Assembly (NCBI GenBank): GCA_013791585.1
Contig: VMTK01000020.1
Coordinates: 1 to 59,666 of the forward strand
Length of the DNA: 59,666 bases
DNA from: Candidatus Falkowiibacteriota bacterium
GTDB taxonomy: Bacteria > Patescibacteriota > Patescibacteriia > Patescibacteriales > VMTK01
Reading direction: 5' to 3'
Shown here: in pieces, positions 1-59,666 of the stretch
How the letters are laid out: each line of letters begins with the position of its first letter
How positions within the stretch are numbered: position 1 is the stretch's first letter
Translations under genes and position numbers: made by a program
Notes under the pieces: generated by a model
What the model saw: only the letters and a program-made list of their open reading frames with translations
Told to the model about the DNA's origin: nothing
Database searches by the model: none

Positions 1-707
1 CCAATTGCGGTTTTATAAGTACCCGTAGGGCCATAAAAAACGATCCTATCACCAGCAGATGTTATTGATAGTGTCGGATTTGCCCATGAAGCACCTCTTC
101 CTAACCAAGTATATGACCCTATTTGTAGTGGCGCCCCCGGCGCCGCCGTCCCGATGCCGACGTTGCCGGAATCGTAATAAATGTCAGAGCCGGACTCTGT
201 CCATAAACTTCCGCCAGCGCCTCCGGCAGTGGTTTGAAAAGTTCCGTCCGGAAAAATAATGCCATCCACGCCGGCTGTTCCTACAATATGGAGTTTTGCC
301 GCTGGGGAATCAATTCCAATGCCCACATTGCCGTCCCCGTCCACAATAAACGGGCTTGTGTCTCCGGCGCCGGAATCATCCACTCTAAACAAAGTAGACG
401 CGGTTAATGATGAAACATGCAAAGACGCGCTTGGCGAATTTTCCCCTATGCCGACATTGCCTTGGTCAACAATCAAGCCGTTTACATTGCCTCCCGTATT
501 AAGCGTAAGCATGCCTGCTTTCATCTGGGCAGTATTGCTTATGTTTAACGGCTCATCGCACCCGGGGCTTCCCAAGGCGCAAGCCGGCGGAGAAGCCGCG
601 GGCGGAGCCCATGCCGCCAGCAGAGACTGCAGAGAAATTGACAATCCCAGAGTTAATAAAACAGTAATGGCCAAGCAAAAAAGAAATTTTATATTGTTTG
701 TTCGCAT
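1..707 (-). CDS. Secreted repeat protein with NVGIG motifs (partial, runs off left edge)
   Basis: Reading the minus strand from an ATG at 707 gives an open frame of about 235 residues to the window edge without a stop. It starts with a signal peptide (positive MRTNN, hydrophobic core about residues 6-30, Ala-rich end). The mature part repeats a NVGIG motif three times, each in the setting dG-NVGIG-sPsa-L-V/I. I know this pattern from large extracellular proteins of Patescibacteria and from tail-fibre-like proteins. The likely role is surface or cell-contact; no enzyme motif is visible. The gene follows a hairpin-rich intergenic region. The C-terminal end lies outside the window. Confidence 0.75.
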   Translation of the reverse strand, partial: MRTNNIKFLFCLAITVLLTLGLSISLQSLLAAWAPPAASPPACALGSPGCDEPLNISNTAQMKAGMLTLNTGGNVNGLIVDQGNVGIGENSPSASLHVSSLTASTLFRVDDSGAGDTSPFIVDGDGNVGIGIDSPAAKLHIVGTAGVDGIIFPDGTFQTTAGGAGGSLWTESGSDIYYDSGNVGIGTAAPGAPLQIGSYTWLGRGASWANPTLSITSAGDRIVFYGPTGTYKTAI

Positions 708-716
708 ACTATTCGC

Positions 717-791
717 AAACACATAACACGTTGCGCGCGGCGCGCAACAATGTTTATGTGTTTATATGTTAAAATGTTAAAATGTTAAAAA
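717..791. repeat. Hairpin plus octamer repeats upstream of the secreted protein
   Basis: The core TTGCGCGC-G-GCGCGCAA (731-747) is flanked by AAACACATAA (717-726) and TTATGTGTTT (754-763), which pair, so the whole is a long hairpin. It is followed by three copies of AAAATGTT (period 8). It lies between the stop of the 792-1211 gene and the start at 707. It could act as a terminator or leader; it also fits the dispersed short-word repeat class of this genome. Confidence 0.6.
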
Positions 792-1211
792 TTACCGCGG
801 ATTAGCCATATTGTCCAACTCTTCCTGAGTATAGAATTTAATCTTTTTCAGTCCTTGGATTATGCCTAATTCTTCCTCAACTGTTTTGCGCGGGTTGGCC
901 ATAAAATCCAATTCTGCCTGAGTGTATCCATGGGATATTATTTCCTCTCGCGGCTTTTGTTTCAGCTCTTTAGTTTTTAGCTCCAACCTGTCTATTATCG
1001 CTTTTTCCAAATACGCCTTTTCTTTTTCAGATAATGCTTCTTGATTATTTTTCTTGCCGACTAATTCTTGGATATTAAAAGATTCGCGCTCCCCGGCAAT
1101 ATCTTTCTGCTTGTGCTTATTAAACAATAAAACCGCGAAAACAGCCGCGATAACCGCGATAACGACCAATAAAATAATAATTGTTTTTTTATTATAATCC
1201 ATCATCTGCAT
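792..1211 (-). CDS. Small membrane-anchored protein with a C-terminal repeat
   Basis: 139 residues. One N-terminal membrane segment (about residues 10-31, rich in I, V, L and A) is preceded by KK, so the rest probably lies outside the membrane. The remainder is charged and helical. A short motif, YTQxELDxMANPR, occurs twice (around residues 96 and 127, the second at the very C-terminus), suggesting an internal duplication. I do not recognise the family. It lies on the same strand as the secreted protein at 1-707, separated by about 85 bp of hairpin. Confidence 0.65.
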   Translation of the reverse strand: MQMMDYNKKTIIILLVVIAVIAAVFAVLLFNKHKQKDIAGERESFNIQELVGKKNNQEALSEKEKAYLEKAIIDRLELKTKELKQKPREEIISHGYTQAELDFMANPRKTVEEELGIIQGLKKIKFYTQEELDNMANPR

Positions 1212-1325
1212 TTTACCACTTTATTGGAAATAAGGCAAAAAAGAAAACAAAAAAAAGGCAGAGCCGATTCAGACCCATGCCTTGTTTTAATAATTTTAAA
1301 AAATAAATGCGTCAATATTGGCTGA

Positions 1326-2612
1326 TTATTTTTCAACATTCCACTCCGTCAGTTTTTCAATAACTTTTTTTCCGGATAAAGTATTTCTTAAATATTCTTT
1401 ATAGCGCGAAGAGTTTATTTTTCCCGCGATTTCCTTATTGTCTTTATATTGCTTTAATAAATCTTCAATTGTTTTTTCTATTTCTTTGTCTTCAACTTCT
1501 ATTTTCTCAACATCAGCTATCTCGCGGATAATCAACGATGATTTAACTCTCTTGATAGCGTCAGGCAATAAATCTAAAGCTATCTGGTCTCGTGTTTTAT
1601 TAATATGGCTCAAATAGTCGTCAAATTTTCCGCCTTGGCTCGCGACTCCGGATTCAAGCTCGGCCATCATGGTTTTGGCTTCGCTGTTGATTAAAATTTC
1701 CGGAATATCGCTAAACTTGGATTTTTCAATAATTTTATCAAGCATTGCTATTTCCGCCTTTTGCGCGGCCTTCTGCCGCTTCTCCGCCATTATGCTTTTT
1801 TTAATATTGTCTTTAAACTCCTCAGCGCTTTTAAAGCCAAATCCCTTAACAAACTCATTATTAATTTCAGGCAGTTCTCTCGCGTAAACCTCTTTAACCG
1901 CAACTTTAAATTCAACTAATTTTCCAGCCAGATTGGCTTGATGATGATCCTTTGGGTAAGGCAGGCTGAATTTACGCGTATCGCCCTTTTTCGCGCCAAT
2001 CAGTTTTTTGCCGAATCCCGGAACTATATAGCCCTTGCCGATTATCACTCCCGCGCCTTTGCCTTGCCCGCCTTCTACCGGCACATTATCCAAAAACATT
2101 TCTATGTCAACCACGGCTTTATCGTTATTTTTTATTTCTCTGTTAGCAATAACTTCTTTGACGCGCATCTCGCGCAGCTGCTCTATTGTTTTTTCCGCTT
2201 CTTCATTTTTGATTTCAATCTTTTCCTGCTTCACTTTAGCGTTTTTATAATCGCTCAATTCAACCTTGGGCAGCAAAACTATAATCACCTTGTATTCCAT
2301 TGGATTATCCGGAGCCAGCTTGGTTATATTTACTTGCGGCTGGCCGATTGGCTGGCCGTCTATATTATTTTTAATCGCTTCATCAATTGTTTTGTCAATC
2401 GCTATCCTGGCGGCTTCTTCCAATATCGTCATTTCCCCGATTTTTTGCTTCAAAATTCCATAAGGAGCTTTGCCCGGGCGGAATCCTTCTATTTTTACTT
2501 CGCGCGAAACTTTTTCCGCCCCGCTCTTAATATACGGCTTAAATTCCTCCGCTGTCAGCTCAACCGTTAATTCAATTTGCGATTTTGACAAATCTTTTTT
2601 TTCTACTTTCAT
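1326..2612 (-). CDS. tig: Trigger factor, ribosome-associated chaperone
   Basis: 428 residues, normal for the family. Trigger factor docks at the ribosome exit tunnel and shields nascent chains; its middle domain is a peptidyl-prolyl isomerase. The ribosome-binding signature GFRPGKAP is at residues 43-50. The FKBP-like domain follows at roughly 150-240 (ending near GKLVEFKVAVKEV), then a long helical C-terminal domain. The ATG at 2612 has no clear Shine-Dalgarno site; a TATACAT box lies just upstream, so the leader may be very short. Its upstream sequence contains the palindrome TCCGGTGCACCGGA and repeats of the word ATGCGAAT. Confidence 0.96.
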   Translation of the reverse strand: MKVEKKDLSKSQIELTVELTAEEFKPYIKSGAEKVSREVKIEGFRPGKAPYGILKQKIGEMTILEEAARIAIDKTIDEAIKNNIDGQPIGQPQVNITKLAPDNPMEYKVIIVLLPKVELSDYKNAKVKQEKIEIKNEEAEKTIEQLREMRVKEVIANREIKNNDKAVVDIEMFLDNVPVEGGQGKGAGVIIGKGYIVPGFGKKLIGAKKGDTRKFSLPYPKDHHQANLAGKLVEFKVAVKEVYARELPEINNEFVKGFGFKSAEEFKDNIKKSIMAEKRQKAAQKAEIAMLDKIIEKSKFSDIPEILINSEAKTMMAELESGVASQGGKFDDYLSHINKTRDQIALDLLPDAIKRVKSSLIIREIADVEKIEVEDKEIEKTIEDLLKQYKDNKEIAGKINSSRYKEYLRNTLSGKKVIEKLTEWNVEK

Positions 2613-2814
2613 ATTTATGTATAATGCGAATCCGCGAAATCTCTCCGGTGCACCGGAGTAAAATGCGAATGCCGCGAATTACGAATTATGCGAATATTTA
2701 TATTATCTTGCTTCATTAATCTTTTAAATTTATATATAAATTTACTGTTTTTAATAAGTTGGCCTGAAGTGATTTTGAAATACTTCAGGCCATTGTTTCT
2801 TTTTAAGAGAGTTA

Positions 2815-2991
2815 TCAAATTTCCCTATTGGTTAAAGCAAAAATGCAAATTTTCTTTGGACAGTGAAATACTTTCCTTCCTTTAACCATGATATAATGCA
2901 TGGCTTTGCCGCCGCAATTTTGGCATTTTTCTTCAGAAAGCAAACTGGCATCGCGATTTGTTGACACTGGATAAATCAAAGATTCTGCCAT
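2815..2991 (-). CDS. 58-residue zinc-ribbon protein
   Basis: Start at 2991 preceded by a strong ribosome-binding site (GGAGGGAAG, 3 nt before ATG), stop TGA at 2815-2817. The protein has CxxC (CQNC, residues 23-26) and a second pair HC...C (C44, C49) separated by a short beta-rich segment (HYIMVKGRKVFHC). This is the C4 zinc-ribbon spacing of topoisomerase-type or RNA-polymerase-like ribbons, so it likely binds nucleic acid or acts as an adaptor. It overlaps the end of the small gene at 2933-3130. The TGA stop fits standard code usage in this organism. Confidence 0.7.
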   Translation of the reverse strand: MAESLIYPVSTNRDASLLSEEKCQNCGGKAMHYIMVKGRKVFHCPKKICIFALTNREI

Positions 2992-3130
2992 CGTCTTCCC
3001 TCCTTTTTATAATTTTTTCTGCCGCGTCTACTAAATTTTTTTCTACTTTTTTTACTTTTTCTTTTGTGCACAATATTCCTTTCTCTCTTTTTATCTTTAA
3101 TCTTCTTAGTAATCTTTTCAAAGATATCAT
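2933..3130 (-). CDS. Small basic protein (65 residues)
   Basis: Starts with ATG at 3130 behind a very good ribosome-binding site (AGGAGGGCAGA) and a TATAAT box about 12 nt further upstream, on the minus strand. The protein is Lys/Arg rich and helical (KREKG, KKVEKNLVDAAEKIIKRR). Its last 59 bp overlap the start of the zinc-ribbon gene, which is unusual, so one of the two could be translated only as a leader. I do not recognise a family. The start signals are better than those of most neighbours, which is my reason for listing it. Confidence 0.45.
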   Translation of the reverse strand: MISLKRLLRRLKIKREKGILCTKEKVKKVEKNLVDAAEKIIKRREDDGRIFDLSSVNKSRCQFAF

Positions 3131-3226
3131 TCTGCCCTCCTTTATTATACTCCTTTTAAAATATTTATTATTAAGAACAATATTTTATTTAACATTAGCA
3201 TTTTTTAGTGCTACGAACAATTTAGC

Positions 3227-3254
3227 TTGACATTTAATAAAAATGTGTTATGAT
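3227..3254 (+). promoter_or_regulatory. Promoter of the small RNA upstream of the tRNA
   Basis: TTGACA at 3227-3232 and TATGAT at 3249-3254 are separated by 16 nt. The predicted start is near 3261, just before the antisense-like element and its terminator. Confidence 0.7.
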
Positions 3255-3260
3255 TATAAC

Positions 3261-3341
3261 CATAAGGGCAGTATGCCTATTGCATTACAGGCATCACATT
3301 GCGTGTCAACAAAGAGAATCCTTGCGAAAGGGTTCTTTTTG
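3261..3341 (+). ncRNA. Candidate small RNA complementary to the following tRNA's anticodon arm
   Basis: An about 80-nt transcript is predicted from a good promoter to a Rho-independent terminator (AGAATCCTT-GCGA-AAGGGTTCT then T run, 3315-3340). It has a hairpin ATGCCT...AGGCAT (3273-3294). The flanking arms AAGGGCAGTATG (3264-3275) and TGCGTGTCAA (3300-3309) are exact complements of tRNA positions 3389-3400 and 3399-3408, the complete anticodon arm. The order of the two arms is swapped relative to a simple antisense. Function unknown; see findings. Confidence 0.55.
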
Positions 3342-3365
3342 TTTTATAGTAAATATGTGGACCCT

Positions 3366-3438
3366 GGGCCTGTGGTGTAAGCGGTTAACATACTGCCCTT
3401 GACACGCAGTGATACGGGTTCAATTCCCGTCGGGTCCA
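3366..3438 (+). tRNA. tRNA, probably Val(GAC), with an irregular anticodon stem
   Basis: 73 nt, no encoded CCA. Acceptor GGGCCTG pairs with CGGGTCC (two G-U pairs), D stem GTGT/ACAT with loop AAGCGGTTA, T arm ACGGG-TTCAATT-CCCGT. The anticodon arm reads CTGCC-CTTGACA-CGCAG with a C-C mismatch at its last pair. In strict register the triplet is TGA, but a Ser tRNA would need a long variable arm. TTGACAC suggests Val(GAC) with a shifted stem. The gene is followed by a terminator hairpin. Confidence 0.75.
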
Positions 3439-3443
3439 CATAT

Positions 3444-3476
3444 GAAATCATCTCTTCGCGAGGTGATTTTTAGTTT
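3444..3476 (+). terminator. Terminator after the tRNA
   Basis: ATCATCTC, loop, GAGGTGAT, then a T-rich run (ATTTTTAGTTTTT). It lies directly downstream of the tRNA on the same strand. Confidence 0.6.
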
Positions 3477-3508
3477 TTAAGGAATTAAGAATTTATGTTT
3501 TTCCGTCT

Positions 3509-3660
3509 CGTTGCAGTCTCTCGGTAAAGGATTGCGGTGGTTTGCCTGTTTGTCCGCCGCAATTTCTTCTACCGACTTTTAAGTCGGGTTTTTGAAGCTT
3601 TAGCTTCATTAAGATTTGCGGCTAAAGCCGCGGGAACCCGAGCTAAAGCTCGGTAGAAGA
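3509..3660. repeat. Palindrome cluster in the tRNA-ppaC intergenic region
   Basis: Positions 3511-3540 form a 30-nt element about 80% identical to 4735-4764, which lies inside the ppaC coding sequence. Next is a compound structure: CTTCTACCGA (about 3567) pairs with TCGGTAGAAG (about 3659), and inside are small palindromes built on GCTTTAGC / GCTAAAGC. The whole is a nest of stem-loops with no coding potential that I can see. Confidence 0.65.
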
Positions 3661-3877
3661 CTATTTTTTAGACAGTCTGTTTTGTTAAATAGCCCAAATC
3701 ATGCCCCGCGCCGATTCCATAATCCCGAACGCGACGAAGTGGAGTGAGTGGCTGTGGAGCCATGATGCAAGCTATAAATAACAAAAAAATGACAACAACA
3801 GTTTGCAGTTTGGCTCCACATCCTGGAGTTTATCCCGCATCGCAATGCGGGAGGACTATGGAGCCCTCATGAATATT
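3661..3877. other. Intergenic stretch without a recognisable gene
   Basis: I see no open frame of interest. It contains an inverted repeat GGCTCCA...TGGAGCC-like (around 3780 and 3860) and a small hairpin CCCGCATCGCAATGCGGG (3835-3852), both downstream of ppaC on the minus strand, where they could serve as its terminator region. Confidence 0.5.
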
Positions 3878-4849
3878 TTATTCATCAAAAACCCCCGCAA
3901 ACTTCGGCGCTACCTGCTTTTTTCTGGAAATAACTCCCTTTATATAAACTTTATTATTATCTAACTTAACCCCCAACGCCTGCTCAACTTTTTCCTGATC
4001 ATTAGTCGCGACTAAAAATTCCGACCCTTCTTTAATAATATCCGTAATAAACAAAATTACGCTGTGGTAATTTTCGCTGTTTTTTAACTTATTTAATTCG
4101 TCCATAAGGCCGTTTTTCCGATCCGCGAAATTATTCAAATCAACTGTCTCCACTTGCCCGATTCCAAACTTTCCTTGCTTAAAATTAAAATCCTTAAAAT
4201 CGCTTTTTATAATCTCGGCATCAGACAGCTCGCTTGCGCTGGAGCGGATTTTAAATATCTCCATGCCAAATTCTTGCCAATGTTTAATATCCGCGATACC
4301 GGCCAATTTCTCAATTATAATTTTATCATTCTCCGTACAGGTAGGGGATTTGGTTATTACGGTATCAACCAAAATCGCCGCCAGCATCAGCCCGGCCAAA
4401 TTTTTATTTAATTCTAAATTATTTTTAAAATATTTTTCAGCGATAATGGAACAGCTTGCCCCCCAGGGTCTAACATCAAAAACAATCGGCTCGCTATATT
4501 TAAAATCAACCTTATGGTGGTCCAAGACTTCAATTATTTCCGCGTTTTCAACCCCATCCGCGGCTTGCGCGAATTCATTATGGTCAACTAAAATAACTTT
4601 CTTGCCATCAGCGTTTTTCAAAATCTCCGGGGCTTCAAAACCGAATTTTTCCAAAGCAAACACAGTTTCTTTGTTCATCGCTCCCGCGGAAGCCGGCAAA
4701 TATTCTTCGCCACCGGATTGCATTTCCGCCTCGCCGCAGTCTCTCGGAAGAGGACTGCGGCGGTTCTTAAAATTAGCATAGCTAATCGCCGCTGCCACGC
4801 TGTCTAAGTCAGGCGACTTATGGCCGATGATGTAAATCTTATTAAGCAT
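3878..4849 (-). CDS. ppaC: Manganese-dependent inorganic pyrophosphatase (DHH family)
   Basis: 323 residues. Hydrolyses pyrophosphate in the cytoplasm and so pulls biosynthetic reactions forward. Metal-binding motifs: GHKSPDLDS (residues 9-17), VDHNE (88-92) and DHH (110-112). The C-terminal DHHA2 domain ends with SRKKQVAPKF, the substrate-binding Arg-Lys segment. Residues about 30-39 (RRSPLPRDCG) are encoded by a 30-nt palindromic element with GCCGCAGTC/GACTGCGGC arms (4733-4761) that also occurs between genes at 3511-3540. It falls in a loop between the first strand-helix unit and the next, so it is probably tolerated. Confidence 0.95.
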   Translation of the reverse strand: MLNKIYIIGHKSPDLDSVAAAISYANFKNRRSPLPRDCGEAEMQSGGEEYLPASAGAMNKETVFALEKFGFEAPEILKNADGKKVILVDHNEFAQAADGVENAEIIEVLDHHKVDFKYSEPIVFDVRPWGASCSIIAEKYFKNNLELNKNLAGLMLAAILVDTVITKSPTCTENDKIIIEKLAGIADIKHWQEFGMEIFKIRSSASELSDAEIIKSDFKDFNFKQGKFGIGQVETVDLNNFADRKNGLMDELNKLKNSENYHSVILFITDIIKEGSEFLVATNDQEKVEQALGVKLDNNKVYIKGVISRKKQVAPKFAGVFDE

Positions 4850-4881
4850 ATTGAGTATGGCTATATGGTTATATTGTTTTA

Positions 4882-5032
4882 TTATTTTTTGTCTTTCTTA
4901 GTATCTAATTTCTCTTTTTTATCTTTTTTCTTCTCATCTTTCTTCTTCTTTTCGCTTTTTTCAATTTTTTCGTCTTTCTTGTCACTATCTTTTTTTTCAA
5001 CCGCGGCATCTTGCGCCTCTGCAATCTTGTTT
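4882..5032 (-). pseudogene. Cut-off Lys/Glu-rich C-terminal tail, probably formerly part of nusA
   Basis: Just downstream of the octamer array that ends nusA, the minus strand encodes about 48 residues of almost pure K/E/D sequence (AEAQDAAVEKKDSDKKDEK and on), ending in TAA at 4882-4884. There is no start codon or ribosome-binding site of its own. Its frame is one base off the nusA frame, and the array contains TGA in each of the three frames (for example at 5120, 5104 and 5184). I infer that it is the old C-terminus, separated from nusA by the array. Confidence 0.5.
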
Positions 5033-5240
5033 TCGTGTTTTTGTGTTTTCGTGTTTTCGTGTTTCAGTGTTTTCGTGTTTCAGTGTTTTCGTGTTTTCGT
5101 GTTTCAGTGTTTTCGTGTTTCAGTGTTTTTGTGTTTTCGTGTTTTTGTGTTTTCGTGTTTTCGTGTTTTTGTGTTTTTGTGTTTCAGTGTTTTCGTGTTT
5201 TTGTGTTTTCGTGTTTTCGTGTTTTTGTGTTTTCGTGTCG
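5033..5240. repeat. Octanucleotide tandem array at the 3' end of nusA
   Basis: About 26 units of CGTGTTTT with variants CGTGTTTC, CAGTGTTT and TGTGTTTT (period 8 on the plus strand). Read on the minus strand it encodes an 8-residue periodic peptide (KHENTKTQ-like). It supplies the stop codon of nusA at 5120. The same word occurs again inside nusA at 6163-6212. Confidence 0.9.
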
Positions 5241-6490
5241 CAGTGCTCGTCCTTTTGTACGCTTGGCGCAACTGGCACATCGCCGGCAATATCAATTTTC
5301 CAGCCGGTTAAGCGGGCCGCCAATCTTACATTCTGCCCGGCTTTGCCAATAGCCAAAGACAGCTGATCTTCAGTCACCTTGACTATCGCTTTTTTTTCTT
5401 TTTCATTGATTTCAACACTAAGGACTTTGGCCGGAGACAGGGAGTTTGAAATAAATTTTTTCCGGTCTTCGTCATATTCAATTATGTCAATTTTTTCTCC
5501 GCCCAGTTCGCTGATAATGGTTTGGATCCGAGCGCCTTTCTGGCCTACGCATGATCCTATCGGATCAACATTCTCGCCATTGGCTGAAACAGCAACCTTG
5601 GAGCGGCTGCCTGCTTCGCGCGCCACGGCTTTTATCTCAACCAAGCCATTGGATATTTCCGGAATTTCCAAATAAAATACTTTTTTCAATATTTCATCCG
5701 AAGTGCGCGACAAAATTATTTCCGGGCCTCGCGCGCCAAGCCGCACTTCTTTGATATAAACTTTTATTCTCTGCCCCTGCTTGTAAAATTCGCCTCTGAT
5801 TTGCTCTTCAATCGGCAAAATACCGGCGGCTTTGCCTAAATCAACTAAAACAACCCTGCCTTCCTGGCGCTGAATCGCTCCTGAAACAACTTCATGCTCC
5901 TTGCCTTTGAATTCATTGAAAATCATTTCCCGCTCCGCTTCGCGCAATTTCTGGATTATAACCTGCTTGGCGGTTTGCGCGGCCATGCGGCCATAAGAAG
6001 ATGGAATTTTAAGCTTAAGCTTAATTTCATCTCCAATTTTCACGGTTTTTTTAATTAATTTGGCATCTGAAAATTGAATTTCCGTCCTGGGATTAAACTT
6101 TCTTTTTTCTTCTTCCGGCTCTTCTTTTAATAAAGATGCGTCTTTTTCATGCTCTGCCATTTTCGTGTTTTCGTGTTTTCGTGTTTTCGTGTTTTCGTGT
6201 TTTTGTGTCCTTGTGTCCTCTTTGCTCTCCTCTTTAACTGCTTCTTCATCGCCGACAGCAACATCCTCATCTTCGGGCATGTCTTCAACAACTGTTTTCA
6301 TGTCAAAAACTTTTGACTTGCTGACATCGCCGATAAATTCAACTTTAATATTTTGATTTTTCTCGCCATAATCCTTGCGGTAAGCCGCGGCCAAAGCCGA
6401 CTCAATAGTAGCGATAACCGCTTCATAGCTTAAACACTTCTCATCGCAAATTTGCTTAATGGCGCTGTTTATGTTGTCTGTGTCTGGCAT
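5120..6490 (-). CDS. nusA: Transcription termination/antitermination factor NusA with repeat insertions
   Basis: 456 residues. NusA binds RNA polymerase and modulates pausing and termination. N-terminal polymerase-binding domain about 1-185, S1 domain about 190-262, KH1 with GSCVGQKGAR (312-321) and KH2 with AIGKAGQNVRLA (380-391). Two stretches are not part of the family. Residues about 92-113 (DTRTQKHENTKTRKHENT) sit in a linker of the N-terminal domain. The C-terminal tail from residue 418 is made only of the KHENTKTQ period and ends in a TGA inside the array. Both are encoded by the same 8-bp word. The core is intact, so the protein should function. Confidence 0.95.
   Translation of the reverse strand: MPDTDNINSAIKQICDEKCLSYEAVIATIESALAAAYRKDYGEKNQNIKVEFIGDVSKSKVFDMKTVVEDMPEDEDVAVGDEEAVKEESKEDTRTQKHENTKTRKHENTKMAEHEKDASLLKEEPEEEKRKFNPRTEIQFSDAKLIKKTVKIGDEIKLKLKIPSSYGRMAAQTAKQVIIQKLREAEREMIFNEFKGKEHEVVSGAIQRQEGRVVLVDLGKAAGILPIEEQIRGEFYKQGQRIKVYIKEVRLGARGPEIILSRTSDEILKKVFYLEIPEISNGLVEIKAVAREAGSRSKVAVSANGENVDPIGSCVGQKGARIQTIISELGGEKIDIIEYDEDRKKFISNSLSPAKVLSVEINEKEKKAIVKVTEDQLSLAIGKAGQNVRLAARLTGWKIDIAGDVPVAPSVQKDEHCDTKTQKHENTKTQKHENTETQKHKNTKTRKHKNTKTQKH
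6163..6212. repeat. Second octamer array, inside nusA
   Basis: Six units of CGTGTTTT-type octamers, in frame in the nusA N-terminal linker, same word and orientation as the array at 5033-5240. Confidence 0.85.
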
Positions 6491-6648
6491 AATTTTATAG
6501 TATAATGCGAATAAACAATTTGCGCTATCCGCATATAATTTTTAGATTTGTATTATTTTTTATTATTAAAAAAAGCCAGTTTGTCAATAAAACAACCAGC
6601 TTTTATGATTTAACATTAACACGGCAAAAAATTTCTGTCAAGAAAAAA

Positions 6649-9309
6649 TTATTTTCCCATTTCATCCAGCTTAATGGAAAGCAATTTGCTTACTCCGTCG
6701 TCTCCCATTGTAATGCCGTATAAAATACTGGCTCTGCGCATTGAGGCGCGGTTATGCGTTACCACGATAAACTGCGTTTTATGGGAAAGGTCGTCCAAAA
6801 TTTTCGCCAAACGCTCCGAATTGGACTCGTCCAGCGCCGCGTCAACCTCGTCCAAAACCACGAAAGGCGACGGGTTGGCGCTGATAATGGCGCAAATCAA
6901 AGCGATCGCGGCCAAAGCCCTTTCTCCTCCCGAGAGCATGGAAACTGACTTTATTTTTTTGCCCGGAGGAGTCGCCTGTATTTCAACTCCTGCCATCCCG
7001 GTTGCATTGTGCTTTTGCAGGAATTTAATCTTTTTAACATCGCTATTTTTGCCTTGCTGAGAATCCAAAAGAACGGGGCTGTCTTCGTCTAATCTGTCTG
7101 CCGTCTGCTGTCTGTTGTCTGCTGCCTTATCCTCCATTACTTTAATGATTTTAGCCCGCCCTCCGTTAAAAAGTATTTTAAAATATTCTTCAAACTTGGC
7201 GGAAATTAATTTGAATTCATGATCAAACCTTTCTTTGATCATGATGTCCAGCTCTTTAATAATCTCTTCCAGCGAGCCGATCGCTTTTGTCAAATCGCTT
7301 ACTTGGCCGTCCAAAAAATCAAAGCGCTCCTTGGTTTCCGCGTATTCTTTTTCAATCTCCGGATCAATTCCGCCGATCAAATCAAGCTGCCTTTTCAATT
7401 GGCCTATTTGCCCGCGAACCTGCTCTGGATCAATATCCGCGTTGCTTTTATGCTCTTTTACGCCTTTTAATCCGCCTAAATTGTTTCTTATCTCAATTTC
7501 CAAATTTTCCAAATTGGTTTCATGCCTGGTTGAGCTTATTTTTATCTCGCTTAGCCGGCCGCTGAGCCGATTGGCTTCGCTTTGCATGCTCTGGATGTCC
7601 CTTTGCAGAATAAATAAGCGGTTCTTTTTTTTGTCTTCCTCGCTGGCATAAGAATTTATTTTTTCTTTTAGGCCGTTAATTTCGCCGTCAGCCGCCGCCA
7701 GCTTATTTTTTAATTCTTTTGTTTCTTTTTCGCCTTCAGCCGAGCCGAATTGTTTTTCGCGCGGCTTCAGCTTGCCGTCAATAGATTTTATTTCCTCTTC
7801 CATTCTGATTGTTTCGCTTCCAAGCAGCTTGGCTCTTTCATGCCAAGCGGAGACTCTAAGTTTGCTCTCGCTGATTTTAGTAATCGTTTTTTCTTTTAAG
7901 CCGGCCAAATTGATTAAATCGTTTTTGATTGAATCCATGCGGCTCTTGCTATTGATTTGCTTGGAATCAATTAGCGCCTTTTCCAGCATTTTTTTTGCTT
8001 CCGCTAAAAAAGGTCTGGCAATATTCGCGTCTTGCTCATCTTCCGCTTTTTTTAAATTTTCCAGCGCTTTTCTTAAGCACTGCAATATTTCCTCCAATTC
8101 TACTTCGCCTGCCAAATCAAATTTCTCCAAATCATCATTTAACGCATAAATCTTGCTGTTAATGCCGATTGCCTCTTTTTCTAAATCCGCTAATTTTTCT
8201 CTCTCCGGCTTTATGTTAATATTCAACTTGTTGATTTCCTCCTGCTTCATCGCCAAATCTCCCGCCAGCTCTTCTTTTTTATTGGCAAGCCATGAAATAT
8301 CAAACTGGCCGCTTGCCTCCAGCTTTAATTCAAACTGGGCTTCCAGCCGGGCTATCTGCTTGATTATGGCGTCTTTCTTTCCTTGAGCTTCTGACAATTC
8401 TTTCTGCCATTCATCAAACTCATGATTTTCTTTTTCCCGCGCTTCCATTTTATCAAGCTCTTTATTCAGAGATTCTATTTTCTTTTCTTTTTCTGTTTTT
8501 ATTTTCTCAATCTCTAAAAAATTCTTATTGTATTCATTGAATTTGCCGTTAAGCTCGCGCCAAATTTTACTGTAATAATCCAGCTGCAGCGCTTTTAATT
8601 CAGTTTCAATCTCTCCGCGCTTTTGCAGCTTGCTTACCTGCCTGGTCAAGCTTTTGAGCCGCGGCTCTATTTCAGACAAAAGCATGCTGGCTTGATTAAG
8701 GTTGTCATAGCTGCTTCGCAGCTTGTTTAACGAGTCATCGCGCTTTATTTGAAATTGCTTTACTCCGGTGGCCTCATCAAAAAATTCCTTGCGCTCGGCA
8801 AGCGAGGTGTTTAAAAACCCCTCTACCATTCCTTGGCCGATTACGCTGTATGTTTTTTGCCCGAATTTGGCCTTGGCCAGCATTATTTGAATGTCGGAAA
8901 GCCGCGCTCTGCTGTTGTTTATCAGATATTCGCTATTGCCTTCGCGGTATAATCTGCGGGTCAAAACTATTTGCGAATAATTAGCCGGCTCGCTTTTGTA
9001 TTCCTTGCCCAAATCAACAGCTCCGTTTTCATTATTAAGATAAAGCGAGACTTCAGCCATGCCCAATTTTCCTTTTTTATCAGAGCCGGAAAAGATTATG
9101 TCCTCGCTCTTTTTGCCCCGCAAAGTTTTCATGCTCTGCTCTCCCAGCGCCCAGCGCACGGCATCAGCCACATTAGACTTGCCGGATCCGTTAGGCCCGA
9201 CAATCGCGGTAATGCCCCGCTTGTCTTTTCCCAGCATGCCGGGAAAAACCAGAGTATTTTTATTGGCAAAAGATTTAAATCCTTGTATTTCAAGTTTTTC
9301 TAAATACAT
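6649..9309 (-). CDS. smc: SMC chromosome-condensation ATPase, short and apparently without a hinge
   Basis: 886 residues, whereas bacterial SMC is usually near 1150-1200. Walker A GPNGSGKS (38-45), ABC signature LSGGERALAA (792-801) and Walker B FVVLDEVDAALD (about 816-827) are intact, as is the Q-loop region after LRGKKSEDIIFSGS. The arms are coiled coil (about 190-700). I see no Gly-rich hinge of about 150 residues between them; the midpoint near residue 390-440 is a short helical segment (LEEILQCLRKALENL). A small insert KAADNRQQTADR (near residue 730) comes from a heptamer repeat (7092-7126). The start lies just after a heptamer palindrome and has no Shine-Dalgarno site. Confidence 0.9.
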   Translation of the reverse strand: MYLEKLEIQGFKSFANKNTLVFPGMLGKDKRGITAIVGPNGSGKSNVADAVRWALGEQSMKTLRGKKSEDIIFSGSDKKGKLGMAEVSLYLNNENGAVDLGKEYKSEPANYSQIVLTRRLYREGNSEYLINNSRARLSDIQIMLAKAKFGQKTYSVIGQGMVEGFLNTSLAERKEFFDEATGVKQFQIKRDDSLNKLRSSYDNLNQASMLLSEIEPRLKSLTRQVSKLQKRGEIETELKALQLDYYSKIWRELNGKFNEYNKNFLEIEKIKTEKEKKIESLNKELDKMEAREKENHEFDEWQKELSEAQGKKDAIIKQIARLEAQFELKLEASGQFDISWLANKKEELAGDLAMKQEEINKLNINIKPEREKLADLEKEAIGINSKIYALNDDLEKFDLAGEVELEEILQCLRKALENLKKAEDEQDANIARPFLAEAKKMLEKALIDSKQINSKSRMDSIKNDLINLAGLKEKTITKISESKLRVSAWHERAKLLGSETIRMEEEIKSIDGKLKPREKQFGSAEGEKETKELKNKLAAADGEINGLKEKINSYASEEDKKKNRLFILQRDIQSMQSEANRLSGRLSEIKISSTRHETNLENLEIEIRNNLGGLKGVKEHKSNADIDPEQVRGQIGQLKRQLDLIGGIDPEIEKEYAETKERFDFLDGQVSDLTKAIGSLEEIIKELDIMIKERFDHEFKLISAKFEEYFKILFNGGRAKIIKVMEDKAADNRQQTADRLDEDSPVLLDSQQGKNSDVKKIKFLQKHNATGMAGVEIQATPPGKKIKSVSMLSGGERALAAIALICAIISANPSPFVVLDEVDAALDESNSERLAKILDDLSHKTQFIVVTHNRASMRRASILYGITMGDDGVSKLLSIKLDEMGK
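7092..7126. repeat. Heptamer repeat inside smc
   Basis: TCTGCCG-TCTGCTG-TCTGTTG-TCTGCTG, period 7, in frame within smc, giving NRQQTADR in the protein. Confidence 0.75.
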
Positions 9310-9314
9310 AATTT

Positions 9315-9380
9315 CGCGTAACGCATAACGGGGAACGCATAACGAATATTTGTCGTTATGCGTTATGCGTTATGCGTTCT
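9315..9380. repeat. Heptamer inverted repeat upstream of smc
   Basis: Left arm GCGTAACGCATAACG and a second CGCATAACG; right arm three units of CGTTATG. The arms are inverted. Located immediately 5' of the smc start codon on the minus strand. Confidence 0.8.
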
Positions 9381-9404
9381 ATGAATATATTATACAACAA
9401 TCCG

Positions 9405-9572
9405 GCAAAAAACAAAAACACCGCAGTTTCCCGGGTGTTTTGCCGCATCCCCATGCTATGCCCGTTAAACAATTTTAGCGGGCAAAGAAAGGGAGAGCTG
9501 CGCTAGATACTTGATCTTCAATCTTTTTGTAAAGCCAAGCAGCCGGCGCAGCTCGTTTATTTTGTTTGAAAG
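9405..9572 (-). ncRNA. Candidate structured ncRNA between smc and a small membrane gene
   Basis: On the minus strand, TTGCGG (9603-9608) and TATAAA (9579-9584) give a plausible promoter with 18-nt spacing. The transcript would contain a stem GAGCTGCGC/GCGCAGCTC (9546-9554 with 9495-9503) closing a branched region, a hairpin GCCCG...CGGGC (9460-9483), and a terminator hairpin with ACACC...GGTGT followed by T runs (9405-9441). There is no open frame. I checked by eye for SRP, tmRNA, RNase P and common riboswitch signatures and found none. It could instead be a long 3' UTR of the gene at 9627. Confidence 0.45.
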
Positions 9573-9626
9573 AACTATTTTATAGCGGCGTTTTTATTTC
9601 AGCCGCAAATAATATTTAAAAAAATA

Positions 9627-9935
9627 TTAGACTAAGTTAAAAAAGTCATGACTCTGGCTATACGACGGCGCTGAAAAATTATTCTCTATTCTTTCAAGGC
9701 GGTATAATTGCTTGTTTGACTGCTGTCCGCTTGCTTGCCCGCTGACAATAGACTTGTGCGCGAGATTCAAAGCCTGCGCGCTGATTGCTACAATAAAAAA
9801 AGCAATGGACAAGCTTACTAAAAGTCCAGCCCAGCTGAACTCCTGCTCCATTGCTTTCTTTTTTATTGAATTGTAGTATTTCCAGCTAACTTGATGCAAA
9901 TTGACATCGTTAGCGTAAATATTTATATTTTCCAT
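9627..9935 (-). CDS. Small single-span membrane protein
   Basis: 102 residues from the ATG at 9935. A longer frame to 10022 would add 29 residues of low-complexity KSKNKNKNK and is unlikely. One membrane helix lies in the middle (about 37-58, SWAGLLVSLSIAFFIVAISAQ). The N-terminus is hydrophilic and the C-terminus Gln/Ser rich. Family unknown. It stands alone between glgA and the candidate ncRNA. Confidence 0.6.
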   Translation of the reverse strand: MENINIYANDVNLHQVSWKYYNSIKKKAMEQEFSWAGLLVSLSIAFFIVAISAQALNLAHKSIVSGQASGQQSNKQLYRLERIENNFSAPSYSQSHDFFNLV

Positions 9936-10083
9936 TTTATTTTTGTTTTTATTTTTTGATTTTATTTTTTGATTTGATACTACCATTGTAGCAAATATAT
10001 TGCTTTTTGTCAATGCAACCAACTTACATTCTAATCCCGATCTGAATTAAATAAAAAAGACATCCGGGTTAAGATAAAATAAT

Positions 10084-11577
10084 CTAAATCAATTTCTTGT
10101 ACAATTTCAAATACTCTTTCGCGGAATTGCCCCATGAAAAATCCTTTTTCATGCCGTTGATCCGCAATTGCCGCCAATCTTTCGGCTTCTCATAATAAAC
10201 AAAAAGCGCTCTCTCTAATGCTTGGTATAATGAATCTAAATCAAATTTTTTAAAAACAAACCCCGTGGCATTCTGCAAATCTGAAATTTTAAATCCGAAA
10301 CTTGCCCCGCACCGAGATGCGGGGTCCGAAATCCGAAATCCGAAATCAGAAACAGTATCCGCCAGCCCGCCTACAGCCCGGACAACCGGCACGGCGCCAT
10401 AGCGCATAGCGATCATCTGCCCCAAGCCGCACGGCTCAAAGCGGGAAGGCATAAGAAACATGTCCGAGCCGGCGTAAACCTGCTGGGCTAATTTTATATC
10501 AAATTTTATTTGCGCGCTGAATTTATCAGGGTATTTTTTTGTTATTTGCCGCAGCTGCTTCTCGTATTTCGGCTGGCCGGTTCCAAGCACAGCGAACTGG
10601 CAATCTAAATTTTTTACAATTTCTTCGGTAATTAATTCAAACCCTTTCTGCCAAGCCAATCTGGAAACTATGCCAATCACGGCAATGCCTTTATTTTCCG
10701 GCAAGCCGAATTGCTTCTGCAAAAATAATTTGTTTAATGTTTTTTTGTTTAATGATCCAACTGAATATTTCTGCTTGATAAATTTATCTTTTTGCGGATT
10801 AAAAATTTTTACGTCAATGCCGTTCAAAATTCCGCACAAATCGTTTTTTCTTTTTTTAATTATATTATCCAAACTGGCTCCGTAAAAAGAAGTGGTTATT
10901 TCTTTGGCGTAAGTCGGGCTTACCGTGTTAATTAATCCTGAATTAAGAACGCCCTGGACCATAAAATTGATATCCCCGTCACGGGCATCCTGGGTTAAAG
11001 ATTTTAAAGAATCTTTTGTTAAATTCCCGGTAGACAAAACTTCTATTTCTGTTTTTCCCTGATAATTCAGATTATGGATCGTAAAAAGCGTTTTTATATT
11101 TTTAAAATATTCGTAGCTGGAAACTTTTAACAAATTCGGGATTAAAGCGGTATGAAAATCATGGCAATGAATTACATCCGGCTTGAATTTCACGGTAGGC
11201 AGAATATACAAGCAGGCCAATGAAAAAAACAAAAACCTTTCCGCGTTATTTTTTTTGGCATAAATTTCCTTGGCGGCAAAGTACGCCGCATGCTCTATAA
11301 AATAAGCTATAACAGATGTGCCGGGCAATTTGGCCTGCCAAAGATTTATTTTAGCAATCCCGCTGCCAAAATAAATTTCTATGCCGGAGCCGATTTTTTT
11401 AAGCCCGTATTTCTCGCGGTCAATTGATCCGTAAAGCGGCATAACCAAGCGAATATCGCAGCCAAGCTTTTTTAACGCCGGAGGCAAACTGCCGACAACA
11501 TCAGCCAGCCCTCCGACTTTCGCGAACGGCGCGATTTCCGCCGATGCCATTAAAATTTTAAGTTTCTTTTTCAGCAT
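10084..11577 (-). CDS. glgA: Glycogen/starch synthase, GT5 (copy 1)
   Basis: 497 residues. Transfers glucose from an NDP-glucose to the non-reducing end of alpha-1,4-glucan. The sugar-nucleotide motif KVGGLADV is at residues 20-27, and the C-terminal catalytic segment SRFEPCGLGQ is followed by VRAVGGLADTV. After this motif there is an insert, FGFRISD-PASRCGAS-FGFKISD, that does not belong to the family. It is encoded by heptamer arms around a GC hairpin (10277-10354). It is last in the operon PHP - kinase - glycosidase - glgA, 28 bp after the glycosidase. A second GlgA lies at 26613-28100. Confidence 0.94.
   Translation of the reverse strand: MLKKKLKILMASAEIAPFAKVGGLADVVGSLPPALKKLGCDIRLVMPLYGSIDREKYGLKKIGSGIEIYFGSGIAKINLWQAKLPGTSVIAYFIEHAAYFAAKEIYAKKNNAERFLFFSLACLYILPTVKFKPDVIHCHDFHTALIPNLLKVSSYEYFKNIKTLFTIHNLNYQGKTEIEVLSTGNLTKDSLKSLTQDARDGDINFMVQGVLNSGLINTVSPTYAKEITTSFYGASLDNIIKKRKNDLCGILNGIDVKIFNPQKDKFIKQKYSVGSLNKKTLNKLFLQKQFGLPENKGIAVIGIVSRLAWQKGFELITEEIVKNLDCQFAVLGTGQPKYEKQLRQITKKYPDKFSAQIKFDIKLAQQVYAGSDMFLMPSRFEPCGLGQMIAMRYGAVPVVRAVGGLADTVSDFGFRISDPASRCGASFGFKISDLQNATGFVFKKFDLDSLYQALERALFVYYEKPKDWRQLRINGMKKDFSWGNSAKEYLKLYKKLI
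10277..10354. repeat. Composite heptamer/GC-hairpin element inside glgA
   Basis: AAATCTGAAA and AAATCCGAAAC on one side, CCCCGCaccgagatGCGGGG in the middle, and GAAATCC repeats on the other. In frame; encodes GFRISD-type peptides. The same design is inside yebC at 29110-29190. Confidence 0.85.
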
Positions 11578-11605
11578 TAAATTTAATTTATTATAATTAT
11601 ATATT

Positions 11606-12796
11606 TTAAAACTTAAAATCCCCTTTTAAATAATGGTAAGCCAGCAAAAAAGTCCCGGCGTTCCAAGACTGGCCGTGTATGCCCATAGGCTTGCCTGTTT
11701 TGCCGTGAAACCATTCATTAAACTGCCAGTTGTTTATTTTGTTGGCTTCCGCTACTTTTTCCAGCTCCTGCCAGCCAAGATCTTTTTTGCCGGCTTTGCG
11801 CAAAGCCATGGCCCAAAAACTGCCGACAAAAGGCCACGCGCCTCCGTTATGGTACTGGTGCGGAAGGTTAAGCTTTCGGTGATTTAAATAATTCCGCCAA
11901 TCAGAGTCGCCTTTCTTAATATCCGGGAAAAGAACAACAACGGGGACAGGAGAGCTTATTTTATTCTTAACCAAAAAATTTATAATTTTCTCTCTTCTTT
12001 TTTTATTCGCCACCCCGCATAGCACGCTTAATATATTCGCAAAAACATCACAGCGGTCGCTGCCGTAAAAGCTGGTGGCGTAATCAAGGTAATAAGGGTT
12101 GTTTCTTGTATTTTTTTTAAGAATATTAAGCAGTTTAATCCTGTAAGCGTCTTTTTGCAAAAATTTTGATTTTTTTATTATGGCTGAATGCGGAAAAAAT
12201 AAATTATTCAATCCATCGTTCGCTATCTTTTTTTCTTTTGTAAATTTATATAATTCCAAAACTTTATGCCACAAAACATTCGTGTATAAAACATTGCCGT
12301 TATCCGGCATAAGATCTTCCCAGTCGCTGGCTTCGCATTGTTCAATAAGGCCGCAATTATTCTGATCTTGATAAAAAAGCCACTTTAAGGCCTTTTTGAT
12401 TTTTGGCTGCATTTTTTTATATAATTTTTTATCATTGCCATGCTTATTGTAAAAATCAACAGCGATCAGCCACCAAAGAGTAGAATCTTTGTCCCCCATG
12501 TAATAAAAAAGAATCTCATTCATTTCCGGATTCACTGAATAGGGAATTTGCCCAAGCTTGGTTTGATATCCGGCTAAAAGATTCAAATTTTTTTTAGCCA
12601 TGGCAATTAATTTTTTATTTCCGCTGGCAATCATGCCCAGCGCGCAAATACTGGCATCCCGGCCGAATATATTAATATATCGCCTTTCTTTAGCTTTTTT
12701 CCCCGAAGAAGCAGCCATTAAGCCGTGCTTATTGGAATTTTCAATAAGCAGTTTAATTGATTTTTGATAGCATTGTTCAATTATGTTTTCCCGCAT
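11606..12796 (-). CDS. Glycoside hydrolase with an (alpha/alpha)6 barrel, debranching/amylo-glucosidase-like
   Basis: 396 residues, mostly helical. Conserved-looking blocks: NIFGRDASI (42-50), DSTLWWL (104-110), SDWEDLMPDNGNVLYTNVLW (about 156-175) and GGAWPFVGSFW (about 330). These Trp/Asp-rich blocks are typical of helical-barrel glycosidases of the amylo-alpha-1,6-glucosidase, GH63 or GH100 type; I cannot choose among them by eye. Placed directly after the kinase gene (1 bp gap) and before glgA, so it probably acts on glycogen-like glucan or a related oligosaccharide. No signal peptide, so cytoplasmic. Confidence 0.75.
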   Translation of the reverse strand: MRENIIEQCYQKSIKLLIENSNKHGLMAASSGKKAKERRYINIFGRDASICALGMIASGNKKLIAMAKKNLNLLAGYQTKLGQIPYSVNPEMNEILFYYMGDKDSTLWWLIAVDFYNKHGNDKKLYKKMQPKIKKALKWLFYQDQNNCGLIEQCEASDWEDLMPDNGNVLYTNVLWHKVLELYKFTKEKKIANDGLNNLFFPHSAIIKKSKFLQKDAYRIKLLNILKKNTRNNPYYLDYATSFYGSDRCDVFANILSVLCGVANKKRREKIINFLVKNKISSPVPVVVLFPDIKKGDSDWRNYLNHRKLNLPHQYHNGGAWPFVGSFWAMALRKAGKKDLGWQELEKVAEANKINNWQFNEWFHGKTGKPMGIHGQSWNAGTFLLAYHYLKGDFKF

Positions 12797-12797
12797 T

Positions 12798-13370
12798 TTA
12801 TTTTTCTCTTATCCACTTTAAAATTTTATTGACAAGCTTGCCATCCGGCAATTTATTAGTCTTGATTATCAAATACGGCAATCCTATTTTTTGTATTTCT
12901 TTTAAATACTCTCTTTGCTGTTCTATGTACCACGCCGGGTCTCGCAAAATTCTTTCATAGCAAGGATACAGATTAAGGCGATCTCGTATTCTTTCTTGAA
13001 GCAATTTTTTATCTTCGGGAAAAGTTACTAAAATTATTTTAAAATTAAGAATAGAAAGCTTTTTTTCAATTGCTTGATAATCTATTTTTTTGCCAAAATG
13101 CAAACTGTTGTATATCTTATCGGCAAGATAGAATTTTTCTATAAGCAAATTTTTTTGTTTAAGCTCTTCAAATATTTTAAGGTAATTTTTAATAATGGGC
13201 TTGCCATGCTTTGTCCCATATACGCCTACATCGCAATTAAACCAATGGCAGCCGTCAAGTATGGCTTTATTCTTATTATACTTCGGCTCAAGCCAATCGT
13301 AAACTTGCGACATTAGCCAGCTTTTACCGGACAGTTCAGCGCCTTCAAAAATAAGGTGATGGGATTTCAT
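12798..13370 (-). CDS. P-loop nucleotide/sugar kinase-like protein (thymidylate-kinase fold)
   Basis: 190 residues. The P-loop GAELSGKS is at residues 10-17, and a lid-like segment RIRDRLNLYPCYERILRD lies near 128-145, as in deoxynucleoside or thymidylate kinases. I see no clear DRY/DRF motif, so the substrate is unknown. Its start overlaps the end of the PHP gene by 4 bp, so the two are translationally coupled. The context of glucan enzymes may point to a sugar or nucleotide substrate, but this is inference. Confidence 0.65.
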   Translation of the reverse strand: MKSHHLIFEGAELSGKSWLMSQVYDWLEPKYNKNKAILDGCHWFNCDVGVYGTKHGKPIIKNYLKIFEELKQKNLLIEKFYLADKIYNSLHFGKKIDYQAIEKKLSILNFKIILVTFPEDKKLLQERIRDRLNLYPCYERILRDPAWYIEQQREYLKEIQKIGLPYLIIKTNKLPDGKLVNKILKWIREK

Positions 13371-14227
13371 ATTATTTCATTAATTCTTCTTAAATATTTT
13401 GAATCAACCTTAAAATAATCATAGCAATTTTTTATCTTAACCGCTCCGCGCTCATGGCGGTGAAAATCCGATCCGCCGGTGGCGATAAAATCAAGCTGAT
13501 TAGCCATAAACTGCGCATACATGACAGAGCCGACTGAGTGGTGCGGAGAAAATATTTCCAAGCCGTCAATACCCATTTTTTTAAGCTTTTCCAACAATTC
13601 TTTATCTAGCTGGTTGTGTTTCCCGGGATGGTTTAAAATAAGCTGCCCGCCAATCCTGCGGCGCAATTTTAAAATCCGCTCAATACTTACATAGCTCTCA
13701 TGGAGCTTGCCTATTTTTTTGTTGTAAAAATATTCTCCTATAATTTCATTTTCCGTTGGATTTTTATTTTCCAATTCTCTTTTTATTTTGGCTCGGTTTG
13801 CCGGCAATACCCATATCTCGTCAGCCATGCGGTTCACCGGAATATAATGGGTGTATTTATCCAAAATTTTTTCCACTTTAATTTTAAATCCGATTTTAAC
13901 TAAATTAATTAAAGCTTTCCGCGCCTTATTGCGCCGCCGGATTTGGCTGTTGCGCAAAATTTTATGCAATTCAGGATCTGTGTCATCAAAATTAAACCAC
14001 AGCAAATTTATCCTCCTGCCTCTCAGCTTAACGTAAAGCTCCACTCCCGTGATTGGTTTGATTTTACAAGCGCGGCAAGCCTGCCTGAACTCGTCCAGGC
14101 CGCCGACCGTATTGTGGTCGGTTAGCGCGGCTATTTTAACGCCTTGTTCGGCAATAAATCTTGCCAATTCCGTTGGGGTTAAATATCCGTCAGAGTAAGT
14201 TGAGTGAAGCTGGAGGTCTATTAGCAT
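13367..14227 (-). CDS. PHP-domain phosphoesterase
   Basis: 286 residues. Metal-binding PHP motifs: LHSTYSDG (7-14), TDHNT (36-40), GVEL (61-64), NHPGKH (about 200) and GGSDFHRHERG (about 253-263). Family members hydrolyse phosphoesters such as 3',5'-nucleotide bisphosphates, nucleoside 5'-phosphates or nano-RNA. First gene of the four-gene operon that ends with glgA. A TATAAT box is 8 nt before the ATG, so the leader is very short. The exact substrate is not deducible. Confidence 0.85.
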   Translation of the reverse strand: MLIDLQLHSTYSDGYLTPTELARFIAEQGVKIAALTDHNTVGGLDEFRQACRACKIKPITGVELYVKLRGRRINLLWFNFDDTDPELHKILRNSQIRRRNKARKALINLVKIGFKIKVEKILDKYTHYIPVNRMADEIWVLPANRAKIKRELENKNPTENEIIGEYFYNKKIGKLHESYVSIERILKLRRRIGGQLILNHPGKHNQLDKELLEKLKKMGIDGLEIFSPHHSVGSVMYAQFMANQLDFIATGGSDFHRHERGAVKIKNCYDYFKVDSKYLRRINEII

Positions 14228-14464
14228 ATAATAATATTATAGCAAACATGCCGCTGTTCTGCATAGGGCGGCGGTAATAAAATAAAGACGCCGCATTAAT
14301 GTACCGCCTTCTACTACTAAAACAACTTGTATCATTTGCACCAAATGAGCCAAGTTTGAGCATACAAAAACACCCTGATTTTAAGCAAAAAAAATAAAGG
14401 CGCCGCGATAGGCATCGGGGCGCCTTTATTTTATTTTCTTTCATTTTCGTTTCCGCGCAATTTT
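14228..14464. other. Intergenic region with a strong terminator
   Basis: It holds a long hairpin, AATAAAGGCGCC...GGCGCCTTTATT (14393-14430), with T runs on both strands, which probably ends transcription of the NYN/LexA operon from the right. Further left are two more inverted repeats (GGCGGTA...TACCGCC, and an ATTTG/CAAAT hairpin), which lie in the region 5' of the PHP gene. No gene is visible. Confidence 0.6.
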
Positions 14465-14605
14465 TTATCTAACCGCGCCGCTATAAGCAATCGCCCTTGC
14501 AATATCCCAATCAATGGCGGAAGTTGGATTATATCCGTAAATATGCTTGAATGTTTTAATGCCTGCTTTTTCACTGTCTAAATTTCTGTCAGACGGCCTA
14601 AGTTC
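14465..14605 (-). pseudogene. Remnant of a protein C-terminus (IAYSGAVR module)
   Basis: The minus strand is open for 46 codons to TAA at 14465-14467, but no start codon or ribosome-binding site fits. The peptide contains SDRNLDSEKAGIKTFKHIYG and AIDWDIARAIAYSGAVR. I recognise this as the C-terminal end module of secreted or peptidoglycan-associated proteins common in Parcubacteria. Upstream codons are interrupted by stops, so the rest of the gene has been lost. Confidence 0.55.
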
Positions 14606-14704
14606 CTACGGTTTGCGTTCCTGCATTCCTGCGCGAAACAATGTGGCGGTTTATATATTTATCCGTCGCCGCCCCTTTAAGGAGACTGTAACGCGGCGAA
14701 AATT

Positions 14705-15688
14705 TCATTGACAAATTTTTATTGAATTTTGACTTGCCTTAGTTACCCTTTCTATTAATTTGTCCACTGTACTTTTTTTGGTAACCTTAGTTATCAAAGA
14801 ATCTCTTTGACCTAAATCTTTAAAGGAATATCCACTATGCCACCAAATATTATCTATACCAAGAAATCTATCATGGAATATATTTGTTTTATAAACTGTA
14901 ATAATTCGCCCTTCATTTCGTAATTTTTTGACTTGCAAAGAAAAATCTTCCGGGCTGATTTTATTTGTAAAAATAGTGATGCTAATATCGGTTTCTAAAA
15001 GTTGGATCACCGTAAGAATTTGATCATCTATATATTGATCAATTATGTTAATGTTATTTTTTGCTGATTTCATTAAATTTCTAATACGAATATATGATTC
15101 GAAACAATCACCCTTCTCTATATATAAACTATCTGGCACTAAAATTTCCTTTTTTTCTCCCTTTTTTGAAATTGGCAATTTTTTATTATCTTTTTGTACT
15201 TTTATTAATATTTCAAAATTTACAAAAGCTCCGCCTGCGATTTTTTTTAAAGAATATCCTACAGTAAAAGGAAGTGCAATTACAAATACACTAACTTTAT
15301 TCTTAACAGCGTGTTTGAGTAACGGCACAAAATCGCTATCACCAGAAACTAATACTAATTTTTTTAATGTAGGCAAAATTCGTACTGCGTCCATAGCCAA
15401 TTCCATTTCCATGCCCTTTGAAATAAATACCGCACCTCTCTTTATAAGTTTTGTACAATGTACTTTATAGCCAATTCTTTTAAGGGAAAGAGAGAATCTT
15501 GTTTGTTTTTTATCTACTGGATTTATCGCACCATAAAAATAGATTCTGGTTTTCCTCCCAAAATTATTTATAAGGATATTATAAAATTTAGCGTAATCAA
15601 TCCGTTTGCTAATTCGCCGAGAAGCCGCATAAAGCCAATCACCATCTATAAAAACAGCTGTTGGAATATCAGTATTTTTGTGAGTCAT
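14705..15688 (-). CDS. NYN-domain nuclease fused to a PLD-like C-terminal domain
   Basis: 327 residues. The N-terminal NYN (PIN-fold, LabA-like) domain spans about 1-165: FIDGDWLY (13-20) and VSGDSDFVPLL (about 113-123) carry the acidic residues of an RNase-type site. The C-terminal part (about 190-327) resembles half of a phospholipase-D-type nuclease: FHDRFLGID, then WHSGYSFKDLGQRD. The usual HxK is HDR here, so activity is uncertain. It follows the LexA/UmuD-like gene by 14 bp in one operon, so it is probably controlled by that repressor. A defence or stress effector role is inference. Confidence 0.75.
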   Translation of the reverse strand: MTHKNTDIPTAVFIDGDWLYAASRRISKRIDYAKFYNILINNFGRKTRIYFYGAINPVDKKQTRFSLSLKRIGYKVHCTKLIKRGAVFISKGMEMELAMDAVRILPTLKKLVLVSGDSDFVPLLKHAVKNKVSVFVIALPFTVGYSLKKIAGGAFVNFEILIKVQKDNKKLPISKKGEKKEILVPDSLYIEKGDCFESYIRIRNLMKSAKNNINIIDQYIDDQILTVIQLLETDISITIFTNKISPEDFSLQVKKLRNEGRIITVYKTNIFHDRFLGIDNIWWHSGYSFKDLGQRDSLITKVTKKSTVDKLIERVTKASQNSIKICQ

Positions 15689-15702
15689 AAATATAAAATA
15701 TT

Positions 15703-16362
15703 TTATTTTTTAATCACGCCTATCACCTTGCCGCTAATGCAAAAATCATCATCTGGGTGAAGGTATATTGGCTCGTAATCAAACGAAGAATCTGCTTTTA
15801 AAACTATTTGTCCATTTTTCTGGTCATCAATAAATTTTTTAATCGTAGCTTTGTTGTCAATAATCGCTAACACAGCATCTCCCGTTTCCGCATTTTTATC
15901 ATCACTATCTAAAATTACAAAATCGCCATCCTTAATGCGCTTGCCTTTAATTTCTGCACGATTCATTGACGAGCCATCGGCTTTTATAGCATAAAGACCT
16001 TTGGGTTTTAATCGCCCGACTAACTTGCTTGATATTCTTAAAAATCCTTGAAAATTTTGCTCGGCGAAAATAGTAGCTGGGCCACAATTTGCCGTACCAA
16101 TAATTGGAATGGAAAAAAGGCGATTGGTTTTTTCAAGCAATCCTTTAGCCCACCCGGGCTCAGTATTTGTTCGCTCCATCATTCCTCTTGCCCTGTCTAT
16201 CTGTAAAAATCCCTTCTTTTGCAATTGCAAAAGATGGTGTTTAATCTTCTGTGGAGATTCTTTTTGCATGCCAATTTCAGCCGCCATTTCCCGAAGACTC
16301 AATTTTGCTAAATTTTTTCTTTTTGAAAGCTCCAAGAGCTTTTTTTGTATTATATGCATCAT
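15703..16362 (-). CDS. LexA/UmuD-like self-cleaving repressor (copy 1)
   Basis: 219 residues. An N-terminal winged-helix-like part (about 1-75) is followed by a peptidase S24 domain. The expected autocleavage site is Cys93-Gly94 in GTANCGPA, the Cys-Gly form known from UmuD rather than LexA's Ala-Gly. Catalytic Ser132 (GSSMNRA) and Lys175 (KATIKKF) are present. First gene of an operon with the NYN-PLD gene. Its promoter (TATAAT, with a TTGCGT -35) is divergent from that of the GIY-YIG-like gene, so it may control both. A paralogue lies at 50460-51092. Confidence 0.85.
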   Translation of the reverse strand: MMHIIQKKLLELSKRKNLAKLSLREMAAEIGMQKESPQKIKHHLLQLQKKGFLQIDRARGMMERTNTEPGWAKGLLEKTNRLFSIPIIGTANCGPATIFAEQNFQGFLRISSKLVGRLKPKGLYAIKADGSSMNRAEIKGKRIKDGDFVILDSDDKNAETGDAVLAIIDNKATIKKFIDDQKNGQIVLKADSSFDYEPIYLHPDDDFCISGKVIGVIKK

Positions 16363-16417
16363 ATAAACATTATATCAAAGTCTTTTAGAATACGCAAACC
16401 CTTTAAATCGGTAAAAC

Positions 16418-16532
16418 TTGACAGATATTTTAAATTTGCTATAATACTAAATAAGAGTACTCTCCTCGCTCCTCGGAGGCGAGCTAATTAACCAGATCGA
16501 AGTCCGGGGCGCAGATCAAAACAAACAATAAA
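16418..16532 (+). promoter_or_regulatory. Promoter, possible operator and structured leader of the GIY-YIG-like gene
   Basis: TTGACA (16418-16423), 16 nt, TATAAT (16440-16445). The perfect palindrome AGAGTACTCT (16454-16463) lies at the expected start point and is a candidate repressor site. The leader then folds as CTCGC..CC / GGAGGCGAG and a second loop bounded by GATC copies. The start codon at 16533 has no Shine-Dalgarno site. Confidence 0.65.
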
Positions 16533-16838
16533 ATGGCTGAAACAAAAGACACCATAATAGATGCTATCAAAAACCTGATTTCCGAAAACGGCGGTAAATA
16601 TTCCGATTACTATGTCGGAATTACTGATGGTCCTAAAGAAAGGCTGTTTGAACAGCATAAAGTCAGTAAAAACGGCATTTATGATTATTGGGAAGCACTA
16701 AATGCGAACTCTGCTCGTGCGGTTGAAAAATACTGCATTAATCAGTTCAGCACTGATGGAGGAACAGGCGGCGGGGACGATAGTTCTAAATTCGTCTATG
16801 CCTACAAAAAAACATCTTACACCGACGAAGATGCTTAA
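16533..16838 (+). CDS. Small GIY-YIG-like protein
   Basis: 101 residues. YYVGITDGPKERLFEQH (about 26-42) fits a GIY-YIG nuclease beta-hairpin and the following helix with Arg; a downstream Glu is in NSARAVEKYCI. The C-terminal part has GGTGGGDDSSKFVYAYKK. Stand-alone and small, so perhaps a nicking or repair enzyme, or a degenerate nuclease. It is transcribed from its own promoter, divergent from the LexA/UmuD-like gene. Confidence 0.65.
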   Translation: MAETKDTIIDAIKNLISENGGKYSDYYVGITDGPKERLFEQHKVSKNGIYDYWEALNANSARAVEKYCINQFSTDGGTGGGDDSSKFVYAYKKTSYTDEDA

Positions 16839-16982
16839 AAACAAAAACTCAAAATAAAAATTAGCATGGGGAGAACAGAAATTAATTTCTGTTCTCTTTA
16901 TTTCCATTAATTTATTTTCAACAACTTTCCTCTCTTCCTCCCCCAACTCATACAGCTCAAAAACCCTCTCATCAATCTCTTG

Positions 16983-17393
16983 CTATTTGGAATTTAAAAA
17001 TTCAATTATTTTCTCAATACTTGCTTCAAATTTTTTCAGCACCTCGTGCTCCCAAACCCTTAGAACCCGCCATCCCTCTCTTTTTAGTTTTGCTCTAATC
17101 CGCCTATCCCTTTTAATATTACTCCCTATTTTTTCCTGCCAGTATTTTTTAGGCAGCCTCTTCTTTTGTTTTGAAAACCGATAGCCGTGCCAGAAATCCC
17201 CGTCAATAAACACCGCTTTTTTCTTGCGCGGAAGCGCGATATCCGGATTTCCTATTGCGCGCTTATAGTGCTTTTGGAAATAAATCTTGCGTTTCCGCAA
17301 TTCTTTAAAAACTAATATTTCCGCTTTGGTGTTTTTGGAGCGGATTTTTGACATAATTTCGCTTCTTTTTTTCGGAGTAAATACATCAGCCAT
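16983..17393 (-). CDS. vsr: Very-short-patch mismatch endonuclease
   Basis: 136 residues from the ATG at 17393 (MADVFTPKKRSEIMSKIRSKNT is the family start; a longer frame to 17456 is rejected). Vsr nicks at T-G mismatches that arise by deamination of 5-methylcytosine. Visible motifs: GNPDIALPRKKKAVFIDGDFWHG with the catalytic Asp and the following Trp-His, and WRVLRVWEHEV near the end. It begins 4 nt after the stop of the endonuclease gene, in one operon with the C5-methyltransferase whose damage it repairs. Confidence 0.94.
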   Translation of the reverse strand: MADVFTPKKRSEIMSKIRSKNTKAEILVFKELRKRKIYFQKHYKRAIGNPDIALPRKKKAVFIDGDFWHGYRFSKQKKRLPKKYWQEKIGSNIKRDRRIRAKLKREGWRVLRVWEHEVLKKFEASIEKIIEFLNSK

Positions 17394-17397
17394 TTTG

Positions 17398-18516
17398 TTA
17401 GCTAAGGTTATTTTTAAACTCTTCGTATTTGCCGAGAGAAACAAAATTAATTTCAAATTCCAAATCGCTGATTTTGTCGATTCTGACAGAATCTATTCCT
17501 AAAATCTGCAATTTTTCAAAAGTAAGCAATTCTCCCTCTTTTAGTTTTAAAATATCTCTTAAGATCCATTTTCCGAGCTCTCTGTTGGAATATGACATCA
17601 AAGCTTTTCCTCCGTCTTGGCATATTTTTGACTGCATAACATTTCCATTCGGAAGCTTGAGATTGAAAGGAGTGTCGCGATTTGGGAAAAAATTCGGAAA
17701 ATTTTTATGGACTTCAGCAGGAATAGGAATATAAACTTCATCTTGGTGCCTTGCCCGCCCGCTTGCGTTCCACTGGTTAAGGCCGCTTCTTTCAAAAACG
17801 GTTTGATCTTTTCCGTAAAGAGGCAGATATACCGTCTGCTTTATTCTTTTTTCTTTTTCAAAAAGCAATCCTCCCTGCTTAAACAGTTTTCTTAATTCTT
17901 CAAATGGATCTTTTAAAATTTCAACATTGAAATCATAAGTAATCGGTCTTGTTACGAATCTTTTAGTAAGAGTGCTTTTTGAAAGAAGAAAAGAATATTC
18001 ATTTTTGCCGTCATCAAATACTATAGAGCTTTTATTTTTCTTAAATTTTTTTATGTTTGCGATGTCCAATTTGTCCATCGGCTCCTCAAAAATTAAAAAT
18101 TTTTCTTTTTCTCTTAAAACACAGTGATATATGGAATTTTTTAATCCGTGGGCATTTTCCGTAAATTCAATTCTGGCGTTTCTTAATTCTGCTACTTTTA
18201 AGATCAGCTTATCCGGACTCAAATTATCATAAAGCGGCTTGTCATTATTGAATTCCGCCACCTTTTGAAAAGTTTTGTAATTGCCGGAAAGAAAAGTTTT
18301 TAATCCGATTCCTAAATCTTTTTTCTTCGCGTCGGCAGATACATCGCTTCTTGATAAATCTTCGGCTTCAAATGCCCTGCAGAATATTTTTTCAGCAATC
18401 CTGTAATATAAATACGGCGCAGGCGAATCTGAAAACAAATTAGACAAGCTTCCTGCAATTTTAAGAAAACTTTGATATTCTTGTTTTTGCTGTTTTGATT
18501 GATTTTGTAAAAACAT
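17398..18516 (-). CDS. Type II restriction endonuclease with an NgoFVII-like C-terminal domain
   Basis: 372 residues. The C-terminal half (GRARHQDEVYIPIPAEVHK, RDTPFNLKLPNG, ICQDGGKALMS, LGKWILRDIL) matches the DNA-recognition domain I know from NgoFVII-type enzymes. The N-terminal part lacks the PLD motif of NgoFVII. It has instead DVSADAKKKDLGIGLKTF (about 58-75), which looks like a PD-(D/E)xK core with Lys in GLKTF. So this seems to be a combination of a different nuclease with the same recognition domain. It starts 4 bp after the methyltransferase stop. Confidence 0.8.
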   Translation of the reverse strand: MFLQNQSKQQKQEYQSFLKIAGSLSNLFSDSPAPYLYYRIAEKIFCRAFEAEDLSRSDVSADAKKKDLGIGLKTFLSGNYKTFQKVAEFNNDKPLYDNLSPDKLILKVAELRNARIEFTENAHGLKNSIYHCVLREKEKFLIFEEPMDKLDIANIKKFKKNKSSIVFDDGKNEYSFLLSKSTLTKRFVTRPITYDFNVEILKDPFEELRKLFKQGGLLFEKEKRIKQTVYLPLYGKDQTVFERSGLNQWNASGRARHQDEVYIPIPAEVHKNFPNFFPNRDTPFNLKLPNGNVMQSKICQDGGKALMSYSNRELGKWILRDILKLKEGELLTFEKLQILGIDSVRIDKISDLEFEINFVSLGKYEEFKNNLS

Positions 18517-18520
18517 ATTT

Positions 18521-20272
18521 TTAACAAGCTAAAGCTTTTTTTATATTAACAGCAATTCTTTCCATAACTGGAACAGAAACAGAATTGCCGAATTGCTTAT
18601 AAAGCGCAGAATCTGCAATATTCGGCAGCTTAAAATCTTTAGGGAAACCTTGAAAATTGGCGCATTCCCGGGGCGTTAGTTTGCGTATGCCTTTTTTATT
18701 AAGCACTAGCGGAACATTGTGTCCGCCCATCCCCATATTCGCTGTCAGTGTCGGGCATACGCCATTTTTATTTTCTCTTACATATTTTCTGCGCCATTGG
18801 TACACCGTATCTTTTTTGGTTATCTCTTTTTTAAATTTTTCATAAAGAGGCTTGCCGTTATAATAATATTTTTCCTCAACATCAGATTCAAGGCAATCGT
18901 GGATAGTTTTTGTTAATTTGATTTTCTCAGGAAATGAAAAGCGATTAAGCGCTTCTTGGTTTAAAAATCCGACAATGTAAACACGCTCCCTATTCTGGGG
19001 AATATTGCCATGTTCCATAGTATTAAGCACTTTGTCATCAACATAGTATCCTAATTTTTGAAGCTCTTTATAAATAATTCGAAATGTTTCTCCGTTATTA
19101 TGAGTTTTAAGATTTTTTACATTTTCAAGCAAAAAAGCCATCGGCTTTTTGTCTTCTAATATTCTTATAATTTCAAAAAATAAATCTCCTCTGCCCTCAT
19201 CTGTAAATCCTTTGCGGTATCCTGCTATTGAAAACGGCTGGCATGGAAAACCTCCTGTGAGCACTTCAAAATCTGGAATTAAATTTGATGAAACTTTAGC
19301 AATATCAGCGCAGATTAATGATTTTTGTTTTCTCGCAAAATTAAAGTCATAGGTAATTTTACAGCTTTTATCAAAATCATTAGAAAAAACGCATTCAAAC
19401 CCGGCTTTTTCAAACCCAATTTTTATTCCGCCGATTCCTGCAAACAAATCTATGAATGTAATTTTGTTGCTCGCATTATTATTTGGTTTATTCGTTTTGC
19501 CGGCTGTTTTAGAAATTTGCTGATTGTATTCCATTTTTTGGTCTATTAATAAATCAAAAAGCGAATGCTGAATGCCGTCTGAAATATACAAAGCGTTTTT
19601 ATCTCCTTGCTGTAAATTTCCAAAAAAACTATAAGTTTCATCGCCTGCAATAATAATAAAATCAATAACATTAATTCCCAGTATCTTGCCAGCTTCAATA
19701 ATTCTGTCAAAAATTTCTTCGTCCTGCTTGCTCGGCGATGGATCGCCGGATGGATGATTATGGACTAAAACAATACCAGCTGACCGCAATTCCAAAGCAG
19801 GCGCAAAAATTTCTCTTGGGTGGACTATCCCTTTATCCAGAGTGCCGATTGATACAATCTCTTTTCTTAATAAAGCATTTCTCGCATTCAAATAAAGGCA
19901 GGTTAAATATTCTTTTCTTTTGTCTTTTAAATCAGAATTTAAAAAAACAGCATCTTTGGCTGATAAAACAAGATTTTCTTTTGGCCCCTTTTCGTCGTAA
20001 AATCTTTTTACTAAAGCAAGCGCTGAAATAATTTGAAGCGCTTTTGCTTCTCCAATCCCAGAAATTTTAAGCAAATTTTCAACAGTCAAATCTAAAAATT
20101 TACTGCCGAATTTTCTAATAATCTGCTCCGAAAGCTTTTTGACATTTTTGCCTTTTATTCCACTGCCCAAAAGAATAGCCAAAAGCTCGCTTTTAGAAAG
20201 CGCATCAGAACCTTTAGCCAAAAATTTTTCTCTTGGCCGGTCTATTTTTGGAATATCTTTTAACTTTGGCAT
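18521..20272 (-). CDS. RadC (JAMM) - DNA cytosine-5 methyltransferase fusion
   Basis: 583 residues. N-terminal RadC/DUF2466 about 1-222: helix-hairpin-helix SGIGEAKALQ (71-80) and JAMM metal motif HNHPSGDPSPSKQD (171-184). A linker (about 223-270) leads to a complete C5-methyltransferase: motif I DLFAGIGG (275-282), catalytic PCQ (343-345), ENV (383-385), QNRERVYIVGF, LTPRECANFQGFP and final QFGNSVSVPV. It protects DNA from the neighbouring endonuclease; Vsr completes the system. RadC genes are common beside mobile and defence genes, but a RadC-Dcm single chain is unusual. The frame is continuous with no sign of a frameshift. Confidence 0.92.
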   Translation of the reverse strand: MPKLKDIPKIDRPREKFLAKGSDALSKSELLAILLGSGIKGKNVKKLSEQIIRKFGSKFLDLTVENLLKISGIGEAKALQIISALALVKRFYDEKGPKENLVLSAKDAVFLNSDLKDKRKEYLTCLYLNARNALLRKEIVSIGTLDKGIVHPREIFAPALELRSAGIVLVHNHPSGDPSPSKQDEEIFDRIIEAGKILGINVIDFIIIAGDETYSFFGNLQQGDKNALYISDGIQHSLFDLLIDQKMEYNQQISKTAGKTNKPNNNASNKITFIDLFAGIGGIKIGFEKAGFECVFSNDFDKSCKITYDFNFARKQKSLICADIAKVSSNLIPDFEVLTGGFPCQPFSIAGYRKGFTDEGRGDLFFEIIRILEDKKPMAFLLENVKNLKTHNNGETFRIIYKELQKLGYYVDDKVLNTMEHGNIPQNRERVYIVGFLNQEALNRFSFPEKIKLTKTIHDCLESDVEEKYYYNGKPLYEKFKKEITKKDTVYQWRRKYVRENKNGVCPTLTANMGMGGHNVPLVLNKKGIRKLTPRECANFQGFPKDFKLPNIADSALYKQFGNSVSVPVMERIAVNIKKALAC

Positions 20273-20484
20273 ATTCTTATATTACCATTTTTCACCGCCA
20301 AAAACAAATTCAAACCCCGCAAAAACAAAAAACAGGAACCACATGGGAATCCCGCTATTTATTCATATCACTACCCTGCCCTTTCCCCTAAAATTTTTCA
20401 ATCCAAACAAGGCATTAAATACCTTCCATAGACCCGTAACACAACTCGGCTGATTTGCGCCAAAGTATCCTTATTAAGAAATAC

Positions 20485-20510
20485 AAAAAAACCCGCGAAT
20501 TTATCGCGGG
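20485..20510 (-). terminator. Terminator of the 20524-20835 gene
   Basis: CCCGCGA-attta-TCGCGGG followed on the minus strand by GTTTTTTTG. It is 14 bp after the stop of the small membrane gene. Confidence 0.75.
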
Positions 20511-20523
20511 ATTTTAGTATCAT

Positions 20524-20835
20524 CTAAAAACTCAAATCGAAATTTCGTCTAAATTCTATGTATAAATATATATATAAAATAATATAAGGCGTAATAACTC
20601 CAAATATAATAAACTTTAATTTCTGATTTGAATTTTTAAATTCTACGAATTTATATGGGATGAAGAACAAGAAAGGCGCTATAAGTAAAATATAAGATCC
20701 AATAATCCCCGGTATATTTAATGCTGGATCATAATCTTCTAAATTATAAGCCACAACAGAAGGAACTATAATAAAAATTATCCAATATAAAATAGGGTAT
20801 AAAATAAACTTTATTTTATTATTTATTTTATTCAT
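20524..20835 (-). CDS. Small three-helix membrane protein
   Basis: 103 residues with about three membrane segments (residues 10-29, 43-60, 73-93). A ribosome-binding site (GAGAGGAATCTT) precedes the ATG. No family recognised. More AT-rich than the neighbours. Confidence 0.6.
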   Translation of the reverse strand: MNKINNKIKFILYPILYWIIFIIVPSVVAYNLEDYDPALNIPGIIGSYILLIAPFLFFIPYKFVEFKNSNQKLKFIIFGVITPYIILYIYLYIEFRRNFDLSF

Positions 20836-20884
20836 AAGATTCCTCTCTAAAAATTATTTATTAAATATTCAACATCTTCTTTTA

Positions 20885-21010
20885 TTATAGCATAAGCCCA
20901 ATCTTTAATCTTTGCTTTGCTTGTTTAGTAATCATATGAGTATGTTTATAGCTATACTCATATAATCTACCAAATCCGCGACAATTATGATACTTAAACC
21001 CTATTTGCAT
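20885..21010 (-). pseudogene. Possible transposase N-terminal fragment
   Basis: An ATG at 21008-21010 is preceded by AGGAGG at good distance and opens 41 codons ending in TAA. The peptide contains CRGFGRLYEYSYKHTH and MITKQAKQRLKI. The latter resembles the start of IS481/IS3-type integrase helix-turn-helix regions (AKxRLKI), but the frame stops at once. An inverted repeat CATACATT...AATGTATG (about 21007-21042) and a hairpin TATGAGTAT...ATACTCATA (20936-20966) accompany it. Read as an insertion-sequence remnant; uncertain. Confidence 0.35.
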
Positions 21011-21222
21011 ACATTTTGTCCTCCTGCGGAGTCCAGAATGTATGTGAAATTATTCATCAAAACAATAATTTGTGCATAAAATATATAAATATTAAGATCG
21101 TCGAAAGTTAATTTGCTAATAATATTCATGATTTTAAAATTAAATTCATTATTAATTATAATTTTAAAAGCTAAATCTCTCTAAACAGGTAACGCTCTTT
21201 TTATATTATTTTAAAATCATCT
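21011..21222. other. Intergenic stretch, nothing clear
   Basis: Very AT-rich, with no open frame or strong hairpin apart from the inverted repeat at its left edge. Confidence 0.4.
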
Positions 21223-21615
21223 TTACTTGCTCTTCTTCTTAATCAGCAATATCCCCTGCGCCAACAGCCAGCCGATGACAGTTAATGCAAAGTCCCAAAA
21301 AATATATCTGGTACCGCTGTTAAATGACGTAAATAAAATAATAGCAGCTCCTACAAGCCAAATTAACCATGGCCTCTTTTTTATTAAAAGAAAAGTTAAA
21401 AAGGATAAAAATAACAAATATCCAGCAAAAATTCCGCCTAAATAAATTTCTAATTTTGGTGCATAAATAAAAAATCCTCCCCCAATTAAATCAGGTTTAT
21501 ACGCTATAATATAAAATTTGCTAAAAATTGGCATTAATATTAATGATATTATAGCGCTTAAAAAATAAACTATAATTGCTTGTATTGATAAAGCATATTC
21601 TTTAAATTTTTTCAT
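21223..21615 (-). CDS. Four-helix membrane protein of unknown function
   Basis: 130 residues with about four membrane helices (10-30, 48-78, 84-98, 107-125). It ends KKKSK, suggesting a cytoplasmic C-terminus. It lies 7 bp downstream of the lipase gene and is probably co-transcribed with it. No family recognised. Confidence 0.65.
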   Translation of the reverse strand: MKKFKEYALSIQAIIVYFLSAIISLILMPIFSKFYIIAYKPDLIGGGFFIYAPKLEIYLGGIFAGYLLFLSFLTFLLIKKRPWLIWLVGAAIILFTSFNSGTRYIFWDFALTVIGWLLAQGILLIKKKSK

Positions 21616-21622
21616 AGTTTTT

Positions 21623-24112
21623 TTAATTTAATTTATTAATTAAGTTAATTATGTCTTTGGATAAAACATTATAAGCTATTTGGCTAATCCACGCTTTCTT
21701 TAAATAAAAATCTAATTTTTCTAAAATTTGCTCAAAAGAATTTATAATCTGCTCTTTTAATTTTTCTATGCGCGAAACCCGTTCCTCTTCTTCTATTTTA
21801 TCATAGTTTTCACTTAAATGTCTAAACTTATTATCCAAAAAATTCTGAACGTTTTGTTTGCTTATTTCTCCTCCAGCATAAAGCTCATTTAAATCTTGTA
21901 TTAAAGTATTAAAATTTATTTCCTTTTCAATCTCCAGCTCAGGAGCGCTTTCGCTGTAATTAAAATAAAAAATTTCTTCTGCTCCGTCGCTTATTATTCC
22001 GGAAATTAAATCTTCTTCCTGCTCTCCAGTGGATTCATCCTCTAAAATATCAATGCCTAATTGATATGTCCCATCATCCGTGCCTTGAAGTTTGACTTGA
22101 TAATCGCCTTCTACAGGATTGATTATGGCTGCAAATTCAACATCAGAGTTAAAGCCTGAATAAAATGCTCCTGCAATTTGGTTAATTTCAGTATCAGCAG
22201 AAAAATCTTTGCCAACCATGCTCCCATCCGGCGCGATCACCACAAAATCAACAGGCGAATACACTCTGATAAATAATATTTTCTTTATTGTTGCCCATGG
22301 TCCGCTGTAATAATCATCCGGCCGCGTGCCTGTTAAAATTTCAATTATATCATTCTGCGCTTCAGTAACTATTCCACTGTGGTCAGCATCCGCAAACTCA
22401 ACAGTGTCAACTCCGGATAAAAAGCTTAGACTTTCAGTTGGCACTGTTCCGTCGCCGTTGCCGGGTATTAAACAACTTAAATCTCCCTCTTCTAAATTTA
22501 TTGGATAGCCGTCCATCCATTTACTGTCATAAATATTTGGATCAGGAATTACTTTAATCGCGCTTAATGTGCTATTCGCGCCTGCAGAACTGTAAACATT
22601 AGTAATATTTACTCTTTGTTTTAAAATTTCTATTGCCGGCTCAACATTTAAATTTTCCAAAAATGTATTTCTGGGATATTGAATAGGATATAATCTGAAT
22701 TGCCATTCATTATTAATTTCTTCCTGCAAATAATCATAAACAGGCAACAACTGCTCTACGCTTGGAATTTGTTCTCTTATATACTGTGGCAAGCTAAAAT
22801 AACCACTTTCTATAGCTTCGATTTGGAAAATAAATTTCATAATACCGCCTAATCTTCCTGGGATATATCCCCCCTCATATGCTAAGTAATCCTTAGGCGA
22901 TCCCTGATGAGGCGTGCCTAAAAATATTAATTGATCAACATAATGCTCTGCATTGCTTTGGATATAATATCGCGCCGCCAATCCGCCCATGCTGTGCGCC
23001 ACAATATCTACTTTGCCTGTTTTGTCTTTTATCTCCAAAATTTTTTGTTTTAATAAATCCGCGGTTTCCGTGTTGCTTTGCCGCCAGTCATAGGGCAGGA
23101 GAAATAATGTTTCATTCAACTCATAACCGCTACTTACCATTGCCTCAATCAAGTTATCATAAGTATGGAGAACCGGATCTATCACCCATTCTCCGTATTT
23201 CTCCCAACTCCCCATAATCCCCGGCACGATGATCACCGGGTCAATCTCTTCATCTTTCTTTCCAGTCCATGGATCAAAAATAACTCCATCGCTAACTCTA
23301 TTGCCTTGTCCTGTTGGATTTAAAACAGCGTGATAAGGTCCTGAATCATGGCCCCACCAATTATCAGCTGCGTCTAATCGATTGGAAAGAGAGAGAATTA
23401 CGCTGGCTCCAATGTCATTATCTACAATTGAGTTATTTGTAATTTTAGGGGTTTTACTGCTCCATGATAAAACACCTGCTCTATTATTTGAAATTATGTT
23501 ATTTTCAATTGTCGGCTGGGAATCTTTAATGAAAATTCCGGAATAGCCGCTATTATTTATTTCGGAATTTCTAATAATAATATCTTTTAAATTTATGGTT
23601 ACAGCTCCCATAACAGCCCCTTCCACAGATCCGTATGAAACAACAACATGCTCCATAATTGATTGTTCGCCTTTATAAAAAAAGATTGACGTCCAGTCTC
23701 CTCTCGCGGGGCTTGTTGCTGTTCCGTCTTTGTTTGTGTCTCCTCCGGCTGAATCATCCTTGATTGAAGTAAAAATTATTTTCTCATCTTCTGTTCCTGC
23801 CGCGTTCAATCTTTCATCGATATTTAACATCGCGCCTCTGTTAAATTTTATAATTGTCCCTGGCTCAATCGTAAGTTCAGCATCAGCATAAATTGAATAT
23901 TTGATAATATAAGGGCTGTTCTCTTTGATCCACACAGTTGGAGATGTAATAGGCCGTATTACTTCTGTCGGACCTGCCGCTTGCGAGCAATTTGTTTGCG
24001 AAATAAAATAAAAACTCGCGCAAATTAACGCTAACCACATTGTTTTCTTTCTTGTTATTTTTTTAAATCTAAATTTTCTAAACATAATTTTGATTTTAAA
24101 AATCCGCCGCAA
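21623..24112 (-). CDS. Exported beta-helix protein with an LCAT-like lipase domain
   Basis: 829 residues. Signal sequence about 20-46 (after a Lys/Arg-rich start; the real start may be the second Met). Residues about 50-275 are a right-handed parallel beta-helix: repeated I-x-N-N-x-I units such as IIIRNSEINNSGYSGIFIKD, ending in NWWGHDSGPYH. From about 295 an alpha/beta-hydrolase of the LCAT/PGAP1 type: VIIVPGIMGS (oxyanion region), nucleophile elbow VDIVAHSMGG, GTPHQGSP and a late His in FADADHSGIV. The C-terminal part (about 620-829) is beta-rich then coiled. It is secreted and probably attacks ester lipids. Confidence 0.85.
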   Translation of the reverse strand: MRRIFKIKIMFRKFRFKKITRKKTMWLALICASFYFISQTNCSQAAGPTEVIRPITSPTVWIKENSPYIIKYSIYADAELTIEPGTIIKFNRGAMLNIDERLNAAGTEDEKIIFTSIKDDSAGGDTNKDGTATSPARGDWTSIFFYKGEQSIMEHVVVSYGSVEGAVMGAVTINLKDIIIRNSEINNSGYSGIFIKDSQPTIENNIISNNRAGVLSWSSKTPKITNNSIVDNDIGASVILSLSNRLDAADNWWGHDSGPYHAVLNPTGQGNRVSDGVIFDPWTGKKDEEIDPVIIVPGIMGSWEKYGEWVIDPVLHTYDNLIEAMVSSGYELNETLFLLPYDWRQSNTETADLLKQKILEIKDKTGKVDIVAHSMGGLAARYYIQSNAEHYVDQLIFLGTPHQGSPKDYLAYEGGYIPGRLGGIMKFIFQIEAIESGYFSLPQYIREQIPSVEQLLPVYDYLQEEINNEWQFRLYPIQYPRNTFLENLNVEPAIEILKQRVNITNVYSSAGANSTLSAIKVIPDPNIYDSKWMDGYPINLEEGDLSCLIPGNGDGTVPTESLSFLSGVDTVEFADADHSGIVTEAQNDIIEILTGTRPDDYYSGPWATIKKILFIRVYSPVDFVVIAPDGSMVGKDFSADTEINQIAGAFYSGFNSDVEFAAIINPVEGDYQVKLQGTDDGTYQLGIDILEDESTGEQEEDLISGIISDGAEEIFYFNYSESAPELEIEKEINFNTLIQDLNELYAGGEISKQNVQNFLDNKFRHLSENYDKIEEEERVSRIEKLKEQIINSFEQILEKLDFYLKKAWISQIAYNVLSKDIINLINKLN

Positions 24113-24165
24113 AGCAGGTTTTACCCTCCTTGAATGAGTTATTTGATTTAAATTATTTTAATGAA

Positions 24166-25197
24166 TTATATCCGGCAGTCCATTCCCATATCAGAACAAA
24201 TCTTCACCAGCAGCTTATTCGCGCGCTCCGGCTCCGATTTTTCTTTGAGCAGGAAAAAAGTTGCCGTGCGGACAGAAGTCCAGTTGTAATAATTATCAAT
24301 TCTTTTTTTAAGGGCGCCGCTTAATTTAATTCCGGCGTCATTTAAATAATTTTCCAGAAAAACTTTTTTCATTTTTTGGCCAAACTTTTTATCATCCATT
24401 TTGCGGTTGCACATAAACTCTATTTGCTGGAGAAAACTGCCGATATCTCTGGCGAAATCAGACAGGCAAATATCCGTAAAATCTATCATGGCGATTTTTC
24501 TTTTGCTTATCTTGATAATATTTTCCGGGTGCGCGTCGCCATGGATCAGCCAAAGTTTTTTGGAGGAAGCCAAAAATTCTTCTTCGCTGGCGATAAAAAT
24601 TTTATACGCTTCTTTGTAAATCTTGCCGTATTGCGGATAATCATCCCTGATTCTTTCTAATATATGATCAACCCCGGGAATAACAGTTTTTATTCGGCTG
24701 TTTTCAGGATTGAAATTATAAGCGTTTTTAACCGGCAAATTGTGCAGCTTGGCAAACCATTGGGCGGCCATAATAACAATGCGCTCAACTTCCAATAGAC
24801 TATTATTTCTAATATAATGATATAGATTAAATCCTTTTGCTCCTCTGTAAAAAATGCCGTTAAACTTTTTGGAAAAAAACAAAGGGCGGGGTATGGTCAA
24901 GCTGCCTTTGGCAAAACCGCTATCCCATAAATATTTCAAACCGTCATAAGCGTTTTTGCGCGGCTCATCGCTGTGCGCGGAGCAAAAAATCGGCAGCTTC
25001 ATTTCCCTGCCATTGCCCGCGTCAAAAGTTGTTTTGAATTCAATAACCGCGTGATAAGTGGACTCCCAGATATATTTCTTGTGCGGCTTAATTTGTATTT
25101 TTTTAACACAGGCAAAATCAGGATAAAGGGGCAAAACCTTTTCTTTGAATAATTTCGCGATAAATTGCTCGTCAAATAAATTGTTGATGATATTCAT
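24166..25197 (-). CDS. Aminoglycoside-phosphotransferase-like kinase
   Basis: 343 residues from the ATG at 25197; a longer frame to 25260 would add 21 residues encoded by an octamer palindrome and is rejected. Kinase motifs: LIHGDAHPENII (catalytic loop, Brenner motif) followed by IAMIDFTDICLSDFARDIGSF with the metal-binding Asp. This fold phosphorylates small hydroxyl substrates, including sugars and maltose. Its neighbours are GH57 and GlgA, so a sugar substrate such as maltose or glucosamine is a reasonable guess. Confidence 0.75.
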   Translation of the reverse strand: MNIINNLFDEQFIAKLFKEKVLPLYPDFACVKKIQIKPHKKYIWESTYHAVIEFKTTFDAGNGREMKLPIFCSAHSDEPRKNAYDGLKYLWDSGFAKGSLTIPRPLFFSKKFNGIFYRGAKGFNLYHYIRNNSLLEVERIVIMAAQWFAKLHNLPVKNAYNFNPENSRIKTVIPGVDHILERIRDDYPQYGKIYKEAYKIFIASEEEFLASSKKLWLIHGDAHPENIIKISKRKIAMIDFTDICLSDFARDIGSFLQQIEFMCNRKMDDKKFGQKMKKVFLENYLNDAGIKLSGALKKRIDNYYNWTSVRTATFFLLKEKSEPERANKLLVKICSDMGMDCRI

Positions 25198-25198
25198 A

Positions 25199-25303
25199 GA
25201 AATTTCCCACAAATCAACAAATCTGTCTACAAATCTACAAATTCTGTAATAAGTGTTCATCTAATATTTGTAGATTTGTTGTAAATTTGTTGATTTGTGG
25301 GAG
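25199..25303. repeat. Octamer inverted repeat between the kinase and GH57 genes
   Basis: Left arm contains CTACAAAT-CTACAAAT preceded by CCCACAAATCAACAAATC; right arm ATTTGTAGATTTG...GTTGATTTGTGGG. The arms are inverted, period 7-8. It touches both the kinase start and the GH57 stop. Confidence 0.85.
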
Positions 25304-26494
25304 CTATTTTTTCCAATAATACGCCCAGTGCTTCTTCCACACGGCTTTTTTTATGGAAATGTATAATTTTTCCGCTTTAATTTTTATTTTTCTGGTAGCG
25401 ACATTATCAAGGGCGCGGATGGAGCGGATCAGCTCATTAGTACCGCGCTCAATCAAGTCGGGGTTCCATGAGATCGGGCTTAACAGCCAAAGATCCTTGG
25501 CGCTTGCCCACCAAAAAGTGCAGCTGGCCAAGCCCCTTACAAAATGCCAGCGCGCCCAATAATAATTTATATCATTTTGGTTGTTTTCAATCGTGCTATA
25601 AGACAAATTAGCTAATTGCCATAATTTTTTTTGCACGACATTGCCTTTTTCCCGCCATAAATTAAACGGCTCTTTTTTCTGATATTCTTTCTCGCTGGTA
25701 ACCCAGCTGTGCGGCTGAGGTTTTATGGCAATAATTTCTTTCTTATTTTGTTCAATAAATTCAGAAATGGTTATTGTCTGCAAATCTCGTCGCTTAAGCA
25801 GTTTTTCAAAAATAGCGGTATGGTCAATATACCTCAGCCCGTAAAGCTCGCCGTCCGTAACGGTTATAATAACTCTTTCGCCTCTGCCATGCTCATCACT
25901 CTTCTGAATGCTGTCTAATATCTCGGTAACTGTTTTCGGCACATAGCTATCGGATATTTTTCTGGAGCGGATTATAATTTTAAGCCCGCTATTTTTATCA
26001 TAATAAACTTGGTTAAAATCATGCCGCCCTATCGCGCCGTCAACCGCCATTTCGTCTAAAACTATCCACTGATAGCCCATGCTTTTTATCAGCCGCGCCG
26101 CTTCCGGGTTGTAGGCCAGCTCGGGCATGAAAAAGCCGTTTGGCTTAAAATTTTTGCCAAAATGCTTTTGCAGAATTTCTTCGTTTTCTTTGATTTGCCG
26201 CCCAGCTTCTTTCTCCGGAATCAACGGAAGAACAGGATGATAGCAGGCAGTGCCGGCTAATTCAATTCTTCCTTGCTTAATTAATCCGGCTATCCTTTTA
26301 ATCAAATCCATATAGCCCAGCTCTTCCCAGCGCAAAAACAAGCAGCCGTTAATATTAAGATTAAATTTAATATTCGGGTTCTCTTCCAGCGCGCGGATAA
26401 TTCTATAATAACTTTTCTCGGTCGCCTCTTTAATCACATGCGCGTCAGTATTCACCGGCTGGTAAAGATGCAAAAGATTTATCCAAGTAATCAT
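25304..26494 (-). CDS. Glycoside hydrolase family 57 enzyme
   Basis: 396 residues. GH57 signs: HLYQPV near the start (9-14), catalytic nucleophile Glu125 in FFMPELAY, and TDGELYGL (about 208-216) holding the likely acid/base Asp. GH57 includes alpha-amylase, 4-alpha-glucanotransferase and branching enzymes; the length and the adjacent glgA favour an alpha-glucan-acting enzyme, but the exact activity is open. No signal peptide. Confidence 0.85.
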   Translation of the reverse strand: MITWINLLHLYQPVNTDAHVIKEATEKSYYRIIRALEENPNIKFNLNINGCLFLRWEELGYMDLIKRIAGLIKQGRIELAGTACYHPVLPLIPEKEAGRQIKENEEILQKHFGKNFKPNGFFMPELAYNPEAARLIKSMGYQWIVLDEMAVDGAIGRHDFNQVYYDKNSGLKIIIRSRKISDSYVPKTVTEILDSIQKSDEHGRGERVIITVTDGELYGLRYIDHTAIFEKLLKRRDLQTITISEFIEQNKKEIIAIKPQPHSWVTSEKEYQKKEPFNLWREKGNVVQKKLWQLANLSYSTIENNQNDINYYWARWHFVRGLASCTFWWASAKDLWLLSPISWNPDLIERGTNELIRSIRALDNVATRKIKIKAEKLYISIKKAVWKKHWAYYWKK

Positions 26495-26507
26495 AAAATT
26501 CTAATCT

Positions 26508-26612
26508 ACAAATAATATTCAAATGCCTCAAATACGAATTATTCAAATTGCTTTAATTTAATTTGCAGCAATTTGAAGCATTTGAATAGCATTTGTAGAT
26601 TTGAATTATAAT
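26508..26612. repeat. Short-word inverted repeat between GH57 and glgA-2
   Basis: AATCTACAAAT...ATTCAAATGC on the left mirrors GCATTTGAAT...ATTTGTAGATT on the right, with a central TTTGAAGC/GCAATTTGAA region. Confidence 0.75.
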
Positions 26613-28100
26613 TCACTTTTTAACTTTCCCAACCTTCTTATTTCTAATCGCTTTCATATAAAGTGATATATATTTTTTTGCCGGAATCTCCCATGAATTA
26701 GACTCTCGCATTGCCCGGACAATAATATCGCGCCAGACATCCTTGTATTTTCTGGTTTCCAGCGCCCTGACAATGGCTCCATGCAACGAAAGAGGATCAA
26801 ATTTATCAAAAGAAAAACCCGTGCCCTTGTTAGCTCCGGGATCAAAATTTTCAACCGTATCATAAAGCCCGCCTACTTTTCTGACAATCGGAACGCACCC
26901 GTAGCGCATCGCGATAAGCTGATTTATGCCGCATGGCTCATGGTGCGAAGGAAGCATAAAAAAATCCGACCCGGCGTAAACCAAGGTTTCATGTTTTTGA
27001 TTCTTGGAAAAAGGCAGCCAAACTATTTTCTGCGGATATTTTTTATGGTATTTTTTAAATTGGCTGATGTAATTTTTGTCCCCGTCGCCCATTATAATTA
27101 TCTGCAAGTCCATCTTTAGAAGATGCTCCAATATTTGGAGCAGTATTTCAAACCCTTTTTGGAAAGTAACTCTGGAAGTGGCGCAAAGCAGAGCGGTTTC
27201 TTGTTTAATCGCCAGCCCGAATTTTTTTTGCAAATACTCTTTGTTTATTTTTTTTCTATGAATTTTTTTATAGCTGTAATTCTTAAACAGCCCCGGGTCG
27301 TTATCGGGATTATACGCATTATAGTCAATGCCGTTCACTATGCCAAAAAGCCGATCTTCGCGGTTCTTTAAAATGCGGTGCAAATCCTGCCCGAACTTTT
27401 TTGTCATGATTTCCTCGCGGTACTGCTCGCTCACGGTGCTTATTATGTCCGCTGACAAAATAGCCCTTTTGGCGAAATTAATATATTCAATATCGGGATC
27501 GGAAATATGCGGAATTCTTTTGTGGCCGTAATCTTTCTTGTCCGGCGGCACTTCCCACCAATTTTTGCCCATCTGAAAAATCAAATTATGGATAGTAAAA
27601 ATGGTTTTGGCTTTGCTTAGAGTTTTGGAATAGCGGAAATCAGTTTTTAAATAAAACGGTATCAAGCCGGTCTGCCGATCATGGCAATGCACAATATCAG
27701 CTTCAAACTTAAGCAGAGAAATTAATTTTAAAGCAGCCACGTCAAAAATCAAAAAACGCGCGTTTTCATGAGTTGAGCCGTATAAAGTTTTGCGCTTGGA
27801 GAAATATTTCTTATTCTCAACAAAATAAATCGGCAAGTCTTTCATGGAATACCCTTTCCAGTAATTAACGTTGATGGCTTCTTTGGAATTTAAATAAATT
27901 CTGATATTTTCAAAAACCAATTTTAAATTATGCTCTTTTTTACTAATAACCTTGCCGTAAAGAGGAGTTATAATAAGAACTTCATGCCCTAATCTTTTTA
28001 TGGCTTTGGGCAGGCTTCTGGCAACATCAGCCAGCCCGCCTGTTTTGGAAAACGGCGCGATCTCCGAAGTAATATGCACAATGTTTAATTTTTTAGGCAT
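26613..28100 (-). CDS. glgA: Glycogen/starch synthase, GT5 (copy 2)
   Basis: 495 residues. KTGGLADV (19-26) binds the sugar nucleotide; the C-terminal part has SHHEPCGINQ and VRKVGGLYDTV. Clearly diverged from copy 1 (10084-11577) but of the same length and architecture, and without the FRISD insert. It opens the block glgA-GH57-kinase on the minus strand. Two synthases could make different glucans or use different donors. Confidence 0.93.
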   Translation of the reverse strand: MPKKLNIVHITSEIAPFSKTGGLADVARSLPKAIKRLGHEVLIITPLYGKVISKKEHNLKLVFENIRIYLNSKEAINVNYWKGYSMKDLPIYFVENKKYFSKRKTLYGSTHENARFLIFDVAALKLISLLKFEADIVHCHDRQTGLIPFYLKTDFRYSKTLSKAKTIFTIHNLIFQMGKNWWEVPPDKKDYGHKRIPHISDPDIEYINFAKRAILSADIISTVSEQYREEIMTKKFGQDLHRILKNREDRLFGIVNGIDYNAYNPDNDPGLFKNYSYKKIHRKKINKEYLQKKFGLAIKQETALLCATSRVTFQKGFEILLQILEHLLKMDLQIIIMGDGDKNYISQFKKYHKKYPQKIVWLPFSKNQKHETLVYAGSDFFMLPSHHEPCGINQLIAMRYGCVPIVRKVGGLYDTVENFDPGANKGTGFSFDKFDPLSLHGAIVRALETRKYKDVWRDIIVRAMRESNSWEIPAKKYISLYMKAIRNKKVGKVKK

Positions 28101-28104
28101 AATG

Positions 28105-28300
28105 GTTTAAAATTCTAAACTCTAAATCCTAAATCCTAAACAAATTCCAAGCAATAAATCATAAATCCGAAACAAACCCCAGTAATTAAAAATTTTGGAA
28201 ATTGTCATACCATAGGCAGATCATCTTTTGGCTGAAAATTTGTTTGTTATTTGTAATTTGAGTTTTGTTTAGGATTTAGGATTTAGAGTTTAGAATTTGT
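28105..28300. repeat. Long heptamer inverted repeat between ruvC and glgA-2
   Basis: Arms of about 35 bp, fully complementary (28110-28143 with 28264-28299), built of the heptamer CTAAATC/GATTTAG and variants, around a 120-nt centre. The ruvC stop codon TAA is part of the first word. Confidence 0.9.
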
Positions 28301-28787
28301 GGCAGCTATTGGCGGCGCATATGGCAATCGCCAGCGCGTCCGCGGCGTCATCCGGCTTGGGGATTTCTTCTAAATTTAAAATCAGCTTGACCATTTTCTG
28401 CACTTGCATTTTAGACGCTTTGCCGTAAGTGGAAACCGCCTGCTTTACCTGCAATGGAGTAAACTCTGTTACGGGAATTTTGTTTTGCCTTGCCGTTAAA
28501 ACCGCCACGCCCCTGGCCTGCCCGACAACTATCGCTGTTTTGGCGTTATTGCAAAAAAATAATTGCTCAATCGCTATCAAATTCGGTTTATACTTTTTTA
28601 TTATTTTATTCAGCTCTTTATTTATAATTTCCAATCTCTCCGGCATCGCGAGTTTAGCCAATGTTTTTATTGAACCATAATCAACGCATGACAAATTGCC
28701 TGATTTGTCTTTTAAAATTATACCGTAGCCGGTATCGGCGATTCCCGGGTCAATGCCAAGAATAATAGTAGAAGTTAAATTTTTCAC
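28290..28787 (-). CDS. ruvC: Holliday-junction resolvase RuvC
   Basis: 165 residues. Cuts four-way junctions during recombination. Acidic catalytic residues in LGIDPG (Asp13), AIEQLFF (Glu) and PDDAADALAIA near the end. The start codon is GTG at 28787. It lies downstream of yebC, the usual arrangement. The last residues HKF and the stop are written by the palindrome at 28264-28299. Confidence 0.95.
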   Translation of the reverse strand: MKNLTSTIILGIDPGIADTGYGIILKDKSGNLSCVDYGSIKTLAKLAMPERLEIINKELNKIIKKYKPNLIAIEQLFFCNNAKTAIVVGQARGVAVLTARQNKIPVTEFTPLQVKQAVSTYGKASKMQVQKMVKLILNLEEIPKPDDAADALAIAICAANSCHKF

Positions 28788-28788
28788 A

Positions 28789-28857
28789 CATAACTTATAA
28801 CTAATAACTAATAACTCATATAAAACCAGTTATAGGTTATTAGTTATGCGTTATTTT
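28789..28857. repeat. Heptamer inverted repeat between yebC and ruvC
   Basis: Left arm ATAACTA-ATAACTA-ATAACTC, right arm GGTTATTAGTTATGCGTTAT, loop about 15 nt. Confidence 0.85.
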
Positions 28858-29596
28858 ATATATTAACATTAGTGTAATAATCCGAAACATCTTCGTCGCT
28901 TTCCAGATCCTCAATAAATTTTTCAACTTTTTCTTTATCTTCATCGCTTAACATTAAATCTTCCTTGGCAATATATTCTATTCCGGCCGACTCTGTTTGA
29001 ATGTTTTTAGATTCTAAAAATTTTTTAACTTTTTGCAAATCTTCGGTTTTAGTAATTAAAGTAATTCCTTCTTCTTCTTTTATAATATCCTGAACGCCTG
29101 CGTCAATTAAATCCAATTCTAAATCTGAAATCCGAAACCCAGCCCCGGTCAGCGGAGCTGGGCGGGGTCTGAAATCTGAAATCCGAAATATTCCTTTTTG
29201 CGTAAAATTCCAAATCACTGAACCTAACGAGCCGCCGTATTTGGCAAAAATATGGCGGACATTCGCCGCGCTGCGATTTCTGCTGTCAGTCAAGCATTGA
29301 ACTATGAACTGGGATTTTGCCGGTCCGAACCCTTCGTATATCAATTCTTCAATCTGTCCTCCTGCCAATTCCCCTGTGCCGCGCTTGATGGCGCGCTCAA
29401 CATTTTCTTTGGGCATATTGGCCTGCTTGGCTTTGTCAATCGCCATGCGCAAAGAAAAATTAGCGTCCGGATCAGCGCCTTTTTCCCGAACCGCCACCGT
29501 TATCATGTTTCCCAGCTTGGTAAAAATCGCTCCGCGCTTGGCGTCGGCAGCTTCTTTCTGCCTTTTGATTGTTGACCATTTGGAATGACCGGACAT
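28856..29596 (-). CDS. yebC: YebC/PmpR family translation/transcription factor
   Basis: 246 residues. Starts MSGHSKWSTIKRQK as usual for the family; LRMAIDKAKQANMPKENVERAIKRGTG is also conserved. An insert of about 25 residues, FRISDFRPRPAPLTGAGFRISD (about 147-168), splits the second domain just after FTQKG. It is encoded by a composite repeat (29110-29190) of the same design as in glgA copy 1. Canonical members have only a short link there. Confidence 0.95.
   Translation of the reverse strand: MSGHSKWSTIKRQKEAADAKRGAIFTKLGNMITVAVREKGADPDANFSLRMAIDKAKQANMPKENVERAIKRGTGELAGGQIEELIYEGFGPAKSQFIVQCLTDSRNRSAANVRHIFAKYGGSLGSVIWNFTQKGIFRISDFRPRPAPLTGAGFRISDLELDLIDAGVQDIIKEEEGITLITKTEDLQKVKKFLESKNIQTESAGIEYIAKEDLMLSDEDKEKVEKFIEDLESDEDVSDYYTNVNI
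29110..29190. repeat. Composite heptamer/GC-hairpin element inside yebC
   Basis: AAATCTGAAATCCGAAAC, then a GC-rich centre (CAGCCCCG...GCGGGGT), then CTGAAATCTGAAATCCGAAAT. In frame; peptide FRISD at both ends. Confidence 0.85.
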
Positions 29597-29637
29597 GAGT
29601 TTAAAGTTAGAAGTAAGAAGTAAGAATTTAAAATAAA

Positions 29638-29656
29638 ATCAGGCAGCGCCTGATAT
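29638..29656 (-). terminator. Terminator of the AbiE-TrmB operon
   Basis: ATCAGGC-a/g-GCCTGAT palindrome, followed on the minus strand by TTTTATTTT. Confidence 0.6.
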
Positions 29657-29732
29657 GGCAACATTATCATAATTAAAGTTAAAAATCAAGGCAAGGCAAG
29701 ATGTTGAATGCGAGATTTGCAAACTTTCGCCC

Positions 29733-30455
29733 TCAACAGCTTGCCTGCCATGCCAGCTCAAACAACAGACGCGTATTATTTGCGATTTCATTGCTCTCAA
29801 TAATAATTCCCATTTCTTCCTTAAACGACATAAAAGCAAGTTTATTGCCGTATATATTCATTTCAATGGTAAAAGGAAATTTTTCTTTTGAAACAAGCCG
29901 AGTCTGCTTGATAAATTCTTTGTCGCCTTTTTGATATTCAACCATTTCTTTCGTGTCAGGCGCGATTGCGCGAACGGTAATCCGCGCCTTTTTTCTTTTC
30001 TTTATATATTCATCCGCGAAATCCTTCCCAAGATGCTGAATAATATTTTCCGTCACAAAAGCGGCTAGTTCTCCCTGATAATTCAATGTGTCGCGATAAA
30101 CTTCTTTTAACCCTTCTTTGCCTTCATAATATCTGATTTTCGGCTTTGCTCCGGCAGTATTATATAAAGATTTTAAAATAGGCATAACTTCTTTTAATTT
30201 ATTCTGCTTTTCTTCTAATAATTTGCTTAATTTCTCCGGCTCTTCAGCGTAAAACAAGCGCTTTTTCCCTTTCTGGGTTTGCCCGACTAATTTTTTGTTC
30301 ATTAAGCCGGACAAAACATCATAGGCGGTAGTGCGCTTAATATCGGCCTTAATCGCGATTTCAGACACGCCTGCCTGCCCCAGCTCCAAACAGGCAAGAT
30401 AAACATCATTTTCTTTGTTGATTAACCCGAATTGAGATAATATTTCGTTCAATTG
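29733..30455 (-). CDS. TrmB-like transcriptional regulator
   Basis: 240 residues from the Met at 30455 (a start at 30473 is also possible). Winged helix at about 1-75 (GVSEIAIKADIKRTTAYDVLSGLMNKKLV), then coiled segment EKQNKLKEVMPILKSL, then a TrmB effector-like domain (RYYEGKEGLKEVYRDTL...). Such proteins regulate sugar or stress genes in Archaea and CPR bacteria. The start overlaps the end of the AbiEii-like gene by 7 bp, so translation is coupled. Confidence 0.8.
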   Translation of the reverse strand, partial: QLNEILSQFGLINKENDVYLACLELGQAGVSEIAIKADIKRTTAYDVLSGLMNKKLVGQTQKGKKRLFYAEEPEKLSKLLEEKQNKLKEVMPILKSLYNTAGAKPKIRYYEGKEGLKEVYRDTLNYQGELAAFVTENIIQHLGKDFADEYIKKRKKARITVRAIAPDTKEMVEYQKGDKEFIKQTRLVSKEKFPFTIEMNIYGNKLAFMSFKEEMGIIIESNEIANNTRLLFELAWQASC

Positions 30456-31225
30456 CATAAATTTTTTAGCCAAGCATTGAATTTTTTTATTTGAATAACC
30501 TTTCTTGGATTAATTAAAAACGGCTCTACATCAATAGACAGCTGTTCAAGATCTTTATCGCTATATTTTTTGTCCAAAATATTTTTTAACTCCTCCATAT
30601 TAGCAATGCTGTCTGATTTTTTTAAATACTCCCAATTCGGCCGCGCCAAAGAAAATAAATAAATCAAATCATAAATATCCCTGCCCTTGGATCGCTTGCG
30701 GTGTAAGATAGCGGAAATTTTTTGCGATAAAATCACATCAGCCGGATAAACAGCGGCTTCTGTAAAAATATCCGCCTTGCTGATTATCTTTATTTCAGGC
30801 TTTATTTTTTCCTTAACGCAAAAACTGTCTATTTGAATTAAAATTTTTTCATCTTTCAACGGGGGTAAATTATTATTAAACAAAATATCCGGAAACTTTA
30901 AATAGCAATGATAAACATTTTGGTATGTGTTTCTAATTTCCGCCTCAATGCCTTCCATTTTTAATTCGCGCTTGATTATTTCCATTAAAGCGGCAAAATC
31001 CTTTTCGGTTAATCCGCAATTATCCAGATCCAAATCTTCGGAAAATCTGTCATTTCCGTAAACAATGCGGACGCTTGTTCCGCCCATAAAAATTATTTTA
31101 TCGCCGAATTTGGATGAAAAAATAATTTCCAATATTTTATACTGCAAATATTCTTTCAGCACCATCCTTGGCAGGCGGTTTTCCGCTTCAGAATAATGCT
31201 TTTGAATTTCATTAAACGCCATCAT
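30449..31225 (-). CDS. AbiEii-type nucleotidyltransferase toxin
   Basis: 258 residues. Nucleotidyltransferase motif FMGGTSVRIVYGNDRFSEDLDLD (47-69) with the GGTS and DxD residues, and RSKGRDIYDLIYLF further on. AbiEii toxins transfer nucleotides and block growth, giving abortive phage defence. Overlaps the antitoxin gene by 14 bp and the TrmB-like gene by 7 bp. Confidence 0.88.
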   Translation of the reverse strand: MMAFNEIQKHYSEAENRLPRMVLKEYLQYKILEIIFSSKFGDKIIFMGGTSVRIVYGNDRFSEDLDLDNCGLTEKDFAALMEIIKRELKMEGIEAEIRNTYQNVYHCYLKFPDILFNNNLPPLKDEKILIQIDSFCVKEKIKPEIKIISKADIFTEAAVYPADVILSQKISAILHRKRSKGRDIYDLIYLFSLARPNWEYLKKSDSIANMEELKNILDKKYSDKDLEQLSIDVEPFLINPRKVIQIKKFNAWLKNLCN

Positions 31226-31817
31226 AAAGATATTTGATTAGTTTATTAAGCCGGATTTTTATTTGAGGGGCTTTTACCGCGCGCTCGTATTTTTTAATTT
31301 CTGCAATTTTAAAATCAGCCGGCAAAGAAAGCCGCAAAGATTCAAAATCCTTGCTTTCTTTCATGTCCTGCCGAAAATAAACAAGATCAAAAAGCGCTTT
31401 TTCCGGAGTTGCCATCCTAAACATTCTTGAACCGCGCGAGCTTTTTATCAAAGTATAGCCGGTAAAAAGTTTGCCGATTATTTTGCGGTAATAAAAAAAT
31501 CCCGTGCTGTTCTGGATTTTTTCATTGCGGCCTCTTGAAACAGAAGTAATAACGCGCGCAATATCAGGTATTATTTGATAATAAGACAAAGCGTATTCCA
31601 AAGAAATGTAGGAATAATTCAGCTCATTGGCGATTATATGCAAATCAACTTTTTCATCAGGCAGAATAAACATCCCTCGCTTTACCTTAATCAGCAAGCC
31701 CTTTTTTCGCCAGCCGACTAATTGAGTATGGTTAACTTTGCCAAAAACATTTTTAATGTCTTGATAGGCAATAACAGTAAAATCCTTAAAAAATTGTCTA
31801 AAATCTAAATACTTCAT
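31212..31817 (-). CDS. AbiEi-type antitoxin with winged helix
   Basis: 201 residues from the ATG at 31817 (MKYLDFRQFF); a longer frame to 31886 adds an unlikely N-terminus. Winged-helix part about 10-55 (TQLVGWRKKGLLIKVKRGMFIL), then the antitoxin domain (YISLEYALSYYQIIP, MATPEKALFDLVYF), the usual AbiEi plan. It should neutralise AbiEii and repress the operon. Confidence 0.85.
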   Translation of the reverse strand: MKYLDFRQFFKDFTVIAYQDIKNVFGKVNHTQLVGWRKKGLLIKVKRGMFILPDEKVDLHIIANELNYSYISLEYALSYYQIIPDIARVITSVSRGRNEKIQNSTGFFYYRKIIGKLFTGYTLIKSSRGSRMFRMATPEKALFDLVYFRQDMKESKDFESLRLSLPADFKIAEIKKYERAVKAPQIKIRLNKLIKYLYDGV

Positions 31818-31922
31818 AACAAAAGTGTATAAAAAATTATACATTACTGTTTTAAGCATAGCATAGATATTAACTCCGGTCAACAAGCCAAAATCTAAGA
31901 GAAAGAAGAGCCAACGCTTAAT

Positions 31923-33002
31923 ATGCTTATTTTTGATGATTCAGAAGATCAAGATTATGCCCAACATTTAAATTGGCAGCTTAACGAAAATGAGAATTTT
32001 CCAACTAAATCCGCGCCAATAAATGAACTGAAACAAATCAAAGAAATAGCGCGAAAACAAGAAGTTGATATTATTTTTGTGGCTACGCCAGACTCTGTTA
32101 ATGAAGATTTATTTAAAGAGATAGTAAAATTAAGAAATGACAAAGAAGTAAAAAAACAGCCGATTATATTTGTTATGAAAAGCGAAAAAAATAAAGATGA
32201 AATGGAAAAAATACAGAAATACGCCGCTGATATTATTGAGCTTCCGCCTTATGTTGATTTAACAAAACTGCCAAAACAAATTAAATCAGTTCCAGAGCTT
32301 TTGGGATTTATTGAAGATGAATACGGCGATAAAATGATAAAAAATAAAATTTCTTTTTACAAAGAATACAAAAATAAATTGGCAGACAGATCTGAGGTTA
32401 CGGCTGACACTAAAAAAGAGCTGGATATTTTAGAAAATATTTTTAAAGAAAATAATGTTAAAAAAGTTTTAGACGCGGGAGGAGGCGAGGGAAGAATTGC
32501 CATTCCGTTGGCAGGCAAGGGCTATGATGTGTCTAACGCTGATTCTTCCCATAGCTTATTGGAAAAAATGAAAACCAAAACCGATAAAGTTAAAGCGATT
32601 GAAACTGATCTCAGAAAACTGCCTGTTAATGATAGGCAATTTGACTCCGTAACTTACAATTGGCATGTGTTCTGCGACATTCTCGGAGTGAAAGGCAAAA
32701 AGCAAGTTCTATCCGAAGCGCATAGAAGCTTAAAAGACAATGGCGTTATAATTCTGGACTTGCCGGACAGGAAAAAGGGAGAATATAAAAAAGATGGAAT
32801 TTACATTAACTGCCCCGGAGGCGAATCAGTTTTTGTCGGCTACATTCCAAGCGAAGAAGAAATGCAAAGTTACTTAAAAGAAGCGGGGTTTCAAAATATT
32901 CAAACCAATAAATGGGGAACAAGTAGCGGCTTTCCCAAAATTACTTTTATTGCTAAAAAGAAGGCGGGGGTAAAGACAAGCCAAGACGATGAAAGTTTAT
33001 AA
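31923..33002 (+). CDS. SAM-dependent methyltransferase with an N-terminal receiver-like domain
   Basis: 359 residues. Residues about 1-115 have a Rossmann-like pattern (MLIFDDSEDQDY start, IIFVATPDS, PIIFVMKSE, ADIIELPPYVDL) that resembles a response-regulator receiver. Residues about 165-340 form a class I methyltransferase with motif I VLDAGGGEGRIAIPLA and LPVNDRQFDSVTYNWHVF. The substrate cannot be told. Divergent from the AbiE operon. Confidence 0.75.
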   Translation: MLIFDDSEDQDYAQHLNWQLNENENFPTKSAPINELKQIKEIARKQEVDIIFVATPDSVNEDLFKEIVKLRNDKEVKKQPIIFVMKSEKNKDEMEKIQKYAADIIELPPYVDLTKLPKQIKSVPELLGFIEDEYGDKMIKNKISFYKEYKNKLADRSEVTADTKKELDILENIFKENNVKKVLDAGGGEGRIAIPLAGKGYDVSNADSSHSLLEKMKTKTDKVKAIETDLRKLPVNDRQFDSVTYNWHVFCDILGVKGKKQVLSEAHRSLKDNGVIILDLPDRKKGEYKKDGIYINCPGGESVFVGYIPSEEEMQSYLKEAGFQNIQTNKWGTSSGFPKITFIAKKKAGVKTSQDDESL

Positions 33003-33088
33003 TGAAAATTTGTATTATGTCTTGGAAAAATATAATACGCGCGCTTGTTAAAAATCCTAAAAGATGTATAATATACAAAGATTAACCT

Positions 33089-33161
33089 GCGGGTATCGTA
33101 TAATGGTTTATTATATTAGCCTTCCAAGCTGAGGATACGGGTTCGATTCCCGTTACCCGCT
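33089..33161 (+). tRNA. tRNA-Gly(TCC)
   Basis: 73 nt. Acceptor GCGGGTA/TACCCGC, anticodon arm TAGCC-TTCCAAG..., T arm CGGG-TTCGATT-CCCG. A TATAAT box with a TTGTTA -35 precedes it by about 20 nt (around 33068). Confidence 0.93.
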
Positions 33162-33173
33162 CATATGAATTTA

Positions 33174-33256
33174 CCCCGCACCTTTTAGGCAGTTCTGCCC
33201 TTTTGTATTTGCCATTAAATTTATGTTTATATAATTCCTGCCTAAAAGGTGCGGGG
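33174..33256. repeat. 19-bp perfect inverted repeat downstream of tRNA-Gly
   Basis: CCCCGCACCTTTTAGGCAG (33174-33192) and its exact complement (33238-33256), with a 45-nt loop. It may act as a terminator; its CCCCGCACC end also occurs in the insert of the interrupted tRNA-Glu. Confidence 0.85.
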
Positions 33257-33380
33257 TTTACGATTTTAGATTTACGATTGAATCAAAAAAACTATATTTT
33301 TTATACATTTGAATTGACAAAATAAAATACATTAGTTAATATTAAAACATTCTAAAACACTAAGTTAATCACTAAATAAT

Positions 33381-33911
33381 ATGCTTACAATAAGATTTTC
33401 TAGAATCGGCAAGAAAAACAAGCCGGCATACAGGATAATTATTTCTGAAAAATCCAAAGATCCGTATGGACGAGCTTTGGAAATTTTAGGATCATATAAT
33501 CCTCATACCAAAGAATTGCAAGCCAAACAGGAAAGAATTAAATATTGGCTAAGCAAAGGATCGGGAATTTCTCCTTCAGTGAATAATTTATTGATTGAAA
33601 AAGAGATTATTAAAGGAGAAAAAGTAAAAGCATCTAAAGCCGGAAACAAGAAAAAAGGCGAATCTAATCCGCCAGCTGGCGGAGAAAAAGGCGGAAGCAA
33701 AGAGCGGGCCAAAGAAGAAAAGCCGGAGGTTAAGGAAGAAGTTAAAGAAAAAAAGCCAGCGGTTAAAGAAGAAGCCGAGGATCCTGAGAATAAAAAGGAA
33801 GAAGATAAATCGTCAGAAACAAAAGAGCAAAAAGACAGTGGCGCAGAACAAGAAAAATCAGCAGAACAAAAAGAGGATATTTTAAAAAACACTGAAGCGC
33901 CAAAAGAATAA
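33381..33911 (+). CDS. rpsP: Ribosomal protein S16 with a long charged tail
   Basis: 176 residues; the S16 core is residues 1-85 (MLTIRFSRIGKKNKPAYRIIISEKSKDPYGRALEILGSYNP). The rest is a Lys/Glu-rich disordered tail, which is long for the family. Within it the residues NPPAGGE are encoded by the perfect palindrome TCCGCCAGCTGGCGGA (33669-33684). Next gene is khpA, the common rpsP-khpA pairing. Confidence 0.95.
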   Translation: MLTIRFSRIGKKNKPAYRIIISEKSKDPYGRALEILGSYNPHTKELQAKQERIKYWLSKGSGISPSVNNLLIEKEIIKGEKVKASKAGNKKKGESNPPAGGEKGGSKERAKEEKPEVKEEVKEKKPAVKEEAEDPENKKEEDKSSETKEQKDSGAEQEKSAEQKEDILKNTEAPKE

Positions 33912-33926
33912 AGCTGTTGGCAAACA

Positions 33927-34111
33927 TTGACAAATTTTTATTTTATGTTATAATATTTAATACCCTATAAAAGGAAGTTGGACAGACTCACCGCGCAATA
34001 AATTTCACTATGAAGTTTATTGGGCAGTGAGTCTAATAATTAATTTAACGAGATCTTTCAAATCTGACTGACAGTTCCTAAAGAAGTCAATTTGGAAGAA
34101 AAAGCAAAACT
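33927..34111 (+). promoter_or_regulatory. Promoter and structured leader of khpA
   Basis: TTGACA (33927-33932), 16 nt, TATAAT (33949-33954). The 150-nt leader has a strong stem AGACTCAC...GTGAGTCT (about 33984-34034) with an inner CAATAAA/TTTATTG helix. The left half (CCGCGCAATAAATTTCACT) recurs with two changes at 48718-48736 after recQ. A regulatory hairpin or mobile palindrome is possible. Confidence 0.65.
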
Positions 34112-34441
34112 ATGGCTGAAAAAGCACAAGATCAAGCATTTTTAGAGTTGATCGCTAAGGCTATTGTCTCAAACCCTGATAAAGTATTAGTGGAAAGGAC
34201 AGTAGATGAAATGGGCGTTTTACTAACGCTGAAGATTGACCAAAGCGACATGGGCTACATTATCGGCCGCAGGGGCCAGACAGCGCAGGCTATCAGAACT
34301 TTATTAAAGATAGTCGGAGCTAAAAATAATGCTCGCGTAAATCTAAAAATATTCGAACCGGAAGGATCTCAAAGGCCGGGTAGAACAGCTAATGTTAGAG
34401 CTGACATTGACACCTCTAGCGTTGATGATCTAAAAATTTAA
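34112..34441 (+). CDS. khpA: KH-domain RNA-binding protein KhpA
   Basis: 109 residues. One KH domain with the GXXG loop in GYIIGRRGQTAQAIRTLLKI. In other bacteria KhpA partners with KhpB and affects cell division and small-RNA biology. The C-terminal tail RPGRTANVRADIDTSSVDDLKI is disordered. It follows rpsP but has its own promoter. Confidence 0.9.
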   Translation: MAEKAQDQAFLELIAKAIVSNPDKVLVERTVDEMGVLLTLKIDQSDMGYIIGRRGQTAQAIRTLLKIVGAKNNARVNLKIFEPEGSQRPGRTANVRADIDTSSVDDLKI

Positions 34442-34460
34442 ACAAAAAAACAAATTAGAT

Positions 34461-34496
34461 AATCAAAAACCTCTCTGATCGGAGAGGTTTTTGATT
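34461..34496 (+). terminator. Terminator after khpA
   Basis: AATCAAAAACCTCTC and GAGAGGTTTTTGATT pair over 15 bp, with loop TGATCG. Confidence 0.85.
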
Positions 34497-34506
34497 TGGG
34501 GCAAGA

Positions 34507-34554
34507 AGTTTTTTTGTTAGCTTGGGTTTTAAAACCCAAGCTAACAAAAAAACT
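34507..34554. repeat. 48-bp perfect palindrome
   Basis: Every base from 34507 to 34530 is mirrored by 34531 to 34554 with no loop. It lies between convergent khpA and tsaD and carries T runs on both strands, so it may end transcription in both directions. Confidence 0.9.
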
Positions 34555-34583
34555 GAAAAATTAATAAAAACCGCCAATTTTAT

Positions 34584-35675
34584 TTATTTTAACCGCAAAT
34601 TAGGATCAACTTTTAATTTTTGCCAATTTATAAATTTATTCCCCAAAGCGTTAAAATAACCGGCCGCGGCTATCATCACGGCATTGTCCGTTGTGTATTT
34701 CAGCTTTGGAATTAGGAATAATGAATCCCCGCAAGAAGCGGGACAAGCAGGAATAATGGTTTTTACGGCTTCTTTCATTTGCCTGCGCAATTCTTTATTA
34801 GCCGCGACTCCTCCGGTTAGCATTATGGTTTTGACATTATACTTTTCAGCGGCTTTGATGGTTTTATGAATTAGAACATCAATTATCGCTTGTTGGAATT
34901 CGTGAGAGTAATTTGAAATTTGTAATTTGAAATTTGGATTTTTTTGAATTTCGTACAGCAACGCTGTTTTAAGGCCGGAAAAAGAAAAATCGTAATTATC
35001 AGAATGAATCATCGGTCGAGGCAATTTAACTCCAAATTTCCAATTTCCAATTTCAAATTTCTCTGCTTCAGCAGCAACTGCCGGTCCCCCGGGATAACCC
35101 AAGCCAAGCAGTTTAGCCGCTTTATCAAACGCTTCGCCTGCCGCATCGTCTCTTGTTTCCCCAATGATTTTATATTTGCCGTGTTTCTTCATTAAAATTA
35201 ACATAGTGTGTCCGCCAGATACGGTTAAAACCAATGAAGGAAATTTGAAATTAGAAATTGGAAATTTGTGTTGGTCAGTAATAAAATTAGCGTATATATG
35301 CCCTTCAATATGATTAATGCCGACGACTGGGATGCCCCACGCGCAAGAAAGCGCTTTTGCCGTTTCAATGCCCACGATTAAAGAAGTGATCAGCCCGGGC
35401 CCGGTTGACACTGCGATAGCTCTTATTCTTTTCGCGGCATCTTGGCGCTTAATTTTCGCTTTTTCCAGGGCTTCATTAATAACCGGCAAGATATTTAAAA
35501 CATGCTCGCGCGCGGCAACTTCAGGCACTACGCCGCCGTATTTTTTGTGGATATTTATCTGCGATGAAACTATATTTGATCGTACGAACGCAAGATTTTG
35601 CGTTCCCGCGTTTTTGCCTTCAACAATCGCGGCCGCGGTTTCATCACAGCTTGTTTCTATTCCCAAAATTAGCAT
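34584..35675 (-). CDS. tsaD: tRNA N6-threonylcarbamoyladenosine transferase TsaD, with several inserts
   Basis: 363 residues from the ATG at 35675 (MLILGIETSCDET is the family start; a frame to 35750 is rejected). Adds the threonylcarbamoyl group to A37 of tRNAs. HIEGH metal motif, VSGGHTML, GYPGGP and FSFSGLKTALLYE are intact. At least five loops carry extra sequence written by repeats: NAGTQNLAFVRS (35586-35605), ISNFKF (35240-35270), EIGNWKFGV (35032-35062), NFKLQISN (34910-34938) and PASCGDSLFLI (34710-34759). All are in frame at surface-loop positions. Confidence 0.95.
   Translation of the reverse strand: MLILGIETSCDETAAAIVEGKNAGTQNLAFVRSNIVSSQINIHKKYGGVVPEVAAREHVLNILPVINEALEKAKIKRQDAAKRIRAIAVSTGPGLITSLIVGIETAKALSCAWGIPVVGINHIEGHIYANFITDQHKFPISNFKFPSLVLTVSGGHTMLILMKKHGKYKIIGETRDDAAGEAFDKAAKLLGLGYPGGPAVAAEAEKFEIGNWKFGVKLPRPMIHSDNYDFSFSGLKTALLYEIQKNPNFKLQISNYSHEFQQAIIDVLIHKTIKAAEKYNVKTIMLTGGVAANKELRRQMKEAVKTIIPACPASCGDSLFLIPKLKYTTDNAVMIAAAGYFNALGNKFINWQKLKVDPNLRLK
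34910..35270. repeat. Three heptamer repeats inside tsaD
   Basis: ATTTGAA/ATTTGTA units at 34910-34938, CAATTTC units at 35032-35062, and AAATTTG/AAATTAG/AAATTGG units at 35240-35270. All derive from the same word in either orientation and lie in frame. Confidence 0.8.
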
Positions 35676-35817
35676 CTTGACTAAATCTAATAAATTATTT
35701 ATACTATCTTTAGTATTAACACAATTTAAGAAAAAAATCCATCCCGGCACAGGGGTGTTTATTTTTTAATAATGGTCCCTTCGTCTAATGGTTAGGACAT
35801 CAGGTTTTATTCATCCC

Positions 35818-35954
35818 CGCACCACAAAAATAATTTTAATATGCCGCCATCGTCTAATGGTTAGGACATCAGGTTTTCATCCTGAAAATCGGGGTTCAAT
35901 TCCCCGTGGCGGTACTAATTTTTTACTCTTCCAATGTTTTATTTTTGTGGTGCG
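35818..35954. repeat. Inverted-repeat ends of the insert in the outer tRNA-Glu
   Basis: CGCACCACAAAAATAA (35818-35833) is exactly complementary to TTATTTTTGTGGTGCG (35939-35954). The intact tRNA-Glu sits in the loop. Confidence 0.9.
35843..35914 (+). tRNA. tRNA-Glu(TTC), intact, nested in another tRNA gene
   Basis: 72 nt. Acceptor GCCGCCA/TGGCGGT, anticodon arm TCAGG-TTTTCAT-CCTGA with anticodon TTC, T arm CGGGG-TTCAATT-CCCCG. 27 nt (35851-35877) are identical to 35782-35808 of the outer tRNA. Confidence 0.95.
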
Positions 35955-36001
35955 AGGCAGGCCTGAAAATAGGGGTTCGATTCCCCTAGGGACTACGATA
36001 A

Positions 36002-36040
36002 CAAAAAAATAATCCGGAAAAATCCGGATTATTTTTTTGT
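36002..36040. terminator. Bidirectional terminator
   Basis: AAAAAATAATCCGG...CCGGATTATTTTTT between the tRNA-Glu locus (plus) and the isomerase gene (minus); T run on both strands. Confidence 0.8.
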
Positions 36041-36048
36041 TTATTTTT

Positions 36049-37119
36049 TTACTTCAACTCTTTTTTAAACCAATCAACCCATGGAATTTTTGACGGATCA
36101 ATGCCGTTAAGCATTCCCAGATAATAAGTAACCCAGCTTCCCAGCTGCAGCATTTCAAACGCTTGAATAAGTTTTGTTTTTCCGGCCAATTCATGGCTTA
36201 CTGTTTTAACGCTGTTTTTTTCTATTACCTTTTTTGTCAGATAACTTCTCTTTTGTATTCTTGGATGGTATAATTTTGAATCAAAAACTAAGAAGGCTAA
36301 ATTATTTTTATTGTTTTTCGGAAATGCCAGCCCTTCCATGGCATAATGGTTTAAATCAGGCAAAGTTAAATATGAGGCGAAATGCTTGCTGTTCTCGCAG
36401 AATTGGTTGCGCATGGCTTTGGCATTGCCGGTCAAAAATTCAGCCGCTATTATGATAATTTGCTTGTTGTAAAGCGCCTCGGCTATTTGCTTGGCTTTGT
36501 TGTTTTTTGTTTTTATCATAGGCCTTAATTCCCTGTCCCAAATTTCCAAGCTGGCAATCATGTCTTCTGTTTCTTTAACCTCTATTTTGAACAGTCCGGC
36601 TTTGGCCATCATTACCGCCATGCCGAAAATAGAATAGCCAAACCCCAGCCGCGGCTGTCCGGAAGGGTTATGCTCCGGCTTAAAAATATATCCGGGAATA
36701 TTGTCTTGAATCATTAATTTTTCCAGCTTTCCTTTGCCATGCGAAGTAATAGCCATTATCTTGGCTCCGCGCTTTTTAGCTTCCGCGTAGGTGCTCAGTG
36801 GCTCTTCAGTTGATCCGGAGTAGGAGGATATAATATACAGCGTATTTTTATTAACATGAGCCGGCACACAGTAGCCGGGTGTAATGCTGATAGGCGCTTT
36901 GATTTGATCGCTAAAAACAGATTTAATAATTCTCGCGCCGATGTTTGAGCCGCCCATGCCGCTTACCACGACTTGAGTTATTTTGCTATATTCGCTCGGA
37001 ACTTTTATCAGGCGCGCTTCATGCAGAACCTGCCTGGCTTGATCGGCCAGCATGGAAATGGATTCAGCCGCCTGCCCCGCGTCTTGTTTTTTGATTTGTT
37101 TAATGTTGTTTAGATTCAT
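36049..37119 (-). CDS. Bifunctional phosphoglucose/phosphomannose isomerase (SIS family)
   Basis: 356 residues. Interconverts fructose-6-phosphate with glucose- and mannose-6-phosphate. SIS domain with GMGGSNIGA (54-62) and SSYSGSTEEPLS (about 98-109); the Glu/His pair typical of the family is in QFCENSKHF and the C-terminal FEMLQLGSWVTYYLG. It feeds the glycogen genes in this window and glycolysis. Confidence 0.9.
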   Translation of the reverse strand: MNLNNIKQIKKQDAGQAAESISMLADQARQVLHEARLIKVPSEYSKITQVVVSGMGGSNIGARIIKSVFSDQIKAPISITPGYCVPAHVNKNTLYIISSYSGSTEEPLSTYAEAKKRGAKIMAITSHGKGKLEKLMIQDNIPGYIFKPEHNPSGQPRLGFGYSIFGMAVMMAKAGLFKIEVKETEDMIASLEIWDRELRPMIKTKNNKAKQIAEALYNKQIIIIAAEFLTGNAKAMRNQFCENSKHFASYLTLPDLNHYAMEGLAFPKNNKNNLAFLVFDSKLYHPRIQKRSYLTKKVIEKNSVKTVSHELAGKTKLIQAFEMLQLGSWVTYYLGMLNGIDPSKIPWVDWFKKELK

Positions 37120-37228
37120 ATGGTTATTATATCATAAATTAAAATTTCAAGCATTAGGGCTATTTTTTTATTGCCTATTGCTCAATGATGTAATCGTGCT
37201 AAAATAATATTAAGTAATTTATGGCTTA

Positions 37229-37419
37229 CGCGTTTGAATATAATTTATACGCATTTTACATATACAGCTATCGCTTATATTAATATCTGAATTGTTACAT
37301 TGCTAAATTGTTAAATTGTTTTAATGTCAGTAATTTAACAATGTAACAATTTAACAATGTCTGCTGGGATTTTTCCAACAGGCAGAATAATAGCTTTAAA
37401 GAATCAATATTCAAACGCG
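37229..37419. repeat. Nested inverted repeats between the isomerase and the helicase
   Basis: Outer arms CGCGTTTGAATAT (37229-37241) and ATATTCAAACGCG (37407-37419) are perfect. Inside are octamer arms (TTAAATTG/CAATTTAA words, about 37289-37360) and a CTGCTG...CAGGCAG hairpin (about 37361-37387). No coding potential. It may hold the divergent promoters. Confidence 0.7.
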
Positions 37420-37435
37420 CAAGTCCTATGTTTTT

Positions 37436-39013
37436 ATGAAACTTACTGCAAAAATTGAACTCAATCCGCAATTCAAGCAAGCGCTGGAAGCGATGGAAAA
37501 AACTTCCGGCAATGTTTTTGTTACCGGCAAAGCGGGAACCGGCAAGTCAACCTTGCTTGAATATTTCCGCCATATCACTAAAAAGAAAATCGTGGTTTTA
37601 GCTCCGACCGGAGTGGCCGCGATTAATGTCAAAGGCCAGACCATTCATTCTTTCTTCCGCTTTAAGCCGGATATAACTTTGCGGAAAGTAAAAAGAAAAT
37701 ACGGCAAAGACGATAAAGACAATGTTTATAAAAAATTAGGCGCTATTGTGATTGATGAAGTGTCAATGGTAAGGGCGGATTTAATGGACTGCGTTGATAA
37801 ATTTCTGCGCCTGAACGGGAAAAACAAGAACATGCCGTTTGGCGGCGCGCAAATGATCTTTATCGGAGATTTATACCAATTGCCGCCGGTTGTTATGAGC
37901 AATGAAAAAGAAATATTCAGAAAAGAATACAACAGCGAATATTTTTTTGACGCTAAAGTATTTAATAACGGCAAATTCAGCATGGAATTTATTGAGCTTG
38001 AAAAAATTTATAGGCAAAAAGACCAAAAATTTATTAATCTCCTGAACGCCATCCGCAACAATTCCATTACCGAGCAGGAACTGAATATTATTAACGCCCG
38101 CTATCAGCCGAATTTTCAAAACAAGCCGGATGATTTTTTTATCTGCTTAACCCCGACCAACAAAGCTTCGCAAATTATAAATGAGCAAAAATTAAGCGAG
38201 CTAAAAGAAAAATTGTATAATTGCAAAGGAGCGGTTATGGGCGATTTTAACAAAGGGCATCTGCCTACTGAAATTGATTTGCGCGTTAAGCCAGGCGCGC
38301 AGATAATGCTTTTAAACAATGATTCCGCCAAGCGCTGGGTTAACGGCACGATCGGCAAAATCGTTGAAATTAAAAAAGACTCGGAAACCGGCTTAAATGT
38401 TATTTTCGCGAAATTAGCCAACGGCGAAACAGAGGGCATTCTGCCGCATACTTGGGAAATATTCAATTTTTCCTTGGATAAAAATTCCGGCCTGATAAAC
38501 AGCGAGGTTGTGGGCTCATTCACCCAGTATCCTTTAAAATTGGCATGGTCGGTGACGATCCATAAAAGCCAAGGCAAGACTTTTGACAGGGTTGTCATTG
38601 ATATCGGCCGAGGAACTTTTACTCACGGCCAAATGTATGTGGCTTTAAGCCGGTGCACTGCTTTAGAGGGAATCGTGCTGAAGAAAAAAATAACTAAAAA
38701 AAATATCTGGATGGATTGGCGTGTGGTGAAATTTGTGACTCAATATCAATACGGGATTTCAGAAAATAATTTGTCGCTGGAAGATAAAGTGAAAATCATT
38801 AAACAAGCCATTGCGGATAAAGCGAAATTAAACATTGTTTATCTGAAAGCCAATGACATAAAATCCAAAAGAATAATCCAACCGAAGCGAGTCGGCCAAA
38901 TGGAATATCTTAACAAGCCGTTTCTGGGAATGAAAGCGCTTTGCTTGGCCAGGGGAGAAGACAGAGTTTTCCGGGTTGATCGGATTTTGGAGATGAGGGC
39001 GGCTAATGATTAA
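37436..39013 (+). CDS. Pif1/RecD-like helicase with a C-terminal WYL-like domain
   Basis: 525 residues. SF1B helicase: Walker A GKAGTGKS (31-38), APTGVAAINVKGQTIHSFF, Walker B IVIDEVSM, and late motif LAWSVTIHKSQGKTFDRVVID with GQMYVALSRC. The last about 65 residues (LNIVYLKANDIKSKRIIQPKRVG, ALCLARGEDRVFRVDRIL) look like a WYL domain, which senses ligands or nucleic acid. It unwinds DNA 5' to 3' in repair or replication restart. Confidence 0.9.
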   Translation: MKLTAKIELNPQFKQALEAMEKTSGNVFVTGKAGTGKSTLLEYFRHITKKKIVVLAPTGVAAINVKGQTIHSFFRFKPDITLRKVKRKYGKDDKDNVYKKLGAIVIDEVSMVRADLMDCVDKFLRLNGKNKNMPFGGAQMIFIGDLYQLPPVVMSNEKEIFRKEYNSEYFFDAKVFNNGKFSMEFIELEKIYRQKDQKFINLLNAIRNNSITEQELNIINARYQPNFQNKPDDFFICLTPTNKASQIINEQKLSELKEKLYNCKGAVMGDFNKGHLPTEIDLRVKPGAQIMLLNNDSAKRWVNGTIGKIVEIKKDSETGLNVIFAKLANGETEGILPHTWEIFNFSLDKNSGLINSEVVGSFTQYPLKLAWSVTIHKSQGKTFDRVVIDIGRGTFTHGQMYVALSRCTALEGIVLKKKITKKNIWMDWRVVKFVTQYQYGISENNLSLEDKVKIIKQAIADKAKLNIVYLKANDIKSKRIIQPKRVGQMEYLNKPFLGMKALCLARGEDRVFRVDRILEMRAAND

Positions 39014-39046
39014 TAAATTGATTTTGAGCTTTCAACGATTTATAGT

Positions 39047-39150
39047 TTGCAAATCTCGGCAATCCCTTGTTATAATACAAATAAGCGCGGATAGTTTTAG
39101 GGCTAAAATTGCGCAATCTTATTTTCTGCTTGAGTTTGCGCATCCGCTGT
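39047..39150 (+). promoter_or_regulatory. Promoter and hairpin upstream of the EcoRI-type methyltransferase
   Basis: TTGCAA (39047-39052), 18 nt, TATAAT (39071-39076). The leader closes with GCGGAT (39087-39092) to ATCCGC (39142-39147) and has inner helices AGTTTTAG/CTAAAATT and TTGCGCA/TGCGCA-like. Methyltransferase genes often have controlled leaders; this is inference. Confidence 0.5.
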
Positions 39151-39211
39151 GAAAACAATTTATTTATAAGGGAAAAAAGAATACAATAAAACAGATTAAC
39201 AAGACATAATT

Positions 39212-40300
39212 ATGGCAACTAAATCATCAAATAAAAATTTGCGCGACGCGAGCAAAGCGAAGAAAGACGAGTTTTATACTCAGCTTTCCGATATTGAAAA
39301 AGAATTGGGGCATTATGAAAAACATTTCAAAAACAAAGTTGTTTTTTGCAATTGCGACGATCCGTGGGTGAGCAATTTTTTTCATTATTTTTCCTATAAT
39401 TTTGAAAAATTGGGTTTAAAAAAATTAATTACCACCTGTTATAAAAATCAACAGCCGGATTTATTCAGCCAAAACAATTCTGAAAAAGCTATTTATTTGG
39501 AATACACCGGCGACAAAAATAACGATAAAATTCCCAATCCCGAAGAAATCGGCATTAAGCATCTAAAAGGCGACGGCGATTTTAGAAGTCCCGAGTGTGT
39601 TGAACTTTTAAAACAAGCCGACATTGTGGTTACCAATCCTCCGTTTTCTTTGTTCCGCGAATACGCGGCGCAATTAGTTGAGTATGATAAAAAGTTTATA
39701 ATAATCGGCAATTTAAACGCCATAACCTATAAAGAAATTTTTAAATTTATCAAAGAAAATAAAATTTGGCTTGGACATAGTATTCACAGCGGGGACAGAG
39801 AATTTGGAGTTCCCGATGATTATCCGCTAAACGCGGCTAGCAGCAGAATTGATGAAAACGGCAAGAAATATATTAGAGTTAAGGGAGTTCGTTGGTATAC
39901 CAATTTGGATTATGAAGAAAGACACGAGGATTTGCCGCTTTATGAAAAATATTATGGGAATGAAGACAAATATCCAAAGTATGACAATTATGACGCAATA
40001 AATATTGATAAAACAAAAGAGATACCAGAGGACTATACCGGTGCTATGGGCGTGCCAATTACATTTTTGGATAAATATAATCCAGAGCAATTTGATATAA
40101 TTGGACAAGGTCAAGGAAATCTTTATAGAGAACTCACGCCAAAAGGTTTAAAGAAAAAATTTGTTGAAGATTATTACAGAACTGGTGGAACCGGTTCAAT
40201 TAAAGAAGACCATCCTGTTTTGGGTTATTATAATAGAAATGGTAAAGCTGTTATTCCGTATATGAGGATAATTATTAAAAATAAGAAAGTAAAAAAATAA
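39212..40300 (+). CDS. Adenine-specific DNA methyltransferase, EcoRI-M type
   Basis: 362 residues. Starts MATKSSNKNLRDASKAKKDEFYTQ as in the EcoRI methylase family; the methylation motif NPPF is in VVTNPPFSLFREY (about 141-153). Modifies adenine in DNA. No recognisable EcoRI-like nuclease lies beside it; the next gene, 4 bp on, is unknown. Confidence 0.88.
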   Translation: MATKSSNKNLRDASKAKKDEFYTQLSDIEKELGHYEKHFKNKVVFCNCDDPWVSNFFHYFSYNFEKLGLKKLITTCYKNQQPDLFSQNNSEKAIYLEYTGDKNNDKIPNPEEIGIKHLKGDGDFRSPECVELLKQADIVVTNPPFSLFREYAAQLVEYDKKFIIIGNLNAITYKEIFKFIKENKIWLGHSIHSGDREFGVPDDYPLNAASSRIDENGKKYIRVKGVRWYTNLDYEERHEDLPLYEKYYGNEDKYPKYDNYDAINIDKTKEIPEDYTGAMGVPITFLDKYNPEQFDIIGQGQGNLYRELTPKGLKKKFVEDYYRTGGTGSIKEDHPVLGYYNRNGKAVIPYMRIIIKNKKVKK

Positions 40301-40304
40301 ATCT

Positions 40305-41042
40305 ATGGCTAAAGTTATAAAATTATTTGATCCAATTTACATGAGGGCGTTAGAACTCGCTTCAGAAATTCATTCTAAATTAAGAGAACAAATTGATGCA
40401 ACAAAAAAGGATAAAAAATTAGCAATTTATTATTTGCAAGGAGGTTGTATTACACATGCATACTTAGCAATTAATCACTGGTTGTTGGGTGATCTTGGTG
40501 CTCCTTTTATTCACAAAAGGATAATACAAGAAATGGGAAATGTGGCACTTTTTATTTCTGTATTACCAGAAGAACACAGATATATAAAATCTTTTTTTGA
40601 AAAAAGTATAATAAGTTTTCCAAATATTTTTTCGACAAAATGGGGAAAAGAAAAGAAGGCAATTTTGAATAAGATGGAATGGGATGATCAAACTTTAAAA
40701 AAATGGCAGGACAATGCAAAACTCTTAAATGATGGTTTTTCGAATGCGGTGCATGCCCAGATTGAGACAGCTGCTTTTAACTCAGATAAATATACTGGGG
40801 AATATGATTATCGTCTCCAATGGGACGAATTTAAAGGAGGATTTATAAGAAATTTTGATTTTGGACATTATATTGTAATTCCAGCTATTAATCCGTTACT
40901 CATAAATAAAGAGGTGCTTTTAATAGAAAAAGACGATTTGGATAAGATAAATCAAATTTGGGAAAAAGTTTCGAAAACTGGATTGGATATATTTAATAAT
41001 TTGCGAGATAGTGTTTTAAATAAACAACAAGCAAACACTTAA
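40305..41042 (+). CDS. Unknown helical protein downstream of the methyltransferase
   Basis: 245 residues, soluble, mostly helical with aromatic-rich patches (YLQGGCITHAYLAINHWLLGD, FIRNFDFGHYIVIPAINPLL). No catalytic motif that I recognise. It starts 4 bp after the methyltransferase stop, so the two are co-expressed. It occupies the position of a restriction partner, but I have no sequence evidence that it is a nuclease. More AT-rich than flanking housekeeping genes. Confidence 0.7.
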   Translation: MAKVIKLFDPIYMRALELASEIHSKLREQIDATKKDKKLAIYYLQGGCITHAYLAINHWLLGDLGAPFIHKRIIQEMGNVALFISVLPEEHRYIKSFFEKSIISFPNIFSTKWGKEKKAILNKMEWDDQTLKKWQDNAKLLNDGFSNAVHAQIETAAFNSDKYTGEYDYRLQWDEFKGGFIRNFDFGHYIVIPAINPLLINKEVLLIEKDDLDKINQIWEKVSKTGLDIFNNLRDSVLNKQQANT

Positions 41043-41151
41043 AATTCATACCAACTTTGCAACAAATCTAGTGCATATAAAAATTTATGAAAATTAAAAA
41101 ACAATCTTACGACCAGTCAAGACAAAAACAATCAAATTATTATTCAAAATT

Positions 41152-41268
41152 ATGCCCAAAAAAAATAAAAAAATTGTTCCAAGCAACAACAGTTTTACTG
41201 AATTTTTGCTTTATACGGCTCCTAACGGAAAAGTAAAAGTGGAGATTTTTTTGCCAATCAATATATGA
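41152..41268 (+). pseudogene. Truncated RhuM N-terminus
   Basis: 38 codons (MPKKNKKIVPSNNSFTEF...) nearly identical to the start of the intact RhuM gene at 42834, then a break after VEIFL and a stop. The similarity also covers about 45 bp of upstream DNA (from about 41109 and 42792). Confidence 0.85.
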
Positions 41269-41282
41269 GATAATTAAAAAAT

Positions 41283-41604
41283 ATGAGAAAAAACAATCAA
41301 AACAATTCAGAACTTCAATTATTTAATAATTTTGTTATTTTTAAAACAGAAAATGGCAAAGTTAATATTGATGTTTTTTTAAAAAACGATACGCTTTGGC
41401 TTACTCAAAAAAAATGAGCGAACTTTTTGAAATTAATGTTTCCGCAATTTCTAAACATCTCAAAAATATTTTTGAAATTGGAGAATTGGATGAAAAAGTG
41501 GTTGTTTCCATTTTGGAACATACCACATTCAAGATAAAAACTATATTTCCGATTTTGATCGCGAAGTTAAAAAATTATTAGACGTTAAAAATAATAAAAA
41601 ATAA
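41283..41604 (+). pseudogene. Frameshifted and internally deleted RhuM gene
   Basis: Begins as a different RhuM copy (NGKVNIDVFLKNDTLWLTQ), then loses frame in an A8 run at about 41406-41413 (MSELFEINVSAISKHLKNIF follows in another frame). Its last about 62 bp (41531-41592) are identical to the end of the intact RhuM gene (43811-43872). So it is a deletion product carrying the tail of a second copy. Confidence 0.85.
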
Positions 41605-41608
41605 TTTT

Positions 41609-42691
41609 ATGAAAATTGAACTTAAAGAAATTACAATTAAAGAAGTTGCGAACGGGTATAAAAACAGCGACGAAGAGGGCGTGGTCGGTTATGGCGGAAA
41701 ATTAAATATCCGCCCGAAATACCAGCGCGAATTTATTTATAAAGACGACAAAAGAAATGCCGTAATTGAAACCGTTAAAAAGGATTTTCCTTTGAATGTG
41801 ATGTATTGGGTAAAAAGCGAAGACGGAACTTTTGAGGTGATGGACGGACAACAGAGAACCATAAGCTTTTGCGAATATATAGACGGAAAATTTTCTCTGA
41901 ATAATTTATATTTTCACAATCTTACGGATACGGATAAAAAGCAAATTTTGAATTACAAATTAATGATTTATTTTTGCGAGGGAAACGACAAAGAAAAATT
42001 GGACTGGTTTAAAATTATAAACATAGCCGGAGAAAAGCTGACGGATCAGGAACTCCGAAACGCTATTTATACCGGAACTTGGCTTACTGACGCAAAAAGA
42101 TATTTCAGCAAATCAGGATGCCCCGCTTATGGCACAGCAAGTAATTATTTAAAAGGCGCGGCAATACGGCAAGAATATTTAGAGACCGCAATCAGGTGGA
42201 TAAGCAATGGCAAGATAGAAGATTATATGTCCAAGCATCAGCGCGAGCCGAATGCTAACGAATTATGGCTTTATTTTCAAAGTGTCATAAATTGGATAAA
42301 AGCGGTTTTCCCAAATTATCGCAAAGAAATGAAAGGCGTGGAATTCGGACCTTTGTATAACGAATTTCAGAATGAAAAAATAGATTCAAAGAAACTGGAA
42401 AAGGAAATAACGGAATTAATGCAAGATGAAGATGTAACAAAAAAATCCGGAATTTATTCGTATGTTTTAACTAGAAATGAAAAGTTTTTGAACATTAGAG
42501 CGTTTACAGAAAAACAGAAAAGAGAGGCTTACGAAAAACAAAAAGGCGTTTGCAAAAAATGCAAAGAACATTTTGAAATAGAAGAAATGGAAGCCGACCA
42601 CATCAAGCCCTGGCATGAGGGCGGGAAAACAACCGCAAAGAACTGCCAAATGTTATGCAAGCAAGATAATCGAACTAAGTCCGGGAAATAA
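41609..42691 (+). CDS. DUF262 - HNH nuclease (GmrSD-like)
   Basis: 360 residues. N-terminal DUF262 ParB/sulfiredoxin-like domain with DGQQR (79-83), preceded by KYQREF. The C-terminal HNH domain has a CxxC (VCKKC, about 317-320), ADHIKPWHEGGKT and NCQMLC. Proteins of this type include GmrSD/BrxU enzymes that cut modified phage DNA. Only one chain is present. It lies between RhuM scars and the intact RhuM gene. Confidence 0.85.
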   Translation: MKIELKEITIKEVANGYKNSDEEGVVGYGGKLNIRPKYQREFIYKDDKRNAVIETVKKDFPLNVMYWVKSEDGTFEVMDGQQRTISFCEYIDGKFSLNNLYFHNLTDTDKKQILNYKLMIYFCEGNDKEKLDWFKIINIAGEKLTDQELRNAIYTGTWLTDAKRYFSKSGCPAYGTASNYLKGAAIRQEYLETAIRWISNGKIEDYMSKHQREPNANELWLYFQSVINWIKAVFPNYRKEMKGVEFGPLYNEFQNEKIDSKKLEKEITELMQDEDVTKKSGIYSYVLTRNEKFLNIRAFTEKQKREAYEKQKGVCKKCKEHFEIEEMEADHIKPWHEGGKTTAKNCQMLCKQDNRTKSGK

Positions 42692-42833
42692 AAAAATAGA
42701 CTCGCCAACTAACGCTGGCATAAATTCCGCCGCCGTCCAAAGCGAACTTGCCTGTCGGCAGACAAATTATAAAAAGAAAGAAATAATTTTATGACCAGCC
42801 AAAACAAAAACAACCAAATCATTATTCAAAATT

Positions 42834-43889
42834 ATGTCCAAAAAAAATAAAAAAATCATTCCAAGCAACAACAGTTTTACTGAATTTTTGCTTTATACGG
42901 CTCCTAACGGAAAAGTAAAAGTGGAGATTTTTTTGCGCGATGAAAACATTTGGTTGACGCAGGCAAAAATTGCCGATCTTTTTGATGTGGACAGGAGCGT
43001 TGTTGCAAAACACTTGCAAAATATTTTTTCAGAAGGTGAATTGGATAAAAATTCAACTTGTGCAAAAATTGCACAAGTTCAAAGTGAAGGCAATCGGCGC
43101 GTAAAAAGAGATATTGAATTTTACAACCTTGACGCTATTATTTCCGTCGGTTATCGGGTCAACAGTTCTAAGGCGACACATTTTCGCGTTTGGGCGACGG
43201 AACGGTTAAAAGAATATATTATCAAAGGGTTTACTATGGATGATGAGAGGCTCAAGGATCCGTATGGTTTTTTCGGCAAAGACTATTTTGAAGAACAATT
43301 GGCGAGAATTAGAAATATCCGTTCCAGCGAAAGGCGTATGTATCAAAAAGTGACTGATATATATGCCCAGTGCAGCGCTGATTATAATCCCAACGAGGAA
43401 ATCACCAAGCAATTTTTTGCAACAGTGCAAAATAAATTGCATTTTGCCATTACCGGTAAAACAGCCGCGGAAATAATAAGTGAAAGGGCGGATGGCGCTA
43501 AAATAAACATGGGACTTACAGTTTGGAAAAATAGCCCGAAAGGCGCCATACGGGAAACTGATGTGGTTATCGCTAAAAATTATCTAAACGAAAAAGAGCT
43601 TGATCATTTGAACAGAATTGTTGACATGTATTTAAGTTTTGCCGAGATGCAAGCGGAAAAAGGCATAGTTATGCATATGAAAGATTGGGTGGAGAAATTA
43701 GACGCTTTTTTGAAATTTAATGAGCGGGAAATTTTAGAAAACGCCGGAAAGATAAGCCATGAAGTTGCGGAAGCGCTGGCTTTGGGCGAATATGAAAAAT
43801 TTAATAAAATTCAAGATAAAAACTATATTTCCGATTTTGATCGCGAAGTTAAAAAATTATTAGACGTTAAAAAGGGGAACAGAAGTTAG
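42834..43889 (+). CDS. RhuM-family protein
   Basis: 351 residues, full length. N-terminal helix-turn-helix-like part (IWLTQAKIADLFDVDRSVVAKHLQNIF), the conserved RRVKRDIEFYNLDAIISVGYRVNSSKATHFRVWATERLKEYI block, and a C-terminal helical part. RhuM proteins are common in defence and pathogenicity islands; molecular role not settled. Its first codon overlaps a 19-codon upstream frame. Fragments of further copies lie at 41152-41604. Confidence 0.88.
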   Translation: MSKKNKKIIPSNNSFTEFLLYTAPNGKVKVEIFLRDENIWLTQAKIADLFDVDRSVVAKHLQNIFSEGELDKNSTCAKIAQVQSEGNRRVKRDIEFYNLDAIISVGYRVNSSKATHFRVWATERLKEYIIKGFTMDDERLKDPYGFFGKDYFEEQLARIRNIRSSERRMYQKVTDIYAQCSADYNPNEEITKQFFATVQNKLHFAITGKTAAEIISERADGAKINMGLTVWKNSPKGAIRETDVVIAKNYLNEKELDHLNRIVDMYLSFAEMQAEKGIVMHMKDWVEKLDAFLKFNEREILENAGKISHEVAEALALGEYEKFNKIQDKNYISDFDREVKKLLDVKKGNRS

Positions 43890-44054
43890 AATTTACCTAT
43901 TGAATAACAGGGATGTAACAAAATAATCGTGTTTAGGGTGAGGCGCAATTCACCCCTTTAATTCCACCGCCCTCTCCCTAAAAATAGAAATTAAATTTTA
44001 TGACAGAGAAAAAAAGAAAATAATTTTGCCTTTGTTGACGGACAAAATTTACAT

Positions 44055-44510
44055 ATGGGAACAAAATCAGAAGACCCGGCTTGGCAGGTGGATTTTTTCA
44101 AATTCAGGGAATACTTAAAAAAGAAATATAATGTTACCCGCGCCTATTATTTTTTAGGTTTTACAATTGACGAGAAGAGCGACCTATACGATAAAATCCA
44201 GGAATCTGGTTTTATTTTAAAATTTCGCGAGCACAATTCAGCCATGCTTGGCAAGAAAAAAGGCAATGTTGATGCTGATATTATATTTTCTATAATGAAA
44301 AAGATATATAAAAAAGAACCATTTGATAAAATAGTTCTAGTTTCCGGTGATGGCGATTATAGAATGCTGGTTGATTTTTTGATTGAAGAAAACCGATTCA
44401 AAAAAATACTTTTCCCCAATAAAAAATTCGCCTCATCTTTATATAAAAAAATAACCAGGATATATTTTGATTACATGGCTAATATAAAACACAAAATTAA
44501 GTTCAAATAA
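44055..44510 (+). CDS. NYN-domain protein, N-terminus affected by a frameshift
   Basis: 151 residues from the ATG at 44055. The NYN fold is visible: ADIIFSIMKKI, VLVSGDGDYRMLVDFLI (acidic site). The expected first strand NNFAFVDGQNLH, holding a catalytic Asp, lies just upstream in the same frame but has no start. The good start ATG at 44000 is one base out of frame because of an A7 run (44010-44016). With six A it would read MTEKKENNFAFVDGQN. So the real gene is probably 44000-44510, inactivated, phase-variable or mis-sequenced. Confidence 0.7.
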   Translation: MGTKSEDPAWQVDFFKFREYLKKKYNVTRAYYFLGFTIDEKSDLYDKIQESGFILKFREHNSAMLGKKKGNVDADIIFSIMKKIYKKEPFDKIVLVSGDGDYRMLVDFLIEENRFKKILFPNKKFASSLYKKITRIYFDYMANIKHKIKFK

Positions 44511-44931
44511 AAAAAGGGGGCCATCAGCCTCGCGGCGTCAGGGACCCTTTTGTCTTAATGCTTATATATTATACCATTTTTCTAGAAAAGTCAATACTAA
44601 AAAAAATTCATAAAAATAAGCTAAAATAGACAATAAGGAGTTTTGAAAAAAATGGAATTCACCCATTTAATCCCCCTCGCTCCTGCCATTACGCCCGTGG
44701 CGGCTGTATTGCGATTCTCCGTTTTGCGCTAAATCGGGGAATTATTAAGGGGTTGCGGCAATAAAAAAATAAAGGTGACTCATCCTTCATTTTTTCTATT
44801 TACAAATCAAAAAATCTCTCCTAGGCATTCGGGAGCGATTTTTTTTGTCGCAAAACAAAATTTGCCCTAAATAATTGCGGTTTTAATTAGTGTGTAGTAG
44901 AATAATAATATTGAAATAAAACATTACAACA
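44511..44931. other. Gene-free stretch with two terminators and a dispersed element
   Basis: A GC hairpin with AAAGGGGG...CCCTTTT (44511-44553) follows the NYN gene. At 44640-44680 lies a copy of a dispersed element (CACCCATTTAATCC) also seen at 43950 and 53582. A second hairpin AAAAAATCTCTCC...GGGAGCGATTTTTT is at 44805-44845. No gene is visible. Confidence 0.55.
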
Positions 44932-46293
44932 ATGAACAAAAAAGAATTAAAATTTATTTTACAGCAAGGAGAAGGATTTAAAACAGAGTTTAAGGAAAAT
45001 ATTAATAATATTGACAAGGAAATTGTTGCTTTTGCCAATACGGAAGGCGGCAGGATTTTTATTGGCATTGAGGATAACAATAGAGTCAAAGGCATTAGGA
45101 TTACCAATAAACTAAAATCAGAAGCGCAGGATTTAGCCAGAAATTGCGATCCATCAATAAATATTAGAATCAAGGAGTTTGAGAATATTCTTATAATTCA
45201 TGTTAATAAGGGCGCTGATAGACCATACAAGTGCAGTTCCGGGTTTTATTTAAAACAAGGCGCTAATTCTCAAAAAATGACTAGAAATGAAATTTTAGGT
45301 TTCGCGGTAAATGAAGGCAAAGTAAAATTTGATGAACAGATTAATAAAAATTTTGTTTATCCTAATGATTTTGATGAAAATAGATTAAATTATTATCTTA
45401 ATTTAGCAAATATTTCCAAAATAATACTTAATAAGCAAATATTAATTGATTTAGATGTTGCTAAGAAAAATACAATTTTAAATTTTAACAACGCAGGCGT
45501 AATGTTTTTTGCAAAAGATCCGCAAAAATTCATTTCCCATTCTATTTTTACCTGTGTTTTATTCAAAGATAAAGAAGGCAGCGATATAATAGACAGGCAG
45601 GAAATTACTGGAAATCTTATTGAGATTATTGAGGGAGTTATAAAATTTGTTAATAAAAATATTCGCGTGGCATATAAATTTACAGGCAAACCGCAGAGAG
45701 AGAATGTGTATGAATATCCGTTAGAAGCAATAAGGGAGGCAGCTATTAATTCAGTCGCCCATAGAGATTATTTTGAAACAGGACATAATAATATTCTTAA
45801 AATTTTTCCTGACAAAATTAATATTGTTAATGTATGGATAAGACCTAAAGGATTTAAGCTTGGCAAAGATGTGTTTAGAAGAAACAAAATTGTTGCGGAT
45901 TTGTTATCAAGAGTGGGGCTGATTGAAAAAATCGGTTCAGGGTTTGCCAGAATGAAAAATTATTGCAAAGAAGTTAACGCCCCAATATTTAAATTGGATG
46001 TAAGCGAAAAATATTTTAGAATTGAATTTTTTAAAAGCAGGGATTATTTAGATATGATCAAAAAAGATACAGAAGGGTTGGTAGAAGGGTTGGTAGAAGG
46101 GTTGGTAGAAAGCCAAAAAGAGATCATTAGATTAATTTCTCAAAACTTTTATATTTCAAAAAAAGAATTATCCAATAAAATTGGCATAAGCACAACTGCA
46201 ATTGATAAAAATATTAAAAGCTTAAAACAGAAAGAGCTGCTTAAAAGAATCGGTCCGGCTAAAGGCGGATATTGGAAAATAATGGACAAATAA
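44932..46293 (+). CDS. AlbA/Schlafen-domain RecG-like transcriptional regulator
   Basis: 453 residues. AlbA_2 domain about 10-125 (EFKENINNIDKEIVAFANTEGGRIFIGIED), middle ATPase-like C-terminal module (AAINSVAHRDYF, GLIEKIGSGFARM), then three copies of EGLV (12-bp repeat GAAGGGTTGGTA), then a winged helix (KKELSNKIGISTTAIDKNIKSL). This architecture is common next to defence and mobile genes. A terminator follows at 46296-46330. Confidence 0.85.
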   Translation: MNKKELKFILQQGEGFKTEFKENINNIDKEIVAFANTEGGRIFIGIEDNNRVKGIRITNKLKSEAQDLARNCDPSINIRIKEFENILIIHVNKGADRPYKCSSGFYLKQGANSQKMTRNEILGFAVNEGKVKFDEQINKNFVYPNDFDENRLNYYLNLANISKIILNKQILIDLDVAKKNTILNFNNAGVMFFAKDPQKFISHSIFTCVLFKDKEGSDIIDRQEITGNLIEIIEGVIKFVNKNIRVAYKFTGKPQRENVYEYPLEAIREAAINSVAHRDYFETGHNNILKIFPDKINIVNVWIRPKGFKLGKDVFRRNKIVADLLSRVGLIEKIGSGFARMKNYCKEVNAPIFKLDVSEKYFRIEFFKSRDYLDMIKKDTEGLVEGLVEGLVESQKEIIRLISQNFYISKKELSNKIGISTTAIDKNIKSLKQKELLKRIGPAKGGYWKIMDK

Positions 46294-46295
46294 AA

Positions 46296-46331
46296 AAACC
46301 GCTCCTGAAAATTTGGGCGCGGTTTTTTTTG
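46296..46331 (+). terminator. Terminator after the AlbA/RecG-like gene
   Basis: AAAAACCGC, loop, GCGGTTTTTTTT. Confidence 0.8.
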
Positions 46332-46473
46332 TAAACCACGTTAGATATGCGCCGTTCCGTAAAATCACTCCGCGATAACTGGGCAAACGTCTAACGGGGT
46401 AAAACGAAATATAACAAAAAAATTGCGATTTTAGTTGGTGCAGATAAATCGTAAATCTAAAATCTAAAATTAT

Positions 46474-48687
46474 ATGCTAACCCTCCTAAAAACTCATTTC
46501 GGCTTTGACCAATTCCGGCCGGGGCAGGAAGCCATTATCCAAAATGTGCTGGATAATAAAGACGCGTTTGTTATTATGCCGACAGGAGGAGGCAAGTCGC
46601 TTTGCTATCAATTGCCGGCGCTTAAACTGGCCGGGCTTACTTTGGTTGTTTCGCCATTGATCGCTTTGATGAAAGATCAGGTTGACGCGCTTAAGGCCAA
46701 TGGCATCGCGGCTGAATTTATTAACAGCACTCTAAGCTATAATGAAATTGAGCGGATGCAGGCAGACGCGCGGACCGGACGAATTAAACTATTATACATA
46801 GCGCCGGAGCGGCTGGCATCGCCGGCTTTTCAAAATTTTTTAAAAACACTTGCGGTAAGCTTAATCGCCATTGATGAAGCGCACTGCATCAGCGAATGGG
46901 GGCATGACTTCCGGCCGGACTACCGCAATTTAATAATGCTGCGGCAAAATTTTCCCCAAGTGCCAACTATTGCCTTAACAGCCACAGCCACTGAAAAAGT
47001 GCGCGAGGATATTATTACCCAGCTTAATCTGCAAAAAGCAAAAATTTTTCTCGCCAGCTTCAACCGTCCGAATCTAACTTATGTTGTCCGGCCTAAAAGA
47101 AACGCTTTTGACGGCCTGCTTTCAATTTTAGAAAAACATAAAAACAGTTCCGTGATTATTTATTGCTTTTCCCGCAAAAATACGGAGAATTTATCCGCTG
47201 ATTTGCGCGCGGAAGGGTTTAGCGCCTTGCCGTATCACGCCGGGCTTGATAATCTTGCCCGCAAGCAGACGCAGGAAAAATTTATCCGCGATGAACTGCG
47301 GATTATCGTCGCCACTATCGCTTTCGGCATGGGCATTGACAAGCCGGATGTCCGGCTGATTGTCCATTACGACTTGCCGAAAACAATTGAGGGCTATTAT
47401 CAGGAAACAGGGCGGGCCGGACGCGACAATTTGCCCAGCGAGTGCGTTTTATTTTATTCGTTCGGCGACACCAAAAAGCATTATTTTTTTATTGATCAAA
47501 TAACAGATAACGTGGAACGGGAAAGCGCGGACAGAAAATTAAAGCAAGTGGTGGAATTCTGCGAGCTTGATTCCTGCCGCCGGGAATTTCTGCTTTCGTA
47601 TTTTGGGGAACACAACCCCCCCGCGCCCCCCCTTGGTAAGGGGGGAGATACGGAGGATCTATCTGATTCCTCTCCCTCCTTGCCAAGGAGGGGGCTGGGG
47701 GGAGGTAATGGCTGCGCCGGCTGCGATATTTGCCTTACGCCCAAAGAGGAATTTGACGCTACAATAATCGCGCAAAAAATACTTTCAGCCGTGATCCGCA
47801 CCGGGCAGAGATTTGGGGCCAATTATGTTATTAAAGTGCTGAAAGGATCGGCCGGCCAAAAAATCCGCGAGCGCGGACATGAAAATTTATCTGTTTACGG
47901 CATCGCGCGCGATCACAGCGAAGACGAGTTAAAGAGCATTATAAAAATGCTAATCGCGAAGAAGCTGCTTGTAAAAAGCGCTGACGAATATCAGATATTA
48001 AGCTTGGCTTCCGCCGGCAAAAAATTTCTGCAATTGCGAGAAAAAATTATTTTAAGCAAGCCAAAATCCGATGAACTGCGCGCGGTTAAAACAATGGAAG
48101 AGCTGGAATATGATCAAGCGCTGTTTGAAAAATTGCGGCAGCTGCGCAAGCAAATCGCTGACGAGCTTGGCGTGCCGCCTTTTGTTATTTTCGGAGATGT
48201 CGCTTTGCGGCAAATGGCTTATTATTTTCCGCAAAGCCAAGAAAACTTTTCACGCGTCAGCGGAGTGGGAGAAGAAAAATTAGCCCGCTTTGGCAAAGTT
48301 TTTATCAGCCAAATCGCGGGATACGCGCGCGAACATGGCTTGAGCGAAAAAAACATTCCTGTCCGCCGCTCAAGCGCGGAACGCGGGGTAAAGCGCGAGG
48401 GATCAACTTACGAGGAGACCAAGAAATATTTTTTACAAAAATTGCCGATAGAAGAAATTGCCGAGAAAAGGGGATTGGCGCCAAGCACTATAACCGGCCA
48501 TTTGGAAAAATTAATTTTAGCCGGAGAAAAGCTTGACATTGATTATTTAAAACCGCCCGCTGACCGGTTTGAAAAAATAAAAAAAGCATTCCATGAATCA
48601 GGCGGCTTAACTTTGTCTCCTGTCCGCGAAATATTAGGCGAAGAATATTCTTATGATGAATTAAGGTTCGCGAGGATATTTTTGTGA
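46474..48687 (+). CDS. recQ: ATP-dependent DNA helicase RecQ with a repeat insert
   Basis: 737 residues. Walker A PTGGGKS (36-42), DEAHCISEWGHDFRP, helicase C domain with GFSALPYHAGL and QETGRAGRD, zinc site CELDSCRR...CAGCDIC, winged helix, HRDC (ELRAVKTMEEL... ) and a C-terminal HTH_40-like part (IEEIAEKRGLAPSTITGHLEKL). Inside the zinc loop about 30 residues (PPAPPLGKGG...LPRRGLGGG) come from a 90-bp GC-rich palindrome (47615-47706) in frame. All four Cys remain. Confidence 0.94.
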   Translation: MLTLLKTHFGFDQFRPGQEAIIQNVLDNKDAFVIMPTGGGKSLCYQLPALKLAGLTLVVSPLIALMKDQVDALKANGIAAEFINSTLSYNEIERMQADARTGRIKLLYIAPERLASPAFQNFLKTLAVSLIAIDEAHCISEWGHDFRPDYRNLIMLRQNFPQVPTIALTATATEKVREDIITQLNLQKAKIFLASFNRPNLTYVVRPKRNAFDGLLSILEKHKNSSVIIYCFSRKNTENLSADLRAEGFSALPYHAGLDNLARKQTQEKFIRDELRIIVATIAFGMGIDKPDVRLIVHYDLPKTIEGYYQETGRAGRDNLPSECVLFYSFGDTKKHYFFIDQITDNVERESADRKLKQVVEFCELDSCRREFLLSYFGEHNPPAPPLGKGGDTEDLSDSSPSLPRRGLGGGNGCAGCDICLTPKEEFDATIIAQKILSAVIRTGQRFGANYVIKVLKGSAGQKIRERGHENLSVYGIARDHSEDELKSIIKMLIAKKLLVKSADEYQILSLASAGKKFLQLREKIILSKPKSDELRAVKTMEELEYDQALFEKLRQLRKQIADELGVPPFVIFGDVALRQMAYYFPQSQENFSRVSGVGEEKLARFGKVFISQIAGYAREHGLSEKNIPVRRSSAERGVKREGSTYEETKKYFLQKLPIEEIAEKRGLAPSTITGHLEKLILAGEKLDIDYLKPPADRFEKIKKAFHESGGLTLSPVREILGEEYSYDELRFARIFL
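47615..47706. repeat. GC-rich palindromic element inside recQ
   Basis: CCCCCCGCGCCCCCCCTTGG...CCTTGCCAAGGAGGGGGC: the two ends pair as a long C/G-rich stem around GATACGGAGGATC... . It stands out from the AT-rich gene. Confidence 0.85.
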
Positions 48688-48717
48688 TTAGCGGTTAAAG
48701 AATTTTCATAGTATCGC

Positions 48718-48812
48718 CGCGCAATAAGTTTCACTGCGAAAAATATTTTAATAAAATAAATCGTTATGCGTTATGTGTTACGCGTTACGCGTTACGCGTT
48801 ACGCGTTACGCG
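48718..48812. repeat. KhpA-leader-like half palindrome and heptamer array after recQ
   Basis: CCGCGCAATAAGTTTCACT (48718-48736) matches the khpA leader. From about 48765, heptamers CGTTATG-CGTTATG then five GTTACGC run into the end of rnhB and provide its last codons and stop. Confidence 0.8.
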
Positions 48813-49431
48813 AGCGCGCGCACGGCTTAAAACTCATGCGATGGATGGCGCAAGGACCATATTTTTTTAGCCGTTCCATATGCAATTTTGTGCCATATCC
48901 CTTGTGCTTGTCAAAGCCGTAATTAGGATAAATATCATGCATTTCCAGCATAATGCGGTCCCGCTCAACCTTGGCTATAATTGAAGCCGCGGCAATGCAA
49001 AAAACCAATTCATCTCCTTTGATTATCGCTTTCTGCCGATAAGAGCAATTGGAAATTTTTAAATTGCCGTCCAGCAATATAAAATCCGGCTTTTGCTTTA
49101 AACTGCCGACAGCTTTTTTCATGGCGAGAAAAGAGGCCTGCAGAATATTTATCCGATCAATAGTCTGATGGCCGCAAACTCCAATGCCGACTTCGCCCAA
49201 TCTTTCCATTATAAATTCCGCCAGCTCTTCCCGCTTTTTAGCGGTTAACTTCTTTGAATCTTTGATCAGCTCTATCTCCGGCGAATCAAGCTTGTCAATA
49301 AACCCCGGCTCCAAAGCAACGCAGGCCGCCACCACCGGCCCGGCCAAAGGCCCTCTGCCTGCTTCATCAATCCCTGCTATAATCTTATAGCCGGCAGAAA
49401 ACAAATTTTGCTCTTCAGTTAATTCCAGCAT
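48799..49431 (-). CDS. rnhB: Ribonuclease HII
   Basis: 210 residues from the ATG at 49431. Removes RNA from RNA-DNA hybrids. Motif GIDEAGRGPLAGPVVAA near the start with catalytic Asp-Glu, SKKL, and AASIIAKVERDR. The last residues SRNA and the stop are written by the heptamer array (48765-48812), so the natural end has been replaced or extended. Confidence 0.95.
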   Translation of the reverse strand: MLELTEEQNLFSAGYKIIAGIDEAGRGPLAGPVVAACVALEPGFIDKLDSPEIELIKDSKKLTAKKREELAEFIMERLGEVGIGVCGHQTIDRINILQASFLAMKKAVGSLKQKPDFILLDGNLKISNCSYRQKAIIKGDELVFCIAAASIIAKVERDRIMLEMHDIYPNYGFDKHKGYGTKLHMERLKKYGPCAIHRMSFKPCARSRNA

Positions 49432-49570
49432 AACTGAATTATACCACAAAACTCGCATTTAATTTATATTGCTGTGTGGTATAATGAGAATAAGGGGATT
49501 GTTTTTAAAAAGTTCGCGTATAATTTGTTAGCTGAAATCATCTTTAACTTTTAATTAACGAAATAACTTT

Positions 49571-49801
49571 ATGAAAAAAATAACATCATTTCTAAAACGA
49601 CAACCGACTGAAAAAGAACACAAACAAGGTAAATCAGAGGCTATAATATTAGGTGCGATTATTGGCGTTGTAATAACCTCAACAATAGAATATTTTTTTA
49701 ATGTGGAAATTCCAGTAATTATAAAATGGTTTGTAATAGTAGGCGGCTTCTCGTTCCTCTCTCAAAAATTTTTAAGTAAACATTTGTGCAAAAAATTATA
49801 A
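49571..49801 (+). CDS. Small membrane protein, two helices
   Basis: 76 residues: hydrophilic start, membrane segments about 25-42 and 48-64, Lys-rich end. No family recognised and no clear ribosome-binding site. Probably real because the amino-acid pattern (two clean membrane helices with flanking charges) is not what a random frame gives. Confidence 0.5.
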   Translation: MKKITSFLKRQPTEKEHKQGKSEAIILGAIIGVVITSTIEYFFNVEIPVIIKWFVIVGGFSFLSQKFLSKHLCKKL

Positions 49802-49954
49802 TTACTTGAGTTGTATTAAAAGTTAAAAATGACATCGTAATGTCGCGGAGTATGTGGTGTTTTCTCCGCTTCGCTGCAAAAACGATTTAACAAATTTTTT
49901 AAGAAACAAAAACCGCCAAAGTAATTATCAATGGCGGTTTAACACAGTACGAAC

Positions 49955-50203
49955 TTAGCCTCCGTAACTTCCGGTGTTTTCATGACAGTCAACGCACAAA
50001 ATTAGACAGTTGCTGAGCCCATCAGAACCGCCAGCCTCTTGTGAAACCATATGATGTGCATGCCATTTTTTACCAGAAATGGAATTTTGTGGACCCAATA
50101 CTTTATTACATCTTCCAGAATGACCGCAGTTTCTGAGAGCACATTCGCATTTTCCCCCAGCTCTACGCCAAGCTTGGTCAATGGTTTCTTGTGAAAAAGC
50201 CAT
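49955..50203 (-). CDS. Small HNH endonuclease
   Basis: 82 residues. HNH motif: WHAHHMVSQEAGGSDGLSNCLILCVDCH, with Cys pairs (CECALRNCG) that bind zinc. Short for a nuclease; may be a homing or defence-type stand-alone domain. Faces the LexA/UmuD-like gene across a structured intergenic region. Confidence 0.8.
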   Translation of the reverse strand: MAFSQETIDQAWRRAGGKCECALRNCGHSGRCNKVLGPQNSISGKKWHAHHMVSQEAGGSDGLSNCLILCVDCHENTGSYGG

Positions 50204-50231
50204 AATAATAGATAAATTAATGATTAAATTT

Positions 50232-50338
50232 CCCCAAAATCTGAAAATGTGCTATCCTTTAATTATCAAGATGGTGTGTGCGGATAACGACCGCACATTT
50301 TCAAACGGGGTTCGAATAGGCCCCGTTTTGATTTTGGG
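50232..50338. other. Three-way-junction-like structured element
   Basis: CCCAAAATC (50233-50241) pairs with GATTTTGGG (50330-50338). Inside are GAAAATGTGC/GCACATTTTC (50243-50252, 50293-50302) with TATCC/GGATA, and AACGGGG/CCCCGTT (50304-50310, 50321-50327). A competing hairpin TGTGCGG/CCGCACA (50277-50297) overlaps one arm. It could be the leader of the HNH gene on the minus strand, an RNA of its own, or a palindromic element. Confidence 0.55.
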
Positions 50339-50400
50339 ATTTATTCTATAATTTTAGCAAAAGCAGTTATTATTGTCAAATTCTTAACAAAGCGTCAAAC

Positions 50401-50431
50401 ACTTGACAAGTATTAATCAAAGATTTATACT
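50401..50431 (+). promoter_or_regulatory. Promoter of the LexA/UmuD-like gene 2 with a possible operator
   Basis: TTGACA (50403-50408), 17 nt, TATACT (50426-50431). The palindrome ACTTGACAAGT (50401-50411) covers the -35 box and could be an autorepression site. Confidence 0.65.
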
Positions 50432-50459
50432 AAAAATATAAAAAGTATTTAAGTAAAAT

Positions 50460-51092
50460 ATGCACTACATCCAACAAAAAATATTAAGTTTCGCCGACAA
50501 TTTAAATTTAAAACGAGATGGGCTTAGACAAATTGGAAGACTGGTCGGAGAACCCCATCCTTTTAAAATATCTTACCACTTAAAAAAACTTGAGGAAAAA
50601 GGTTTTATTAAAATTGACAAAAAAACCGGCGAAATCAAACGCGCAAACAACGAAGAGCCACAAAAAGGCTTATTTTTGGCAATTCCCGTTCTTGGATCAG
50701 CGAACTGTGGAGATGCAAACATATTTGCAGAAGAAAATTTAGAAGGTTATATCAAGGTATCAAAAAATATTATTAAAACCAGCGACGGCTTACTTGCTAT
50801 TAAGGCGTCGGGTAATTCAATGAACAAAGCCAATGTTAATGGTCAGAATATTGAAGACGGTGATTATGTTATTGTTAATTCAAAAAAACAACCTCAGCCA
50901 AATGATTATGTTTTAGCAATTATTGATAATTGCGCAAACATAAAAAAGTTATTGCTGGATTCTAAAAATAAAATTATTTCTCTAATGTCAGAATCGACAG
51001 AAAATCATCCGACTATTTTTATTCATGAAACTGATAAATTTTTAATAAACGGCGTTGTCAAATATGTGATTAAAAAGCCGATTATAAATTGA
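50460..51092 (+). CDS. LexA/UmuD-like self-cleaving repressor (copy 2)
   Basis: 210 residues, clearly a paralogue of 15703-16362. N-terminal winged-helix-like part about 1-60, peptidase S24 domain with presumed cleavage at Cys83-Gly84 (GSANCGDA), Ser120 (ASGNSMNKA) and Lys162 (CANIKKL). Directly followed, 58 bp on, by the restriction-methylation gene on the same strand, which has its own TATAAT box. Confidence 0.85.
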   Translation: MHYIQQKILSFADNLNLKRDGLRQIGRLVGEPHPFKISYHLKKLEEKGFIKIDKKTGEIKRANNEEPQKGLFLAIPVLGSANCGDANIFAEENLEGYIKVSKNIIKTSDGLLAIKASGNSMNKANVNGQNIEDGDYVIVNSKKQPQPNDYVLAIIDNCANIKKLLLDSKNKIISLMSESTENHPTIFIHETDKFLINGVVKYVIKKPIIN

Positions 51093-51150
51093 TCATAAAT
51101 TTTCTTTTTTGGCGATTTTTAGGTATAATACACTTATAAAATACTATTAT

Positions 51151-53526
51151 ATGAATGAAAGAAAAACTGAAAAAATAATTAAAGACAAACTAACCTCACT
51201 CGGTTATTTTGCAACGCCTGACATAATTATTGAGGAACAACAAAGTGATAGCGGAATAATAAATAATTTATTATCCAAAGCCAGTAAATCAGGGTCCGGT
51301 ACTGGCTACCCAGAGTTTATAATAAGGAAAAAAAACTCAGATGTTGTTATAGTTATTGAATGCAAAGCACATAAAAAAAATCATGTTAGCAAAAAAGTGG
51401 ATAACCCAAAAGATTTTGCCGTTGATGGTGTTTTGCACTACGCATCTTTTCTAAAAAAAGAATTCCATGTAATTGCAATTGCAATCAGCGGTGAAGAAAA
51501 AAATAATTGTAAATTATCAATATTCCAATGGAATAAAAATGAAAAAAGATATTTTCCAAAAAGGTATACTGATTTGATGGCATACGACGATTACTATTCT
51601 TTATTTCATGAAAAAGACTCGGTCATTATTTCTGAAAAAGATTTGATGCAATACGCAAAAAAATTGCATGACGAAATGAGAGATGAGGCAAAATTAAAAG
51701 AAGCTGAAAAACCTTTGCTGGTGGGGGCGTTACTGCTCGCCTTAGAAAGTGGAGACTTCGTGAATGAATATCCGAGCATAACTAATCCGAAAAAATTAGC
51801 AAATAGAATCATTGGATCTATAGAGGATGGCTTAAGGGAAGCTACTATACCCGAAAATAAAATAGAAACTCTAAAAAGAGAATTCGGTTTTATCACCACC
51901 CATACCTATTTAACGAGAGGCGAAATTGATACTAAAAATCCTTCGCATGACAATAATATCCTTCATAAATTTTTATTTGATATTCATAAAAAAGTATATC
52001 CATTCATAAAAAAGGTTAACAACATGGATATAATAGGTAGATTTTACTCTGAATTTTTACGTTATACTGGTGGCGACGGAAAAGGGCTTGGTATTGTTTT
52101 GACACCACCGCACATCACTGATCTTTTTTGCGAACTATCAGAAGTTAATAAAAACTCAAGGGTAATCGACATTTGTGCTGGAACTGGCGGATTTTTAATT
52201 TCAGCTATGGAGCACATGCTCACCGACGACCCGACTGTATCTGAAATTGACAATATTTATAAAAATAATCTAGTTGGCATAGAAACTCAAACAAATATGT
52301 TTGCTTTAGCCTGCGCAAACATGATTATTCGTGGCGATGGTAAAACAAATCTTTTACAGGATAACTGCTTTGACATGAAGAAAGAGGAGCTCCGAAAATA
52401 TCAATGCAATATCGGGATGATCAACCCGCCATACTCACAAAAAAAGGAGGAGGAGAAAGAACTTAGTTTTGCAGATTATATGTTGGATGTTTTAAATGTT
52501 GGCGGTATTGGAATAGCAATATTACCGATTAGATGCACGAACAACGATAATGACATCAGGGAAAGAATAATGAAAAAACACACATTACGAGCCGTAATGA
52601 TTATGCCGTCAAATTTATTTAAAGGCGTTGGCACCCATACTTGTATAATGGTTTTTGAGGCACACAAACCGCACAATGACAAAACACAAACTTGGTTTGC
52701 TCTATGGAATGATGACGGCTTTGTAAATTACAAAAATCAAAGAGTGGATAGAAATGACAAATGGAGGGGAATAAAAAAACAATGGCTTTTGGATTACAGA
52801 AACAGAAAAGAAACCGCCGGTTATTCTGTGTTAAAAAATGTTGGCCTCGCAAATGAGTGGTCGGCTTTGGCATATGTAAAAACAAATTATAAAAATTTAA
52901 CAATTAGAGACTTTAAAAATACCATAAAAGATCACCTAATTTGCAACATAAAAAAAGAAACTGGCATAGAAAATATTTATGAAATAATTTCGAATATTCT
53001 GGAAGATGCGGATAAAAGAAAAATATTTGAAAAAGAAACTGATGATGAAAAAAATATAGATATAAAAAATTGGAAGCCAATTGAAATCAATAAAATTTTT
53101 GATATTACTGGCAGCAAAACAACGCCTAAAAAGAAACTGGAAGAAATTGGTCAAGGCGATTATCCATATGTAACAACTAGAGCTACAAATAATGGCATAG
53201 ATGGATATTATAATTATTTTACAGATAAAGGCAATGTCTTAACGCTTGATTCCGCAACGATAGGTTATTGTAGTTATCAAAAAGAAAATTTTACTGCGAG
53301 CGACCATGTGGAAAAATTAATTCCAAGGTTTAAAATGTCAGTTAGTACGGCGATTTTCATACAAACACTGTTAAACAAAGAACAATTCAGATACTCGTAC
53401 GGCAGAAAATTTAATCAAACAAGAATAGAAAATACAAAAATTATAATACCTTTTAAAGACGGGTCTCCTGACTGGAATTCAATGGATCAATTTGTAAAAC
53501 AAATCTTGGGTAATAATAAAATCTGA
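51151..53526 (+). CDS. Single-chain restriction-modification-specificity enzyme (type IIG/I-like)
   Basis: 791 residues from the ATG at 51151 (an upstream start at 51109 is less likely). N-terminal PD-(D/E)xK-like nuclease part (GYPEFIIRKKNSDVVIVIECKAH, about 50-72), helical linker, N6-adenine methyltransferase (motif I VIDICAGTGGFL, motif IV GMINPPYS) and a C-terminal target-recognition domain like HsdS (WKPIEINKIFDITGSKTTPKK ... KFNQTRIENTKIIIP). Only one recognition half is seen, so it may work as a dimer or with a partner. It would cut and protect DNA alone. Confidence 0.85.
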   Translation: MNERKTEKIIKDKLTSLGYFATPDIIIEEQQSDSGIINNLLSKASKSGSGTGYPEFIIRKKNSDVVIVIECKAHKKNHVSKKVDNPKDFAVDGVLHYASFLKKEFHVIAIAISGEEKNNCKLSIFQWNKNEKRYFPKRYTDLMAYDDYYSLFHEKDSVIISEKDLMQYAKKLHDEMRDEAKLKEAEKPLLVGALLLALESGDFVNEYPSITNPKKLANRIIGSIEDGLREATIPENKIETLKREFGFITTHTYLTRGEIDTKNPSHDNNILHKFLFDIHKKVYPFIKKVNNMDIIGRFYSEFLRYTGGDGKGLGIVLTPPHITDLFCELSEVNKNSRVIDICAGTGGFLISAMEHMLTDDPTVSEIDNIYKNNLVGIETQTNMFALACANMIIRGDGKTNLLQDNCFDMKKEELRKYQCNIGMINPPYSQKKEEEKELSFADYMLDVLNVGGIGIAILPIRCTNNDNDIRERIMKKHTLRAVMIMPSNLFKGVGTHTCIMVFEAHKPHNDKTQTWFALWNDDGFVNYKNQRVDRNDKWRGIKKQWLLDYRNRKETAGYSVLKNVGLANEWSALAYVKTNYKNLTIRDFKNTIKDHLICNIKKETGIENIYEIISNILEDADKRKIFEKETDDEKNIDIKNWKPIEINKIFDITGSKTTPKKKLEEIGQGDYPYVTTRATNNGIDGYYNYFTDKGNVLTLDSATIGYCSYQKENFTASDHVEKLIPRFKMSVSTAIFIQTLLNKEQFRYSYGRKFNQTRIENTKIIIPFKDGSPDWNSMDQFVKQILGNNKI

Positions 53527-53711
53527 TTTCTATCATAAAGAGTTTTGAATTTTTGGCATTCCCGCCAATTCGGCGGGCAGGCACCCATTTAATTCCTCCA
53601 CCCGCCTCGCAAGCGAGAGCGTTGCGGTCAGGCCTCTTCCCTTTGCCCCAAAACAAAAAATAACAATCTCACTAATCTTTAAACCGCTAAACATCAACAT
53701 AACTAAAACAC
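53527..53711. other. Intergenic region with dispersed palindrome
   Basis: Contains CCCGCCaattcGGCGGG (about 53563-53579) and the CACCCATTTAATTCC element (53582-53596), followed by CCTCGCaaGCGAG. No gene seen. Confidence 0.5.
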
Positions 53712-54440
53712 ATGAGAAAGAAAATTTTAATCATATCGGCAGGATTATTTTTACTAACAATATTAGCTGGAATCTATTGGCTCAAGAAAGGCGCTTCCCA
53801 TTTTATTCAACCACAATTTTATAACGACGATGTCCAAAATGAATTTGATAATAAAGATGTAAAATGGATAACTTATCAAAATGAAGAATATGGTTTTGAG
53901 ATAGAATATCCAGAGAAATTAACCAGTAATAAATATTGGGCTGGTTTGCCGGATGAATTAACTGAATCCGATGTATTAATAGATAGTAAAATGTTTGTTA
54001 AAAATAATAACTTTTATCTTCATCAGGAATATGAATATGGTTTTGATTGGCGAATTGGACAATTTATTAAACTTGAAGATATTTGCATACCTGAATACAA
54101 TGGTAAAGTTGAATATGGATTGCCTTGGCATATTGTTTTTTTGGATATTGATAATGAAAATAAACTAGACGAATTAATCAAGCAAAAATACGGGGCAAGC
54201 TGCAGTTACCAAGAAAAACATGAAACTAATTTTTCCAACACTTATGATATAAAAATAAAAGGCGACGGCAAAGATTTGGGTTCAACAAAATGTCCGATAA
54301 ATTATAGATACCACCTAAAATATAGTCCTATATATAAGAGAGCCGCCTTTTGGCATACGGGACAAGAATGCATTTTGGGTTTAAGCTTTGATGATTGTTA
54401 TGATCAAAAAATTTCTGATTCTTTCCGTTTTATTGACTAA
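53712..54440 (+). CDS. Membrane-anchored extracellular protein, PsbP-like fold possible
   Basis: 242 residues. N-terminal anchor/signal (residues 5-24, ILIISAGLFLLTILAGIYW). Outside part includes ITYQNEEYGFEIEYPE, the motif I associate with PsbP-like or DUF domains in Patescibacteria, and four Cys that could form disulfides (in EDICI, ASCSY, TKCPI, QECIL). Function unknown. Confidence 0.7.
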   Translation: MRKKILIISAGLFLLTILAGIYWLKKGASHFIQPQFYNDDVQNEFDNKDVKWITYQNEEYGFEIEYPEKLTSNKYWAGLPDELTESDVLIDSKMFVKNNNFYLHQEYEYGFDWRIGQFIKLEDICIPEYNGKVEYGLPWHIVFLDIDNENKLDELIKQKYGASCSYQEKHETNFSNTYDIKIKGDGKDLGSTKCPINYRYHLKYSPIYKRAAFWHTGQECILGLSFDDCYDQKISDSFRFID

Positions 54441-54485
54441 AAAATAAAAACCATAAAAAACTTTTTTATTAACTTAAAATCTATC

Positions 54486-54926
54486 ATGCCATTAGACATA
54501 CTATCAAAAACTCCAATTCCGGACAAACTGCCAAAGCAAATGCAGGAAACAATCAATGAGCTGAAAAAATCTCTTGACAAAAATGATTGTTTAAAGCAAG
54601 CTTATGAAATATTAACCGCGAAATACCGCGGCCAGAGAATAAAAACCTATACAAAATTATTTAATGTTTTTAGCAAGGACATTGATAAAATGTGGAGCCA
54701 AGCCGGATTTTTACACTGCGCTAATATAAACTATTTAATGAGAACCTTGTTAATAAAAAGCGGCTTCTTTAATAATTCTGACATAGCGCTGAAATGGACA
54801 ATGGTTTGGCATGTTTCGCCGCATCAATATATTCACGTAATAATAAATAACAAAAAAATTAACATAGATGTATGGGCTAGTTCCCGTGGAATCAAGTTTG
54901 GGGATTACGCGCGCGGATTTCATTAA
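54486..54926 (+). CDS. Transglutaminase/cysteine-protease-like protein
   Basis: 146 residues. A Cys in HCANINYLMRTLLIKSG, a His in SPHQYIHVIINNKKINIDVW and the following Asp (IDVW) have the spacing of a papain-like/transglutaminase catalytic triad. Ends GIKFGDYARGFH. No signal peptide. Similar small proteins occur in CPR genomes; function unknown. Confidence 0.65.
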   Translation: MPLDILSKTPIPDKLPKQMQETINELKKSLDKNDCLKQAYEILTAKYRGQRIKTYTKLFNVFSKDIDKMWSQAGFLHCANINYLMRTLLIKSGFFNNSDIALKWTMVWHVSPHQYIHVIINNKKINIDVWASSRGIKFGDYARGFH

Positions 54927-54949
54927 TTGCCAATTAAACCAACAACACT

Positions 54950-54981
54950 GCCGGCAAAAAATAAAACGCCGGCAATTTTTT
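54950..54981 (+). terminator. Terminator
   Basis: GCCGGC, AT loop, GCCGGC followed by AATTTTTTT. Confidence 0.85.
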
Positions 54982-55021
54982 TATTGGAAAATTTTTTAAA
55001 ATTTTCACCAAATAAAAAACT

Positions 55022-55253
55022 GCCAAAATAAATTGACAGCTTGCTTGAAGAATTTGGTCGGGGCGCGCCAAATATTTAAAATCAGAGATAAGCAGTTTCT
55101 TGCCCAATATCTTAATTGCATTGGCTGCGCCCCGATAAAATTTTTAAAATGTGCGATGAAAATGAAACAGAGAGCGGGCAGGAAGACCTACACCTGTTGT
55201 TTCCCTTTGGAAAGAGGGCTGCACAATTTGACGGATCTTTACTCTCTGTTTCG
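55022..55253 (-). ncRNA. Candidate structured ncRNA of about 230 nt
   Basis: Minus strand. Promoter TTGACA...TAAGAT is at 55260-55287. The RNA would start at about 55253 with AAACAGAGAG, which pairs with CTCTCTGTTT (55242-55251 with 55165-55174) and closes a domain with two small hairpins. A second domain is closed by TCGGGGCGC/GCGCCCCGA (55127-55135 with 55058-55066). It ends with CTGTCA...TGGCAG and T6 (about 55015-55040). No open frame fits; I do not recognise a known RNA family. The length would suit a 6S- or SRP-like RNA, but the signature sequences are missing. Confidence 0.6.
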
Positions 55254-55259
55254 TCTTGC

Positions 55260-55287
55260 ATCTTATCACATTCTTATTATATGTCAA
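55260..55287 (-). promoter_or_regulatory. Promoter of the candidate ncRNA
   Basis: On the minus strand TTGACA (55282-55287), 16 nt, TAAGAT (55260-55265); predicted start at about 55253, exactly at the first stem. Confidence 0.7.
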
Positions 55288-55378
55288 GGAAAAAATAATT
55301 TATTTAGTCGCGCAAACAAAAAGAACTTAATTCCTCCAAACCAAAGAAGTTAAATTTCTTTTTATTTTATTATTTTTA

Positions 55379-56320
55379 TTATTTTACTATTTTATTATTT
55401 ATTTTACTATTTTCTCTGTTCAGCTGTATATATTGATAAGCAGCCAAAGCAGCGATTGTCGCTTGTCCGCAGGCAATCGTAATCTGCTTGAATTCAACCG
55501 GGGTAACATCTCCTGCCGCAAACATGCCGGGCAAACTGGTTTGGCACTTTTCATCAACAATAATTTGATTTTTCTCATCGCGCTTGACCAAATCCGCCAC
55601 CAAATCCGTGCTGGCAATTCGCCCGACTTCAACAAACAAACCGTCAACAGCTATTTCTTTTTCTTGGCCGGTTTTTTTATTTACAACTTTAATTTTTTCT
55701 AATTTATTGCTTCCGACAACCTCCTTAATTTCACTGCTTAAAACAAGTTCCACGTTTTTTTTGCTTTTTACCTCTTCCACCAGCGCTTCAAACGCCCTGA
55801 ACTCATCCCGGCGGTGTATTAAATAAACTTTAGCGGCGATCTTGGATAATATTTCCGTTGCGTCAACCGCGGAATTTCCTCCGCCTGCCACCGCCACTGT
55901 CTTGTTTTTGTAAAAAGGCCCGTCGCAAGTGGCGCAATACGACACACCCTTGCCGGTAAATTCCCGTTCGCCTGGGATAGCCAACCGGCGCGGAACCAAG
56001 CCCAAGGCCAAAATAACGGTTTTCGCTTCAAATTGTGATTTATTGGTATGTAAAATAAATTTATCGTCTGTTTTCTCAATTTTTTTCACTTCTTCTGTTT
56101 TTATTTCCACTCCCAGATTTTTAACCTGCTCTTGCATTTTGGATATTAATTCAAAATTGCTGATTGATTTAAACCCGGGATAATTCTCAATCTCCGAAGC
56201 CCAAATAAGCTGGCCGCCCAGCTCTTTTCCCAGAATTAAAGTTTTCATCTCGCGCCGCGCCGCGTAAATGCCGGCAGTCATCCCGGCAGGCCCGGATCCT
56301 ATTATAATTGTATCGTACAT
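55379..56320 (-). CDS. trxB: Thioredoxin reductase
   Basis: 313 residues. FAD site GSGPAGMTAGIYAARR (8-23), redox pair CATC, NADPH site GGGNSAVDA, second FAD site GMFAAGDV. Reduces thioredoxin with NADPH; trxA lies 0.9 kb away on the same strand. Confidence 0.97.
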   Translation of the reverse strand: MYDTIIIGSGPAGMTAGIYAARREMKTLILGKELGGQLIWASEIENYPGFKSISNFELISKMQEQVKNLGVEIKTEEVKKIEKTDDKFILHTNKSQFEAKTVILALGLVPRRLAIPGEREFTGKGVSYCATCDGPFYKNKTVAVAGGGNSAVDATEILSKIAAKVYLIHRRDEFRAFEALVEEVKSKKNVELVLSSEIKEVVGSNKLEKIKVVNKKTGQEKEIAVDGLFVEVGRIASTDLVADLVKRDEKNQIIVDEKCQTSLPGMFAAGDVTPVEFKQITIACGQATIAALAAYQYIQLNRENSKINNKIVK

Positions 56321-56486
56321 AGTTTTAGTTTTGTTAGATTATTAAAAAATATAAAAAATTTTGGTATAGTAAATAATTTATTTTATATTAAAACCTTTTT
56401 TAAGTTTTAATAATAACTTGATATTTTTTTTATTTTATGTTAAACTACTCCATATAAAACATATAATAAAAAAGGAGGTTAAGCTA

Positions 56487-56903
56487 ATGAAAACAGAAGT
56501 AGTTATTAGGGAGTATTGTATAAAAAAATTGGCTCAAATTCTCTATGACTGTGTTGAGTGCCCTGGTGATAGAGCGAAAATTGATTGGGCTACAGCTCAA
56601 AATCACATTGACGGAAATCGTTGGGTTGTTGATACTGTAATGGAAAATTTGATCAAGAAATGGGTTAATGACCACAAGAAATGGGTTAATGACCATGTGA
56701 GGGAGCGTATTCTCAGTAATCAAATTATAGTAAACAATGACCATGTGAGGGAGCGTATTCTCAGGAATCAAATTATAGTAAACATAGAATGTAATTTCGA
56801 AAGGTTTGATCAATTGTTTGGGCGATACATTTGGAACGCCTGTTATCAAAGGATTAAGCCAATTCTTCCCCGTCCACCATATCAACGCATACTATTTCAT
56901 TAA
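56487..56903 (+). CDS. Unknown protein with internal tandem duplication
   Basis: 138 residues from the ATG at 56487, which has a near-perfect ribosome-binding site (AAAGGAGG). A TAAACT...TATAAT-like region precedes it. Helical protein. Two duplications: KKWVNDH occurs twice in a row, and a 48-bp unit (NDHVRERILSNQIIVN) is repeated with two changes. No family recognised. Confidence 0.7.
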   Translation: MKTEVVIREYCIKKLAQILYDCVECPGDRAKIDWATAQNHIDGNRWVVDTVMENLIKKWVNDHKKWVNDHVRERILSNQIIVNNDHVRERILRNQIIVNIECNFERFDQLFGRYIWNACYQRIKPILPRPPYQRILFH

Positions 56904-56989
56904 AATTTCAAAAGGGCTTAATTAATAAACAAAAAACATTAAATTTTTTTTCACTTAGCCCGATGCTTCGCGTTAAGCGAAATAGCTCC

Positions 56990-57024
56990 ATAAAGGTCGC
57001 GACAATTTGTCCGGCCTTTTTTCT
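56990..57024 (+). terminator. Terminator after the 56487 gene
   Basis: AAAGGTCGCGACA-att-TGTCCGGCCTTTTTT, imperfect stem followed by T run. Confidence 0.7.
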
Positions 57025-57157
57025 TTTCCAAAACAATATCTTAATGCAATTCACAAATCAAAACTTTTTATTAAACCACATCTACCCAAATCTGTCAAAT
57101 TTAGCAATAATTATCCCCAAATAATCCCCTTTTTTATTTTGGCTAACATTAGCCAAG

Positions 57158-57247
57158 TTTCAATTTAAAGTCCACAGTACTGTGGACTTATCCACCTTGA
57201 GCTTAAAAAAACTTTTAGTCTACAAAACTGTGGACTTTAAATTGAAA
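57158..57247. repeat. 21-bp inverted repeat with operator-like palindromes downstream of trxA
   Basis: TTTCAATTTAAAGTCCACAGT (57158-57178) mirrors 57227-57247 exactly. The 20-bp palindrome AGTCCACAGTACTGTGGACT (57169-57188) overlaps the left arm, and AGTCTACAAAACTGTGGACT (57217-57236) overlaps the right. Confidence 0.85.
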
Positions 57248-57258
57248 AATGCAAAAAA

Positions 57259-57573
57259 CTACAAATTTTTATTAATTATTTCTTCCAAAGCATCCTTGCT
57301 TTGATAGCCGGTTAATTGCTCAATCACTTCCCCGCCTTTGAATAAAATAAAAGTTGGCACGCTCATTACATTGTATTTCTCAGCAACTTCATTTCCATCA
57401 TCAATGTCTAATTTGCCGATCTTAATATTCTTATCTTTATAGTCCTCGGCTAATTCATCTATTATAGGCGCCATTAGCTTGCATGGCCCGCACCATAAAG
57501 CGGCAAAGTCAACTAATACCAAGCCCTTGTTTTCCTCAACCTCTTGTTTAAAATTTTGATTTGTTAATTCCAT
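57259..57573 (-). CDS. trxA: Thioredoxin
   Basis: 104 residues, standard length. Active site WCGPC (residues 28-32) and the cis-proline loop SVPTF. Disulfide reductase of the cytoplasm, recycled by TrxB. Confidence 0.97.
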   Translation of the reverse strand: MELTNQNFKQEVEENKGLVLVDFAALWCGPCKLMAPIIDELAEDYKDKNIKIGKLDIDDGNEVAEKYNVMSVPTFILFKGGEVIEQLTGYQSKDALEEIINKNL

Positions 57574-57642
57574 ATATTTTAGTTTAAATTAAAAAGTTTA
57601 AGAATTACGTGTTTGAATAAAAATAATAATTATCTTGCTTCA

Positions 57643-57722
57643 AACTGAATAATGTAAATATGAAAATACAAGAATATAAAAATATCTTATTTTCATAATT
57701 TCATATTCTTGTATTTTCATAT
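57643..57722. repeat. AT-rich inverted repeat upstream of trxA
   Basis: ATATGAAAATACAAGAATAT (about 57658) mirrors ATATTCTTGTATTTTCATAT (about 57702); 20-bp arms, loop of AATATC/ATTTTCATAA. Confidence 0.8.
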
Positions 57723-57782
57723 ACTGCGGAAATAAACTTGATTAATTATTAAATAACGCAAATGTGTAATTTAATAATTGAA

Positions 57783-57903
57783 TGTTCTTTGTGGAACAAA
57801 TATTGTTAATAATTAACGCTTACTAAATTCAAAATACTTTTTTCGCTAATATTAAATAATTTGACTGTTCCATATAGAACAAATAAATGTTCCATGTGGA
57901 ACT
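57783..57903. promoter_or_regulatory. Three parS-like palindromes
   Basis: TGTTCTTTGTGGAACA (57783-57798), TGTTCCATATAGAACA (57866-57881), TGTTCCATGTGGAACT (57888-57903). They resemble the ParB site TGTTCCACGTGGAACA with 2-3 changes each. They lie in very AT-rich DNA beside tRNA-Ala. Could also be operators. Confidence 0.5.
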
Positions 57904-57907
57904 TTTG

Positions 57908-57981
57908 TGGACCATAAGGGACTTGAACCCTTGACCTCTTCCATGCCATGGAAGCGCTCTAGCCAACTGAGCTAATGGCCC
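57908..57981 (-). tRNA. tRNA-Ala(GGC)
   Basis: 74 nt. Acceptor GGGCCAT/ATGGTCC, anticodon arm CTTCC-ATGGCAT-GGAAG, T arm AAGGG-TTCAAGT-CCCTT. No CCA encoded. Confidence 0.95.
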
Positions 57982-57982
57982 A

Positions 57983-58070
57983 TTTCGGATATCAGATATC
58001 AGATTTCGGATCTCAGATCTATGATATTTAGAGTCCGATGTCTGAAATCCGACATCCGACATCCGAAATG
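57983..58070. repeat. Heptamer inverted repeat between two tRNA genes
   Basis: ATATCAG-ATATCAG-ATTTCGG-ATCTCAG on one side and GAAATCC-GACATCC-GACATCC on the other, period 7, the arms roughly inverted. Confidence 0.8.
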
Positions 58071-58071
58071 G

Positions 58072-58143
58072 TGTCCTCGGCAGGAATCGAACCTGCATTT
58101 AAAACTTAGGAGATTTTTGTTTTATCCATTAAACTACGAGGAC
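58072..58143 (-). tRNA. tRNA-Arg(CCT)
   Basis: 72 nt. Acceptor GTCCTCG/CGAGGAC, D arm GTTT...AAAC, anticodon loop CTCCTAA (CCT), T arm GCAGG-TTCGATT-CCTGC. Confidence 0.92.
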
Positions 58144-58169
58144 GCGCATGCCCATTTAACAATAATTTT

Positions 58170-58205
58170 CAATTTTTAGTCTACATTAATGTAGACTAAA
58201 AATTG
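58170..58205. repeat. 36-bp perfect palindrome
   Basis: Centred at 58187/58188, no mismatch; its core AGTCTACATTAATGTAGACT (58178-58197) is the third copy of the 20-bp operator-like palindrome found near trxA. Confidence 0.9.
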
Positions 58206-58390
58206 TATTTAAGAAATTATTTCTTAAAAAAATTCGCTATTCTAATCATAACAACACAAAACTTTACTTGTGTCAAATATCGCTAATATAAGCTAAAATT
58301 TATAATTTTAAAATTTATTTAAATGGATTAAATCCTGCTTTTAGCTGATTAGTGATCGGCAAGAAAAGCGGGCGGGGCAGTTTCTCCCAC

Positions 58391-58723
58391 TTAAACCACC
58401 CCCCATTCTTCACATTTGCACGGCTCCATTACTTTGACTTCGCCTGAAGCAAGCTCAGATATCATGCAAATCGTGATATAGTGCTTTTTCTCGCTTTCAA
58501 AAATATCATTGGTAGCTGCGCCAAAACGCAAATTTTTGATTTTAACCCCGGCTTCTTCGCTCACTTCACGGCGAGAGCATTCTTCCAATGATTCGCCATA
58601 CTCTAAATGTCCGCCGGGATAGCACCACGCTCCTTCGCCATGCGCGTTTTTCCTTTTTCCAAGAAGAATTTTACCGTCTTTTATGACAATTACTCCGACT
58701 CCGACTTTTGGCCTGTTGTTCAT
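58391..58723 (-). CDS. NUDIX hydrolase, C-terminus frameshifted
   Basis: 110 residues from the ATG at 58723 (MNNRPKVGVGVIV). NUDIX box GGHLEYGESLEECSRREVSEEAG complete; hydrolyses nucleoside-diphosphate-linked substrates. The frame ends in EEWGVV just after a G6 run (58399-58404 on the plus strand as C6). With one G fewer it continues as WFKWEKLPRPLFLPITNQ and stops at 58315, which is the natural family ending. So the true gene is probably 58315-58723, with a frameshift mutation or sequencing error. Confidence 0.85.
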   Translation of the reverse strand: MNNRPKVGVGVIVIKDGKILLGKRKNAHGEGAWCYPGGHLEYGESLEECSRREVSEEAGVKIKNLRFGAATNDIFESEKKHYITICMISELASGEVKVMEPCKCEEWGVV

Positions 58724-58817
58724 AAAAATAATCTTAATAAATTTTATTTCACACCTTTGCGAATAAACGAAAAAGCGGCAATATAATGCATTATTATGAT
58801 ACATTAATTTTTTTGCT

Positions 58818-58846
58818 TTGACAAACTCTGAAATCTTGCTTAAAAT
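58818..58846 (+). promoter_or_regulatory. Promoter of the bactofilin gene
   Basis: TTGACA (58818-58823), 17 nt, TAAAAT (58841-58846). Confidence 0.6.
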
Positions 58847-58929
58847 TAAAGTATTAATAAAAATAAGAGCAAGAAAATAAATAAAACATTAGTAATATTT
58901 TATTTTATTATTTTTCTTATCTAAAACCT

Positions 58930-59322
58930 ATGTTCAAAAGCCAAAACAGCGAGGAGGGATTTAAAAAAATTGAAACAATCATCGGCCCGTCAGTAAAAGT
59001 CAAGGGGGATTTTAACAGCCAAGGGAACATTATCGTTGAAGGCATGGTGGAAGGCAATTTAAAAACCAAGGGGAATCTGCGAGTCGGCAGCCAAGCCAAA
59101 ATTACAGCGGACATTGAAGCAAAAGAAGCAAAAATAAGCGGGGAAGTCACTGGCAATCTGAAAATCAAGGGCTATTTAGAGCTGTCGGCAACAGCAAAAG
59201 TAACCGGCGACATTGAGGCAGTAAGCATGTCAATTGAACGCGGAGCTATCCTTAACGGAAAATGCGCTATGTCAGCTGAGGGGAAAGGCAGTGCTCAAGA
59301 AACTGAAAAGAAAGAAAGTTAA
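58930..59322 (+). CDS. Bactofilin, polymer-for-scaffold protein
   Basis: 130 residues. The central domain (about 20-112) is the bactofilin beta-helix with repeats such as GNIIVEGMVEGNLKTKGNLRVG. It polymerises without nucleotide into filaments that scaffold cell-shape or chromosome-segregation proteins. N- and C-termini are disordered. It lies 1.0 kb from the parS-like sites. Confidence 0.92.
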   Translation: MFKSQNSEEGFKKIETIIGPSVKVKGDFNSQGNIIVEGMVEGNLKTKGNLRVGSQAKITADIEAKEAKISGEVTGNLKIKGYLELSATAKVTGDIEAVSMSIERGAILNGKCAMSAEGKGSAQETEKKES

Positions 59323-59394
59323 TCTGAAAACTTATAAATGGTTATATGCTATATTGTTAGTTTTGAATCCATGCATTCGCATAACTTATTAAAT

Positions 59395-59518
59395 GATTTT
59401 AATAAACTCTTTAATTCTTTATTAATGAATTAACGAGTTAACGGGTTAACGGGTTAAATAATTTTTTTAAAAGAATAACTCGTTAATCCGTTAACTCGTT
59501 AACTAAAGAATTCTTTAA
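59395..59518. repeat. Octamer inverted repeat after the bactofilin gene
   Basis: AATAAACTCTTTAATTCTTT and AACGAGTTAACGGGTTAACGGG on the left mirror TAACTCGTTAATCCGTTAACTCG and AAAGAATTCTTTAAT on the right. Confidence 0.85.
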
Positions 59519-59666
59519 TGCAACAAATATAACCATATAGGGTATAAGTAACTTAATTTGGTGGAAAACTTGTTCCTTTGCAAATAATTTTTTTGCGGCA
59601 AAGCATTAATGCTTGGGTCCACTTCAAGAAAAATTTTACAGAATTTAATCCGTGAGTTTTACTTAA
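59519..59666. other. Right edge, nothing clear
   Basis: AT-rich sequence to the window end without a complete gene or strong hairpin that I can see. Confidence 0.4.

What the first reader, a model, noticed from the sequence alone, without database searches (positions are those of the whole stretch)
35774..35995. A tRNA gene inside another tRNA gene
The two halves of an outer tRNA-Glu match each other in the acceptor and anticodon stems, but are separated in the anticodon region by about 155 nt that hold a perfect 16-bp inverted repeat and an intact tRNA-Glu(TTC). The insert is too small for a group I intron with its own core. If the inverted repeat folds, both anticodon-arm halves are brought together, so processing of the inner tRNA by RNase P and 3' nucleases could also cut the outer one, or a ligase could rejoin it. 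I know of no described bacterial case.
Basis: partly seen in the sequence, partly recalled or inferred. Interest (0 to 1): 0.9.

Follow-up and report, generated by a model that had tools for sequence, protein, structure and literature searches.

The report
Mobile tRNA cassettes nested inside tRNAs
A bacterial tRNA gene has been broken open by a small inserted piece of DNA that carries a complete spare copy of the same kind of tRNA, and the same arrangement, sometimes nested two to four deep, recurs in many related bacteria, which points to a previously unrecognised mobile element that destroys a vital gene and supplies the replacement.

Summary
In detail: a tRNA-Glu split in its anticodon loop (35774-35995) encloses a perfect 16-bp inverted repeat and an intact tRNA-Glu(UUC) (35843-35915). 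It is not unique. The repeat ends (CCCCGCACCA...TGGTGCGGGG) bound same-isotype tRNA nests in the same genome (Gly three deep, Met, Leu four deep) and in other Patescibacteria and an Elusimicrobia record (Glu, Val, Ala, Met, Pro, Leu, Ile, Gln, Arg), in anticodon, D and T loops. The terminal nine bases are shared with about 30 short palindromic elements in the same genome that have 4-bp target duplications; two complete copies and one truncated copy carry a GIY-YIG nuclease gene. Splicing of the outer tRNA is not supported: no contiguous excision restores a cognate 7-nt anticodon loop here or in 12 of 14 outer tRNAs checked, and some outer halves elsewhere are lost. Most likely this is a DNA insertion: a tRNA-carrying cassette breaks a tRNA gene and supplies a working copy, read from the broken gene's promoter. 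The enzyme that moves it is inferred, not shown; the window nest lacks a target duplication. I found no description in the library held.

The parts
35774..35804 (+). 5' half of outer tRNA-Glu: acceptor GGTCCCT 35774-35780, D-arm, anticodon 5' strand TCAGG 35800-35804
35805..35814 (+). TTTTATTCAT: remains of the outer anticodon loop plus the TTCA that precedes the left arm in most other nests
35815..35833 (+). Left arm of the inverted repeat, CCCCGCACCACAAAAATAA (perfect 16 bp: 35818-35833)
35843..35915 (+). Inner, intact tRNA-Glu(UUC), acceptor GCCGCCA/TGGCGGT; the only intact tRNA-Glu(UUC) found in this genome
35939..35957 (+). Right arm of the inverted repeat, TTATTTTTGTGGTGCGAGG (perfect 16 bp: 35939-35954)
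35958..35961 (+). CAGG, the counterpart of the CAAG that follows the right arm in most other nests
35962..35995 (+). 3' half of outer tRNA-Glu: anticodon 3' strand CCTGA 35962-35966, T-arm, acceptor AGGGACT 35988-35994, discriminator A 35995
33174..33256 (.). 83-bp palindromic MITE-like element with the same nine terminal bases (CCCCGCACCTTTTAGGCAG...), TTTA on both sides, just 3' of tRNA-Gly(UCC) 33089-33162; a relative, not part of the nest

Best explanation
The structure is a DNA insertion, not an intron. A small mobile cassette (inverted-repeat ends plus a complete same-isotype tRNA gene) inserted into the anticodon loop of the resident tRNA-Glu gene. The resident gene died; the cell lives because the cassette's tRNA, in the same orientation, is transcribed from the resident promoter and released from the transcript by RNase P and 3' processing. 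The cassette's own tRNA is again a target, so nests deepen. Shown: recurrence, shared ends, same isotype and same orientation, several loop positions, recursive nesting of identical units, 4-bp target duplications of related palindromic elements, GIY-YIG genes inside such elements, loss of outer halves in some genomes. Inferred: that the outer gene is dead in this window, how the inner tRNA is processed, that the cassettes and the palindromic elements are one family, and that the GIY-YIG nuclease (by cutting target DNA and provoking homing-type repair) moves them.
For: Same repeat ends around nested tRNAs in this genome: Gly three deep and Met, Leu with three left and three right halves at the starts of two contigs, the two inner units nearly identical; and in many other genomes and isotypes. 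The inner tRNA has the isotype and orientation of the outer one wherever both can be read, although the asymmetric TTCA/CAAG ends flip between sites. 70 exact copies of CCCCGCACCW in the genome against 1 of the reversed control, mostly paired as short palindromes; 15 of 23 such elements have identical flanking 4-mers against 7.5% of mispaired controls, none at 5. GIY-YIG genes lie inside two complete elements of this kind and one truncated one. Outer halves missing or truncated in L220, L222, L188. Splice restoration fails in 12 of 14.
Against: The window nest has no target duplication (TCAT/CAGG) and nor do nearly all other nests; only the Gly nests do. Nest arms share only the terminal nine bases with the palindromic elements, so kinship is inferred. 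No tRNA cassette was clearly seen outside a tRNA gene. The outer stems in the window are fully paired, so the gene is either recently dead or still under selection. No transcript data.
Confidence: 0.7

Rival explanations
1. Spliced nested tRNA: the repeat juxtaposes the halves, an endonuclease and RtcB cut out the insert and rejoin a working outer tRNA.
For: RtcB in the genome; fully paired outer stems here and in several other nests; stable joint fold; both Gly outer tRNAs are exactly restorable.
Against: No contiguous excision restores a cognate 7-nt anticodon loop in 12 of 14 outer tRNAs, the window's included; outer halves lost in other genomes; other nests sit in D and T loops; a working copy of the isotype is already there. 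The set with paired stems was partly selected by a pattern that needs an intact T-loop.
Confidence: 0.07
2. Two-piece outer tRNA: RNase III and RNase P cut the repeat and the inner tRNA away and the outer halves stay paired as a fragmented RNA, like 23S rRNA with intervening sequences; it would not decode but might serve elsewhere.
For: Long repeat stem next to the outer cloverleaf; intervening sequences cut by RNase III without rejoining are described for bacterial 23S rRNA and similar short insertions for CPR 23S genes (PMC11270868).
Against: The outer anticodon is destroyed; outer halves are lost in some genomes; no selective reason that would apply to all isotypes.
Confidence: 0.08
3. Duplication or gene-conversion accident at palindromes: a palindromic element landed in a tRNA gene and an intact allele was copied into its loop by recombination, so no tRNA-carrying cassette ever moved.
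For: Same isotype and orientation would follow automatically; in L171 inner and outer 3' halves are identical including flank; the Leu array has nearly identical units.
Against: In the window, inner and outer acceptor stems are different but each fully paired, and both types exist as intact single genes in relatives, so the inner copy is not a simple duplicate of the outer.
Confidence: 0.12
4. Assembly artefact.
For: Inner and outer genes share a 28-nt identical stretch, and two Leu contigs end inside a nest.
Against: The same architecture with the same ends recurs in independent assemblies of many species.
Confidence: 0.02

Closest known systems
Rickettsia palindromic elements and prokaryotic MITEs
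   Same: Short palindromic elements of this genome share the terminal nine bases of the nest arms, have 4-bp target duplications and lie in protein and RNA genes, some within open frames
   Different: The nests enclose an intact tRNA, sit in same-isotype tRNA genes, and mostly lack the target duplication; a 2024 review of prokaryotic MITEs does not mention tRNA at all (PMC10969869)
Integrative elements that use tRNA genes and rebuild the tRNA end (tyrosine-recombinase islands)
   Same: tRNA loops as targets and restoration of a working tRNA (sub-locations in anticodon and T loops: own knowledge)
   Different: Here a whole second tRNA gene is carried, the target gene stays broken, and the insert is too small for an integrase gene
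Homing introns and homing endonucleases; insertion sequences in CPR rRNA genes
   Same: GIY-YIG nuclease genes travel in related elements; in CPR rRNA genes all GIY-YIG proteins sit in insertions that are neither group I nor group II introns (PMC11270868)
   Different: No intron core found; excision does not restore the gene
Split and trans-spliced archaeal tRNAs (Nanoarchaeum type)
   Same: Complementary sequences next to tRNA halves (own knowledge)
   Different: No excision that restores the anticodon loop; outer halves can be lost

Membership tests
Group I intron in a tRNA gene | Conserved catalytic core | tested here: not met
   Rfam at gathering thresholds finds only tRNAs in the window; about 80 nt of insert remain besides the inner tRNA
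Spliced or split tRNA | Excision restores a 7-nt loop with the cognate anticodon | tested here: not met
   None of the possible contiguous excisions in the window; 2 of 14 outer tRNAs in all
Spliced or split tRNA | Ligase and splicing endonuclease genes | tested here: inconclusive
   RtcB present; endonuclease family not searched
MITE / palindromic element of this genome | Terminal inverted repeat CCCCGCACC | tested here: met
   Left arm exact, right arm with one mismatch
MITE / palindromic element of this genome | 4-bp target-site duplication | tested here: not met
   Window flanks TCAT/CAGG; 15 of 23 elements outside nests have it; of the nests only Gly does
tRNA-site integrative element | Recombinase gene in the element and tRNA end rebuilt from a shared core | tested here: not met
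   About 155-nt insert without an ORF; outer gene stays interrupted
GIY-YIG homing element | Nuclease cuts the uninterrupted target tRNA gene | not testable with these tools
   Only co-occurrence of GIY-YIG genes with related element ends and with tRNA-Glu genes of relatives

The most novel reading that the evidence does not exclude
A natural gene drive with a rescue copy: a GIY-YIG nuclease cuts uninterrupted tRNA genes in their loops, and repair installs a cassette that breaks the resident gene but brings a replacement tRNA, so that host survival depends on keeping the element, and the replacement can be invaded in turn.
Probability: 0.3. Interest if true: 0.95.

Novelty: categorically new. 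Interest (0 to 1): 0.86.

Why it matters
It would be a mobile element whose cargo is a working copy of the essential gene that it destroys, with tRNA genes as both target and cargo. It would explain how single-copy tRNA genes in reduced genomes are replaced by diverged copies, why tRNA halves litter these genomes, and it warns that tRNA finders which take such loci for introns or miss them would misjudge tRNA sets. It also offers a testable case of a selfish element with a built-in rescue and a candidate transposition system in which the only encoded protein is a GIY-YIG nuclease of about 90 residues.

Tried and rejected
Group I intron (no core). Splicing. Insertion into hairpin loops as a general rule for the palindromic elements: flank complementarity was not above control (mean 9.0 against 8.7 pairs), despite one striking case (L248). 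A Y1/RAYT transposase as mover: one weak match in the genome, no link seen. A larger autonomous element: the one pair of ends 1.1 kb apart turned out to be two separate elements in coding genes. Viral carriers: pattern scans of viral contigs gave 17 stretches; the 12 left-end matches printed show no nest, and the 5 right-end matches were not examined further. Recombinase crossover models that would explain the TTCA and CAAG ends exactly did not fit all sites. Literature searches for nested tRNAs found one paper, on a tRNA-Sec gene inside a selB gene; further searches found nothing comparable.

Full report
Observation. The window holds an outer tRNA-Glu, 35774-35995, whose halves pair fully (acceptor 7/7 with one G-U, anticodon stem 5/5, T-stem 5/5), split in the anticodon loop by a stretch with a perfect 16-bp inverted repeat and an intact tRNA-Glu(UUC) at 35843-35915. 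Default ARAGORN and Rfam report only the inner gene; ARAGORN with introns and overlays allowed forces a wrong loop and reads Cys. The three parts fold together. The genome (1.34 Mb, 73 contigs, 97.8% complete) has 46 tRNA matches, 45 of them above the cut-off, and the only other intact tRNA-Glu found is a CUC isoacceptor on contig C35. The inner gene is therefore the only tRNA-Glu(UUC) seen. The locus lies between tsaD and a phospho-sugar isomerase gene. In relative G029 the same two neighbours enclose one uninterrupted tRNA-Glu(UUC), with the inner gene's acceptor type; other relatives have the outer type intact.

It is a family. A search for the right arm in the genome led to three tRNA-Gly(CCC) genes nested in one another and a tRNA-Met nested in a tRNA-Met-like gene, with the ends CCCCGCACCA and TGGTGCGGGGCAAG. 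Contigs C29 and C43 begin inside a tRNA-Leu(CAG) nest with three left halves, one intact gene and three right halves; the two inner units are nearly identical, as expected if a cassette inserted into a copy of itself (the join of the two contigs is inferred). Patterns made of the right arm plus a T-loop found nests in Doudnabacteria, Moranbacteria, Falkowbacteria, Kerfeldbacteria, other Parcubacteria, several unnamed bacterial MAGs and an Elusimicrobia record. A left-arm pattern, blind to the outer 3' half, found 10 of 380 sampled phylum genomes with a match; most but not all of those matches are nests, some in T-loops and D-loops with the end polarity reversed. A third search, for any tRNA followed by the right arm in 25 genomes chosen mostly because they had earlier matches, again gave mainly nests, with some unresolved or decayed cases. 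Where both can be read, the inner tRNA has the isotype and orientation of the outer.

What the ends are. Exact CCCCGCACCW occurs 35 times on each strand of the genome, against one for the reversed control. Most copies pair as palindromic elements of 59-125 bp; of 23 complete elements read, 21 are this short and two (296 and 311 bp) hold a GIY-YIG gene. They have perfect arms of up to 19 bp, and 15 of 23 have identical 4-mers on both sides, against 7.5% of mispaired controls, and none have identical 5-mers. One lies in the window at 33174-33256. The two long copies, and a third that has lost one end, encode GIY-YIG domains; one sits in a protein gene, one in what reads as the tmRNA gene (by eye, not by a model). 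This links the nest ends to a mobile family, but the link is nine bases, and nests apart from Gly lack the duplication, so membership is not claimed.

Rule at the junction. In many anticodon-loop nests the original X-CA-Y has become X-TTCA-CCCC...GGGG-CAAG-Y (read by eye). In the window the same rule holds with small changes (TTCAT before the arm, CAGG after). Because both ends add bases, no contiguous excision restores the loop: of 14 outer tRNAs tested only the two Gly levels can be restored. Outer halves are missing or truncated in L220, L222 and L188. Both facts argue that the outer gene is dead, although in the window its stems are still intact. One caution: the genomes with fully paired outer stems were mostly found with a pattern that demands an intact T-loop.

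How it most likely works. Inserting anything into a single-copy tRNA gene should be lethal unless a working copy of the same isotype comes with it and is transcribed; this explains matching isotype and orientation without guiding. Processing of the inner tRNA by RNase P and 3' nucleases follows from ordinary tRNA biology. The mover is unknown; the GIY-YIG nuclease is the best candidate because it is the only gene found in related elements and because in at least six relatives a GIY-YIG gene lies directly beside tRNA-Glu, in five of them next to orphan 5' halves. A model in which an intact allele is copied into a palindrome by recombination remains open.

Comparison. The nearest known things are palindromic elements or MITEs, tRNA-site integrative elements and homing elements; each fails a tested feature or lacks a whole rescue gene. 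A paper on CPR rRNA genes notes that all GIY-YIG proteins there lie in insertions that are not introns (PMC11270868), which may be the same family. Searches of the held library found no description of tRNA nests; preprints and most subscription papers are not held.

Noticed in passing
33174-33256: MITE-like palindrome with TTTA on both sides and a 20-bp predicted stem directly downstream of tRNA-Gly(UCC).
   Followed up: yes
L226 1430-1725 (G000 contig C29): GIY-YIG element with a 19-bp terminal repeat inside what looks like the tmRNA gene of this genome; whether the tmRNA still works is unknown.
   Followed up: partly
L225 1470-1782 (G000 contig C16): GIY-YIG element with a 20-bp terminal repeat and GAAC on both sides inside a protein-coding gene.
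   Followed up: partly
L311 about 222-294 and 1289-1353 (G000 contig C9): Palindromes of the same family lie within continuous open reading frames that look like riboflavin-pathway genes (not checked by a family search), as described for Rickettsia palindromic elements.
   Followed up: no
L021, L022, L023, L024, L025; also L008, L016, L036: Orphan 5' half of tRNA-Glu with hairpins in its anticodon loop, then a GIY-YIG gene, then an intact tRNA-Glu; in L022 leader and 5' half form a direct repeat. In L008 and L016 a GIY-YIG gene ends just before tRNA-Glu (orphan half not checked in L008); in L036 a possible one was seen by eye only.
   Followed up: partly
L028 (G049 contig C4): Halves of a tRNA-Glu lie about 11 kb apart, as if an integrative element split the gene.
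   Followed up: no
L215 and L236 (G436): Two further tRNAs (Val, Arg) enclosed by a different repeat, CCCCNCACCTTT/AAAGGTGGGGGG, next to tRNA-like halves in the D-arm: perhaps a sister family of nests.
   Followed up: partly
L109, L139, L012: Other palindromic hairpins (CCTGCCTGCCGG-type) inserted in D-loops of outer or dead tRNAs.
   Followed up: no
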